A stretch of 40,067 nt of DNA from a virus. The stretch spans positions 1 through 40,067 of the IMG/VR virus record IMGVR_UViG_3300043331_000538; one strand, given 5' to 3'. Shown piece after piece: positions 1-40,067 of this stretch (position 1 is the stretch's first letter; every line of letters starts with the position of its first letter). The translations under genes and the position numbers were made by a program. The notes under the pieces were generated by a model that worked only from the letters and a program-made list of their open reading frames with translations, had not been told where the DNA came from and did no database searches.

Positions 1-392
1 AGATCTGCAGTTTTTTTGCCGCGATCGTCTAGCCCTTCGCGTTTTAACACTGCAGCATGTAAAGTGTTATGCAGCGCGGTTGTGGCTGCGTCTGTTGTCT
101 TATTCCAGCGAAAGCTTTCAAAGCCTTTTGCGCTCGCTGCGCCGCTGTTAATGTGAATAGATACGCAAATATCAGCGCCCCACGCGTTTGCTGCGTTGCT
201 GCGATCGTTTAATGAAGGATATGTGTCCCCAGTGCGCGAAAGCTTCACGTCTGCCCCTTCGTATTCGTTTAAAAGTATGTCGCGCGTTTTTAAAGAGATC
301 TGCAGCGTGACGTTTTTTTCTTGTAGTCCGTTTCCAGACGCCCCCGGATCTTTGCCGCCATGTCCCGGATCTATAAAAACTTTTTTAACCAT
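1..392 (-). CDS. N-acetylmuramoyl-L-alanine amidase (endolysin), cut by left window edge
   Basis: Reading leftward from an ATG at 392, the frame is open to base 1 for 130 codons. The N-terminus carries the Amidase_3 zinc motif DPGHGG (residues 8-13), the second ligand E25 in GLQEKN and the third ligand H80 in SIHIN, in the family's order and spacing. The last catalytic Glu and any cell-wall-binding domain lie outside the window. It would cut the amide bond between MurNAc and L-Ala in peptidoglycan at lysis. The ribosome-binding site AGAAGGGG stands 8 bases before the start. No signal peptide is visible, so release through the holin encoded just upstream (444-746) is expected. Family assignment is firm. 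Confidence 0.92.
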   Translation of the reverse strand, partial: MVKKVFIDPGHGGKDPGASGNGLQEKNVTLQISLKTRDILLNEYEGADVKLSRTGDTYPSLNDRSNAANAWGADICVSIHINSGAASAKGFESFRWNKTTDAATTALHNTLHAAVLKREGLDDRGKKTAD

Positions 393-443
393 TTTTTCAG
401 TCCCCTTCTGCCTAGTTTTTTAAGCAGCTGCAAAAGGATCCTT

Positions 444-746
444 TTAAATAGTCGGATCATCTGTTTTGTCCGGCGTTATTGCATGCGCGGTGCTTTTTGT
501 CGCGCTATAAAGTCCGCTGGCTGATAATCCATAAAGTATGCCAGATAAGATCGTGCCGCCTATGCTGCCAGTCGCGTTGGCTGTCGTGATAAAAGAGATC
601 AGCACGCCCAGTCCTAGACTGATAAAAGGCGCGAATTTTTCCATTTTCGGCGATAACATTTTAAAAAGTTGTGTGATTGCTACTACGATAGGCACTGCGG
701 CGGCGTTGTTTACTACGTCCGCGCTTGATAGAAAAGATAGATCCAT
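444..746 (-). CDS. Holin-like small membrane protein
   Basis: This 100-residue protein has hydrophobic stretches near residues 12-30, 38-56 and 62-82 and a short polar tail, fitting a phage holin that opens the cytoplasmic membrane for the endolysin. It lies directly upstream of the amidase and its start overlaps the stop of the preceding BhlA-like gene, so lysis functions are grouped at the distal end of the late operon. The repeated SIGGTILSGILYG-type small residues in the last segment suit helix packing in a pore. I rely on size, hydrophobicity and position; no diagnostic holin motif is visible. Confidence 0.7.
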   Translation of the reverse strand: MDLSFLSSADVVNNAAAVPIVVAITQLFKMLSPKMEKFAPFISLGLGVLISFITTANATGSIGGTILSGILYGLSASGLYSATKSTAHAITPDKTDDPTI

Positions 747-997
747 TATTCTTTCCGCCTTTCCAGTTCTTTGTCGATAAATACTTTCCAGATCGTAAGC
801 ATGGTTTTAAGATCGTTTCGCACTTCGCCGATTTGTTCTTGAATTTCTTTTTGCAGCTGATCATATTTCCGCGTCTGGCGTGCTTCGCGGATCCTGCTTT
901 CTCGTATATAAAAGATAAACAGGATCATAAAAAGCAGCGCGAAAGGCGTTTCACTTGTCGAAAATAGCTGGATAACTTCTTTAAAAAATTGATCCAT
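746..997 (-). CDS. BhlA/UviB-like holin or holin-related membrane protein
   Basis: The 83-residue protein has one transmembrane segment near residues 16-32 (PFALLFMILFIFYI), then RES and a charged helical tail with a coiled-coil look (QLQKEIQEQIGEV). An N-terminal anchor, an R-E pair just after the membrane and a basic C-terminal helix are the pattern of the BhlA/UviB bacteriocin-holin family. It overlaps the next gene by one base and stands between the tail-tip gene and the second holin, so the two probably act together, as holin and partner, in lysis. The split of roles between them is inference. Confidence 0.68.
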   Translation of the reverse strand: MDQFFKEVIQLFSTSETPFALLFMILFIFYIRESRIREARQTRKYDQLQKEIQEQIGEVRNDLKTMLTIWKVFIDKELERRKE

Positions 998-1042
998 AAT
1001 TATTCACTTTTGCAGCTTGTCTTTATTATCCTACGCAAGTTT

Positions 1043-4000
1043 TTATCCATGCGTGATCTCTAATGTGGCAGAAGCTAACATGCGCATATAGTTTCCAGTG
1101 TTGGATCCGTCATACAGCCATAAAGTCTTCGCTTTTCCATCTCTGAAAGCTTCGCCATAACTATTCGGTAAAGTTACCCATTTACGCTGCCCCCATGTGA
1201 AAGATTCTGCAGCCATGAAAGATCCTAGCAGTCCAGAAGGCGTTCCCTTGCTTGTGGCTGCATTATAGTAAAAGTGTGGCTTTCTGGCTGTATTATCGCC
1301 ATAGCCATTATATCTGGCAATAGAGATCCGCACTTTTGTAATAGGTCGATTTGTTCCGTCTGGATTTTTTAAAGCAGCAAAACTTCGCGTATTAAAAAAC
1401 CATGCGCCATACCAGATCGGCACGTCTGTAGGTCTTTTCCCTTGATAAAGATCTGTGGACGCCCAGCCGCCTTGCGAATACCACGCGCCATTATCATTAT
1501 TTGTCCATGTTGTTACTTTTGAAGCTGCATAGATCGGCTTTGCTGCGCCTGCGTCATATGTCCATGTTACAGAACAATAAGCGCCATTTGATAGATCCTT
1601 TTCTGCGCCTGCCGGATTTGAAGCATAGCCGCGTCCAGATCCGCCAGCATGTGACGCCCCAGATAAAATAATGCCTTTCGGATTTGATCCGGCGCATTGG
1701 TTTATATCCAGCTTTGATCCGTCATGTCCATAAGCTGCAGCGCTTTTACAGTTATAAGCTTCACAATAATAATTTTTTACATTGCAGCCCCACGAATTAT
1801 AGCCATAGCTGCAGACGTTATTCCCATTTAAAACAATGTCATAAAGATAAATAAAATTACTCATTGACATATAGATCACAGCGTCACTGGCGCTGTCGTC
1901 TTGTGCTACGATTTGCGCGCGTAAAGTGCTTGTATTTGCTGTTGATACGGTGCTGCCTTGAATAGTCGCTATATTTATTTCATTCATGCACTTATAGATC
2001 TGGATATTGCCTTTCATTATGTTGCTTTGTCCCAGTTCAATGCCGATCCTGCCGCCGCCGATTATGCCGCGAAAATATAAGTTTTCGATCCATGTTGTGC
2101 CAGTATTGATCACGCGAATATAAATATAATCGTTATTAAAAAATGGTATTCTGTCGATTGCTTCTTGAATAGTTTTAAGCGGCTGATCCTGCGTCAATCC
2201 AAAATTTTCATCATTTCCGTTTACTACGTCCACATAATAATTTAATGTGCCTAGCGCATTTCTTGTGACTATATTTGTATTTAGCGGCGCGTCTGTCAGT
2301 TCTAAAATAGATAATTCGTTAAAGCCTTTTGTTTCAGCATTAAGCTGCGTCACTAGCGCGCCTGTGTCGTCATAAATATTTAATTCACCATTTTGATAAA
2401 TAGGAATGGCGTCTATATTATAAGTCTTGAAAAGCGTTATATAGTCCACATTCAAAGTCAAGCTTGCATTTGATCCCACGCCAGCGCTTGAAAGGATCGA
2501 AAAGCGGCAGGCGCCATCTGCATTAATATAATTTGCAGGATCCGGCAGCAGCAAAGACACGTTTTGATCTGCGCTGCCATCAAAAGTCACAGTCGTTGTG
2601 TCGTCCCACCAGCCTGTTATATAATTAAAAGCTTTCATGGAAAAGCCGCCGCCAGCTTTGCCCCCTACGATCAATTCCATAGACGCCAGATCCACAGGAT
2701 CTATGACAAAGTATGGCATGTATTGGATCCGCGTATTTACTGCAGTTGAAGCGCCTGTGTATGTGAAAGATCGTCCGGCGCTCGTTTCCACATATTCGCC
2801 AGATACTGCGCTATCATAAAGCGTTGTCCAGTTCACGCCATCTGTGCTTATTTCTGTTTTATTGCCATGAAAAGTCCGTCCATCTAAGTAATAATGAATT
2901 ATTTGTATTGTATCTATGTCCATAATGGATCCTAGATCTATTTGTGCATACCAGCTGCCAGTCACGCCAATATATCCATAAGTTGTGTCGGATCCGTCTG
3001 TGATATTGGCTGCATTTGTTAAGGTTCCATTACTTGTCGGCGTTTTCCCTTGTGCTTTGTCTACGCCGCCCACGATCGCTTTTATGGCGTTCCAGTATGC
3101 GAAAGCATTTGCTGTGGATCCGTTTACCCAGTTTCTAACATAGCGCACAGAAAAGCGCGTTCTGTTGGTGATCGTTTTTGTAAGCTGCAGCCCATCTGCA
3201 TTAATGGCAGCGCCTTGATAGTCTGCTGTCGTCACTTCTGCAGTCGGTATGTCTTCGACTGTAAAGCTAGTCAGATAAGTGATCTTGCGTGTGGCGTCCG
3301 CGTCCCCAGCTGCTTTGCCTTCAAAAGTGACTGGCGTTGTTTCGGTTCGCGGCTCATAGCCGATCAGCTGTCCGCCCAGCGTTAAAGTGCCGCCCTGTGC
3401 TGTGTCCCATTTTAAAAAGCCTGTTTCGACTAGATCCGCCAGAAAGCCTTCGCCAGTGCCGAAAGTCCGCCAGTTATATTCCCCAGCTTGAAAGTCATAA
3501 GAGTTCGCCAGCGCCAGCACGCCTGCTGCCAGCTTTAAAGCGCCGCCCATTTTCCCTTCTGGATCTTCTTCTATTAAAATTCCGTCTGTATCTGAAAAAG
3601 TTACAGTGCTATTGCCGCCTTTCATGCCTTCCAGCACTGCTTGCATGTCGTCTTCCAGCCAGTCTGTATAAATAATGTCGCCTTTTTGGATCGCGTTGCC
3701 CACTGCTTCTTCTAGCTTGTCGATCCGCGCCACAGGATCTGCTACAGTGCCGCCAGCTGTCAAAGCGCTGCCGCCGCCGCCTGTGTAATTTGCTTGAAAA
3801 GTTTCCAGCGTCAATTCTGTGTTTTCTTTTTCGACTAGATCATGCTTGATTTCTAAGCAGCGCGCCTGTTTTTGCAGCCCTAGTTCATCATCTATCACGC
3901 CCACTGTGTCGCCCAGATAAACAATTTTATACAGCTTGCCTTCTAGCGCTGAAAGATCCAGCACTTTTATTCCATAGCTGACGACTGGCTCATTTACAGC

Positions 4001-5458
4001 CTGCAGCGCGTCCCATGTTGCCTGCAGCAGCTTTCCGGCGTCTGTGATCTCTGTATTTACATAAAAGCCCCACTTGTGCCGCCTTGTGCCTGTGACGCGA
4101 TCATAAAAACCGTAAAGATCACGCGCTGGCTTGTCTTCCACATAGTTTTGATTGATCGGCTTTGACACTGGATTTGTCGGCACGTTCCAAACTACGTCAG
4201 TGAAATAGAGTTCGTCCGCATATTCGCTGCCAGTTGTTTGCTGCTGTTCTGGCGGCAGATCTGGATTATTAAAAGGCGTCAAGTTCCCTGCTTCCAGTTT
4301 AGCTGCTGCCCAGTAAAGCTTTGTTGTGCCTGCGGTTGTACTAAGCACACGCGCTTCTAGCATAGCTTTTGCCAGATCTTTTGGGCTTGTGGCGCTTATG
4401 TCAATTCTTGTCCAGACATTTGCTGCCACAGATACATTTTTGTAATATGTTGAAGCTGCTTTGCCGCTTGTCGGATAAAAATATAAATAAATAGCGACTG
4501 TCTTTGCTTCATTGCATTTTACATAAATAGATCCAGTATATTTCGTCAAAGCTTTGATATTTACTTTTTGATAAGCTGTATTGATATACATATAACTAGC
4601 ATTTGCGCCCATTTGTGTAGCAGAAAAGCTATGCGCGATTCCTGTTACTGCTGGCAGATCCGCTTCTAGTGCTTCTGTGACGGTTCCAGAAGTCGCGCCG
4701 CTTTTAAGGTCGTCCAGTTCCAGCGGATCTTGTTGGTGCTGCCCTAACATATTGACGTTCCAGTTTGCAGTCGATTCCTGCTGCTGCGGCTGATCAGCTG
4801 GCTTTTTCCCTACGCCGATTAATGCTGTTTTTACATTTGTGCTGTCGATCGTGCGCGTGACGCCGATTAAATCTGTTTGCCAGACAAAGCGCCGCCCTGC
4901 CCATGCGCCCATTTGATAAGATAAATTGATCTTTCTTTCTGTGATCTGTCCGCCTGTGATCGTAAAGCTGTAATAGATTTCTAACTGCCATGTCGTGATC
5001 AGCTGCTTTAATGCTGCCAGCTTGTCAGTATTGTGCATTTTAAGATCATTTGTGGCGCCTAGACTATTGATCGTTCCAGCTGTCCAGCGTGTGCCTATTA
5101 AAAGATCCGGCAGCACAAATTCTGCGTCCTCGCTTTTATAGTCCACAGTTTCCAGCTTTTCGTCTGCCAGTTCGCGGATCGCATGCGCGCAAGTGATCTG
5201 CAGCGTATTTTCTGGCTTTAATTCTTCGCGCTCTGTTATTATGAAAAGTTCCCAGCTGCCATTGTCACGCTGCACAGCTGCACTGTCGCCAGCTAGGATC
5301 TGCGCTGCTTTGCTATGATCCAGCGGCACTTCAAATTCCAGTGTATAATCTCCGTTGATAACTTCGTGCATGGTTGCGCTGATTACTGGCAGCGCGCTTG
5401 TATTATCATTTGTGGCAATTAATTTCAGCCGATCATCTGCCCCAAAAATATATATCAA
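1043..5458 (-). CDS. Tail-tip protein: prophage endopeptidase scaffold with carbohydrate-binding and beta-helix regions
   Basis: At 1471 residues this is the largest protein in the window. Residues 1-220 and about 410-560 match the phage minor structural/Prophage_tail endopeptidase scaffold (LIGVGK near 213-218, then FTDVVWNVP, VEDKPA and YGFYDRVTGTRR). That scaffold is interrupted at about 221-408 by a beta-rich module bordered by Gln-rich linkers, resembling CBM4/9-type domains. Residues about 770-920 look like an F5/8 type C (discoidin) domain, with NITDGSDTTYGY and a WYAQIDLGS core. From about 1085 (YYVDVVNGNDENFG, then PLKTIQEAID) a parallel beta-helix adhesin region begins. It probably binds host surface glycans at the tail tip. 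The start is TTG at 5458 with AAGGGGGC 8 bases before it. A strong terminator lies just upstream. Confidence 0.85.
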   Translation of the reverse strand: MIYIFGADDRLKLIATNDNTSALPVISATMHEVINGDYTLEFEVPLDHSKAAQILAGDSAAVQRDNGSWELFIITEREELKPENTLQITCAHAIRELADEKLETVDYKSEDAEFVLPDLLIGTRWTAGTINSLGATNDLKMHNTDKLAALKQLITTWQLEIYYSFTITGGQITERKINLSYQMGAWAGRRFVWQTDLIGVTRTIDSTNVKTALIGVGKKPADQPQQQESTANWNVNMLGQHQQDPLELDDLKSGATSGTVTEALEADLPAVTGIAHSFSATQMGANASYMYINTAYQKVNIKALTKYTGSIYVKCNEAKTVAIYLYFYPTSGKAASTYYKNVSVAANVWTRIDISATSPKDLAKAMLEARVLSTTAGTTKLYWAAAKLEAGNLTPFNNPDLPPEQQQTTGSEYADELYFTDVVWNVPTNPVSKPINQNYVEDKPARDLYGFYDRVTGTRRHKWGFYVNTEITDAGKLLQATWDALQAVNEPVVSYGIKVLDLSALEGKLYKIVYLGDTVGVIDDELGLQKQARCLEIKHDLVEKENTELTLETFQANYTGGGGSALTAGGTVADPVARIDKLEEAVGNAIQKGDIIYTDWLEDDMQAVLEGMKGGNSTVTFSDTDGILIEEDPEGKMGGALKLAAGVLALANSYDFQAGEYNWRTFGTGEGFLADLVETGFLKWDTAQGGTLTLGGQLIGYEPRTETTPVTFEGKAAGDADATRKITYLTSFTVEDIPTAEVTTADYQGAAINADGLQLTKTITNRTRFSVRYVRNWVNGSTANAFAYWNAIKAIVGGVDKAQGKTPTSNGTLTNAANITDGSDTTYGYIGVTGSWYAQIDLGSIMDIDTIQIIHYYLDGRTFHGNKTEISTDGVNWTTLYDSAVSGEYVETSAGRSFTYTGASTAVNTRIQYMPYFVIDPVDLASMELIVGGKAGGGFSMKAFNYITGWWDDTTTVTFDGSADQNVSLLLPDPANYINADGACRFSILSSAGVGSNASLTLNVDYITLFKTYNIDAIPIYQNGELNIYDDTGALVTQLNAETKGFNELSILELTDAPLNTNIVTRNALGTLNYYVDVVNGNDENFGLTQDQPLKTIQEAIDRIPFFNNDYIYIRVINTGTTWIENLYFRGIIGGGRIGIELGQSNIMKGNIQIYKCMNEINIATIQGSTVSTANTSTLRAQIVAQDDSASDAVIYMSMSNFIYLYDIVLNGNNVCSYGYNSWGCNVKNYYCEAYNCKSAAAYGHDGSKLDINQCAGSNPKGIILSGASHAGGSGRGYASNPAGAEKDLSNGAYCSVTWTYDAGAAKPIYAASKVTTWTNNDNGAWYSQGGWASTDLYQGKRPTDVPIWYGAWFFNTRSFAALKNPDGTNRPITKVRISIARYNGYGDNTARKPHFYYNAATSKGTPSGLLGSFMAAESFTWGQRKWVTLPNSYGEAFRDGKAKTLWLYDGSNTGNYMRMLASATLEITHG

Positions 5459-5476
5459 TGGTATAAGCCCCCTTAA

Positions 5477-5520
5477 TAAAAAAATCGCTGTAAATAGCCT
5501 TTATTAGCTTTTACAGCGAT
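5477..5520 (-). terminator. Intrinsic terminator upstream of the tail-tip gene
   Basis: Perfect 11-bp stem (ATCGCTGTAAA pairing with TTTACAGCGAT), 15-base loop, then seven or eight T on the minus strand. It lies inside the late gene run, between the 114-residue membrane protein and the tail-tip gene, so late transcription must read through it or restart. Confidence 0.85.
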
Positions 5521-5528
5521 CCTTATTT

Positions 5529-5873
5529 TTAGCGCCGATCTTCTCTGTCTCTTGTTCTTACTCTGGCAAAGCGCCAAACAAAAAAGATTACTGATCCGAT
5601 TATGGCAGCCCATAGCAGCCAGCTAAAATCAAAATGGTGCTGCGGCGTTGCTACATGTCCATTATTGATCGTGCTGTCTTCGACTTCGATTGTCTTTGTC
5701 TGTGTTTCCTTCTGGCGCGGCGTTTCGATTACTTGCTTTTCAGTTCGCACTTTGTCGCCATCTGGCTGCACTTCTTCTTTGACTTGTTTTTCTACTGTGT
5801 TTTTATCTGCAGCTACGATCCAAATTTCTTCGCCTTGAAAATAAGCTGGCAGATCTTTTTCTGCTAATGCCAT
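5529..5873 (-). CDS. Single-pass membrane protein in the tail gene cluster, unknown function
   Basis: The 114-residue protein has a short N-terminal segment (MALAEKDLPAYFQGEE), a charged Lys/Glu/Thr-rich middle (about 25-70), one transmembrane helix near residues 83-101 (WLLWAAIIGSVIFFVW) and an Arg/Asp-rich tail. There is no signal peptide, so the N-terminus may lie outside only if the tail is cytoplasmic by the positive-inside rule. Its start overlaps the stop of the 46-residue gene upstream, placing it in the late operon. I do not recognise the family. Membrane proteins at this position might act in lysis or superinfection exclusion; the sequence does not decide. Confidence 0.75.
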   Translation of the reverse strand: MALAEKDLPAYFQGEEIWIVAADKNTVEKQVKEEVQPDGDKVRTEKQVIETPRQKETQTKTIEVEDSTINNGHVATPQHHFDFSWLLWAAIIGSVIFFVWRFARVRTRDREDRR

Positions 5874-6004
5874 TTCTTTTTCCCAGCCCTTCTAATTTCA
5901 TATACGATCCAAACTGTCTGCAGTGAAAAAATTATCCAGCCAGTTATATGACTTGTAAGAAAAAATTTTAGCCAGCGATCTGTAAAAAGTTCTGGACGTT
6001 TCAT
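5864..6004 (-). CDS. 46-residue membrane protein
   Basis: Short frame from ATG at 6004 (MKRPELFTDRWLKFF) with one transmembrane segment, about residues 12-36, and a basic C-terminus ending RRAGKKKWH. It starts 9 bases after the GIY-YIG gene stops, and its stop overlaps the start of the next gene, the tight packing seen through this operon. Length is below common annotation cutoffs. Function is unknown. Confidence 0.62.
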   Translation of the reverse strand: MKRPELFTDRWLKFFLTSHITGWIIFSLQTVWIVYEIRRAGKKKWH

Positions 6005-6012
6005 CAAGCGCA

Positions 6013-6303
6013 TTAATAAAACGCCTTTTGTTTATTTTCTGTTGGTTTCAGATCGTTGATCATGCTTGTTTCGTAAATTTCGCGCTGGTATGGATCCGCA
6101 ATATAGCAGACTGCAAAAAATTTGCTGCCGCTGATCTCTGACATGCTTTGTGGTATGCGCGTTTTAAGATCGTCACTTTGTCCCACATAAAGCAGCTTGT
6201 AGTCTTGATCATAAAGCAGATAAATGCCGCCTTTAAGGCTTTCGATTTGTTCCAGATCGTCTGTCGCTGGCGTTGGTTCTGGATTGCTTATGTTTATAGT
6301 CAT
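6013..6303 (-). CDS. Small GIY-YIG nuclease-domain protein
   Basis: From ATG at 6303 the product has 96 residues. G26-I27-Y28 and Y39-V40-G41 form the GIY and YIG halves, R49 follows in DLKTRI, E78 is the metal-binding Glu in YETSMI, and N90 closes the LKPTEN motif, so the catalytic set looks complete. No DNA-targeting domain is fused. GAAAGGAAG stands 7 bases before this ATG, which is why I prefer it to the ATG 39 bases further upstream. The gene lies between the distal tail protein and the tail-tip protein. A free-standing homing-type nuclease or an anti-competitor nuclease are both possible; the domain call is firm, the role is not. Confidence 0.8.
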   Translation of the reverse strand: MTINISNPEPTPATDDLEQIESLKGGIYLLYDQDYKLLYVGQSDDLKTRIPQSMSEISGSKFFAVCYIADPYQREIYETSMINDLKPTENKQKAFY

Positions 6304-6406
6304 CTTCTTCTTCCTTTCTGATTCGATACATAGCATATACAATGCAGCAAAAGATCAGAAAAGCTGCGCCTATGACACGCAAGCCGCCTGCCCAAAAATC
6401 CCACAT
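6233..6406 (-). CDS. 57-residue membrane protein overlapping the GIY-YIG gene
   Basis: An ATG 3 bases after the distal tail protein stop opens a 57-codon frame (MWDFWAGGLRVIGAAFL) with one transmembrane segment near residues 9-27 and a charged, Ser/Arg-rich tail. The last 71 bases overlap the GIY-YIG coding region in another frame. AGAAAGGT 10 bases upstream can serve as ribosome-binding site. Position and hydrophobic profile support a real gene; the overlap makes it less certain. Function is unknown. Confidence 0.5.
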   Translation of the reverse strand: MWDFWAGGLRVIGAAFLIFCCIVYAMYRIRKEEEDDYKHKQSRTNASDRRSGTNRKP

Positions 6407-6409
6407 ATT

Positions 6410-7189
6410 TTATCTATACCTTTCTGTAAAGTCCACGCGCGCTGTGATCGCATTTGCGCCCAGTCCTGCGCCTGTGACTGTCATAGGATAAGTGCTGCCG
6501 CCTGCAAAGCCTACAAAGCGGCTGTCCATTGAAAGATAAGGCAGCAAAGACACGCCGCTGCTCTCCTTATAAATTTCTGCTTTTTTGGTGTCAATTATGA
6601 AAGCTTCATTTGCATTTAAGGTCAGTCCAGAAAGATAGATCTTTACGCCTGCATAATTTAGGGTAAAATCTGTCAAAGCCACAGGCGGCACGATCCGAAA
6701 AGAAGGAAAAGTCGGCGCTGTGCCGCCATTAGTCAAGGTCAAAGCATTGCTAGTGAAAAATAGCTGCCGCGCTGTGTCTGAATATGCCCACGCTTCCGGC
6801 GCTACAAATTCCAGCGTCACTTCGCTGATCGCTGCTTCTTCGTCCAGTTCGGTGCTTCCACGAAAAAAACTTTTATAGATCCTGTTTTTTTCGTCCGAAA
6901 AATAAAGATCTTTGGCTGTGCCATCTACATTCGCATTATAAAGCCAGACTGCGATCGTTCGGATCTTTGATCTAAGATCTATTAAGTCATTTCCAAAGAT
7001 CGCAAAGCCTATTTTAAATTCAGCTGCCCCCACGTCACGAAAGGCGCCAGCTTTTTGCGGTATATAAATTCCAGTCCGGCGCGGCACTTTTACTTCTATG
7101 TTGTCAAGATCCGGCAGCATAGTGCGTTCGATCTTTGTTACATAGCCATAAGTCCGGCTGTCCACGCCATTAAAAAAGAAATAGCGCAT
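6410..7189 (-). CDS. Distal tail protein (Dit family)
   Basis: The 259-residue protein begins MRYFFFNGVDSRTYG, the usual opening of Sipho_tail/Dit proteins, followed by a belt-type beta domain and a C-terminal galectin-like half (FVAPEAWAYSD near residue 128, then SFRIVPPVAL and LTLTNGG). Dit forms the hexameric hub joining the tail tube to the tip and receptor-binding device. It directly follows the tape measure gene, overlapping by one base, and precedes the tail-tip protein, the order seen in many siphophages of low-GC Gram-positives. Length is normal for the family. Confidence 0.88.
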   Translation of the reverse strand: MRYFFFNGVDSRTYGYVTKIERTMLPDLDNIEVKVPRRTGIYIPQKAGAFRDVGAAEFKIGFAIFGNDLIDLRSKIRTIAVWLYNANVDGTAKDLYFSDEKNRIYKSFFRGSTELDEEAAISEVTLEFVAPEAWAYSDTARQLFFTSNALTLTNGGTAPTFPSFRIVPPVALTDFTLNYAGVKIYLSGLTLNANEAFIIDTKKAEIYKESSGVSLLPYLSMDSRFVGFAGGSTYPMTVTGAGLGANAITARVDFTERYR

Positions 7190-9270
7190 TATAAGTTCCC
7201 CCTATTCACTAGACCGCCTGTGCGTGCTGCTCTTTTCGCCAGTGCCTTGTCCAGATCTGCTATGATCGCGCGCAATATTTCGCGATTATTGAGGAAAACA
7301 GGCACTTCTAGCCGCGTTGTGCCTGCAGCTGCAGCTGTGCCGCCGCCTTGTAGTCTTGCGATATTTTCCGCGATCGCGGTTGCAAAAGGCTTGAAATATT
7401 TTCGATTTTCCAAAGGAATGATCGCTTCGCGTCCTTTTTCGCCGATTCCCACAAGTTCCGGCTGATCGAAAAGTCCCCCTTTTGCACGCCAGCCGCCGAA
7501 AGATATTTTCGGATAAGGAATAGACACGCCAGCCATTGTCTTGTGTCCTACTCCTACATTAACGATCGGTATTTTCGGCTTTGGTATTTTTAGCACTAAG
7601 CTTGTAAATAGCCTTTTTATGCTGTTTACAATTCCGCTGATCGTGCTTTTTGCGCTGTTTAGCGGTTTTTCCATAGCGCTTTTTATTCCGTTAAAAATTG
7701 TTGTCACTGTGGATTTTATAGCGCCAAAAACTGACGTAAATATGGATTTATAAAAATTAAAAACTGTTGTAAAATACGATTTCAAACCGTTAAAAACTGT
7801 CATTGCTGCAGATTTTATGCCATTTATGATCGGCGTAAATACTGCTTTTATGCCATTCCATGCGATCGTCCAAAGCGCTTTGATCATGCCCATAGTCGCA
7901 GATATAAAAGTTTTGATCGCGCCCATATTTGCCATGATCGTGCGCAATAGCCAGCCGAAAGGCGTCCAGTTTAAAATAAAAGTTCCCACTGCAGCAAATA
8001 CAGCTTTCACGCCTTCCCAGAAAGCAGAAAGCCACGCGGTAAACGCTGCCCAGCCTGCTTGTATTGCAGGAACAAAGCTTAAAAAGTAATTTTTGATACT
8101 ATCCCATGCAGTTTTCAGCCATGCCACGACTTGATCCCAGTGTGTATAAAGCGCCACGCCTATTGCGATCAGCGCCACGACTGCAGCTGCTACGATCCAG
8201 ACTGTAGCTGACATGGCAGCCAGTCCAGTGATCAAAGGCATGATCAGCGGCGCCACTGCGCCCCACGCCAGTAAAAATCCATTTATTAGTCCGGCGCCAG
8301 CTGCCAGCGGTGCAAGCAGCAGCGTAAGCACAGGAATAAGCATTAAAAAGCCAGCGATCATCTTTGATAACAAAGGGTGTGCTTGATTAAATTTGTCGAT
8401 CAGCTGCGCCAGCCATGTTATGAAATTGTAAACAGGCACAGCAGCTGCGATAAATACATCTACAAAAGGCTGTGCGGCTTTTTTCAAAGCAGCTAACATG
8501 TTATTCCATGCAGCAGCATATCCGGCGTTTGCCATTGCAGCATTATGCAGTCCGCTGATCATTAATCCAGTGCCGATCGCTGCTACCATAGCCACAGCGC
8601 CCATGCGCATGATCCCTTGTGTCAATGTCCCTGTTAAGCTTTGCAGATCTCGCATGCTCGCAGTCGGACCAAGCATGCGCAATGCGACCGCGGCTGGCGT
8701 TCCTAAGTGTGCAAGGTGTTCCATATTGCTGCTGATCCGCAAAAGTCCGTTATTTACTTGATAAAGCGGATTCTGCATGCGGTTGTATTGTTTAATTATG
8801 TTTTCTGACTGTGTACTCATTGCCAGCGCTGCAGCTATGCCCTGCAGAAAAGACATGCGCGCCATGCGGTTGTTACTCATCATATTTTGACTGATCGTCC
8901 GCTGCTGCCGCCCCAGTTCTTCCAGCCTGTGAAAAAGATCCTGTGTGGATCCAGACCAGTTTTCTGTTTCGCCTGCTAGATTCCAGAAGTCGCGCTGCAC
9001 TCCCATTAATTCTTGTCTAAAAGGTGCAAGCGTTGCGCGCTGCTCTCGCATTAATTGGCGCATTTCTTGTCGCATGTGATAAACGCCGCGCTCTGCTTCT
9101 GTCATACTTGCATAACTTTGACGCCCTACTCTGAAAGTTTCAGATCCAAAGCGTTCCATTTGTCTGCTGGCTGCATTTGCGTGACTGCCGATCCCGTCCA
9201 GCCCAGAAGCTACGCGATCCGCGCCATCAAGCGCCACGCGCCCTATAAGACTAAACGCTTCAAGTGCCAT
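7189..9270 (-). CDS. Tail tape measure protein
   Basis: The 693-residue protein has an N-terminal helical region with Gln/Arg/Met-rich coiled coil (about 60-170), strongly hydrophobic segments at about 210-370, a run of repeated W-x-aromatic helices at about 390-560 (motifs such as NGIKSAM, SIFTSVFGAIKS) and a C-terminal segment GIGEKGREAIIPLE that is typical of tape measure proteins. At about 0.15 nm per residue it predicts a tail near 100 nm. It lies between the chaperone pair and Dit as expected. No peptidase or transglycosylase motif was seen. Confidence 0.9.
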   Translation of the reverse strand: MALEAFSLIGRVALDGADRVASGLDGIGSHANAASRQMERFGSETFRVGRQSYASMTEAERGVYHMRQEMRQLMREQRATLAPFRQELMGVQRDFWNLAGETENWSGSTQDLFHRLEELGRQQRTISQNMMSNNRMARMSFLQGIAAALAMSTQSENIIKQYNRMQNPLYQVNNGLLRISSNMEHLAHLGTPAAVALRMLGPTASMRDLQSLTGTLTQGIMRMGAVAMVAAIGTGLMISGLHNAAMANAGYAAAWNNMLAALKKAAQPFVDVFIAAAVPVYNFITWLAQLIDKFNQAHPLLSKMIAGFLMLIPVLTLLLAPLAAGAGLINGFLLAWGAVAPLIMPLITGLAAMSATVWIVAAAVVALIAIGVALYTHWDQVVAWLKTAWDSIKNYFLSFVPAIQAGWAAFTAWLSAFWEGVKAVFAAVGTFILNWTPFGWLLRTIMANMGAIKTFISATMGMIKALWTIAWNGIKAVFTPIINGIKSAAMTVFNGLKSYFTTVFNFYKSIFTSVFGAIKSTVTTIFNGIKSAMEKPLNSAKSTISGIVNSIKRLFTSLVLKIPKPKIPIVNVGVGHKTMAGVSIPYPKISFGGWRAKGGLFDQPELVGIGEKGREAIIPLENRKYFKPFATAIAENIARLQGGGTAAAAGTTRLEVPVFLNNREILRAIIADLDKALAKRAARTGGLVNRGNL

Positions 9271-9690
9271 TTAATCACGTCCTTGCTGCTTGTCTAGCTG
9301 TCTGATTTGATCTGCTGTAGAAAGCGCGCTTTTGATCTGCGCTTCTTTGGTTATATTGGATCTTGATTCTTCTTTTTTGCTTTGCAAGCCTAGCTTTTTG
9401 ATATAATCTGCAAAAGATAGCGGCTTTGCGTTTTCACTCGCAATAAGCTTGATCACTTCGATTATTTGCCACGCATTATAAGCCTGCAGCACATAGTCTT
9501 TGCGTGCTTCGTCTTCATATGCTTCCATGACTATTGCCAAAATTTGAAGAAAGCGCGCTGCTGATAGATCAAATACGATCTGATCTGTCCAGCTATAGCG
9601 CGCTTGTATAAGGTCTATCGCTTTGGCAAAATTTCTTGTATCATGGATTTCGCTTCTTGCAAAAAATCTTGAAAGTCCGCGTTTTTCCAT
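9271..9690 (-). CDS. Tail assembly chaperone, frameshift extension (T part)
   Basis: This frame lies at -1 relative to the upstream chaperone gene and overlaps its last 76 bases. It is probably not started at its own ATG (9690) but reached by a -1 slip at 9660-9666, giving a fusion of about 245 residues: 116 from the upstream frame and 129 from here. The region includes ARSEIHDTRNFAKAI and a charged helical C-terminus ending RQLDKQQGRD. By analogy with lambda G and GT, the longer form links the tape measure to tail tube subunits. The tape measure gene starts just downstream. Confidence 0.75.
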   Translation of the reverse strand: MEKRGLSRFFARSEIHDTRNFAKAIDLIQARYSWTDQIVFDLSAARFLQILAIVMEAYEDEARKDYVLQAYNAWQIIEVIKLIASENAKPLSFADYIKKLGLQSKKEESRSNITKEAQIKSALSTADQIRQLDKQQGRD

Positions 9691-10007
9691 AGCTGTTTAA
9701 AAGCTTTGATCGGATAGCTGAAAGGCTTTTTCGCTAATTCTTCCGGCGTTTGATCCGTCACATGTGCAATAAATTCCTTGATCTCTGTTGGTATGTGCTT
9801 GATCACTGAAAGCATGATCGTAAAGCCCATAGTACGATCTGACATATTTTCCGCACTTGTCTGCGCGATTTTTTCTGCAGCTGTGCCGCTGACTTTTTCC
9901 ATGATCTCTGAAAGCTTGAAAAGGTCGTCTGCGTTTAGATCGCGGATTTGCACTTCGTTTGTCGCTGCAGCTGCTGCTGGCTGCGTTACTTTTTCTAGTT
10001 CTGCCAT
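9615..10007 (-). CDS. Tail assembly chaperone, short form (G part)
   Basis: The 130-residue mostly helical protein (MAELEKVTQPAAAAATNEV) has a core VQIRDLNADDLFKLSEIM followed by helices rich in I, E and K, a pattern usual for the first tail assembly chaperone of Gram-positive siphophages. It follows the tail tube gene and precedes the tape measure. Its stop at 9615 lies 45 bases after the slippery site, so most ribosomes give this short form and a minority continue into the -1 frame. Sequence identity to a named family cannot be judged by eye; position and frameshift layout support the call. Confidence 0.78.
   Translation of the reverse strand: MAELEKVTQPAAAAATNEVQIRDLNADDLFKLSEIMEKVSGTAAEKIAQTSAENMSDRTMGFTIMLSVIKHIPTEIKEFIAHVTDQTPEELAKKPFSYPIKAFKQLWKNADFQDFLQEAKSMIQEILPKR
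9660..9666 (-). promoter_or_regulatory. Slippery heptamer for programmed -1 frameshift
   Basis: On the minus strand the heptamer is T-TTT-TTG in the zero frame (codons 115 and 116 of the upstream chaperone). Slipping back one base still lets both tRNAs read TTT. It lies inside the overlap of the two chaperone frames, exactly where the -1 frame is open. Confidence 0.65.
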
Positions 10008-10030
10008 GTTCTATCACTCCTATAATTTTT

Positions 10031-10627
10031 TTATACTGCTGGCGCTGTTGGCATGCGGATTTCCCATGCTTCCATGAAGCTGCCATCATCTGCAATGTCT
10101 GCAGGATCAATATGTGCAGTGAAAGTCACTTCCAGCGCCACTTCGTTTTCATCTTCCAGCGCTGCTTCTAGTCCGCCTGTTGCCAGTGCGTTGTAAATAA
10201 TGCCTATAAAGTTTTCGCCTGTATTATTTACTTTGCCCACGATCGCAATATTTTTTATATAGTCCATTGTTCCGATCTCGCGGCTGCGGCGGATTGTGTC
10301 ATGCGTTGGCGCTTGCGCCCCTTCTGCAGTCCATGTGCCGATCGTTGATCCAGTCAAAGTCAAAGCCAAATTTTCCGCAGAAAGTTCTAGTAAATTTGTT
10401 TTGATCGTTGCTTCTACTTTTGTGACACGTTTTGTGCCTTTTGCTGCCATTTTTAGTCCGTCTATTTCCATGTCGCGCATTTCTACGTCAATAGTGAAAG
10501 TATTTCCGCCGCGTGTAGCCCCTAGCAGCCTTTCGTCTGTTTCTCCAAAGTTCACATAGACTGCGCCTGCGTCAATAACAAAAGTATTTAAGGATCCTGC
10601 TGTGATTCCTGTTGTACGTTTTGGCAT
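10031..10627 (-). CDS. Probable free major tail tube protein from internal start
   Basis: Same frame as the fusion. ATG at 10627 (residue 370) begins exactly at the domain junction after the proline-rich linker, and AAGGGG lies 8 bases upstream with AGGA closer in. The 198-residue product has a normal length for a siphophage tail tube protein. I infer that this form builds most of the tube and the GH25 fusion is a minority subunit, since some hundreds of tube subunits carrying a 370-residue extension seem unlikely. Confidence 0.6.
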   Translation of the reverse strand: MPKRTTGITAGSLNTFVIDAGAVYVNFGETDERLLGATRGGNTFTIDVEMRDMEIDGLKMAAKGTKRVTKVEATIKTNLLELSAENLALTLTGSTIGTWTAEGAQAPTHDTIRRSREIGTMDYIKNIAIVGKVNNTGENFIGIIYNALATGGLEAALEDENEVALEVTFTAHIDPADIADDGSFMEAWEIRMPTAPAV

Positions 10628-11734
10628 ATTTCCTGCCCCTTCCGTTGGTATTGGATCTGGATCTGGCGGCGGCGGCGGCGCTGGATTGTAGTATGCGTCC
10701 GCTTCTGCCTTTGTTGGAAAGATTAAAAAGTCTTTGACTATGCTTCTGCCAAAGTCTGAATAACTATCTTCGATTACGACTTGCACGCTTACTGTTGTAT
10801 TTCTTGTATAAGCTGTAATGTCAAAAGTGAAAGTTTCCTGCAGATTCGCAGTTTTTGTTCCCCACTTTTTCCATGCGCCATTTATATATAAGTCTGCGCC
10901 CAGATAGTCAATGATATTAGGTCTTGTATAAGTAATAGTGATCGTGTTGTCTGCAGTTTGTTCGATCTTGTCAATAGTAGGCGCTGGCGGCACTAGCAGC
11001 CGATCCAGACTGTCTGTCAAGTTATGATCGACTTGATTCTGCCCATGCGATAAGCCCCACTGATCCGCGTCTGCTGGCACTGCATATTGCCACGCCGCAA
11101 AAGTCGTCCAGCCGCCTAGATTCGCTGGCGAATTTGCCGGATTTGTATTAGCTGGATAATATGTGTCGTATTCTGCCAGCCATAAAGGCATGTTGTTTAG
11201 TTCTGCCAGCTTTGTGTCACTGATCGCCGCTTGTGTGGCGTCCTGCAGAAAATATCTGTTTGAATAAAAGCCCAGCCGCCTGCTTGTGACACTGAAAAAA
11301 TGATCACGAAAGATCTTTACCCAGTTCACTAGCTTGTCGCCTGTCATGCCATAATACATAGGCGCTTGCGGCGTTGTGCTGCCCCAGCTTTCAAGATCCA
11401 GCATTGGCACTATGTCGCCATAGTTTCCAGTCCCATAGCCAGCCTGCAGCCCTGCTATAAATTGATCAGCTTGTGCGATCGCTTCTGCGCCGCCATCTGT
11501 CGCCGGATCCGTTGTCGGCGTTGCAAAATAATAGCCGCCAGACGGTATTCCATTGTTAGCCAGAAGCTGCGCGCGTGTGACAAATTGACTATCTCGCGCG
11601 CTGTGGCTGGATCCATAGCAGCGCAAGATCGCGCATTTGCCCTGCAGCTTACTGATCAGCAGCGCTTGATCGGTGATCCCTTGCAAGCTTGAAAAGTCTA
11701 TAAATTCTATCGTACTGCTGCCACGCGTCTGCAT
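10031..11734 (-). CDS. GH25 muramidase fused to major tail tube protein
   Basis: Residues 1-245 form a complete GH25 lysozyme: D13 in IDFS, GGYYFA near 66-71, the catalytic D113-L-E115 in PMLDLES, FYSNRYF, MPLWLAEYD, WQYAVP and VDHNLTD. Residues about 250-345 look like an Ig/Fn3-type beta domain, then a proline run near 349-358. From M370 (MPKRTTGITAGSLNTF) to 567 the sequence behaves as a phage tail tube protein, including the GEVTF-like LEVTFTAHID end, and occupies the tail-tube position between tail terminator and chaperones. There is no signal peptide. I infer that the fusion puts muramidase domains on the tail; the junction carries its own ribosome-binding site, so free tube protein can also be made. 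The fusion is open in one frame. Confidence 0.85.
   Translation of the reverse strand: MQTRGSSTIEFIDFSSLQGITDQALLISKLQGKCAILRCYGSSHSARDSQFVTRAQLLANNGIPSGGYYFATPTTDPATDGGAEAIAQADQFIAGLQAGYGTGNYGDIVPMLDLESWGSTTPQAPMYYGMTGDKLVNWVKIFRDHFFSVTSRRLGFYSNRYFLQDATQAAISDTKLAELNNMPLWLAEYDTYYPANTNPANSPANLGGWTTFAAWQYAVPADADQWGLSHGQNQVDHNLTDSLDRLLVPPAPTIDKIEQTADNTITITYTRPNIIDYLGADLYINGAWKKWGTKTANLQETFTFDITAYTRNTTVSVQVVIEDSYSDFGRSIVKDFLIFPTKAEADAYYNPAPPPPPDPDPIPTEGAGNMPKRTTGITAGSLNTFVIDAGAVYVNFGETDERLLGATRGGNTFTIDVEMRDMEIDGLKMAAKGTKRVTKVEATIKTNLLELSAENLALTLTGSTIGTWTAEGAQAPTHDTIRRSREIGTMDYIKNIAIVGKVNNTGENFIGIIYNALATGGLEAALEDENEVALEVTFTAHIDPADIADDGSFMEAWEIRMPTAPAV
10625..10641 (-). promoter_or_regulatory. Internal ribosome-binding site at GH25/tail-tube junction
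   Basis: Minus strand reads AAGGGGCAGGAAATATG. Such a strong Shine-Dalgarno directly before an in-frame ATG, at the end of a low-complexity linker, decides for a second start. Confidence 0.65.
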
Positions 11735-11745
11735 TTATTCGCCCC

Positions 11746-12180
11746 CTATACTGGCGGATTTTCGCTGTATTCGATCCAGTTTTTGCGCCAGAAAGCCACG
11801 TCAAAAGCTGTCTGCCAGTGTGTGACTTCCAGCTCTGGATCTCCTATGTTAAGATCTCGCGCATAATAAAAACGCGCTGTATTTTCGTTTTCAACTTCGA
11901 TCGCCAGCTGATCCAGAAGCTTGATCAATCTATTTCGGATCGCTTCTGCATTTATGCTGCCTTGATCTGTGAAAATGTCGAAAGTCGCCAGCGCGTCCAC
12001 TTTGGCAAAGTGATTGCCTTGTCTGCTTGTATGTGTTTGCACTATATATGGCATGGCTGCGTCTTCGTGCGCCCATTGCTCATAGATAGCGGCTGCATTT
12101 GTAAGCGGATCTTTTGCCAGAAGCTGCGCCAGTTCTGTGTCTGCAGTTAAGTGATTATAAATAGCAGTGATAAGGCTCAT
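11746..12180 (-). CDS. Tail terminator/completion protein
   Basis: The 144-residue protein opens MSLITAIYNHLTADTELA and continues with alternating beta strands (DALATFDIFTD, ARDLNIGDPELEVTHWQTAFDVAFWRK), a layout typical of tail terminators (lambda gpU/DUF3168-like), which cap the tube. It lies between the HK97-gp10-like gene and the tail tube gene, the expected place. Assignment rests on order, length and fold pattern rather than on a signature motif. Confidence 0.65.
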   Translation of the reverse strand: MSLITAIYNHLTADTELAQLLAKDPLTNAAAIYEQWAHEDAAMPYIVQTHTSRQGNHFAKVDALATFDIFTDQGSINAEAIRNRLIKLLDQLAIEVENENTARFYYARDLNIGDPELEVTHWQTAFDVAFWRKNWIEYSENPPV

Positions 12181-12186
12181 ATAAAA

Positions 12187-12615
12187 TCACTCTCCAAAAA
12201 GATTGGCAAAGATCGCAGGCAGCTGCGGTTCCACGTTGGCTGCAGCTATGCTTAAATGTGGACGCGGCGCCATTCTTCTTGTCCCAAATTCCAGCCATTT
12301 GCTGTAAAGCGTTGGGCTTGCCACGATTCCTTCTGCATAATAGCCGGATCCTTCGACAAAGCCCACATATTTGCGCCTTAATTCGCCCAGCCGCACTGCT
12401 GGCGCTTCGGTTTCGTCAGAAGCTGTCCAATAGCGATTTGTAGCAGGCACTTTATAGCGGCGCCCATGTCTTTGCCCTGTTAAGATCTCTTTTACTTCTG
12501 ATTCGATCAGCGTTGCCGCTACTTGCAGCCTTTGTTCGACTTCTTCTGGCAGCAAAGAAATAAGATCCGGCAGCGTGTTTTGATAGGTTGTAAAATTTCC
12601 TCTATACCTAGCCAT
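12187..12615 (-). CDS. HK97 gp10-like head-tail/tail component
   Basis: In 142 residues the C-terminal motif YSKWLEFGTRRMAPRPHL (about 104-121) is the hallmark of HK97 gp10-type neck proteins, preceded by a long helix with VEQRLQVAATLIESEVK. It acts at the head-tail junction. The start overlaps the stop of the upstream head-tail adaptor by one base, and the tail terminator follows after 6 bases. Confidence 0.85.
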   Translation of the reverse strand: MARYRGNFTTYQNTLPDLISLLPEEVEQRLQVAATLIESEVKEILTGQRHGRRYKVPATNRYWTASDETEAPAVRLGELRRKYVGFVEGSGYYAEGIVASPTLYSKWLEFGTRRMAPRPHLSIAAANVEPQLPAIFANLFGE

Positions 12616-12932
12616 TAGATCTTTTCCCCCCTTGCGAATATGTCAACAAAGCCCATGTGATCCAGCCGATCTATGATCTGATAGGCTCGATATTTTTTGC
12701 CTTGATAGTAAATAGTGCAGCTGCTGTCCAGTTCTGGATCTGCTCGCATTATTATGCGGCTGTCTATTTCTTTTCCTAGCTTTGCAAATTCTGTGATCTG
12801 TCGCTGCAGCGGCGGCGTAAAGGCTGCCCAGCGTTCGCCCAGATCCACTTCATTTATAATCGTGCCGCCGCGTCCATTTGGCTGCGCTGTTTCCTTTTTA
12901 AGCTGTACGCGGTGCTTTAATAGCCCTAACAT
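12615..12932 (-). CDS. Head-tail adaptor (Phage_H_T_join family, head closure)
   Basis: The 105-residue protein begins with a short N-terminal segment then HRVQLKKETAQPNGRGG, and has WAAFTPPLQRQITEFAKLG and SCTIYYQGKKYRAYQIID, the small beta-barrel pattern of SPP1 gp16/HK97 gp7-type stopper proteins. It closes the portal channel after DNA packaging. It overlaps the connector gene upstream by 7 bases and the gp10-like gene downstream by one base. Confidence 0.82.
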   Translation of the reverse strand: MLGLLKHRVQLKKETAQPNGRGGTIINEVDLGERWAAFTPPLQRQITEFAKLGKEIDSRIIMRADPELDSSCTIYYQGKKYRAYQIIDRLDHMGFVDIFARGEKI

Positions 12933-13273
12933 GCAAAAAACCGCCTATAAGGCTGCAGCAGCTTCTGTGCGTTCCATTCGATCTGTCCAGCTGCCATTCC
13001 TATGCCGCTGACTGTCCAGCTGCCCACATGATCCAGCCTGCTTTCATAAAGCGCGCCTGCGATCCTTAATACTGCGATCCTTACTGCGTTGGGAATTATG
13101 TCTGTCGTGCCATCATCTTTTAAAAATTCATTTTGGCAATAGTGATCCGCTTGTAATTTAGCAGCTGCCAGCATGTCTGCCAGCAGCGCGTCTTCCAGAT
13201 CGTTTTCTATTTTTAAATAAGTTTTTAAAGTCGGCACGTCCAGATCCAGCCGATCTGTAATAGCTGTGATCAT
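12926..13273 (-). CDS. Head-tail connector (gp6-like adaptor)
   Basis: The 115-residue protein starts MITAITDRLDLDVPTLKTYLKIE and contains DLEDALLADMLAAAKLQADHYCQNEF, the helical DNA-packaging gp6-like connector pattern (first residues read the L-x-E-LKxYL-x-I type motif). It forms the ring that docks on the portal. Order from portal side to tail side is as in HK97 and SPP1. Confidence 0.85.
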   Translation of the reverse strand: MITAITDRLDLDVPTLKTYLKIENDLEDALLADMLAAAKLQADHYCQNEFLKDDGTTDIIPNAVRIAVLRIAGALYESRLDHVGSWTVSGIGMAAGQIEWNAQKLLQPYRRFFAC

Positions 13274-13290
13274 AAAGGATCAGCCCCTTT

Positions 13291-13671
13291 TTAAACTTGT
13301 GGCGGTTCTTCGCCTGTTGGCGTTGGTGCGGTTGTGTCAGTTTCAGTCGCAGCTGCAGCTGTTGTGCCTTGCATGCTTGTGTCTGCTTCTGCTGGTGCTG
13401 GTGTCACGCCTGTGTCAAGCGTGATCGCGCTTGTATTGCCTGCAGCTTCTGCCTGCGCTTGTAGCTGCTGCTCTGCTTCTGCGCGTTGTTGCTCTGCTGT
13501 AATATTCATAACGCGGCTGATCTCTGCTTCTAGGTTGATTTCTGTTGCAAATTCTTCGTTAATTCCTGCAGCTTCGATCGCCCTTGTGATCGCTTCTGTT
13601 TCGGAAAGTCCTTCATTTCGTTGTAAGTATTGTGCTTGTACTCTTAATTGTTGAATATTTACTGTTGGCAT
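13291..13671 (-). CDS. Ala/Thr/Gln-rich hypothetical protein in head module
   Basis: The 126-residue protein has a helical front (MPTVNIQQLRVQAQYLQRN, about residues 1-60, including GLSETEAITRAIEAAG) and a low-complexity tail rich in A, T, E, Q and P from about residue 65. It lies between the capsid-side gene 13674-14000 and the gp6-like connector. I do not recognise a family. The disordered acidic tail might decorate the head or be an assembly factor, but nothing in the sequence proves this. Confidence 0.7.
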   Translation of the reverse strand: MPTVNIQQLRVQAQYLQRNEGLSETEAITRAIEAAGINEEFATEINLEAEISRVMNITAEQQRAEAEQQLQAQAEAAGNTSAITLDTGVTPAPAEADTSMQGTTAAAATETDTTAPTPTGEEPPQV

Positions 13672-13673
13672 AA

Positions 13674-14000
13674 TTATTTCGCCCCTTCCGCGCCTTCAAG
13701 CGCTCTGATTAATTCGTCTTTTTTCATGGTGCTGTAGCCTGTGATCCCTGCAGCTTTTGCCATTTCTTTGAGTTCTGCCACAGTTTTGCTGCCATAGTCC
13801 ACATAATTAGTCGGCACGTTTTCAACTAGCGGCGCCGGATCGTTTTTCTGTGTTTCTTCTTCGCGCACGCGGCGTGCTAGATCGCGGCTGATAAATTCAA
13901 AAGCCACAGTTTCGCTGTCTACGCTGAAAAGCTGTCCTTCATTTACCATAGTGCCGCCATTCATAAAGCGCTTTGTTGCTATAAGTTTAATTTTCGCCAC
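13674..14000 (-). CDS. Head-module protein with C-terminal Rho-N/HeH-like DNA-binding motif
   Basis: The 108-residue protein has an N-terminal beta part (KIKLIATKRFMNGGTMVNEG) and, at about residues 72-103, KTVAELKEMAKAAGITGYS followed by MKKDELIRAL, which matches the helix-extended-loop-helix (SAP/Rho-N) fold often found in small phage proteins next to the capsid gene. It may bind packaged DNA or help head completion. It follows the capsid gene after a hairpin terminator. Confidence 0.72.
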   Translation of the reverse strand: MAKIKLIATKRFMNGGTMVNEGQLFSVDSETVAFEFISRDLARRVREEETQKNDPAPLVENVPTNYVDYGSKTVAELKEMAKAAGITGYSTMKKDELIRALEGAEGAK

Positions 14001-14026
14001 TTAAAAGCAGCCCCTTTCTGATCAGA

Positions 14027-14057
14027 TAAAAAGCAGCACAGAAAGATCCATGCTGCT
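14027..14057 (-). terminator. Terminator-like hairpin after the major capsid gene
   Basis: Minus strand AGCAGCA stem pairing with TGCTGCT, 12-base loop, then TTTTT. Located 27 bases after the capsid stop, it would favour capsid message over downstream neck and tail genes. Confidence 0.65.
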
Positions 14058-14083
14058 AGTGTTATGCAGCTGCTATGCTGCTG

Positions 14084-15376
14084 TTACGCTGTTGCAAAGC
14101 TGCCCTTGACAAGTGCTTCTGGTCGATACACAGGCAGCGCCACGCGTTCTTCTGCCAAAATAGCAGTCATGCGGCGGATAAAATAGTCACTGTGGCTGTC
14201 AGACACGCGCACTGTGCTTTGTTCGCGATCAAGCAGCTGACAAGATAAGCCGAAAGCGCCTGTTAAAAATTCGCCTTGATTCATGCTTGTGCTTTCTACC
14301 ACAGGCACGCGGAAAAGCTGCATTTGTCCGCCGATATTCACAGAAGTGAAAATATAATGTCCGTCTGTGCCTTTGCTGATCTCGATAGTTTCCCAGTCGA
14401 TCGGATTTAAAATAACGCCTGTGACTGGATAGCCTGCGATCCGCGCAAGTGTAAAGCTGTGGCGGATATGGTCGATCATGGTTGCTGTCCCTCTGATTCC
14501 GGCGTTTTGTGTGCCAGTGTGTACCATTAAGCCCAGCAGATCTTCGCCAGTGCCGGATCCATAAAGGATCTGTGCTTCTTCTGTCATTTTCAAACCATAA
14601 CGCAAGCGATTATCAATATAATTTCTAAGCATTGGCGCGTCTTGCAGGATCTGCAAAGTCGCTGGCAGCCAGTGTGCGATCGTGCGCACTTGCGCTGTTT
14701 TTTGCTCGAAAGTGATATTTGATTGCGGCGCTGCTACTTTTTCAGCCACAGTCGCTGCAGTATTTACAAAGCCGCTTTCTTCGATATATTCCAAAGAAGG
14801 CGCGCCGATCGGTGCTGTATTTAAAAGATCGCGCATGCGCAAGTCTTCGTCTGGCGGCGCCATAATTGTTGGCACGCGATAAGTCCCAGCTAGAAGTCCG
14901 CCTGCAGCTGGTGTGCTGTCAATGTCTTTGCGGCTCATGTCAAAGAATGACTTGAAAGATACTGGCGCGGTTTCTTTTAAACTAGATCCGCTGAAAGATT
15001 TATAGGCGTCTGATTCAATAAACTGCGTGCCGATTGATTTAATTTCGCCGCCGCCGCCATAATTTGGACGCCCTTGCTGCTTTTTAAATTCTTCGATCTG
15101 ATCCGTTACGCCTTTCATATCCTTTTCAAGCTGGATCATTTTTTCTTCTGCTTTTTGCACTTTGGCTGCAGTGTTCGTGCTTGTTTCGCCATGCTTGCGG
15201 ATCTCATCTGCTTGCAGATCCATAAGCCCTTTTAATTCCTTCGCCGCTTTTTCAACGTCCCCAGAAAGTTTTGTGATCATTTCTTTTGTTTCAGTTCCAG
15301 CTGCGCCGCCGCCGGATCCGCCATCTGCTGAAAATAGCTGCAGATCTAAACGCATTAAACTTTTATAAAATGGCAT
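14084..15376 (-). CDS. Major capsid protein (HK97 fold)
   Basis: The 430-residue protein has an N-terminal delta-type scaffold of about 110 residues with strong coiled coil (KVQKAEEKMIQLEKDMKG), then the HK97 core with GGLLAGTYRVPTI near 160, ATVAEKVAAPQSNITFEQ, and GSGTGEDLLGLMVHTGTQN (P-loop/E-loop area), ending RPEALVKGSFATA. The scaffold would be removed by the adjacent protease. The start overlaps the protease stop (TAATG), giving translational coupling. Expected to form the icosahedral shell. Confidence 0.95.
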   Translation of the reverse strand: MPFYKSLMRLDLQLFSADGGSGGGAAGTETKEMITKLSGDVEKAAKELKGLMDLQADEIRKHGETSTNTAAKVQKAEEKMIQLEKDMKGVTDQIEEFKKQQGRPNYGGGGEIKSIGTQFIESDAYKSFSGSSLKETAPVSFKSFFDMSRKDIDSTPAAGGLLAGTYRVPTIMAPPDEDLRMRDLLNTAPIGAPSLEYIEESGFVNTAATVAEKVAAPQSNITFEQKTAQVRTIAHWLPATLQILQDAPMLRNYIDNRLRYGLKMTEEAQILYGSGTGEDLLGLMVHTGTQNAGIRGTATMIDHIRHSFTLARIAGYPVTGVILNPIDWETIEISKGTDGHYIFTSVNIGGQMQLFRVPVVESTSMNQGEFLTGAFGLSCQLLDREQSTVRVSDSHSDYFIRRMTAILAEERVALPVYRPEALVKGSFATA

Positions 15377-16248
15377 TAGATTTTCCCTGCTTTCGTTAAA
15401 TTTTTAAAGAGATCAAAAGCGCCTTCAAGCTGTTTTAATTCTTCCGGCTGCGATCCCTTGCTTTTTCCTTTGTCTGCCCATTCACTAAAACAGATCGCCA
15501 GCCGCTGCTGTTGGTCTGGATAGCGTTCGTGCAGTCTGTGCATACATTCACTTATAAAGTCCTGCTGTGCGTCTTTTTGCGTGCCAGACTTGCGGCTTTC
15601 AGCAGCTAGATCTGTGAAAGTGCTGATCGTGCGGCGCAAAGCTTTTTCCAGATCTTCTGGATCGCCTTCTACAAGCTTTATAATTTCGTCAAGGTGCGCG
15701 CGTGCTGCCACAAGTTTTTCTATGTTGCGCTTACTTACTGCGCGCCCTTCCTTTAAAAGCATTGCCAGTCTGGCTGGCTGTAATTCATTAAGCATTGACA
15801 AGCTTTTCACGCTGTTTATTGTTGTGTCTGGATTTGCGCCAAAAGTCACGATAGACACTTCATAAAGTTTTATTTCTTTCAGCAGCCGCGTGCTGCCATC
15901 TTCTGAAAGATCGTCCTCTATTACGTCATATCCTATGCTCATTTCGTCCAGCACTTTGTCGTCCATTAGTTCCAGCATGTCGTTTCCTAGCGTTGTATTT
16001 GAGATCTTGCCGCGCACATAAAGTCCTTTGCTGTCTTCATACATTTCAAGCGGCAGCCCCACAGGATCGCTATGCTGATAAAGGATTTTTATTTTGCCAT
16101 TTGGCAGCCTTTCGTCCAGCGTCTTTTTATAGGCGCCTTTCACTACTTGATCGCCCACTAGATCGCGCTTATAGGTGCTTGCATATCCTTCAAATTCTCG
16201 CTTTGCTGTGTTCGCCTTGTATTCAAAAGGCATTGACTTTGTAAACAT
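15376..16248 (-). CDS. HK97-type prohead protease
   Basis: In 290 residues the N-terminal 160 fit the S78 prohead protease family: FEGYASTYKRDLVGDQVV, ILYQHSDPVGLPL with the catalytic His, DEMSIGYDV with the catalytic Ser (MSIG), and YEVSIVTFGANPDTTI. The C-terminal part (about 165-290) is helical and ends in a Lys-rich segment, perhaps a scaffold-binding tail. It cleaves the capsid delta domain during maturation. Confidence 0.92.
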   Translation of the reverse strand: MFTKSMPFEYKANTAKREFEGYASTYKRDLVGDQVVKGAYKKTLDERLPNGKIKILYQHSDPVGLPLEMYEDSKGLYVRGKISNTTLGNDMLELMDDKVLDEMSIGYDVIEDDLSEDGSTRLLKEIKLYEVSIVTFGANPDTTINSVKSLSMLNELQPARLAMLLKEGRAVSKRNIEKLVAARAHLDEIIKLVEGDPEDLEKALRRTISTFTDLAAESRKSGTQKDAQQDFISECMHRLHERYPDQQQRLAICFSEWADKGKSKGSQPEELKQLEGAFDLFKNLTKAGKI

Positions 16249-16550
16249 TAATTGTTAGCCCCTTTCTGCTGCGGATCATGCTTGTAATAAATGCGCTGCT
16301 GCTGCTGCGCCTGCTGCGCGCTCTCTTTGATCTGGCTGATCACGTCTGCGCGCATGCTGTTGATCTCGCTTTGCAGCTGCTCAAAGATAAGCTTGTTTTG
16401 ATTTTCTATGTTTTGCATTTCGTCCCTTAAATTTGTTTCCTGCTTTTCATTGGCTCGCGTTGCCAGATAAGAAAAAACGCCAGCTAAGATCGTGCTTTCT
16501 ACTACAAGGCTGATAAATACTTCCACGACTGATAATGTGATTTGATTCAT
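16248..16550 (-). CDS. Small membrane-anchored coiled-coil protein in head module
   Basis: The 100-residue protein has one transmembrane segment near residues 8-30 (VEVFISLVVESTILAGVFSYL), then a long Gln/Glu-rich helix (about 34-90) with heptad character and a basic tail. Its start overlaps the upstream small gene by 4 bases and its stop the protease start by one base. I do not recognise it. Membrane proteins between portal and protease are not part of the standard HK97 module. Confidence 0.72.
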   Translation of the reverse strand: MNQITLSVVEVFISLVVESTILAGVFSYLATRANEKQETNLRDEMQNIENQNKLIFEQLQSEINSMRADVISQIKESAQQAQQQQRIYYKHDPQQKGANN

Positions 16551-16744
16551 TTTTTATCCTTTCCACTAGCGCGCCAGATCTCGTCTTTCACTTCTTCAAA
16601 TTCTCCGTAAAATTCTTGTGACTGCTCTTTTAAAAGCTTTGTTGTATTGGCTTTTGACATAGCAGTGACAAAAATAACCATTACTAGGATCATTAATAAA
16701 TTAAAGTGTTCGATTTGATATAAAAGCCAGTCCCTAAAAGTCAC
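16547..16744 (-). CDS. 65-residue membrane protein in head module
   Basis: GTG start at 16744 with GAAGGAC about 9 bases before. One transmembrane segment spans about residues 13-30 (NLLMILVMVIFVTAM), followed by a charged helix and a basic end. It overlaps the 55-residue gene upstream by 11 bases and the next membrane gene by 4. N-out/C-in or the reverse cannot be decided by eye. Together with its neighbour it could form a two-protein membrane complex (inference). Confidence 0.68.
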   Translation of the reverse strand: MTFRDWLLYQIEHFNLLMILVMVIFVTAMSKANTTKLLKEQSQEFYGEFEEVKDEIWRASGKDKK

Positions 16745-16901
16745 GCGGCGTCAGTCCTTCGTTTCGATCCCTGTCTGCTTCTGTAAGTATAAAAATGCTA
16801 GGATCTTTTGTTTTCTCTGTTTCGTAGGTCGGTATAAAATTGGTGCGTTCGTCCACTGCTTCTGCAATTACGATCCCATCTTTCAATATTTTTAATGACA
16901 T
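16734..16901 (-). CDS. 55-residue hypothetical protein after portal gene
   Basis: ATG at 16901 lies 4 bases after the portal-MuF stop and opens MSLKILKDGIVIAEAVDER, then TPRDF at the end. AAAAGGCG stands 8 bases upstream. It is acidic with a beta-hairpin-like front (KILKDGIVIAEAV). Overlap with the next gene's GTG supports translation. No family recognised. Confidence 0.6.
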   Translation of the reverse strand: MSLKILKDGIVIAEAVDERTNFIPTYETEKTKDPSIFILTEADRDRNEGLTPRDF

Positions 16902-16905
16902 GTGA

Positions 16906-19134
16906 TCACGCCTTTTCTATAAGGGTTTTTGTCGTGCAGCGGCAGTTTATTGTTTCGGCTGGCTCGTCCGCTGCATAGTCGGCAGGATATTGCAGCGTGC
17001 GATCTGTTTTGGATCCGTCCGGCGTGTAAATATAAAAAGGATCCTGCAGCCCTACTGTCTGACCGTCCATGTGTGTGTGACTGTCGCGCACTCGCTCGTC
17101 CCTGCTGCTGATCCATTGCCGCTTTAAAATAATTCTTTTGGCTGTTGGATCTATTTTCTGCTGCGCCACTTGCTGCGCTTTGCTGTTGGCTGCATTGCTC
17201 GCGCCTGCTACTTCTGTGCGCGCGATCATATAGGATCTATAGCGTGAAAAGTCTTTAAATTTTTGTTTGATCGCTTTTGCCACTCTGTCGATATGCACTG
17301 AAAGTCCTTCCTGCTGATAAAGCTTTTCCAGATCCAGAATTTCAGCTGCTATGCTTTGCTTTGTAAATTCCAGCACGCCAGTGACTTTGCTTGCTGCTGT
17401 TTCGGTGATCCATTTCAGCACGCCTTGATCCACAATGTCTTTTATGCGTCCTTTTATTTCGTCTGGCTCATAGCCTTTTTTGTAGCCTGCGCGATCCAGA
17501 ATGTCTTCCAGTTCGGCTGCGCCCACGTCTTCAAAAATATTACGGTAGGTCTTTTCAAAAAGCTTGATCCAGTCGGCTGTAAAGCCTTCGATCGTTTTTG
17601 CAGGATCCCTTCCGGCTGCATATGCGTTTGCCACTGTTTCGCCCATTTGATCAAAGATCTGCGCTGCTTTTCTTGTCATAGCCATGTCATATGGCAGCCG
17701 CTTTTGTTCAATGGCTTTCCAGTGAAAAGCACGCCGCTGCAGTTCGGCGTCAATTTGCGCCTGTGTGACGTTTTTATGGCTGCCTGCATGTCCAGCACTC
17801 TTTTTCGGTTCCGGCTCGTTTTTGGGCTTGTTTGGATCGTCTAGCGGCGCGTTTGGATCTGTTGGCTGGTTCGGATCTGCATTATTTGGATCTGCTGGCG
17901 GATCTGCTGGCTGTGCTGCTGGCGGATTGGCTGCAATTTCAAGCGGCAGCAAATTGCTAGGTAAAAAGCCTGTGTCGCCGCCTTCGATTTCGTCAAAGCC
18001 CAGATCCAGCTGCTTGTTTATCTCGTTAAAAGGCACGCCCATATTAAAAAGGCTTTGTGCGTTCTGGATCTTTTCCTGCAGATTGGCTTGAATAGCTTCG
18101 ACTGTGCTTGTGTCAAAGTCCAGCCTTATGTCCAGCCCATATTCACGCGCCAGCGCTGCGTTTAAGCTGTTTCTAATGTCCACTAGATAAGGAATGATTG
18201 TATCTAGCCAGAAAATTTTCCGCCCTGTTTCGATATTCGCCAGCGTTGCGTTTTCATAATGTCCGATCATAACTGGCGGCACTCCAAAAATGCTGCAGAT
18301 TTCTTCGCGGTTTAGCTTCCGGCTTTCTATGAAGTCCATTTCAGCTGGTGACATGCTCATAGGCTGCCATTGTGCGCCTGCGCCTAGTACCCAAAAATTA
18401 CGCGCATTTTCGGATCCTGTGTGCTGCGCTTTGATCTGCTCGCGCGCTTCATTCCATTGATCCATGTTTAAATGTTGATCAAGAATAAAGGCGCCATCAC
18501 TGATCGCACGCTGCTGCATGCTATAGCGATTCCAGCTGATCGCTTCGCTGTCTGTGTCGATTACTTCTGCAGCTGCTCTGATCGGCGCGATTCCCCAGAA
18601 AAGATCCAGCGGATTTAAAAACTGCTGATGTAAAATGTCTTGTGTTTTGATCTCGCGCTTTACGCCTTCCGCGTCATACAAATAGTGACTGATAAATTTT
18701 TTCTGATCCGGCACTGGCTTGATATTTTGCTGCGGTAAATACCAAAGTTCTACTACAGCGCCCCCAGTGCCGCGCACTTTCGTAAAAATGCTATTTCCGC
18801 CCAGATAAAGCGCGTGCGTCATACGCTCGATAAAATCTTTCTGGCTCATATAAGGATTAGGCTGCTCGATCAGCAGTGTTAAAGGGTGATCCGGCAATTC
18901 ATTCCAGACGCCGCCGCGTCCGCGCTTGTATGTCTTCCACTGCACAGAAGCTGCAGACTTTGCGATCAGATTTACACAGCTGTAAACTGTCGCGGATCTG
19001 TTATAGCCCTGCCGGATCGCGTTTTCATAGTCCCATGTAGTCGATACTGGTCTGCCCATTCTCGCTGCAGGCATAAGCTGCGTTGTAATATAGCTTTTTT
19101 TCAGCATGTTTCTAGCTGCTTTCAATAAATTCAC
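16906..19134 (-). CDS. Portal protein fused to MuF minor head protein
   Basis: About 742 residues from GTG 19134, four bases after the terminase stop; an in-frame start further upstream would lie inside the terminase gene. The first 400 residues are an HK97-type portal (YNRSATVYSCVNLIAKSAA, HPLTLLIEQPNPYMS, NREEICSIFGVPPVMIG). A Pro/Asp/Asn-rich linker follows (about 415-460). The C-terminal 280 residues are MuF-like, ending with RQWISSRDERVRDSHTHMDG and ETINCRCTTKTLI. The portal ring is the packaging channel; MuF-type domains enter the head and may be injected. In many phages these are two genes, so the single frame is notable. Confidence 0.9.
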   Translation of the reverse strand: MNLLKAARNMLKKSYITTQLMPAARMGRPVSTTWDYENAIRQGYNRSATVYSCVNLIAKSAASVQWKTYKRGRGGVWNELPDHPLTLLIEQPNPYMSQKDFIERMTHALYLGGNSIFTKVRGTGGAVVELWYLPQQNIKPVPDQKKFISHYLYDAEGVKREIKTQDILHQQFLNPLDLFWGIAPIRAAAEVIDTDSEAISWNRYSMQQRAISDGAFILDQHLNMDQWNEAREQIKAQHTGSENARNFWVLGAGAQWQPMSMSPAEMDFIESRKLNREEICSIFGVPPVMIGHYENATLANIETGRKIFWLDTIIPYLVDIRNSLNAALAREYGLDIRLDFDTSTVEAIQANLQEKIQNAQSLFNMGVPFNEINKQLDLGFDEIEGGDTGFLPSNLLPLEIAANPPAAQPADPPADPNNADPNQPTDPNAPLDDPNKPKNEPEPKKSAGHAGSHKNVTQAQIDAELQRRAFHWKAIEQKRLPYDMAMTRKAAQIFDQMGETVANAYAAGRDPAKTIEGFTADWIKLFEKTYRNIFEDVGAAELEDILDRAGYKKGYEPDEIKGRIKDIVDQGVLKWITETAASKVTGVLEFTKQSIAAEILDLEKLYQQEGLSVHIDRVAKAIKQKFKDFSRYRSYMIARTEVAGASNAANSKAQQVAQQKIDPTAKRIILKRQWISSRDERVRDSHTHMDGQTVGLQDPFYIYTPDGSKTDRTLQYPADYAADEPAETINCRCTTKTLIEKA

Positions 19135-19136
19135 AT

Positions 19137-20498
19137 TTATGCACGTCCTATCCATATGGTGTGCGGCTGCTGCCAGCGCTGCAGCCCTTGACTGCATGCG
19201 TCCACAAAGTCGTCATTTTTGCCGAAAGGAAAAGCCAGTATTTCTTCCACACATTCGCCGATCCAGTGCGCCACTGTCGGATCCGGAAAAAATACGCTTC
19301 CGCTTTCAAATTCCGGCGACACTGCAGCCAGCCGCGCTTCTTTGCTTTCCTTTGGCGTGATCGGTATAATGCCGCTGATCTCCTGCTTTAAAAAGTCAAT
19401 GATCGCGGATCCGTTCGCCTTGTCTTCGATTAGTTTTGCGGTTGCTCGCGGATATTTTGCCACTAAGGATCGCAAAGCAGACACTGTGCTAGGAAAATTC
19501 ATGCGATCGCGGATCTGATCTACTAGATATTTTTCGCCGCCTTTTCTGCCCCAGACTTGCAGCACGCAAAAGTCACTGTCTTTCGTTTCCTTGAAAGCTG
19601 CGTCTACACTGATCAGCATTTCATCAAAAGAAGGCGGCAGCTGTCTGTAGTATTTGATCCAGTGCCTTTTTATGATCGTGCCTTCTGCGCTTGAAGGTCG
19701 CTGCTGATAAATACTGTTATAGGCTTGTGATCCTAGCGCGATTTTTGTTTCAGCCAGCCAGTCTTTGTCATAGCCGCCAGCAGCCCACAGCGGCGCGCCG
19801 ATCTCGCGTCCTAGCGGATCGTCTTCTTCTGCTTCTGCTGGCAGTGAAAGCACAGTCCAGATCCCTTTTTCTTTTTCTAGGATCCTGCCTGCCAGATCGT
19901 CTTCGTGCCATCTAGTCATTATCAGCACTATGGCAGCGCCTTTATGTAAACGCGTGCGCAAGCTGCTTTGATATTCGTCATAGATCTTGTCACGCATTGT
20001 CTGGCTGTTTGCTTCTTCGCGGTTTTTTATCACGTCATCAAGCAGCAAAAGATCGGCGCCCTGTCCTGTGATTCCGCCGCCGATCCCTACTGAAAGCATG
20101 CCGCTGCCATTTGTCAAAGCCCAGTCTGTGACACTGGCTTGATCTGCTGCCAGCTTCACGTTAAAAAGTTCCTGTCCGTACTCTTCGACTTTCTGCCGAT
20201 TTTTGCGCCCAAAGCGGCGCGCCAGACTGTCCCCATAAGCCACAGCTATGACGCGCTTATTTGGATTTCTTCCCAGAAAATAAGACGGAAAAGCTTCTGT
20301 CACTGTCATGGATTTTCCATGTCGTGCAGGCATAAAAATCATTAGGCGCTTTAATTCGCCATTTACGATCTTTTGCAAATGATCACAGATTAAAAGATGG
20401 TGCGCGGCAGGCGAATATAGTCCCCTGTTGACGTATTCCAGATAAAAGCTGTAATCGTCACGCGCAAGCTGTCTTAATTGCTCTAGCGTGCCTGTCAT
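19137..20498 (-). CDS. Terminase large subunit
   Basis: The 453-residue packaging motor has an ATPase part with Walker A PARHGKS (57-63), Walker B LLLLDD (150-155) and coupling motif VLIMTRWHEDD, then a nuclease part with D299 (ISVDAAF), E358-D359 (LIEDKANG) and D433 (NDDFVDA). It pumps DNA into the prohead and cuts it. It starts one base after the small subunit stops, so the two are probably translationally coupled. Confidence 0.96.
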   Translation of the reverse strand: MTGTLEQLRQLARDDYSFYLEYVNRGLYSPAAHHLLICDHLQKIVNGELKRLMIFMPARHGKSMTVTEAFPSYFLGRNPNKRVIAVAYGDSLARRFGRKNRQKVEEYGQELFNVKLAADQASVTDWALTNGSGMLSVGIGGGITGQGADLLLLDDVIKNREEANSQTMRDKIYDEYQSSLRTRLHKGAAIVLIMTRWHEDDLAGRILEKEKGIWTVLSLPAEAEEDDPLGREIGAPLWAAGGYDKDWLAETKIALGSQAYNSIYQQRPSSAEGTIIKRHWIKYYRQLPPSFDEMLISVDAAFKETKDSDFCVLQVWGRKGGEKYLVDQIRDRMNFPSTVSALRSLVAKYPRATAKLIEDKANGSAIIDFLKQEISGIIPITPKESKEARLAAVSPEFESGSVFFPDPTVAHWIGECVEEILAFPFGKNDDFVDACSQGLQRWQQPHTIWIGRA

Positions 20499-20972
20499 TT
20501 ATCTGCCGCCTGCCCTTTCCAGTTCCATCTGCTTTCGGAAAAGCTGCCGCAAAAGTTCGCGCGCTTCTGGATCCGCTGTGAGTTTTTGCTCGAATATAAT
20601 TTCTTCTTTTTCCGTCTGTGTAATGTCTGCAGTGATCTTGTCTTTGCGCCCCCAGCGATCAGGAAAGCGCCTTTCCAGCCGCCATGCTGCAGCCTGCCAG
20701 CTTTCGCGGCTTTGCTGCTCTATTCTTTTAAGATCCGCGATCTCGCTTTCAGCCAGCGCTTTTTCTACTGCGTTGGAAAAGTCCGCATAAATGCCGGATT
20801 TTTCAGCAGATCCACGCTTTAGCCAGTCGTACAAAGTGCTTTTATTTATTCCAGCGGCAGCTGCTGCAGTTTCTACATAATTGCCGCTTTTAATGTACTT
20901 CACGATAAGATCATGGATCGGCTGTGTTAGTTTTGTAGGTCGTCCCATTTTTTCTGCTTTTTTGGTTGCCAT
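20499..20972 (-). CDS. Terminase small subunit
   Basis: The 157-residue protein has a Lys-rich start, then GRPTKLTQPIHDLIVKYIKS and a helix-turn-helix at about 33-52 (YVETAAAAAGINKSTLYDWL), followed by a helical part with SWQAAAWRLERRFPDRWGRKD, a motif common in small terminases. It recognises the packaging site, which probably lies in or near 20973-21190. Confidence 0.9.
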   Translation of the reverse strand: MATKKAEKMGRPTKLTQPIHDLIVKYIKSGNYVETAAAAAGINKSTLYDWLKRGSAEKSGIYADFSNAVEKALAESEIADLKRIEQQSRESWQAAAWRLERRFPDRWGRKDKITADITQTEKEEIIFEQKLTADPEARELLRQLFRKQMELERAGGR

Positions 20973-21054
20973 TTTTTCACGCCCTTTGATCCACTTATTA
21001 AGGCAAAATGCCTTGATTTCTAGTATTGCCGCACTATGAAGCTTTTAAAAAAAC
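20973..21054. other. Non-coding stretch before small terminase with short palindrome
   Basis: Bases 21000-21014 form AAGGCA-AAA-TGCCTT, a perfect 6-bp hairpin about 28 bases before the small terminase start. The stretch to 21190 also has three TACAA repeats. It is a reasonable candidate for cos or pac and for a late control site, but neither is shown by sequence alone. Confidence 0.35.
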
Positions 21055-21085
21055 ACAAAAAAGCAGCAGATCAGATCCGCTGCTT
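21055..21085 (-). terminator. Intrinsic terminator ending the early minus-strand operon
   Basis: AAGCAGC stem pairing with GCTGCTT, then TTTTTTG on the minus strand. It separates the short early genes from the packaging genes. Confidence 0.8.
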
Positions 21086-21099
21086 AAATGCAAAAGCTG

Positions 21100-21160
21100 G
21101 TGATATTCATTACAAAGATGAAAAAAATTTTACAAGTCGGTACAAGGATTTTTTTGTGTG
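21100..21160. repeat. Three short TACAA repeats upstream of the terminase operon
   Basis: TTACAAAGATG, TTACAAGTCGG and GTACAAGGATT occur within about 45 bases. They may bind an activator or terminase, or be chance in an AT-rich gap. Confidence 0.3.
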
Positions 21161-21191
21161 AGTAATTGTGTTTCTGTAATGGATTGTTATA

Positions 21192-21389
21192 CTAGATCAT
21201 TTTGTAAGAAATGCTTTCGATCCTGCGGCAAAGCGCATAATATCGCAAGACTGCGCGATCTATTTTTTTGATCGCTTCTTCGTCTTCTTCCACTGTTGTG
21301 ATCTCTAAAAATTCGATCCAGCGTGCTGTTTTTTCGACTTCTGCTTCAAGCTTTCTTAAAAGCTTGTACTTTGTCAGATCGTAAAGCAT
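21192..21389 (-). CDS. 65-residue hypothetical protein, last gene of early operon
   Basis: Charged helical protein (MLYDLTKYKLLRKLEAEVEK) with a Y/R-rich end RRIESISYKMI. Its ATG overlaps the stop of the preceding 54-residue gene (TAATG). A terminator follows about 105 bases downstream. The length and position before the terminase recall late-gene regulators in other phages, but no homology can be claimed. Confidence 0.68.
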   Translation of the reverse strand: MLYDLTKYKLLRKLEAEVEKTARWIEFLEITTVEEDEEAIKKIDRAVLRYYALCRRIESISYKMI

Positions 21390-21553
21390 TAGCTTTGTCC
21401 TGCATTGTCTGCCGGATTGTTTGCTGCATTTGCTTGCCGCGCTGCTTCTGCTGCGCGTGCTGCTTGTTCTTCTGCAAATTCTGCGTCCTGCTGTGCTTGC
21501 CGCTGCGCTTGCTGGATCTTTTGCGGATCCTGCGGCTGGTTTTGTTCTGCCAT
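21389..21553 (-). CDS. 54-residue Ala/Gln-rich hypothetical protein
   Basis: ATG at 21553 with AAAGGGGG about 9 bases upstream opens MAEQNQPQDPQKIQQAQRQA and ends AANNPADNAGQS. It is a mostly helical, low-complexity acidic protein. The Shine-Dalgarno and TAATG overlap with the next gene favour this frame over a longer Arg/Lys-rich frame covering the same bases. Confidence 0.65.
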   Translation of the reverse strand: MAEQNQPQDPQKIQQAQRQAQQDAEFAEEQAARAAEAARQANAANNPADNAGQS

Positions 21554-21590
21554 GTCATAAGCCCCCTTTCAGTATCTAAAATTGACATAT

Positions 21591-21779
21591 TTACAGTTTT
21601 TTAATTACTTCCTCAAATAATGCAAAGCCTTCTAGTCCATCTTTTCCCAGATAAGTGATCACTTCTTCTTCAAGGTGGACGGATTCCGCTGTAATAGTGA
21701 TCGTTCCGCCTGCCAGTCCATCTATAATCATAAGTCGATCGCCCTGTTTGTATGGTGCAGCGTGTGTGTGTGTTTTCAT
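21591..21779 (-). CDS. 62-residue hypothetical beta-rich protein
   Basis: Starting at ATG 21779, 5 bases after the previous stop, the product reads MKTHTHAAPYKQGDRLMIID and then alternating strands GGTITITAESVHLEEEVITYL, ending EEVIKKL. It resembles small SH3- or KOW-like barrels in strand pattern only. The upstream in-frame ATG at 21848 would overlap the previous gene and has no better ribosome-binding site. Confidence 0.62.
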   Translation of the reverse strand: MKTHTHAAPYKQGDRLMIIDGLAGGTITITAESVHLEEEVITYLGKDGLEGFALFEEVIKKL

Positions 21780-21784
21780 GGTTT

Positions 21785-21955
21785 CTATTCGCCTGCCTTT
21801 TGTCCAATAGTGATCAGATCCTTTTGTGATAGAATTTTTTCCGCGCAATAGATCAATTTTTGCGCCTGTGCGGCGCGCGGATCTTTTTCTTTGTTCAGAT
21901 CAGATACAATGCTTTGCAGCTTTTTAGATATAACAATTTGTTGTTTTGGTGTCAT
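21785..21955 (-). CDS. 56-residue hypothetical helical protein
   Basis: ATG at 21955 overlaps the stop of the 30-codon gene as ATGA, with AAGGAAG about 9 bases upstream. The product (MTPKQQIVISKKLQSIVSDL) is helical and charged. A longer in-frame version from 22132 would cross a terminator hairpin and the better-supported short gene, so I prefer the short form. Confidence 0.58.
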   Translation of the reverse strand: MTPKQQIVISKKLQSIVSDLNKEKDPRAAQAQKLIYCAEKILSQKDLITIGQKAGE

Positions 21956-22044
21956 ACAAAGATCTTCCTTACTTTCAGCGGCTTTTGCGTTTTCTGCTTT
22001 GGCAGCTGCTTTGCTGTTGGTTTCTGTTGCTTCGGATAAGCCAT
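21952..22044 (-). CDS. 30-residue Lys/Gln-rich peptide gene
   Basis: A perfect AGGAGG lies 8 bases before ATG 22044. The peptide begins MAYPKQQKPTAKQLPKQKTQ and ends VRKIFV, with about one third Lys/Arg. ATGA overlap with the next gene suggests coupling. It may be a real small basic protein or a translated leader for the downstream gene. Confidence 0.5.
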   Translation of the reverse strand: MAYPKQQKPTAKQLPKQKTQKPLKVRKIFV

Positions 22045-22061
22045 GTCTATTCCTCCTAGAT

Positions 22062-22097
22062 AAAAAAGCACAGAAGCTATGGCGCCCCTGTGCTTTT
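22062..22097 (-). terminator. Intrinsic terminator or attenuator between short early genes
   Basis: AAAAGCACAG stem pairing with CTGTGCTTTT, then TTA, on the minus strand. The stem is symmetric enough to act on both strands. Confidence 0.65.
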
Positions 22098-22106
22098 AAT
22101 ATGCGT

Positions 22107-22202
22107 TTATGTAATGCCCTTAATAATGCCATATACTAGATAAAATAAAAGCAGCATGCAGCCGATCCCCAGTGCAGCCAACGTCCAGCTAATTAATTTC
22201 AT
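22107..22202 (-). CDS. 31-residue single-pass membrane peptide
   Basis: ATG at 22202 lies inside the end of the 70-residue gene (overlap of 14 bases). The peptide (MKLISWTLAALGIGCMLLLF) is almost entirely one transmembrane helix with a basic residue at each end. The ribosome-binding site is weak, so coupling to the upstream gene would be needed. Role unknown. Confidence 0.45.
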   Translation of the reverse strand: MKLISWTLAALGIGCMLLLFYLVYGIIKGIT

Positions 22203-22401
22203 TCCAGTTATGATGGCGCCGCTTTTCTTCGTGCAGCAGCTTTTCTTCTGCTTGTATTTCAATCATTTTTACTGCGATCGTTTCAAGGTTTCGGCTGAAA
22301 GCTTCTTCAAACCGTCTGACGTCCCTTTCTAGCATGTTTAAATCACTTTTTAGAGTAAATATAGCCACTTGCTTAAAAAATTCATTTTTAAAGCCTTCCA
22401 C
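22189..22401 (-). CDS. 70-residue coiled-coil hypothetical protein
   Basis: GTG start at 22401 with AGGGGG upstream. The protein is a continuous charged helix (ERDVRRFEEAFSRNLETI, then AEEKLLHEEKRRHHN). It follows the RecU-like gene after about 20 bases. No family recognised. Confidence 0.65.
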   Translation of the reverse strand: MEGFKNEFFKQVAIFTLKSDLNMLERDVRRFEEAFSRNLETIAVKMIEIQAEEKLLHEEKRRHHNWNEIN

Positions 22402-22419
22402 GCGGTTTCCCCCTGCCTA

Positions 22420-22932
22420 TTAAATTTCTCTTAAATAGTCTAGTATGCCGCGATCTGAAAAATGAATAGGATCCGTAAATTCTTTAAAAAATTCAAGCGG
22501 TATGCTTTTTCTAGTTTGATTATCTGTAAAAGATCGCAGCCGCTTGTATGACATAGCAAAGTAAAGTCCTAGTGTTTTAAATTCAACTAGGATCCACGCT
22601 GCGCCGCCTAGTGCGTCCACAGCCTGCAAATAAGCCAGCTGGTGATCCTTTAAATTTTTAAGCGGAAAGCTTGTTTTGTTTTCGGTGCTTTTTGCTTCAA
22701 AAGCGATCGGCAGCTTTCCCCACTGCCCTAAAAAATCCACAGTCCCTTTTTTTGCCGGAAAAGCATTGTCAATAATGCTGCGCTTTCTGATTGGATCATA
22801 TCTGCGCAAAAGCGTGATCGCTGTTGGCACTTTTATGATCGCAGCTATGCCATGATCAAAATAAAAATCGTTGGCAGCTTCGATCAGTTCTTCAAAGCTT
22901 CTGCCTAGATTTGCTTTGTTTAGCTGCTTCAT
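22420..22932 (-). CDS. recU: RecU-like Holliday junction resolvase
   Basis: The 170-residue product (ATG 22932, TAGGGGGC 7 bases upstream) has NLGRSFEELIEAANDFY, AAIIKVPTAI, KGTVDFLG with the catalytic Asp, and IAFEAKSTENKTSFPL with the E-x-K nuclease pair, followed by KDHQLAYLQAV. This is the RecU motif series. It resolves recombination intermediates and suits replication that passes through concatemers. The gene sits in the replication operon after the helicase loader. RecU is mainly a Bacillota family, which supports the host inference. Confidence 0.88.
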   Translation of the reverse strand: MKQLNKANLGRSFEELIEAANDFYFDHGIAAIIKVPTAITLLRRYDPIRKRSIIDNAFPAKKGTVDFLGQWGKLPIAFEAKSTENKTSFPLKNLKDHQLAYLQAVDALGGAAWILVEFKTLGLYFAMSYKRLRSFTDNQTRKSIPLEFFKEFTDPIHFSDRGILDYLREI

Positions 22933-22998
22933 ATGCTTGCCCCCTAAGATGTCCAATGATATACACTGCCGCTGTGTACATAAAAGCCGAAAGAAAAG

Positions 22999-23241
22999 TC
23001 ATTTGTAAAAAATCCTTTTCATGTCCGGCTTGATCTTGCCTTTGTAAACTCTGTCCAGATAAAGCATAAAGACTTCAATTTCATTGCGCTGCATAGTTTC
23101 GCTGATCTCGCCCAGATTCATGCCATCTGTCCAGAAGTCGTCAAAGCGCTTCACAGCCCAGATCGTCCAGTCAAAGTCAAACTGCTCACATGCTATATAT
23201 AATTCATGTCTAAGCAGCGCATATGAAGGTCTTGTGTCCAT
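22999..23241 (-). CDS. 80-residue hypothetical replication-module protein
   Basis: Start ATG 23241 overlaps the helicase loader stop (TAATG). The product (MDTRPSYALLRHELYIACEQ) is helical, rich in W, F and D (FDFDWTIWAVKRFDDFW), and ends in a basic tail. Coupling to the loader suggests a replication role, but the family is not recognised. Confidence 0.7.
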   Translation of the reverse strand: MDTRPSYALLRHELYIACEQFDFDWTIWAVKRFDDFWTDGMNLGEISETMQRNEIEVFMLYLDRVYKGKIKPDMKRIFYK

Positions 23242-24080
23242 TAGAAGTCCCATGCAGGATCCATGTTAAATTTGCGGCGGCTTTCTGATCCATCAATTTT
23301 ATGTGGGTGTGAATTGTATTTTACACGCTCATATATTCTGCGTCCTAGCGCGTCTATTAAGGATCGTCCATCAAGATTTGTCGTGAAAATATTTGCTTTC
23401 CCCTGCCTGCTTTCCAGCAGATCGAAAAGTGTTTCGTCTACAAATTCGCTTTGTGCGTGCTGCCCTATGTCGTCTATCACTAGCAGATCCACGCTGCGCA
23501 AATAGTCCATAATCTCGTCTGCAGTCACTTTGCTGCCATTGTTGAAAGTGCTTGTCAATTTTCTTTTTAGCTGGCTGATCGTGATAAAAGCAGCGGATCG
23601 TCCTTCTGCAGCCATAGCGTGACAAGCTGCAGCAGATATATGGCTTTTCCCTAGTCCCATGCTGCCTGCAAATAAAATCCCCACAGGCTTTTCTTTTCTT
23701 GCTATAATTGTTTTAACTAACTTTTGCGCCTTGTCCAGTGCTTCTTCTTGTGACGGATAAGCAGGATCTGGCTCATAATTATCAAAGCGCGCTGCCAGCT
23801 GGTCTTCGTTCATTGTGCTGAACAATGCCAGTTTATCAGCGGCTTTTCTTTTTTGCATGTCATTATAATTTACAAGTGATTCTTTGCCATTTTTATTGTC
23901 TTCACATTTTGTGCAGCTGCCTTTTACTTCTTTCCAGCTGCCATCCGGCTGCCGCCTTTCCACAATGCCGATTTTATGACCACATTCGCCGATCATATCC
24001 CCTTTGTTTCTATAGCCGCGCCTTTCTTCGATCATTCGCATTAAGCCGCTTTCTGCTATTGCTTCGCTAATATGTTGCAT
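23241..24080 (-). CDS. dnaC: DnaC/IstB-type helicase loader ATPase
   Basis: The 279-residue protein has an N-terminal Cys cluster (C33, C56, C59 with H35 nearby) that may bind zinc, then AAA+ motifs: Walker A GSMGLGKS (139-146), Walker B LLVIDDIG (199-206), and sensor-like NIFTTNLDGRSL. It would load the host replicative helicase at the phage origin. It follows the initiator gene after 17 bases, the common initiator-loader pair. No phage helicase is in the window, so host DnaB is probably used. Confidence 0.9.
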   Translation of the reverse strand: MQHISEAIAESGLMRMIEERRGYRNKGDMIGECGHKIGIVERRQPDGSWKEVKGSCTKCEDNKNGKESLVNYNDMQKRKAADKLALFSTMNEDQLAARFDNYEPDPAYPSQEEALDKAQKLVKTIIARKEKPVGILFAGSMGLGKSHISAAACHAMAAEGRSAAFITISQLKRKLTSTFNNGSKVTADEIMDYLRSVDLLVIDDIGQHAQSEFVDETLFDLLESRQGKANIFTTNLDGRSLIDALGRRIYERVKYNSHPHKIDGSESRRKFNMDPAWDF

Positions 24081-24097
24081 GATTCATTCGCCCCTTT

Positions 24098-25144
24098 CTA
24101 AAATGTTAGATCATCATAATAACTTTCCGGCACTTCATTTGTGCCGCGCCTTGTGGCAAAGTTTCGCGGATCCTTTCTGCTGTTGCCTTCCGTCCCAGTT
24201 TTCTTTCTCTCTTGTTGCCATTGTGCCGCACTTTGCGTCTTTTTGTCAAGTGTAGTTATACCATTTTGCAAGTTATTGCGACAAATTTCAAAAAAATATT
24301 TCGCCGGATTGCTGCGGCTGCCTTCTGCTGCTTCGTTAAATAAAGCAGTTAAAAGATCCAGATCCATTTGCTGCGAAAATTCTCTGATCGCATTTATTTG
24401 CGTTCTATTTGCTTCCAGTCTTTCCGTTAAAAACTCTTTTTCAAACCGATCTAAAATATATTTAAAAGCTGTTGAAAAAGTATTGACTATTGACTGCGGC
24501 TGTGATATTTTCTGCTGCTCTTTAAGATCTTTTTCTTTAAGATCTTTTTCTTTAAAAGATTTATTATTAATAATGGTCGGATCATTTATCGGATCATTTA
24601 TCGGATCACTTATCGGATCACTAAAACGCTGCAGCCCTTGTGGCTCTAAGGATCGTATCGGATCATTTATCGGATCATTTATCGGATCATTTATCGGATC
24701 AAAAGTCTTATTTATCGGATCAGCTGTCGGCTGTATTCCTTGCGGCTCTAAGGCTGGTATCGGATCAACGACTGCATTTTTTGCGTAAAAATCAGCTAGA
24801 TCCAGCACTGTAAATATCGTTCCTATAGGCTTTGTGCTTTTGCCATAAAAAGCATTTTCTTTCTTGATTAGTTCCATTTCTTCAAGCTTTGCGATCTCAC
24901 GCTGCACGCCTGCTTTTTTTAAATCCAGTCCGACTTCTTTATTTATTCCTTCTGCGATTAATTCTGCAGACGATATATATTGTCCGAAAGTCAAAGTAAT
25001 TTCATATTTTTTCTTAAAATTTGTTATATGTTGCTTTTTCCAGACACAATGGTGCGACAAAAAATCATATACAGCCAGCGTTTTATAATTTTTGATCTTT
25101 ATTTTTATATCTCTGTCTATTGGATATTTTCCGCTGCTGCTCAT
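24098..25144 (-). CDS. Replication initiator with internal iterons
   Basis: The 348-residue protein has an N-terminal winged-helix part (residues 1-120: GQYISSAELIAEGINKEVG, VQREIAKLEEMELI), a central DPIN-repeat region (about 125-195) and a helical C-terminus with NPAKYFFEICRNNLQNG, similar to DnaD/replication initiator tails. Position before the helicase loader supports the initiator role. The central repeats are encoded by 12-bp DNA iterons, so the origin is probably inside the gene, as in lambda O. The repeat-encoded segment is likely a flexible linker. The exact family is uncertain. Confidence 0.78.
   Translation of the reverse strand: MSSSGKYPIDRDIKIKIKNYKTLAVYDFLSHHCVWKKQHITNFKKKYEITLTFGQYISSAELIAEGINKEVGLDLKKAGVQREIAKLEEMELIKKENAFYGKSTKPIGTIFTVLDLADFYAKNAVVDPIPALEPQGIQPTADPINKTFDPINDPINDPINDPIRSLEPQGLQRFSDPISDPINDPINDPTIINNKSFKEKDLKEKDLKEQQKISQPQSIVNTFSTAFKYILDRFEKEFLTERLEANRTQINAIREFSQQMDLDLLTALFNEAAEGSRSNPAKYFFEICRNNLQNGITTLDKKTQSAAQWQQERKKTGTEGNSRKDPRNFATRRGTNEVPESYYDDLTF
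24521..24572. other. AT-rich stretch with short direct repeats beside the iterons
   Basis: TTTAAGATCTTTTTC occurs in tandem here and is followed by TTATTATTAATAATG. It borders the iteron block and could be the unwinding element of the origin. The bases also encode KEKDLKEKDLKE. Confidence 0.5.
24577..24768. repeat. Iteron array, putative replication origin
   Basis: TCGGATCA occurs ten times, beginning at 24577, 24589, 24601, 24613, 24658, 24670, 24682, 24694, 24715 and 24760. Two clusters of four keep an exact 12-bp period (unit TCGGATCATTTA). A larger unit containing GCGGCTCTAAGG or TGGCTCTAAGG is also duplicated. All lie inside the initiator gene, encoding DPIN repeats. Confidence 0.75.
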
Positions 25145-25160
25145 TGATCTTTTATCCTCC

Positions 25161-25550
25161 CTATTTCACTAGATAGCTGGATCCTAGCCTAGTTGTCCAA
25201 ATTTTTATAATCAGATCATTTATTTCAAGGTTTTTTATGGCTCGCTGCGCTGTGGCTCGCGATACATTATGTTTTTTTGCTAATTCTGCAAGTGACGCCC
25301 AGACTTGCCTTCCCATTGCTTGCTTTAAAAATTCGATATATATTTCAATTTCTAGCGCGCTGCAATTTTCTAGTTTTGATTCGTCTATTAAGATTGTTTC
25401 ACGATCACGCGGCAGCGGATCCAGTCCAAAATATTCTAAAAGTCCATAACTATCGAAAAGATCAATTGTGTTATAAGCTTCATGCTGATAGATAAAAGCG
25501 TGCCTTTTTCGCGGTTCTGGCTGTATGTCTTTTAATTGAATTAATGCCAT
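25161..25550 (-). CDS. Winged-helix DNA-binding protein at the head of the replication operon
   Basis: The 129-residue protein has a C-terminal winged helix (VWASLAELAKKHNVSRATAQ, then RAIKNLEINDLIIKI) and an N-terminal half without recognised fold. It is the first gene after an operator-bearing promoter and precedes the initiator by 16 bases, so a replication control or primosome role is likely. Family not identified beyond helix-turn-helix. Confidence 0.75.
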   Translation of the reverse strand: MALIQLKDIQPEPRKRHAFIYQHEAYNTIDLFDSYGLLEYFGLDPLPRDRETILIDESKLENCSALEIEIYIEFLKQAMGRQVWASLAELAKKHNVSRATAQRAIKNLEINDLIIKIWTTRLGSSYLVK

Positions 25551-25592
25551 TTTTTGTCCTCTCCCTTTGTTTCAAACTGTATCACAATGTAT

Positions 25593-25642
25593 AATTTAGC
25601 AGATTGCAGCCCAGCTTGTCAAGCTTGTGTCGCAAATAGATA
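25593..25642 (-). promoter_or_regulatory. Promoter of replication operon with repressor-like operator
   Basis: Minus strand: TTGACA (25617-25622), 18-base spacer, TAAATT (25593-25598). TCGCAAATAGATA (25630-25642), a degenerate copy of the 13-bp dyad, lies just upstream of the -35 hexamer. Confidence 0.6.
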
Positions 25643-25643
25643 T

Positions 25644-25670
25644 AAAAAAAGCAGCCATTATTCGGCTGCT
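25644..25670 (-). terminator. Intrinsic terminator of the recombination operon
   Basis: AGCAGCC stem pairing with GGCTGCT, 7-base loop, then TTTTTTT; the stop codon of the RecT gene lies in the loop. Confidence 0.85.
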
Positions 25671-26488
25671 GTTGTGTCTTCTAATATTTCATATTCTGGC
25701 TCGATATATTCCGGCTCGCTTTGTATGTCCGCGCGCACTGTGCCATCATACGCCATAAATTCTTTGTTTTCGATTTCCATTGGAAGCCATGTCATAAGCT
25801 GATGTAAGACTGTCTTTTTTGCCATGCTTTCAAAGTGCTGCCCCCAGACTGAATTTTTTTCCCAGCCTTTTGATTTTTTATATTTATAGTCGCTTGAAAA
25901 TTTATCTCTGTGCGCTTCGATCTGCGCTTTGCTCATGTAGTACCATAAGCAGCCGCCATTCTGCAAATGTGCGATCGCATAAAAGCCGCGCACTTCTTCT
26001 GTCGGTTCTTCTGACTGCTCATGTTTCAAGTATGGCTGCGATCCATTGTCCATCTTAAAAATATCATTCGCATAGACTGTGTGCGCTTGTATGCTTATTA
26101 TACGCGGTGATCTGTAAGCTAGATCTATATAACCTTTATAGCCGATTATAAGCTGCACTTGATCTTTATAAGGCACTAGATAGCAGCTGCCTAAAAGATC
26201 CGGCTCTAGCCCCAGCTGCGCGGCTTGAAAGACACTTCCTATAATGCTGTTAGGATTGCAGTCCAAAAGCGCCGGATTTTTGCGGCAGGCTGTCAAAGTC
26301 ACGCGCGCGATTCTTTCCGGCGTGATCGTTGCTGGCAGCACTTTTTTAAGTTCGTTTGCTGATCTTTCAAAAAGATTATTAAGCTGCTTGAAAGCCAGCT
26401 GTCTGCGATCTGCAGGCGCTGTCTGTGGCGCCTGCTGCTTGTTTTGGATTGCGTTCTGTAGTTCTGCTGTGTTTGCTGTCTTTGCCAT
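25658..26488 (-). CDS. recT: RecT single-strand annealing protein
   Basis: The 276-residue protein matches RecT: LPATITPERIARVTLTACRK, DCNPNSIIGSVFQAAQLGLE, YLVPYKDQVQLIIGYKGYID, and GWEKNSVWGQHFESMAKKTV near 225. It anneals complementary single strands made by the partner exonuclease. Residues 1-40 are a Gln/Ala-rich disordered lead. It is the last gene of the operon from the minus-strand switch promoter, so recombination is expected early after induction. Confidence 0.94.
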   Translation of the reverse strand: MAKTANTAELQNAIQNKQQAPQTAPADRRQLAFKQLNNLFERSANELKKVLPATITPERIARVTLTACRKNPALLDCNPNSIIGSVFQAAQLGLEPDLLGSCYLVPYKDQVQLIIGYKGYIDLAYRSPRIISIQAHTVYANDIFKMDNGSQPYLKHEQSEEPTEEVRGFYAIAHLQNGGCLWYYMSKAQIEAHRDKFSSDYKYKKSKGWEKNSVWGQHFESMAKKTVLHQLMTWLPMEIENKEFMAYDGTVRADIQSEPEYIEPEYEILEDTTAAE

Positions 26489-26500
26489 GTTTATTTCCCC

Positions 26501-27472
26501 CTAGTATCTTATAGCCCTTGTCGGCTTGAATGTTGTAAATTGATCTTTCGCTGCTGTCCATTCTCTGAAAAGCTTTGGATATTTTGCAGCCAGCGCCTTT
26601 TCATCAAAGCTGCGCCTGTTTTGAATATTCCAGTTTACATAATAGGATCCAGCTTTTGCTGCTGTGGCGCCTGCCTGTCCTATTTTGTCTTTGAAATAGT
26701 TGTCAATAGCATTGATCTGCGCTTCTAGTTCCTTTTTCTGCTGCTGCAGGATCTCGCGCATTTCTACTTTTTCGGCGTCCGCGTCCGGCAGATCCACGAT
26801 CAAGTCTTTGTCTGCTTCTGTGTAGCTTTCTAGCAGCAGCTTTGCCGCGTCTTCTGATCCGTCTATGGCTGGCATTGTTCCGTCCAGTACATGCTGCCAG
26901 AAGTCTGCTGCTTGCTTTTCTATGTCCGCGATAATAGCTTCATTACGTTCTATAATCCAGTAATCAAAGTCCACGCCGCCGATCAGCACAGCCATGAAAG
27001 CTTTCTGATAGCCAGTGATCATCAAATAATATTGCACTTGCGCCATGTATTCTTTTGGCACGCTGTCGCCTTCCCAATATTTCCGCATGTTGTAATTAGA
27101 TGTTTTACATTCCAGCACTGCGCGCGATCCGTCCGGCAGGATCACTTCCCTGTCGATATTCGCATATAAATAGTCGATTGTGTCATGCTGCAGGATCCAG
27201 TTATTTTTGCGCACTTTGTAGCCTGTTTCTTCTGCGAATAATTCAGCGACTATCGGCTCTAATTTGTTGCCCATGCGTACTGCTGGCTTATCGCTTATGT
27301 CTTCACGCTGCACTGCGCCTGTAAGTTCTGACCAAAGGCGGCGCGCGCTTTTATATTTATTGATTCCCAGCGCGGCTGCTATGTCTGATCCGCCCAGTCC
27401 TTGCTGCTTTTGTCGGTAGTCCTGCCACTGCTTCTGCGTCCATTTCGCATAATTTGCGACTTTTCTTGCCAT
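26501..27472 (-). CDS. yqaJ: YqaJ-type viral recombinase exonuclease
   Basis: 323 residues from ATG 27472 (AAAAGGAGAT about 6 bases upstream). Motifs: GLGGSDIAAALGINKYKSAR, VRMGNKLEPIVAELFAEETG, YANIDREVILPDGSRAVLECK (catalytic D, E-x-K), and YMAQVQYYLMITGYQKAF. This is the YqaJ/lambda-exo fold, which resects dsDNA ends for RecT, the next gene. A longer in-frame start at 27556 would overlap the XRE gene and lacks a ribosome-binding site. The C-terminal third is a charged helix ahead of a Y/F-rich end. Confidence 0.93.
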   Translation of the reverse strand: MARKVANYAKWTQKQWQDYRQKQQGLGGSDIAAALGINKYKSARRLWSELTGAVQREDISDKPAVRMGNKLEPIVAELFAEETGYKVRKNNWILQHDTIDYLYANIDREVILPDGSRAVLECKTSNYNMRKYWEGDSVPKEYMAQVQYYLMITGYQKAFMAVLIGGVDFDYWIIERNEAIIADIEKQAADFWQHVLDGTMPAIDGSEDAAKLLLESYTEADKDLIVDLPDADAEKVEMREILQQQKKELEAQINAIDNYFKDKIGQAGATAAKAGSYYVNWNIQNRRSFDEKALAAKYPKLFREWTAAKDQFTTFKPTRAIRY

Positions 27473-27497
27473 GTTTTGATCTCCTTTTGAATAAAGT

Positions 27498-27722
27498 TTA
27501 TAAAGCTTTCTTTTCTGGCAGCTGATCCATGAAAAATTTAGACATGTCAAAGCCATAATATGTCGCGATCTTTAAAGCCAGCTTTCCAGAAGGATTTCTG
27601 ACGCCATTTTCAATCTCGAAAAGATAATTATGTGAAATGCCGATTTCTGCGGCAGCCGCGCGCCCAGTCAAATTGCGCTCTTTCCTTAATTCTTTTAGCC
27701 ATTCTCTTTTCATTCGTTGCAC
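27498..27722 (-). CDS. Short XRE-family regulator (Cro-like) at head of early operon
   Basis: 74 residues with a helix-turn-helix at about 15-40 (NLTGRAAAAEIGISHNYLFE, IENGVRNPSGKLA). It is the first gene from the minus-strand switch promoter, divergent from the repressor, the usual place of a Cro-type protein. It has no dimerisation domain beyond a short tail ending LPEKKAL. Targets are inferred to be the same dyads as the repressor. Confidence 0.82.
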   Translation of the reverse strand: MQRMKREWLKELRKERNLTGRAAAAEIGISHNYLFEIENGVRNPSGKLALKIATYYGFDMSKFFMDQLPEKKAL

Positions 27723-27731
27723 TCCTTTTGT

Positions 27732-27746
27732 GTCGCTCGCTGCGAC
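27732..27746. promoter_or_regulatory. Perfect operator dyad in the leader of the minus-strand early operon
   Basis: GTCGC-TCGCT-GCGAC, containing TCGC-N5-GCGA exactly. It lies between the -10 hexamer of the minus promoter and the XRE start. Confidence 0.7.
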
Positions 27747-27757
27747 TTTATGAATTT

Positions 27758-27786
27758 AGTTTACCATCTATTTGCGACCATGTAAA
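27758..27786 (-). promoter_or_regulatory. Minus-strand switch promoter (early lytic, PL-like)
   Basis: TTTACA (27781-27786), 17-base spacer holding GGTCGCAAATAGATG, and TAAACT (27758-27763) on the minus strand. A repressor on the dyad would block polymerase. It drives XRE, YqaJ and RecT. Confidence 0.72.
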
Positions 27787-27828
27787 GCACAAATAATGGA
27801 AATAGCGCACTAGCTGCATATAAAATGC

Positions 27829-27857
27829 TTTACATATTGCGACTATGCGCGTAAAAT
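27829..27857 (+). promoter_or_regulatory. Plus-strand switch promoter of the repressor gene
   Basis: TTTACA (27829-27834), 17-base spacer with ATTGCGACTATG, TAAAAT (27852-27857). It has the same build as the divergent promoter, which suggests autoregulation. AGAAAGGAATG precedes the repressor ATG. Confidence 0.72.
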
Positions 27858-27888
27858 ATTGATCATACAAAGAAAGGAATGATTTAAA

Positions 27889-28299
27889 ATGACTTTTCAA
27901 TTAACGATTTCCCCAGCCGTTTTAAATCAAATAGACTTTGATAAAGAGATCAAGCTACACGAAAGACTGCGATCCCTGCGTGAAGAAAAAGATTACACAA
28001 TGGAAGAAGTCGCAGAAAGGATCAATGTTAAACGCCAGACATATAACGGATATGAAGCGCCGCCGGAAAAAAGCTATCACAGATCGCCTTCTTTTGAAGT
28101 GCTTGTGCGCCTTGCTAGTCTGTATAATGTTTCGACTGATTATCTAATAGGCGTCACAGATAACCCAGCGCCGCGCGTTGCTGCTTTGGACGTTATGGAT
28201 ATTCTGAAAAAAGACAAAAGCATGGATAAGCCTACAAAAAGCTTTGTAGAAGCAAAGATCCTGCAGCTAATAAATGAATACACTGTGCCAGCAGTGTGA
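27889..28299 (+). CDS. XRE-family repressor (immunity repressor candidate)
   Basis: 136 residues: a 20-residue lead, helix-turn-helix at about 35-70 (LREEKDYTMEEVAERINVKR, QTYNGYE), then LVRLASLYNVSTDYLIGVTD typical of phage XRE repressors, and a short helical C-terminus. It lacks the S24 peptidase domain, so induction by RecA-stimulated self-cleavage is not expected. It is divergent from the XRE/YqaJ/RecT operon and ends at a terminator. It is the prime candidate to bind the TCGC-N5-GCGA sites (inference). Confidence 0.85.
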   Translation: MTFQLTISPAVLNQIDFDKEIKLHERLRSLREEKDYTMEEVAERINVKRQTYNGYEAPPEKSYHRSPSFEVLVRLASLYNVSTDYLIGVTDNPAPRVAALDVMDILKKDKSMDKPTKSFVEAKILQLINEYTVPAV

Positions 28300-28300
28300 T

Positions 28301-28327
28301 AAAAAGCGCTGAAAGGCGCTTTTTTAT
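28301..28327 (+). terminator. Intrinsic terminator after repressor gene (bidirectional)
   Basis: AAAAGCGC stem, loop TGAAAG, GCGCTTTTTT. It also ends the convergent minus-strand gene at 28324. Confidence 0.82.
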
Positions 28328-28530
28328 TTGTTCTTTGCTTCGATCATTTTAATGACTTTGGCTTCAAATTCTGGATCCACGCTGATTTCCGCCGCCAGTT
28401 CCTGCAGCGTGCTTGTTTTAATTTCCTCAAATAAGCCAGTTTCTTCGATCGCGCGCGCGGATCGCAAAAAAGCTTCAAAGATCGGATCCGTTTTTTTCAT
28501 AGGTTCACCATTTATTTTTTTCATGCTCAT
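28324..28530 (-). CDS. Hypothetical acidic helical protein between repressor and plus-strand genes
   Basis: About 68 residues from ATG 28530 (AAAAGGAAG 5 bases upstream; ATG 28524 is also possible). It reads KTDPIFEAFLRSARAIEETG, then QELAAEISVDPEFEAKVIKM, mostly helical and acidic. It is the only minus-strand gene inside the plus-strand immunity block and converges on the repressor. It might be an antirepressor or toxin partner, but nothing specific shows this. Confidence 0.65.
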   Translation of the reverse strand: MSMKKINGEPMKKTDPIFEAFLRSARAIEETGLFEEIKTSTLQELAAEISVDPEFEAKVIKMIEAKNK

Positions 28531-28587
28531 TGCACTTCCTTTTCCACTATTTTTGCCAGAAAAAAACATTTATAAAAGGGTGATCAC

Positions 28588-29241
28588 ATGCTGCTAGGTT
28601 CTTTTTTAAAAGAATATAACCGCCGAAAAGATCAAAAAGATTCATTCCGGCAGATCTGCCGCGAAAATGGCTTGTCCTATAAAAAAGTGCAGCCATACTT
28701 AAAACAATTAGGCTTTACATTTGATCAGAAAATAAAAGAATATGTGCTGGCGCCAGAAAATGAGCCGGAAAGGGAAGAAATAATGCAGCTGGATCTGAAA
28801 AGCTTTAATGCAGCATATAAGCAGCGGCAGCAGAAAGAAGACACAGCAGCCGATCAGCAGACACAGGCTGATCAAGCAGAAAGCCTGCAGCTTGAAAGCA
28901 GCGATCATGTGCAGCGGCAGTCCGGCGCGAATATCAGCGAATTAATGGCAGCCCAGCTGTTTGATATTGTGGATCTATTACAGCAGATTAATGGAAAGCT
29001 GCCTGCAGCTGATCAGATCGCAGCAGCTGTGCAGCAGCCGGATCCAGTCCATGAAGCGCCGCTGGCTTTTGAGATCCACAGGATCAGCCAGCAGCTAAAA
29101 GCCAGAAAGACGATCAATATTAGCAGCACTTGTGCAGGCTGGCTGGATTCATACAGCACGACAAAAGGCTTTCACATTGGTGATCTTGTCACGCTGGCAG
29201 TCATGCAGCTAAAAGAAAGGATTGATCCAGAAAATGAATAG
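28588..29241 (+). CDS. Putative DNA-binding protein: N-terminal HTH-like, C-terminal ribbon-helix-helix-like
   Basis: 217 residues. The N-terminus (FRQICRENGLSYKKVQPYLK, then QLGFTFDQKIKEYVL) resembles the small HTH of the proteins at 38039 and 38828. A Gln-rich middle (about 65-165) follows. The end has a strand RKTINIS and two helices (WLDSYSTTKG, HIGDLVTLAVMQLKER), a ribbon-helix-helix pattern. AAAGGGTG precedes the ATG. Plus-strand expression in the immunity block suggests a lysogeny or maintenance role such as partition or copy control; this is inference. I do not recognise a named family. Confidence 0.65.
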   Translation: MLLGSFLKEYNRRKDQKDSFRQICRENGLSYKKVQPYLKQLGFTFDQKIKEYVLAPENEPEREEIMQLDLKSFNAAYKQRQQKEDTAADQQTQADQAESLQLESSDHVQRQSGANISELMAAQLFDIVDLLQQINGKLPAADQIAAAVQQPDPVHEAPLAFEIHRISQQLKARKTINISSTCAGWLDSYSTTKGFHIGDLVTLAVMQLKERIDPENE

Positions 29242-29533
29242 AGCAGAAAGAAGAAGACAAGATCGGCTTATAGAAGCAAAAGTGCAGCACTTGCAAAAGA
29301 CGCGCGATTTTAGCCGCTTTGAGGATCCAAAAGTGCAGCAGCTAATGAAAGAAGTAATAGATAATACAGATAAATATTTGCAAGAAAATGAAGTCGTGCA
29401 GGATCCCTGCTATTATTGCGGCGACACACAAAGCCCAGCTTTCGTGATCAAAGAAAGAAATGATCAGATCATTTGCGTGCATTGCAGCGCGAAAGGCGTT
29501 GGAAAGTATGACACAAGCTGGCAAAGGAAATAA
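29234..29533 (+). CDS. Small zinc-ribbon protein
   Basis: 99 residues from ATG 29234, which overlaps the upstream stop (ATGAATAG). It begins MNRAERRRQDRLIEAKVQHL, a lead seen on many small phage proteins, and ends with a C-x2-C ... C-x2-C zinc ribbon (CYYCGDTQSP, then CVHCSAKG). Coupled to the upstream DNA-binding gene. Function unknown; nucleic-acid or protein binding is likely. Confidence 0.75.
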   Translation: MNRAERRRQDRLIEAKVQHLQKTRDFSRFEDPKVQQLMKEVIDNTDKYLQENEVVQDPCYYCGDTQSPAFVIKERNDQIICVHCSAKGVGKYDTSWQRK

Positions 29534-29571
29534 TATTTTTTAGGGTTTACCCATTCTCTAAACCTCTCTTG

Positions 29572-29621
29572 TTTGAAAGTAAATTGTCATGTTCGCGGTG
29601 GTTTACATTTCTCCTTTCAAA
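29572..29621. repeat. Inverted repeat in the gap between convergent genes
   Basis: TTTGAAAG (29572-29579) faces CTTTCAAA (29614-29621), with GTAAA and TTTAC nested inside. It may fold at the 3' end of the plus-strand message; there is no T-run. Confidence 0.4.
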
Positions 29622-29631
29622 GTTTAGATCG

Positions 29632-29663
29632 AAAAAAAGCGGCGCCTTAATTGGTTGCCGCTT
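29632..29663 (-). terminator. Intrinsic terminator of the zinc-finger gene
   Basis: AAGCGGC pairs with GCCGCTT, then TTTTTTT on the minus strand; the stop codon lies in the loop. Confidence 0.8.
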
Positions 29664-30228
29664 CTTTTCGTTTTACTTTGTATTGTCCTTTTCCTTTGAT
29701 CAGATCTTTTTTATAGTCGTCACTGTTGAAAATGCCTTCTGGATATTTTTTCAGCCAGCTTTCGATCTCGCGCTTTGTCGGCGTCACTGTCTGCAGCTTA
29801 TTTCCGTCACATTTAAAGCATGTTGTCCCAAAGCGTTCACAATAGCTATAATGTCCAGATCCGCCACAGCGCGTGCATGGCTTATTCCAGCCCATAAGAT
29901 ACACAGCGCGCATGGCTTTTGATCTTAATTTGTCCGGCGAAAATATCTTTTCTATGTTGTTTATATATTCATTTCTCAAAACGTCTTTTCCGTAAAGCGC
30001 CCAGATTAATTTTTGTTCCTTTTCCTCTAGTCGCTGCCATTGTCTACACCAAAGATTTTTCTTATAAGCGATCATGTCTGTAAAGACGCGCTTTTTTTCT
30101 CCTAGATTTCCATAATTGATAGAAGCGCCGATCTTGAAAAAGTCGTCCCCTTCGTATCTGCGCCATTCAAGCTGTCCGTTTGTATAATCTACTATTACAG
30201 TTTCGATCGGTTTAATTACTGCTGACAT
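29647..30228 (-). CDS. DnaJ-like zinc-finger hypothetical protein
   Basis: 193 residues from ATG 30228 (AAAGGGGATC upstream); the longer in-frame start at 30294 would lie inside the promoter. Near residues 130-157, CTRCGGSGHYSYC and CFKCDGN form two C-x2-C-x-G halves like the DnaJ cysteine-rich repeat. The front contains IKPIETVIVDYTNGQLEWRR and basic helices. A regulator or RNA/DNA-binding role is possible. It has its own operator-type promoter and terminator. Confidence 0.75.
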   Translation of the reverse strand: MSAVIKPIETVIVDYTNGQLEWRRYEGDDFFKIGASINYGNLGEKKRVFTDMIAYKKNLWCRQWQRLEEKEQKLIWALYGKDVLRNEYINNIEKIFSPDKLRSKAMRAVYLMGWNKPCTRCGGSGHYSYCERFGTTCFKCDGNKLQTVTPTKREIESWLKKYPEGIFNSDDYKKDLIKGKGQYKVKRKEAATN

Positions 30229-30264
30229 GTTTTCGATCCCCTTTTTCTTGTTTTTGTGATCCTT

Positions 30265-30302
30265 ACATTTATTATTATACTCTTTTGGTCGCAAATTGCA
30301 AG
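30265..30302 (-). promoter_or_regulatory. Operator-type promoter A
   Basis: Minus strand TTGCAA, 16-base spacer with TTTGCGACC, TATAAT, then leader GTAAGGATCA. The dyad TCGCAAATTGCAA covers 30289-30301. Confidence 0.75.
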
Positions 30303-30311
30303 AAAAAGTTT

Positions 30312-30348
30312 AAAAAAAGCACAAAAAAAGCAGCAGATCGCTGCCGCT
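30312..30348 (-). terminator. Intrinsic terminator of four-gene operon B
   Basis: GCAGC stem, loop GATCT, GCTGC, then TTTTTTT on the minus strand. Confidence 0.65.
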
Positions 30349-30551
30349 TAAAAAGTGATCACTTTTTCAATTCTGTAGACGTTGCCGCCAGTCTTTTTGC
30401 TGGCTGCTGGCAGCAGCTGCTTGTCCGCGTCTTCGTATGTTGTAAAGCGTTTTGCTGCCGCCAGACTATCTGCCCAGTCGTCCCCTTCTGTTAAAAATTT
30501 CGGCTTTCCTGTGCCTGTGTAGCCTGTGACTATTACAAAAAATGTGATCAT
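30348..30551 (-). CDS. 67-residue hypothetical protein
   Basis: Strands at both ends (MITFFVIVTGYTGTGKPKFL, NVYRIEKVITF) and a central helix DSLAAAKRFTTYEDADKQL. GYTGTGKP only superficially resembles a P-loop; the protein is too short for an NTPase. The start overlaps the preceding stop by one base. Third gene of the operon from promoter B. Confidence 0.68.
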   Translation of the reverse strand: MITFFVIVTGYTGTGKPKFLTEGDDWADSLAAAKRFTTYEDADKQLLPAASKKTGGNVYRIEKVITF

Positions 30552-30745
30552 TATTTTGCCCCCTTAATTTGTTGCACTTGCTTGTCCAGATCCGCTGCCA
30601 GCTGCAGGATCATGTCTAGCAGCTTTTTATATTCCGGCGCTACACATGAAAAAGATCGCAGCTGCTGGATCTTTGACTGCAGCTTCCTTTCTGTCTTCAT
30701 ATGCTCGCTGTAAAGCTTGTTTAGTTCGATTTGTGTTGTTTTCAT
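30551..30745 (-). CDS. 64-residue coiled-coil hypothetical protein
   Basis: A nearly continuous amphipathic helix (MKTTQIELNKLYSEHMKTER, then QLAADLDKQVQQIKG) with a Cys in a short turn. It overlaps both neighbours by one base, indicating translational coupling in operon B. Confidence 0.68.
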   Translation of the reverse strand: MKTTQIELNKLYSEHMKTERKLQSKIQQLRSFSCVAPEYKKLLDMILQLAADLDKQVQQIKGAK

Positions 30746-30972
30746 TAAAAAGCCCCCATCAAAGCAAAGTTAAAAGCTTCAAGCAGCGCTTTTTCCTTGT
30801 CTTCTTCTTCAAAGTCATATTCACTGCAGACATAAAGATCAAAGCTGCCATAAGCCGGACATACAATAAAAGTAAAATTGTGAAAGTTATTTTTTACGAT
30901 CGGCGCGATCTTGTTTATTTTCGCTTTTGCTGCAAATTCGCTGCCAGTGTTATAAATTTTAATCTGTGTCAT
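30745..30972 (-). CDS. 75-residue hypothetical protein, first gene of operon B
   Basis: MTQIKIYNTGSEFAAKAKIN, then strands TFIVCPAYGSFDLYVCSEYD and an acidic helix ending FNFALMGAF. A small alpha/beta protein; I do not recognise it. AAAAGGAGATC precedes the ATG. Transcribed from the operator-type promoter just upstream. Confidence 0.7.
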   Translation of the reverse strand: MTQIKIYNTGSEFAAKAKINKIAPIVKNNFHNFTFIVCPAYGSFDLYVCSEYDFEEEDKEKALLEAFNFALMGAF

Positions 30973-31048
30973 GTTGGTGATCTCCTTTTAAGTTATTGCC
31001 GCGCCTTTCTTCGTCCATTGCGCGATCAAGCCTTTTGATAGGCTGTGT

Positions 31049-31093
31049 CCTTACCACTTCTTAATAATATCATTTTTGGTCGCAAATAGCAAT
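31049..31093 (-). promoter_or_regulatory. Operator-type promoter B
   Basis: Minus strand TTGCTA, 17-base spacer with TTTGCGACC, TATTAT, leader GTAAGGAC. Dyad TCGCAAATAGCAA at 31080-31092. Confidence 0.75.
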
Positions 31094-31124
31094 ACTTTTT
31101 GATAAAATAATTTCAGTCTGCAGC

Positions 31125-31156
31125 AAAAAAATAGATCCTACTTTTTTGGTAGGATC
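31125..31156 (-). terminator. Intrinsic terminator of gene 31138-31434
   Basis: GATCCTAC stem, 7-base loop, GTAGGATC, then TATTTTTTT on the minus strand. Confidence 0.85.
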
Positions 31157-31434
31157 CAGCTGTTGCCATGCTTTGCGATATATGCTTTTAATTCTTCTGC
31201 TTCTGTCATTACTGGCGCCGCTGCAGCTTCTTTTCCCAGCCATTCGCGGATCCCTTTTTCTGTTGTAAAGTGTTTTTCTTCGCCTGCGTTGTTTGTTACT
31301 GTCCAATTCCCAGACCAGCCCTTGCGCACGCCTGCTTTTTCTTTTGTGTCTGCAAAAATAATATCTCCGATACAATAAAGCACTGATCCGTTTTCCTCAT
31401 GGTATTTAGTAGTTTTTAAAGTGATTTTTCTCAT
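31138..31434 (-). CDS. 98-residue hypothetical protein
   Basis: From ATG 31434 (AAGGGGGAAAACGAA upstream). Strands MRKITLKTTKYHEENGSVLY, CIGDIIFADTK, WSGNWTVTNNAGEEKHFTTE are followed by a helix EAEELKAYIAKHGNSW. A small beta-plus-helix protein without a recognised family. A longer in-frame frame to 31632 crosses the promoter and other genes and is rejected. Confidence 0.68.
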   Translation of the reverse strand: MRKITLKTTKYHEENGSVLYCIGDIIFADTKEKAGVRKGWSGNWTVTNNAGEEKHFTTEKGIREWLGKEAAAAPVMTEAEELKAYIAKHGNSWILPKK

Positions 31435-31460
31435 TTCGTTTTCCCCCTTGATTAGCTTAT

Positions 31461-31494
31461 AATTTATTATACCATTTTGGTCGCAAATTGCAAT
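31461..31494 (-). promoter_or_regulatory. Operator-type promoter C
   Basis: Minus strand TTGCAA, 16-base spacer with TTTGCGACC, TATAAT. Dyad TCGCAAATTGCAA at 31481-31493. It lacks the GTAAGGA leader found in most others. Confidence 0.75.
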
Positions 31495-31514
31495 ACTTTT
31501 TTTAAAATATAAAT

Positions 31515-31540
31515 AAAAAAAGACGCGATCCGCCGCGTCT
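31515..31540 (-). terminator. Intrinsic terminator of gene 31539-31691
   Basis: AGACGCG stem, 6-base loop, CGCGTCT, then TTTTTTT on the minus strand. Confidence 0.82.
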
Positions 31541-31691
31541 AGCCATGTTGTCCCTTTCTGCCTGCCTGCAGATCCTGCAGCTGCTGCCGCCTTTTGCTGT
31601 TTAGGATCCGCAAAGCTTCCAGCCGATCGCACAGCCTTTCTATTTCCCTGCTGATCTGCTCGATCTCATTCTGCAGCGTTTTTTCGTCCAT
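31539..31691 (-). CDS. 50-residue coiled-coil protein
   Basis: AAAAAGGAGGGATC precedes ATG 31691. The product (MDEKTLQNEIEQISREIERL) is a heptad-rich helix with a basic end. The longer in-frame start would run through the upstream terminator. Role unknown. Confidence 0.62.
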   Translation of the reverse strand: MDEKTLQNEIEQISREIERLCDRLEALRILNSKRRQQLQDLQAGRKGQHG

Positions 31692-31724
31692 GCTTGATCC
31701 CTCCTTTTTAAAATTATATGAAAT

Positions 31725-31753
31725 AAAAAAGCTGCCGGATCTAGTCCAGCAGC
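31725..31753 (-). terminator. Intrinsic terminator of gene 31741-32028
   Basis: GCTGC-T-GGA stem pairing with TCC-G-GCAGC, then TTTTTTATT on the minus strand. Confidence 0.75.
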
Positions 31754-32028
31754 GTTTCGCGTACCATGCGGATTTCGCCTTCAAGCTTTTCAAAAGCTTT
31801 GCGCGTTACCTTGTATTCATTCCAGCCGATCTTGTAAGCGATCCGATCTGCGCTGATATAATTTTTTGGATCAATTTTACCCATGAAAGTGATCCCACGC
31901 CCTTTAAGTTCTAGCGGCGTTGTAATGTATTGATATTTATAGTCATATGACGCCTGCACTTCTGCGTCATAAAATCTGTGATCCGGCTTTACTTCTTTCA
32001 TTTCTGGACAATATGCAAATGTTGGCAT
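31741..32028 (-). CDS. 95-residue hypothetical protein
   Basis: MPTFAYCPEMKEVKPDHRFY, then a beta-rich core (YQYITTPLELKGRGITFMG), and KIGWNEYKVTRKAFEKLEGE helix at the end. The charged KVTRKAFEKL helix could bind nucleic acid. No family recognised. Expressed from operator-type promoter D. Confidence 0.68.
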   Translation of the reverse strand: MPTFAYCPEMKEVKPDHRFYDAEVQASYDYKYQYITTPLELKGRGITFMGKIDPKNYISADRIAYKIGWNEYKVTRKAFEKLEGEIRMVRETLLD

Positions 32029-32077
32029 GTGTGTGATCCCCTTTATATAAGTTATTTGGCAGCTGATCTGCCCTACA

Positions 32078-32114
32078 AATATATAATATCATTTTTGGTC
32101 GCAAAATGCGATAA
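32078..32114 (-). promoter_or_regulatory. Operator-type promoter D, with perfect dyad
   Basis: Minus strand TCGCAT, 17-base spacer with TTTGCGACC, TATTAT. The dyad TCGCAAAATGCGA (32099-32111) is an exact TCGC-N5-GCGA. Confidence 0.72.
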
Positions 32115-32275
32115 TCAAAATATGGTAAATTTGCATTTCGCTGGATCGCCTGCTATTATGGATCTAGGATCTTTTGTTATCGCCGACACGATACCAAAAG
32201 AAAAGCAGCTTTTGATCTAGTCGCGTTTTCCGTTGCGGGTTTGGCGCGTAAGAGATCAGCAGCTGCTTTTTTATT
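32113..32275. other. Gap with long imperfect hairpin, bidirectional terminator candidate
   Basis: GCAGCTTTTGATCT (32205-32218) pairs with AGATCAGCAGCTGC (32253-32266), 12 of 14 positions, with T-runs on either strand. It ends the NlpC/P60 message on the minus strand. A 32-codon plus-strand frame from 32123 has no ribosome-binding site; I see no gene here. Confidence 0.55.
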
Positions 32276-32893
32276 TTATTCTATGATCCTGCCGCCCCAC
32301 ATAAAGCGGCTTTTCGTCCAGCTTCCATTCAGTGTAAAGATCTGCACGTCTTTGCCAGTCCCCAGACTGCTGATCCAGCTTTTCTGTCCATTGTAGACGC
32401 CCATATAAATGCCCACATGTGACACTTTGCCTTTATCCCCAAAAAACATAAGATCCCCTTTTTTGAGGTTCGCCAGTCCGTTTACGCGCGTGCCTGTTGT
32501 GGCTTGTTCCCAGCTGACGCGCGGCAGCTGCACGCCTAGTGCTTCTGAAAAGATATAATGCGTCCATGCGCTGCAGTCCGCCTTGTATGGCACTTTTGAA
32601 AAGTCATTGCCGCCATATACATATTTAGTCACTGGCTTTAATGCCAGCGCTAATTCCACGACTTTATTAGCTGGCGGCGTATCTTCTATGTTTACTTTCT
32701 GTCCTATGTAAAGCTTATTAGGATTTGTGATCTGTGGATTTAATTCCAGCAGCCTAGAAAAATACATGTGTTCATCTTGTGCGATCCGCCAAAGGCTGTC
32801 GCCCTTTTTAACGATATGCTGCGCCGCTGCCAGCTGTGCGCCTGCTGTAAGCATGCAGAAGGCTGCTGCAGCTGCTGTGATCTTTTTAAGCAT
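32276..32893 (-). CDS. Secreted LysM-NlpC/P60 peptidoglycan endopeptidase
   Basis: 205 residues. A signal peptide (KK, then a hydrophobic Ala-rich core) ends near residue 24. LysM spans about 26-69 (HIVKKGDSLWRIAQDEH, NKLYIGQKVNI). NlpC/P60 covers about 76-205 with C107 in ADCSAW and H159 in VSHVGIYMG. It would cut stem-peptide bonds in the wall from outside. It lies among small early genes, not with the lysis genes, and has no operator-type promoter; it may be a lysogenic-conversion gene. AAAAGGAGTG precedes the start. Confidence 0.9.
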   Translation of the reverse strand: MLKKITAAAAAFCMLTAGAQLAAAQHIVKKGDSLWRIAQDEHMYFSRLLELNPQITNPNKLYIGQKVNIEDTPPANKVVELALALKPVTKYVYGGNDFSKVPYKADCSAWTHYIFSEALGVQLPRVSWEQATTGTRVNGLANLKKGDLMFFGDKGKVSHVGIYMGVYNGQKSWISSLGTGKDVQIFTLNGSWTKSRFMWGGRIIE

Positions 32894-32916
32894 GGTTTAC
32901 ACTCCTTTTGTGGTAC

Positions 32917-32944
32917 AAAAAAAGCCAGCGCTGCTGCTGGCTTT
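32917..32944 (-). terminator. Terminator-like hairpin in the leader of the NlpC/P60 gene
   Basis: AAAGCCAGC pairs with GCTGGCTTT, then TTTTTTT, ending 24 bases before the start codon. It could attenuate the gene or stop transcripts from the right. Confidence 0.7.
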
Positions 32945-33096
32945 CTCTGTTAGTAGTAGGTGATCAACTATGGCTTCTAACGGTTCTGTTGGACGAGAAA
33001 TCACAAAACGCGCCCATAAAATAGAAAAGCCCACACACACACAGTCATTTTATGACTACACAAATATTATCGGCTGCGGATCGGATCTTATACAAA

Positions 33097-33125
33097 GAAA
33101 AAAAGGCAGCGCTTATGCGCGTGCC
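33097..33125 (-). terminator. Intrinsic terminator of gene 33113-33385
   Basis: GGCACGCGC stem pairing with GCGCTGCC, one bulge, then TTTTTTT on the minus strand. Confidence 0.72.
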
Positions 33126-33385
33126 TTCCATTCTTTCCGCCATTCGCCCAGCTTGTCTTTAGACACGCGATCGCGTATGTGCAGCATTTCTTCTTCTGCG
33201 CTTTCTTTCTCTATGATCAGATAGTCACGCATATATTTGATTGTGTGTAAAATTTCCGCGTTATTTTCAGCAAAGCAATATTCCATATAAGATTCGTGAT
33301 TTTCGCTGATCATTTTTTCAAGTGCTTTTACCTTTACGATTAATTCAAAATATTGATCTTTTAAGCTGATTGTCATAATTTCCAT
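33113..33385 (-). CDS. 90-residue coiled-coil hypothetical protein
   Basis: Long charged helices (ISLKDQYFELIVKVKALEKM, KESAEEEMLHIRDRVSKDKL) and a C-terminal WRKEWKARA. AAGGGGAC stands 7 bases before ATG 33385. Driven by promoter E. No family recognised. Confidence 0.7.
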   Translation of the reverse strand: MEIMTISLKDQYFELIVKVKALEKMISENHESYMEYCFAENNAEILHTIKYMRDYLIIEKESAEEEMLHIRDRVSKDKLGEWRKEWKARA

Positions 33386-33421
33386 GTTGTTTGTCCCCTT
33401 TGTTTGTTTGATTTGTTGTGT

Positions 33422-33467
33422 TCCTTACCACTCTTTTATAATAACACTTTTGGTCGCAAATTGCAAG
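33422..33467 (-). promoter_or_regulatory. Operator-type promoter E
   Basis: Minus strand TTGCAA, 17-base spacer with TTTGCGACC, TATTAT, leader GTAAGGAAC. Dyad TCGCAAATTGCAA at 33454-33466. Confidence 0.75.
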
Positions 33468-33535
33468 ACTGTGTATAAAAAATGTCGCATGGTGAATAAT
33501 GGTAATGCCTGTCTAACTCTTGTTAAATGATTCAT
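33425..33535 (-). CDS. 36-residue peptide gene overlapping promoter E
   Basis: TAGGGGGAATCACA precedes ATG 33535, a strong site. The peptide starts MNHLTRVRQALPLFTMRHFL, basic and hydrophobic. Its last third is encoded by the promoter bases and its stop is the TAA of GTAAGGA. It is either a real small gene or a leader peptide. Confidence 0.42.
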   Translation of the reverse strand: MNHLTRVRQALPLFTMRHFLYTVLQFATKSVIIKEW

Positions 33536-33562
33536 TGTGATTCCCCCTATTTTTCTTATAGA

Positions 33563-33595
33563 TAAATAAAGCCGGATCTGCTGCTGCAGTCCGGC
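33563..33595 (-). terminator. Intrinsic terminator of gene 33603-33887
   Basis: GCCGGA stem, 13-base loop, TCCGGC, then TTTATTT on the minus strand. Confidence 0.68.
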
Positions 33596-33602
33596 GCTTT
33601 TT

Positions 33603-33887
33603 TTATTCTTCGTTTTCCATTTCGATAAGATCCTGCAGCCTAGCTTCCACGCGATCTGGATAGTCTTCATGCTCGCTATTGTCAAAGTAAAAAGTCAATT
33701 CGTCCATATATTCGTCAAAGCTGCAGATCCTGCCTTTTTCTTCTGTAATCTGATCCATAAAGTCCACGATCGCTTCTTTGATCCAGTCGATCCGCTGCTG
33801 CTGCTTTTCAAGATCTTCTGCGATCCGATCTTGCAGCGCGTCCCATTCCATTTGCTCGCGTCTTAATTCGTCTATAGTGTAGCCCAT
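33603..33887 (-). CDS. 94-residue acidic hypothetical protein
   Basis: Strongly acidic and helical (MGYTIDELRREQMEWDALQD, then DEYMDELTFYFDNSEHEDYP, ending LIEMENEE). AAAGGGGAC precedes the ATG by about 8 bases, and a GTAAGGA box lies in its leader. The charge could suit a DNA-mimic or anti-host protein, but this is only a guess from composition. Confidence 0.7.
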   Translation of the reverse strand: MGYTIDELRREQMEWDALQDRIAEDLEKQQQRIDWIKEAIVDFMDQITEEKGRICSFDEYMDELTFYFDNSEHEDYPDRVEARLQDLIEMENEE

Positions 33888-33958
33888 TTATTTGTCCCCT
33901 TTCGATTGTCCTTACACTGCCAAAGGCAGCCGCCCTGTGTGGACGCCTGCCGGATCTC

Positions 33959-34207
33959 TTAATAATTTACTTTGACATAGCTTTCAGCCAGATATTTTAA
34001 AAAGTGATTAATATTTGCATTTACAAAGTCAAGCTTTCTTAATTGTGCCGCGATTTGTTCTTGCTCGCGCTTTGGCGCTTCTTGTATTAATGTGATCACA
34101 AAGTCTGTGTCAATGAAGTGCATTTCTTCGTTGTGTTCAATTTCCCACATTTCATAAGGCAGCTGCTTTTCCTCAAAGAATACTGATAAATATTTCATTG
34201 TTGTCAT
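33959..34207 (-). CDS. 82-residue hypothetical protein
   Basis: Alpha/beta mix: MTTMKYLSVFFEEKQLPYEM, HNEEMHFIDTDFVITLIQEA, helix REQEQIAAQLRKLDF, then FLKYLAESYVKVNY. No recognised family. AAAGGAGATCG precedes ATG 34207. Driven by promoter F. Confidence 0.68.
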   Translation of the reverse strand: MTTMKYLSVFFEEKQLPYEMWEIEHNEEMHFIDTDFVITLIQEAPKREQEQIAAQLRKLDFVNANINHFLKYLAESYVKVNY

Positions 34208-34242
34208 GTTGTCGATCTCCTTTGTGTGTTTGTTGTTTGTTC

Positions 34243-34284
34243 CTTACAAGATCTATATTATCAGTTTTGGTCGCAAATAGCAAT
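34243..34284 (-). promoter_or_regulatory. Operator-type promoter F
   Basis: Minus strand TTGCTA, 17-base spacer with TTTGCGACC, TAATAT, leader TGTAAGGAAC. Dyad TCGCAAATAGCAA at 34271-34283. Confidence 0.75.
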
Positions 34285-34337
34285 AAGAAGTTATTTCCAG
34301 CGCTGCAGATCGTTTAAGCTGGATATTATAATTTATA

Positions 34338-34430
34338 AGCGCGTGACTTCCTCCCATGCGCGGTACTCATGGACGAATATCTCCCAAGCAGTTAAAAAGC
34401 CGCTGTCGGTATGTGCAGCGGTTCTTTTTT
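34338..34430 (+). ncRNA. Candidate small RNA with C-rich loop
   Basis: This 348-base stretch (34285-34632) has no convincing gene. TATAAT at 34327-34332 (weak -35) could start an RNA near 34338. Predicted fold: GCGCGTG (34339-34345) pairs with CATGCGC (34355-34361) around the loop ACTTCCTCC; a second C-rich site TCTCCC is at 34380-34385; the RNA ends at a GC stem with T-run. Exposed CU-rich loops are typical of Gram-positive sRNAs that pair with Shine-Dalgarno sequences. No coding frame with a ribosome-binding site competes. Confidence 0.5.
34398..34430 (+). terminator. Intrinsic terminator of the candidate sRNA
   Basis: AGCCGCTG stem, 10-base loop, CAGCGGTT, then CTTTTTT on the plus strand. 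Confidence 0.8.
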
Positions 34431-34436
34431 ATGGAC

Positions 34437-34505
34437 GCAAAAAAGGCAGCTGCATTTTATCGCCAGACCAAATTCGTCAGAAAAAAGATGGCGTGCAAGC
34501 TGCCT
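34437..34505 (-). terminator. Long terminator hairpin of gene 34633-34830
   Basis: On the minus strand AGGCAGC-TTGCA pairs with TGCA-GCTGCCT, with an inner CGCCA/TGGCG stem, then TTTTTTGCG. It converges with the sRNA terminator. Confidence 0.65.
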
Positions 34506-34632
34506 GCAGCGGATCCCCACAAAGGCGAAAGGATCCGGCTGCCAGTGATCGCGGCAAAGTCCAGCAGCGCCCATTCTTTTGCGCTTCGCTTCGCTACACT
34601 GTTTTTACAAGTAAACTTATTCACTAGCTGCA

Positions 34633-34830
34633 TTATTGACCGATCTTTAAGCTTTCATAAGCTTGATCAATAATTTTTTCTATTGTCATATATTTTGTGA
34701 TCGTTTTAAAAGTCCGGCGCGCGTTTTCTTCTTGCTGCAGCCGCTGCCGGATTTCTTCTAGCTTTTTAATATGCTCTTTGCTGATCTTTGCATTTAGTGC
34801 CTGTCTAGCTGGTGCGCCAAAGTTCGCCAC
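34633..34830 (-). CDS. 65-residue helical, possibly ribbon-helix-helix, protein
   Basis: GTG at 34830 has AAAGGGGG 7 bases upstream and gives MANFGAPARQALNAKISKEH; the longer in-frame reading to 35112 runs through a promoter and hairpin and overlaps another gene. The C-terminus (TFKTITKYMTIEKIIDQAYE, SLKIGQ) has a strand-helix-helix look. A small regulator is possible. A consensus promoter lies about 105 bases upstream. Confidence 0.65.
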   Translation of the reverse strand: MANFGAPARQALNAKISKEHIKKLEEIRQRLQQEENARRTFKTITKYMTIEKIIDQAYESLKIGQ

Positions 34831-34882
34831 GCTGCTGCCCCCTTTCTTTTTATCCTGCATGATCATATCTTGTCCCAGACAA

Positions 34883-34915
34883 AAAGAAAGCAGCAGCTGG
34901 CGCCTGCTGCTGCTT
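34883..34915 (-). terminator. Hairpin directly after a consensus promoter
   Basis: AAGCAGCAG pairs with CTGCTGCTT around CAGGCGCCAG, then TCTTTTTG on the minus strand. It starts about 12 bases after the predicted start of transcription, so it may attenuate the gene at 34633. Confidence 0.6.
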
Positions 34916-34933
34916 AAAACAACTAGATAAAGC

Positions 34934-34962
34934 ATACTAGATCCCAGCACAATAGGTGTCAA
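34934..34962 (-). promoter_or_regulatory. Consensus promoter without operator
   Basis: Minus strand TTGACA (34957-34962), 17-base spacer, TAGTAT (34934-34939). The best match to a housekeeping promoter in the window; no TCGC dyad, so probably active in lysogens. Confidence 0.68.
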
Positions 34963-35011
34963 ACCAAAAGATAAAACAAGCAGATAAAAATAGAGAAAAT
35001 TTGATCCGGCT

Positions 35012-35173
35012 TTAATAAAAATCAAGTAAAGCTTTGTTTTCTTGTCTTGATACGATCCGCGCATGATACCCATTTTTAAAAAGTATTCTTTGCCTGCGTC
35101 TGGCAGCTTCAAGGGTTTTGAAAATTTCGATTTCCGCCTTTCCGTTGCGATCCGTCCATTTCACTTCGTACAA
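35012..35173 (-). CDS. 53-residue basic protein with TTG start
   Basis: TTG at 35173 with GGGGGGAT about 6 bases upstream opens MYEVKWTDRNGKAEIEIFKT, then LEAARRRQRILFKNGYHARI and a short end LLDFY. Strand-turn-strand-helix-strand with basic surface; it looks like a compact folded protein. It is missed if only ATG starts or long frames are considered, and it overlaps a longer spurious frame. Confidence 0.66.
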   Translation of the reverse strand: MYEVKWTDRNGKAEIEIFKTLEAARRRQRILFKNGYHARIVSRQENKALLDFY

Positions 35174-35422
35174 TAGCGATCCCCCCAGCGCGCTTATTTG
35201 GATCTGTAAAAAATATGCAGCAAATAACTTGTCTTATGACGCAAAAAATAATAAAAAATGAATGTTCTTTTCCCAGATAAAAGAACATTCACAAAAACGC
35301 TACAAACCGCGCCATTACTGCATTTGTGGGCTGTTGTACTAGATTTTAAAAAATAGTCCTTTTTCTAATGTTCTTAATCTAGTAAAATAGCATATATAAG
35401 CACATTGAAAGGCGGCGATAAA
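35174..35422. other. Non-coding control region upstream of the recombinase
   Basis: AT-rich gap holding the lox-like inverted repeat, a further AATGTTCTT half-site at about 35368-35376 and the recombinase promoter area (TAAAAT near 35383, TATATA near 35393). No gene seen. Confidence 0.6.
35259..35291. other. Lox-like site: 13-7-13 perfect inverted repeat
   Basis: TGAATGTTCTTTT, spacer CCCAGAT, AAAAGAACATTCA. Two perfect 13-base arms and a 7-base asymmetric spacer are the geometry of a tyrosine recombinase core site (attP core, dif or lox). It lies 132 bases before the recombinase gene. A weak terminator is the alternative, though its stem is AT-rich. Confidence 0.6.
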
Positions 35423-36013
35423 ATGCCATATGTTTATCCGATCAAAAATCGGAAAAAAATTGAAGACATGCGAAAGATCCTTGCTTATAATTCCAGTCGT
35501 GACGAATTGCTTTTTCTTTTGGGAATAAATACAGCTTTTCGGATCAGCGATCTGCTGCGGCTCAAATTTTCGGATCTTTACGATCAGAAAGGCAGACCGA
35601 TCCAGAAGCTTTATGCTTACAAAGAAAAGAAAACAGGAAAGCTTAAAAGCCTGCCCATGCCAGCCAAAGTCGAAAAGGCTTTAAAAGAATATGTAAAAGC
35701 TTTTCCAGACTGGCAGCCAGACGATCCGATCTTTCAAAGCCGCAAAAAAGATGGCAGCAAAGGATCCGGCGCGATCAGCAGGCAGCAGGCGCAAAGAATA
35801 TTGATTGCAGCTGCAGAAAGTGCAGGCATAAAAGATCCGATCGGCACGCATACGCTGCGCAAGACTTTTGCCTATATGCTTTATAAAGAAACTGGCAATA
35901 TTGCCCTTGTTATGAAGCTTTTAAATCACGATAGCCAAAGCGACACGCTGCGATATATAGGAATAGAACAAGAAGAAATGGACGCGGCAGTGCTTAACTT
36001 AAATTTAGGATAG
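35423..36013 (+). CDS. Short tyrosine recombinase (catalytic domain only)
   Basis: 196 residues from ATG 35423 (GAAAGGCGG upstream). The catalytic set is complete: R40 (TAFRISDLLRL), K67-K69 region in the beta hairpin, H143-x2-R146 (HTLRK), H169 (LLNHDS) and nucleophile Y178 (LRYIGI). The N-terminal arm- and core-binding domains of normal integrases are missing. It could integrate the phage or, like Cre or XerH-type enzymes, resolve dimers of a circular prophage. First gene of a plus-strand operon. No excisionase was recognised. Confidence 0.88.
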   Translation: MPYVYPIKNRKKIEDMRKILAYNSSRDELLFLLGINTAFRISDLLRLKFSDLYDQKGRPIQKLYAYKEKKTGKLKSLPMPAKVEKALKEYVKAFPDWQPDDPIFQSRKKDGSKGSGAISRQQAQRILIAAAESAGIKDPIGTHTLRKTFAYMLYKETGNIALVMKLLNHDSQSDTLRYIGIEQEEMDAAVLNLNLG

Positions 36014-36026
36014 GAGATCAGCCCAC

Positions 36027-36320
36027 ATGCTCACAGACGTTTTAAGTCCATTAGTACAAGGCATATTGAAGCTAGAAGAAGAAAACGAAAGGCTGCAGCA
36101 GGAAAATGAAAAGCTGCGGCAGGATCTGGACGCGATCGCCAGCCTGCGGCACGAAAATGAAGTGCTGCGGCGTCAAAATAAAGATCTGCAGCAAAGTAAA
36201 CATAAAATGTTTGAAGCTATGCAGCGCTTTTCCAGCTGCATGCGCGAAAATTCAAAGATCTTTGAAGAAAATTATTTAAAAGGTCATAAAGAAGAAAATT
36301 ACTTCAAGGAAAAGGCGTGA
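36027..36320 (+). CDS. 97-residue coiled-coil protein after the recombinase
   Basis: Heptads dominate residues about 12-60 (LKLEEENERLQQENEKLRQD, HENEVLRRQNKDLQQSK), leucine-zipper like. The C-terminus is basic and polar (NYLKGHKEENYFKEKA). GGAGATC precedes the ATG. Because it follows the recombinase by 13 bases it could be a recombination directionality or accessory factor, but no homology is evident. Confidence 0.72.
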   Translation: MLTDVLSPLVQGILKLEEENERLQQENEKLRQDLDAIASLRHENEVLRRQNKDLQQSKHKMFEAMQRFSSCMRENSKIFEENYLKGHKEENYFKEKA

Positions 36321-36324
36321 TCTT

Positions 36325-36537
36325 ATGGAAAGTTATTTATTAATGGATCTGGAAAGATCGGTGCTGTCCGGCGTTGTCCATTACTGGAAAGGAAATAAAC
36401 ATGGATATACTGCGGATCCGAAAGAAGCTGGCGTCTTTATAGCCGAAAAGGCAAAAGAGATCTGCGCGGCGGATATTGACAAAAAAACTATTTTGATTCC
36501 GGCTGCAGCTGTTTATAAGCTGCTGGAAAGGCTGTGA
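36325..36537 (+). CDS. 70-residue hypothetical protein
   Basis: MESYLLMDLERSVLSGVVHY, WKGNKHGYTADPKEAGVFIA, and a final helix PAAAVYKLLERL. It has the strand-turn pattern seen in small phage proteins that carry the phrase YWKGNKHGYT, but no function is known to me. GGAAAAGGCG precedes the start, 4 bases after the previous stop. Confidence 0.7.
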   Translation: MESYLLMDLERSVLSGVVHYWKGNKHGYTADPKEAGVFIAEKAKEICAADIDKKTILIPAAAVYKLLERL

Positions 36538-36541
36538 TCCT

Positions 36542-36703
36542 TTGCGTGACTTTGAAAGCCATATGTTTTATGGATCCGCTGCATATCGGCAGCAGCAGCT
36601 GATCAGATACTGGCTGCGCAAAGAAGCTGAAAGCTGCAGATTTTTTCTGTGGACAAATTACTGCATAGCCCCCAAAATAGAAAGAAAAACAGAAAAGAAG
36701 TGA
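36542..36703 (+). CDS. 53-residue basic protein with TTG start
   Basis: TTG at 36542, with GGAAAGG about 10 bases upstream, opens MRDFESHMFYGSAAYRQQQL, then IRYWLRKEAESCRFFLWTNY and a Lys-rich end. It fills the gap between two genes of the operon, 4 bases after one stop and 6 before the next start. Not found with ATG-only rules. Function unknown. Confidence 0.6.
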   Translation: MRDFESHMFYGSAAYRQQQLIRYWLRKEAESCRFFLWTNYCIAPKIERKTEKK

Positions 36704-36709
36704 TCCACT

Positions 36710-37006
36710 GTGTCGGTGAATGTGATCGGAGAATATAGAAAAGCGTATTTAAAAGAAAGGATCAGCGGCGCGGATCCGGCAGCTGCGCACGATCTGGCGC
36801 TGGATAATGTTTATTTGCAGCTGATCCAGTTTTCAGCTATAAACTTTCAGCCAGTAAATGCAAAAGCTGTGCAGCTGATCAAAGATCTGAAAACAAATCC
36901 GCACTTTCAGCAGCTGCTAGAAGAAATAATGGAAAAGCCTGTGGACGATCAAAAAGATTATTTGCGGCAGATCGCCAAAGTGCCAGCGCTGCGCCTAGTT
37001 AAATAA
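36710..37006 (+). CDS. 98-residue helical hypothetical protein, last gene of recombinase operon
   Basis: GTG start at 36710 with AAAAGAAGTGATC upstream. Helical throughout (MSVNVIGEYRKAYLKERISG, then QFSAINFQPVNAKAVQLIKD, NPHFQQLLEEIMEKPVDDQK). No family recognised. Its last 12 bases overlap a convergent small membrane-protein gene. Confidence 0.7.
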   Translation: MSVNVIGEYRKAYLKERISGADPAAAHDLALDNVYLQLIQFSAINFQPVNAKAVQLIKDLKTNPHFQQLLEEIMEKPVDDQKDYLRQIAKVPALRLVK

Positions 37007-37129
37007 AAGCATGGTCAAGATCTTTGCAAATAGTTCTATAAGCTGCGTCAAGCAGACATATAAATAATGTCCCAGCATGCCAATGACGATCCCAAAGATC
37101 CAGACTATTAAAAAATCCCTAACATTCAT
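36995..37129 (-). CDS. 44-residue membrane protein
   Basis: ATG at 37129 with AAAGGGGATC about 7 bases upstream. The product (MNVRDFLIVWIFGIVIGMLG) is hydrophobic over residues about 5-30 and again at 32-43, so one long or two short membrane segments. It lies just after a terminator on the minus strand, so it would need readthrough or an unseen promoter. Convergent with the recombinase operon. Confidence 0.6.
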   Translation of the reverse strand: MNVRDFLIVWIFGIVIGMLGHYLYVCLTQLIELFAKILTMLLFN

Positions 37130-37149
37130 AAAAGATCCCCTTTCCATTG

Positions 37150-37183
37150 AAAAAAGCGCACTTGCTCAAGGTGCGCTTTTTCC
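37150..37183. terminator. Bidirectional terminator
   Basis: AAAAAGCGCAC (37151-37161) pairs perfectly with GTGCGCTTTTT (37171-37181). T-runs follow on both strands. It lies between the recombinase operon and the minus-strand genes to its right. Confidence 0.82.
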
Positions 37184-37275
37184 TTTCGTACATTCGGAGT
37201 GAATACCACATGGCAAAAGTATCCAGCAGCGTCTGTGTAGCCATTTTCTGTGTGTGAAAAGAAGCTAATCTATTT

Positions 37276-37307
37276 TAAAACAAAAGCGCGGCTTTGCAGC
37301 TGCGCTT
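37276..37307 (-). terminator. Intrinsic terminator of gene 37319-37633
   Basis: AAGCGC pairs with GCGCTT around a 12-base loop, then TTGTTTT on the minus strand. Confidence 0.65.
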
Positions 37308-37318
37308 CTGTTGTGTTA

Positions 37319-37633
37319 TTATATTGCTTTTTCTTCGGCTTTCTTATTATTGGATTCCTTTTCCTTTTCGACTTCCGCCGCGATCGTTGCCAGCCAAAGC
37401 TGGCGGCTTGCGTATTCTTTTAAGTATTTCCATTGATCCTTCACAGCTGCGCGCACTGCGCTGTAAAAGCTGCCATAAATTCGATATTCGCTATCCATGA
37501 TCATAATTGTTTCTTCTATGTCGTCTTTGCTGATCTGCCAGTCAAATTCAAGTTCTGCCATTTCTTTGATCTCGCTGATCACATGCTTTGCAGTGTATAG
37601 ATCCCAGTTTTTGCTTTCTTGTAATAATGCCAT
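37319..37633 (-). CDS. 104-residue hypothetical protein
   Basis: Helical with one turn-rich core (AELEFDWQISKDDIEETIMI, MDSEYRIYGSFYSAVRAAVK) and a Lys/Glu-rich coiled end. AAAAGGAGATC precedes ATG 37633. Driven by promoter G. No family recognised. Confidence 0.7.
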   Translation of the reverse strand: MALLQESKNWDLYTAKHVISEIKEMAELEFDWQISKDDIEETIMIMDSEYRIYGSFYSAVRAAVKDQWKYLKEYASRQLWLATIAAEVEKEKESNNKKAEEKAI

Positions 37634-37670
37634 TTTTATGATCTCCTTTTTAGTCGCGTTTTGATTGCCT

Positions 37671-37710
37671 TACAAGATCTATTATAGCCTATTTGGTCGC
37701 AAATTGCAAT
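37671..37710 (-). promoter_or_regulatory. Operator-type promoter G
   Basis: Minus strand TTGCAA, 17-base spacer with TTTGCGACC, TATAAT, leader TGTAAGGC. Dyad TCGCAAATTGCAA at 37697-37709. Confidence 0.75.
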
Positions 37711-37721
37711 AGATATGTAAT

Positions 37722-37753
37722 AAAAAAGCAGCAGACTTATTTTGCCGCTGCCG
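37722..37753 (-). terminator. Intrinsic terminator of the three- or four-gene operon to the right
   Basis: GCGGCAGC region pairs with GCTGC, then TTTTTTATT on the minus strand; the stop of gene 37737-38024 lies inside. Confidence 0.6.
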
Positions 37754-38024
37754 CTTTTTCTTCTTCCTGTTTTTTTAAAAATTTCTTTGTTGCTTGAATG
37801 TGGAAAGCTGCCAGCTGCGCTTGTTCCTGCTCGATCGCTTCTAGCTGTTCAGCTTTCTGCCAGTCCGCGCGCGTCCATGCTATTTTGCGATAGCCTTCTG
37901 TCCCTTCCAGCACTTCTTCGATCTTGTTTTCTTTTACTAAGATCTTTCGCCCTGTTCTGTAGCTGATCAGAATATCTTCCCCACTTTCGTGCAGGATCTT
38001 TTCTACTGGATCGCCTTTTTGCAA
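37737..38024 (-). CDS. 95-residue hypothetical protein
   Basis: TTG start at 38024 with AAGGGGGC upstream. A small beta part (VEKILHESGEDILISYRTGR, KILVKENKIEEVLEG) is followed by WTRADWQKAEQLEAIEQEQA and a Lys/Ala-rich helix. No family recognised. It follows the HTH gene at 38039 by 14 bases. Confidence 0.68.
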   Translation of the reverse strand: MQKGDPVEKILHESGEDILISYRTGRKILVKENKIEEVLEGTEGYRKIAWTRADWQKAEQLEAIEQEQAQLAAFHIQATKKFLKKQEEEKAAAAK

Positions 38025-38038
38025 TAAACGCCGCCCCC

Positions 38039-38752
38039 TTATTTCATTTCGCTGATTTCTAAGCGTATTTTGAATTTATGCGGTTCGTCTTCTAAAAATG
38101 ACGCGTATTTCATAAGTTTAGTCGCAAGCTGCGCGGCGTCCATTGTTTCATTTAAGGCGAAAAGCGCGCCCTGCGGCGGATCCTGCGGCTGCGGCGCTGG
38201 CTCGCTGTGCTGTGCTGCCATAGCTGCAGCCAGATCTTTGATCGCTGTTAAAATTGGATCAGATAACTTTTTTTCTTCTTCCGGCTGCGCTTCTGCCACT
38301 TCTGCAAATTCTAACAGGCTCATTTTAGGCGCTGCGGCGATAGCCACTGCTTTTCCTGCGCGTTCCTGTTTTTTCTTGTGACGTTCGCTGCTGCCGCGCG
38401 GCGCTCTTTTTTCGACTGTTACGCCCAGCCGATCAAATTCTTTATAAATATTATAATCATTAAAGCCCAGCGTTTCTTTGATAGCTTTTACACTATGTAC
38501 TTTCCGCCAGTGTTCCATAGCTTGTCTTTTCTTTTCTTCTGATAGTTCATCATATTGACTGCGTGATAAAATCTGATCCCATAAGCTTGTCACTGTGATT
38601 TCTCCTGCCCTTGTGTATTCTTTTCTTTCTTCGGCAGACATAAAATCTGTAGGGAACATATGCCCAGACTTTCGTCTGCCATTTGTTTTGCTGCGCATTA
38701 AATCTTTTTGCGCTCTTTTCTCTTTGACTTCCAGATCGAAAATGGATTCCAT
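38039..38752 (-). CDS. 237-residue HTH protein, paralogue of 38828-39235
   Basis: Residues about 60-115 (EEKKRQAMEHWRKVHSVKAI, KETLGFNDYNIYKEFDRLGV) form an HTH-like unit shared with the next gene to the right (EAWRQDPKITTMDVFKALGW, SQGDYYKELERLGI). A basic linker (about 115-140), an acidic/Pro-rich middle and a C-terminal FKIRLEISEMK, again shared in form (YRLKMELEEIAE), follow. A DNA-binding regulator or maintenance protein is likely; the exact family is unknown. Confidence 0.72.
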   Translation of the reverse strand: MESIFDLEVKEKRAQKDLMRSKTNGRRKSGHMFPTDFMSAEERKEYTRAGEITVTSLWDQILSRSQYDELSEEKKRQAMEHWRKVHSVKAIKETLGFNDYNIYKEFDRLGVTVEKRAPRGSSERHKKKQERAGKAVAIAAAPKMSLLEFAEVAEAQPEEEKKLSDPILTAIKDLAAAMAAQHSEPAPQPQDPPQGALFALNETMDAAQLATKLMKYASFLEDEPHKFKIRLEISEMK

Positions 38753-38827
38753 AGATTATCGCCTGCCTTAACTCTATTATAAATTAAGTTGATATAATCT
38801 TCTACAAATTGCGGCAAATTTCCTTCT

Positions 38828-39235
38828 TTATTCTGCGATTTCTTCCAGTTCCATTTTTAATCTGTAGCCCAGTGCGTCCCTTTTGACGTGCGCTTTCGTG
38901 TGTTCCATAAATTCCAGCAGCTGCTGCGGATCGCCGCTAAAAGAGATCGCCCAGCTGCTTGTTTGCTTTTTTGGATCGCCTGCCAGCTTCTGTCTTCTTT
39001 GTACTGGCTTTCGTTCTTTTGTTTGGATCCCTAGTCTTTCTAATTCTTTGTAATAGTCGCCTTGTGACCAGCCCAGTGCCTTAAAAACGTCCATAGTCGT
39101 TATTTTAGGATCTTGCCGCCATGCTTCCAGCAGCTGCTTTTTTTGATAGTCATTCATGCGCTGATAGTGTTCTAATTTTAAATACCTTGAAAAGCTTTGC
39201 CTGTCTGTCTGTCTTATTTCTGATTCATTGAACAT
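38828..39235 (-). CDS. 135-residue HTH protein, paralogue of 38039-38752
   Basis: See the shared core: N-terminal lead to residue 35, HTH-like unit at about 35-70, basic linker ERKPVQRRQKLAGDPKK, then SSWAISFSGDPQQLLEFM and a strand-helix end. It lacks the acidic middle of its paralogue, so the larger gene seems to have gained it or this one lost it. Its start overlaps the previous stop by 11 bases. Confidence 0.72.
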   Translation of the reverse strand: MFNESEIRQTDRQSFSRYLKLEHYQRMNDYQKKQLLEAWRQDPKITTMDVFKALGWSQGDYYKELERLGIQTKERKPVQRRQKLAGDPKKQTSSWAISFSGDPQQLLEFMEHTKAHVKRDALGYRLKMELEEIAE

Positions 39236-39500
39236 TTTTTAACACTTCCCTGCACTTGAAAAATGATTCTGTTTCGATCTGATCCAGCACGCCCAGCACT
39301 TCTGTAAATACTTCGCTACTATTCGGATAGTGCTTGTCCAGATCCTTTTCTTCACATTCTTCTAAAAAATTGATCATTGCGATCTTTAAAGCCAGCGCAT
39401 TTTGCCAGATCGCGTTGTGATCGTCAATAAATTTATAAATAATTGGATTTTCCTGCTTGATCTTTGCGCGGATCTTTTCCGCTTCGCATTTTTGGCACAT
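39225..39500 (-). CDS. 91-residue helical protein with N-terminal CxxC
   Basis: MCQKCEAEKIRAKIKQENPI has one C-x2-C near the start; the rest is helical and acidic (LKIAMINFLEECEEKDLDKH). A single C-x2-C could bind metal as a dimer or take part in redox. AAAGGAGATCG precedes the ATG. First gene of the operon with the two HTH paralogues. Confidence 0.68.
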   Translation of the reverse strand: MCQKCEAEKIRAKIKQENPIIYKFIDDHNAIWQNALALKIAMINFLEECEEKDLDKHYPNSSEVFTEVLGVLDQIETESFFKCREVLKNVQ

Positions 39501-39517
39501 GTTTTCGATCTCCTTTG

Positions 39518-39551
39518 ACTATATACTTTTGTTCACTGTCGCTATTAGCGA
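39518..39551 (-). promoter_or_regulatory. Promoter region H with a perfect operator dyad
   Basis: TATATA-type -10 near 39520-39525; TCGCTATTAGCGA (39539-39551) is an exact TCGC-N5-GCGA and covers the -35 position. The dyad is the firm part; the hexamers are weak. Confidence 0.55.
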
Positions 39552-39616
39552 TCAGATTTTATCAGCTTTACCTTTTTTTTTAGAAAATAAACGCCACTTT
39601 TGCTGCAAAAGGCAAA

Positions 39617-39643
39617 GAAAAAAGGCACAGCATGCGCTGCGCC
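39617..39643 (-). terminator. Intrinsic terminator in the right-hand gap
   Basis: GGCGCAGC pairs with GCTGTGCC (one mismatch), loop GCAT, then TTTTTTC on the minus strand. Confidence 0.65.
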
Positions 39644-39704
39644 CTTCTGTTGGTTGTATGTGTAAGGATCAACCATCAAACAAACTTATTTCAAAAAGAG
39701 ATCT
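39617..39704 (-). ncRNA. Candidate small RNA in the right-hand gap
   Basis: The gap 39552-39807 has no convincing gene. Minus-strand TTTACT, 16-base spacer, TATATT (39710-39715) could start an RNA near 39704. It would contain GGTTG (39674-39670) paired with CAACC (39656-39652), the 13-base loop including TCCTTAC, then a terminator. The loop is complementary to the GTAAGGA leader box of several genes here. Confidence 0.35.
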
Positions 39705-39807
39705 ATTACAATATACCACATGCAGCAAAAAAGTAAAACATTTTATTTAAAATATTGCATTTTGCCTATATAATAATATTGATCAAACAAATGAAAAGAG
39801 GTTTTTT

Positions 39808-40067
39808 ATGGAGATTTTAAAGCTGCCACTGTCAAAACATTATGTATTAGTTACACAGCATGGATTTTCTACTTTTATGATCTGCGATCCACATAATTTT
39901 TTAATGCAAGATATTCCGCTGCAGCACTGCTTGCATGTTTTACAGAATGATCAAACAGACCGCGCCACGATTAATGCCACTAATGCTTTTTTGGATCGGT
40001 TCAAGTTTAATGCTATGAAATTCTTTGGCAGTCCGATCCTGCATAGCTTCACTTTTAAAGAAGCGGT
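39808..40067 (+). CDS. Hypothetical protein, cut by right window edge
   Basis: ATG at 39808 with AAAAGAGG about 6 bases upstream opens at least 86 codons (MEILKLPLSKHYVLVTQHGF, then CDPHNFLMQDIPLQHCLHVL) and stays open to the end of the window. Alpha/beta composition with several His and Cys. TATAAT-like bases at 39769-39774 may be its promoter. No family recognised from the visible part. Confidence 0.65.
   Translation, partial: MEILKLPLSKHYVLVTQHGFSTFMICDPHNFLMQDIPLQHCLHVLQNDQTDRATINATNAFLDRFKFNAMKFFGSPILHSFTFKEA

Follow-up and report, generated by a model that had tools for sequence, protein, structure and literature searches.

The viral record IMGVR_UViG_3300043331_000538 of IMG/VR (positions 1 to 40,067, the whole 40,067-nucleotide stretch analyzed here and called the window below) carries on its minus strand a single 567-codon frame that joins a GH25 muramidase domain, an FnIII/Ig-like domain and a linker to a tail tube protein. 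Comparison with related contigs leads us to propose, with moderate confidence, that the frame is a tail tube gene with two products, giving muramidase-bearing tubes that would locally cut peptidoglycan during infection. The features on which the argument draws, all on the minus strand, are as follows.

11746-12180 (-): tail terminator/completion gene, directly upstream of the fusion (PF11367; synteny)
11742-11746 (-): Shine-Dalgarno sequence (GGGGG) of the full-length start at 11734, pairing -11.3
10031-11734 (-): fused gene, GH25 - FnIII/Ig-like - linker - tail tube protein
11081-11701 (-): GH25 muramidase domain, residues 12-218 (Pfam PF01183, E 8e-13)
11696-11698 (-): codon of catalytic-site Asp13, invariant in six homologues
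11390-11398 (-): catalytic DxE motif, Asp113-Leu114-Glu115, with D113 and E115 invariant in six homologues
11027-11029 (-): conserved active-site Asp236 (VDHN motif), invariant in six homologues
10715-10987 (-): FnIII/Ig-like domain, residues ~250-340 (profile alignment into the second domain of SleM)
10628-10714 (-): Pro-rich linker, about residues 341-369, its last codons containing the internal Shine-Dalgarno sequence
10636-10641 (-): internal Shine-Dalgarno-like AAGGGG, 8 nt before the ATG of Met370
10625-10627 (-): internal start codon ATG (Met370), the predicted plain-tube start, where standalone homologues begin
10031-10627 (-): tail tube protein, residues 370-567 (PHROG 885, E 3e-54 for this part alone)
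9615-10007 (-): tail assembly chaperone-like gene downstream (PHROG 1021, of unknown function; position)
9271-9690 (-): second chaperone-like gene, in another frame and overlapping the first (PHROG 33493 tail assembly chaperone, E 1e-4)
7189-9270 (-): tape measure protein (PHROG 58, E 5e-38)
6410-7189 (-): distal tail protein Dit (profile matches)
444-997 (-): two holin-like genes adjoining the amidase (746-997, a BhlA holin above cut-off; 444-746, weak and below cut-off)
1-392 (-): Amidase_3 endolysin, cut by the record end (PF01520, E 6e-33)

The fused frame is confirmed at 10031-11734, where the sequence-only reading had placed it, and the Pfam and PHROG matches to its 567 residues bear out the description given there of GH25, Ig-like domain, proline linker and tail tube in one frame. 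The gene sits between the tail terminator and the chaperone-like and tape measure genes. That reading had named a separate tail tube gene as evidence that would speak against it; the record was searched and has no tube gene besides 10031-11734, nor any other site matching the GH25 half. Neither Rfam matches nor tRNA genes were found in the window. Between the tail genes, at 6013-6342 (-), lies a GIY-YIG endonuclease-like gene, to which a small gene behind the terminase gene of contig L010 (765-1127) looks similar by eye; it is possibly a homing endonuclease and could bear on movement of the module.

When the whole protein is searched, its residues 370-551 match PHROG 885, a family of major tail proteins (E 4e-53). 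An AlphaFold2 model of residues 370-567, made from 28 sequences, has a mean pLDDT of 84.4, and its best PDB matches in Foldseek are phage tail tube proteins (9jgh, 8ygm and 6xgr; E about 1e-6, TM about 0.5). With a pLDDT of 84 and tail tubes as its best matches, the model indicates that the C-terminal part folds as a tube protein, as had been supposed. Family match, fold, gene position and the presence of a single tube gene agree with a siphophage tail tube protein, and a hydrolase domain in the same frame as a tail structural protein is the arrangement of a tail-associated lysin.

The GH25 domain is complete: the Pfam match scores 49.5 bits against a cut-off of 27 and covers profile positions 1-172 of 180, and the acids D13, D113 and E115 noticed earlier are all present and, together with D236, invariant in the homologues compared. 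In alignment, the DxE motif is matched by LDVET in SleM and by LDIEH in 1jfx. The catalytic acids are intact. A profile of the GH25 and FnIII/Ig-like parts matches SleM (PDB 5jip) along both domains (E 4e-47), while the FnIII/Ig-like part on its own has no Pfam match. The module is similar to phage endolysins (PHROGs 291 and 6745), and the lysin of a Paenibacillus plasmid with phage genes shares 31% identity with it and the same MQTR start. The N-terminal half alone had no homologue in the phage collection at E 0.1, and a single-sequence AlphaFold2 model of the whole protein (pLDDT 34) is uninformative for the GH25 and Ig halves.

In the contigs most closely related by their head and tail genes (L009, L030, L031, L048 and others), the tube protein is 45-55% identical to that of the window and is encoded by a plain gene of about 190-200 codons, which has its own Shine-Dalgarno sequence and immediately follows the tail terminator. 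The identical gene order, again with a plain tube, is seen in annotated phages of Streptococcus, Listeria, Bacillus and others. Because these relatives carry a plain tube starting at the equivalent of Met370, the GH25-Ig part is an addition. It also occurs unfused: in L093 a GH25-Ig gene lies between the tail terminator and a plain tube gene, a stop codon separating the two, and in L102 one lies behind the capsid gene. Single-protein searches for relatives found none; genome-contig scans with tube and capsid pairs found none either, and hence no host genome. Two other kinds of unusual tube gene were seen. In L078 and L079 (4986-6314 in each) a 442-residue tube protein has an insertion of ~240 residues after tube-core residue 94, which would be another way to decorate a tube. 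In L077 (5001-5888) and L076 (2304-3191) a 193-residue tube match is spread over 888 bases and leaves the first frame early, possibly reflecting an intron, an insertion or a frameshift.

Eight more contig lineages, sampled in other metagenomes, have the GH25-Ig-tube layout, which occurs with two tube families. The 539-residue fusion of L046 and L047 is 46% identical to the window protein over its full length. Searching with the GH25-Ig half yielded L088, L089 and L090, and then L095, L096, L097, L099, L101, L103 and L104, of which L101 and L104 are incomplete (cut off). The tube halves of the fusions belong to PHROG 885 and to the lambda-type family (Pfam TTP_11/TTP_12, PHROG 158), the latter being the partner in L088, L089, L090, L095, L096, L097, L099 and L103. 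In L046/L047 and in L088, L089, L090, L095, L096, L097 and L099 the fusion lies behind the tail terminator, in L046 with one inserted gene between them. A plain tube gene directly follows the fusion in L089 and L103; the records of the window and L099 each span the structural genes and have only one tube gene apiece. Three fusions were tested against 50,697 annotated phages; no phage record reached 80% coverage of any of them, and none of those with PHROG 885 or lambda-type tubes was found to carry the GH25 half.

Several of these contigs have further peculiarities. In L103 (2044-3645) well over 100 residues are inserted into the GH25 domain ahead of its NLGGW motif, and the FnIII/Ig domain has been lost, so that GH25 is joined directly to the tube domain. 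The inserted gene of L046 (2069-3949) encodes a 626-aa protein with a BppU-type N-terminal domain and tail repeats, far from the usual tail-tip position of such a gene. Subtilase (Peptidase_S8) genes stand in the structural clusters of three fusion-bearing phages (L089, 4324-5295; L088, 7859-8332; L106, 7539-8516), the assignment being confirmed by Pfam for L089 and made by eye for L088 and L106.

The junction of the window gene has the AAGGGG and ATG that had been remarked on, and AGGA also lies upstream of Met370 at 10631-10634. With a pairing of -10.7, Met370 ranks first among the 26 in-frame internal start codons. As proof this signal was rejected, since synonymous recoding equals or exceeds it in 13% of cases (P 0.13); the corresponding values are P 0.22 for L046, which has AGGAGG ahead of its internal ATG, and about 1-3% for L088-L090. 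Because the window signal taken singly is weak evidence, weight is placed on the comparison of nine fusions (the window, L046, L088, L089, L090, L095, L096, L097 and L099). In all nine, the codon at the tube boundary is a start codon: ATG in six, TTG (Leu) in two and GTG (Val) in one, no other Val or Leu codon occurring there. The boundary has the strongest Shine-Dalgarno pairing among in-frame internal starts in eight of the nine and the second strongest in the other. The internal Shine-Dalgarno sequence could in part survive from the ancestral tube gene.

Fusions that stand beside a plain tube gene differ in this respect. The fused copy of L103 has GTC in place of the internal start and has lost the Shine-Dalgarno sequence (-3.9); the plain tube gene behind it uses as its Shine-Dalgarno string GAAAGCGAGTTGAAT, nearly identical to the string that in L088 and L090 encodes an AESELN linker and serves as the internal Shine-Dalgarno sequence. 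L089 retains its internal start despite also having a plain tube gene. Taken together, the contigs form a series in which the two-product idea can be tested, from phages with no GH25, through those with a separate neighbouring GH25 gene and those with a fusion and internal start, to those with a fusion beside a plain tube gene.

In a tree of GH25-Ig sequences, the lambda-type fusions L088, L099 and L103 form a group with the window (support 98/97), and L046 falls together with the unfused L093 and L102 (100/100). Constraining the window, L046 and L093 to fall together was rejected (p about 1e-161), as was constraining all lambda-type fusions together (p 0.01), so the module has either moved between tube families or undergone more than one fusion. 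Because the outgroup branch is long, the root of the tree is unsure. We regard as evenly balanced the broader proposition that a mobile GH25-FnIII module has repeatedly been joined in frame to different tube genes, the tube ribosome-binding site being kept, and displays active muramidases along the tail exterior.

The window has a lysis cassette of its own at positions 1-997, where the amidase adjoins the holin-like genes; the GH25 gene stands outside it, among the tail genes. The record opens within the Amidase_3 gene, and a search for end repeats gave none, so it is incomplete at its position-1 end. L099 also carries a separate Amidase_3, and these two amidases led us to reject the idea that GH25 is the sole lysis enzyme. 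With a separate amidase-holin cassette present, GH25 is an additional enzyme, probably virion-borne. Elsewhere in the window (32276-32893, -), the gene for a LysM and NlpC/P60 protein with a signal-peptide-like start lies among small early-type genes, at a distance from the lysis cassette.

Under the two-product model, translation from 11734 would give the 567-residue GH25-FnIII-tube fusion and translation from 10627 (Met370) a plain tube protein of 198 residues; both kinds of subunit would assemble into one tube, and the virion would thus bear muramidase domains tethered to tube subunits that cut peptidoglycan where the tail meets the wall during infection, in the manner of a tail-associated lysin. 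We infer that both starts are used, that the fusion is incorporated into the virion and exposed on the outer face of the tube, that the enzyme is active and that it plays a part in wall entry. Comparison strongly supports the two-product gene that the sequence-only reading had put forward, in that the internal start is conserved and two relatives have a plain tube gene; its suggestion of just a few lysozyme-bearing subunits is unsupported, because the two Shine-Dalgarno sequences are about equally strong (-11.3 for the full-length start and -10.7 for the internal one). The N-terminus of tail tube proteins takes part in ring-to-ring contacts (PMC9022992), for which reason the 370-residue N-terminal extension is the main structural doubt, and mixed rather than fully decorated tubes would be expected.

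These contacts (PMC9022992) also speak against the unlikely alternative that every tube subunit carries a muramidase, the full-length product being the only one and the internal start an unused leftover from the former tube gene. Most fusion records do have one tube gene, the full-length start has a strong Shine-Dalgarno sequence, and the internal ones of the window and L046 are within synonymous expectation, but a silent remnant would hardly be kept as ATG, GTG or TTG in nine of nine fusions across strong divergence, and two relatives have a separate plain tube gene. We consider it equally unlikely that GH25 is an end-of-infection lysis enzyme, for which fusion to the tube simply gives late, abundant expression with no working part in the virion. 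Its resemblance to phage endolysins and to the Paenibacillus plasmid lysin, and the unfused copy behind the capsid gene of L102, would suit such an enzyme; however, a separate amidase is present in the window, beside the holin-like genes, and in L099, related phages without GH25 have an amidase too, and an in-frame bond to the tube, needless for a lysin, is kept on two tube families. Late action as a lysin, one of the roles suggested earlier, is therefore less likely in view of the separate cassette, and the GH25-tube protein would most likely serve in wall entry.

Cleavage of a precursor by a protease into free muramidase and tube protein is improbable: the linkers are often Pro-rich and of variable length, as it might require, yet they show no conserved cleavage motif, and the conserved feature of the boundary is a translation start. 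Least probable by far is that two genes were joined by a sequencing or assembly error. In its favour, the GH25-Ig and tube genes of L093 are unfused neighbours with a stop codon between them, but the identical fused layout recurs in independent contigs from different metagenomes, and the DNA of L046 and L047, from two metagenomes, agrees at 99.96% over 7.7 kb; an assembly artefact was rejected on account of this recurrence, and the worry that the fused frame was a sequencing error is thereby answered.

Both parent ideas of the two-product model, a lysin on a tail protein and a tube of two forms, are known. In SPP1, plain and frameshift-extended tube subunits are mixed 3:1, and decoration domains have been reported on tube exteriors (PMC8718954); some lactococcal 936 phages extend the tube protein by frameshift with carbohydrate-binding modules (TpeX; PMC6669499). 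The window gene resembles SPP1 gp17.1/gp17.1* and TpeX in the proposed production of plain and extended subunits from one tube gene (PMC8718954, PMC6669499). However, the extensions of SPP1 and the 936 phages are outside-exposed, C-terminal, made by ribosomal frameshifting and composed of a binding domain (FN3, CBM) rather than an enzyme, whereas that of the window lies at the N-terminus, shares the tube frame, has an internal start and contains a complete hydrolase; no C-terminal extension by programmed frameshift is present here. As in tail-associated lysins, a peptidoglycan hydrolase domain lies covalently within a tail protein, but the described ones belong to tape measure, Tal/tail-tip, baseplate or spike proteins (PMC10194240, PMC9863714), and the window hydrolase is on the tube protein. 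Gp255 of Bacillus phage vB_BpuM_BpSp is likewise a GH25 enzyme, and was found in virions (PMC4870245); unlike the window enzyme, Gp255 is a separate protein of a jumbo myovirus that has LysM domains and interacts with a baseplate protein (PMC4870245). SleM shares the order of a GH25 followed by an FnIII domain, but is named in the PDB as a cortical-lytic enzyme and is not a phage-tail part. In the open-access literature searched, lysins on a tail tube protein were nowhere described, and neither that literature nor the annotated phages searched showed such a combination of a lysin with a proposed two-form tube.

The usual view is that phages crossing a thick cell wall bring along one or a few lysins, placed at the tail tip or on the tape measure. 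If a full muramidase sat instead on the tube protein, which outnumbers every other component of the tail, this would be a different solution to wall crossing. It would also be a case of natural N-terminal display on a tail tube, where the reviews consulted report only C-terminal or inserted decorations. If the proposal is true, the N-terminally decorated tail would represent both an undescribed class of tail lysin and an undescribed way of making mixed tubes.
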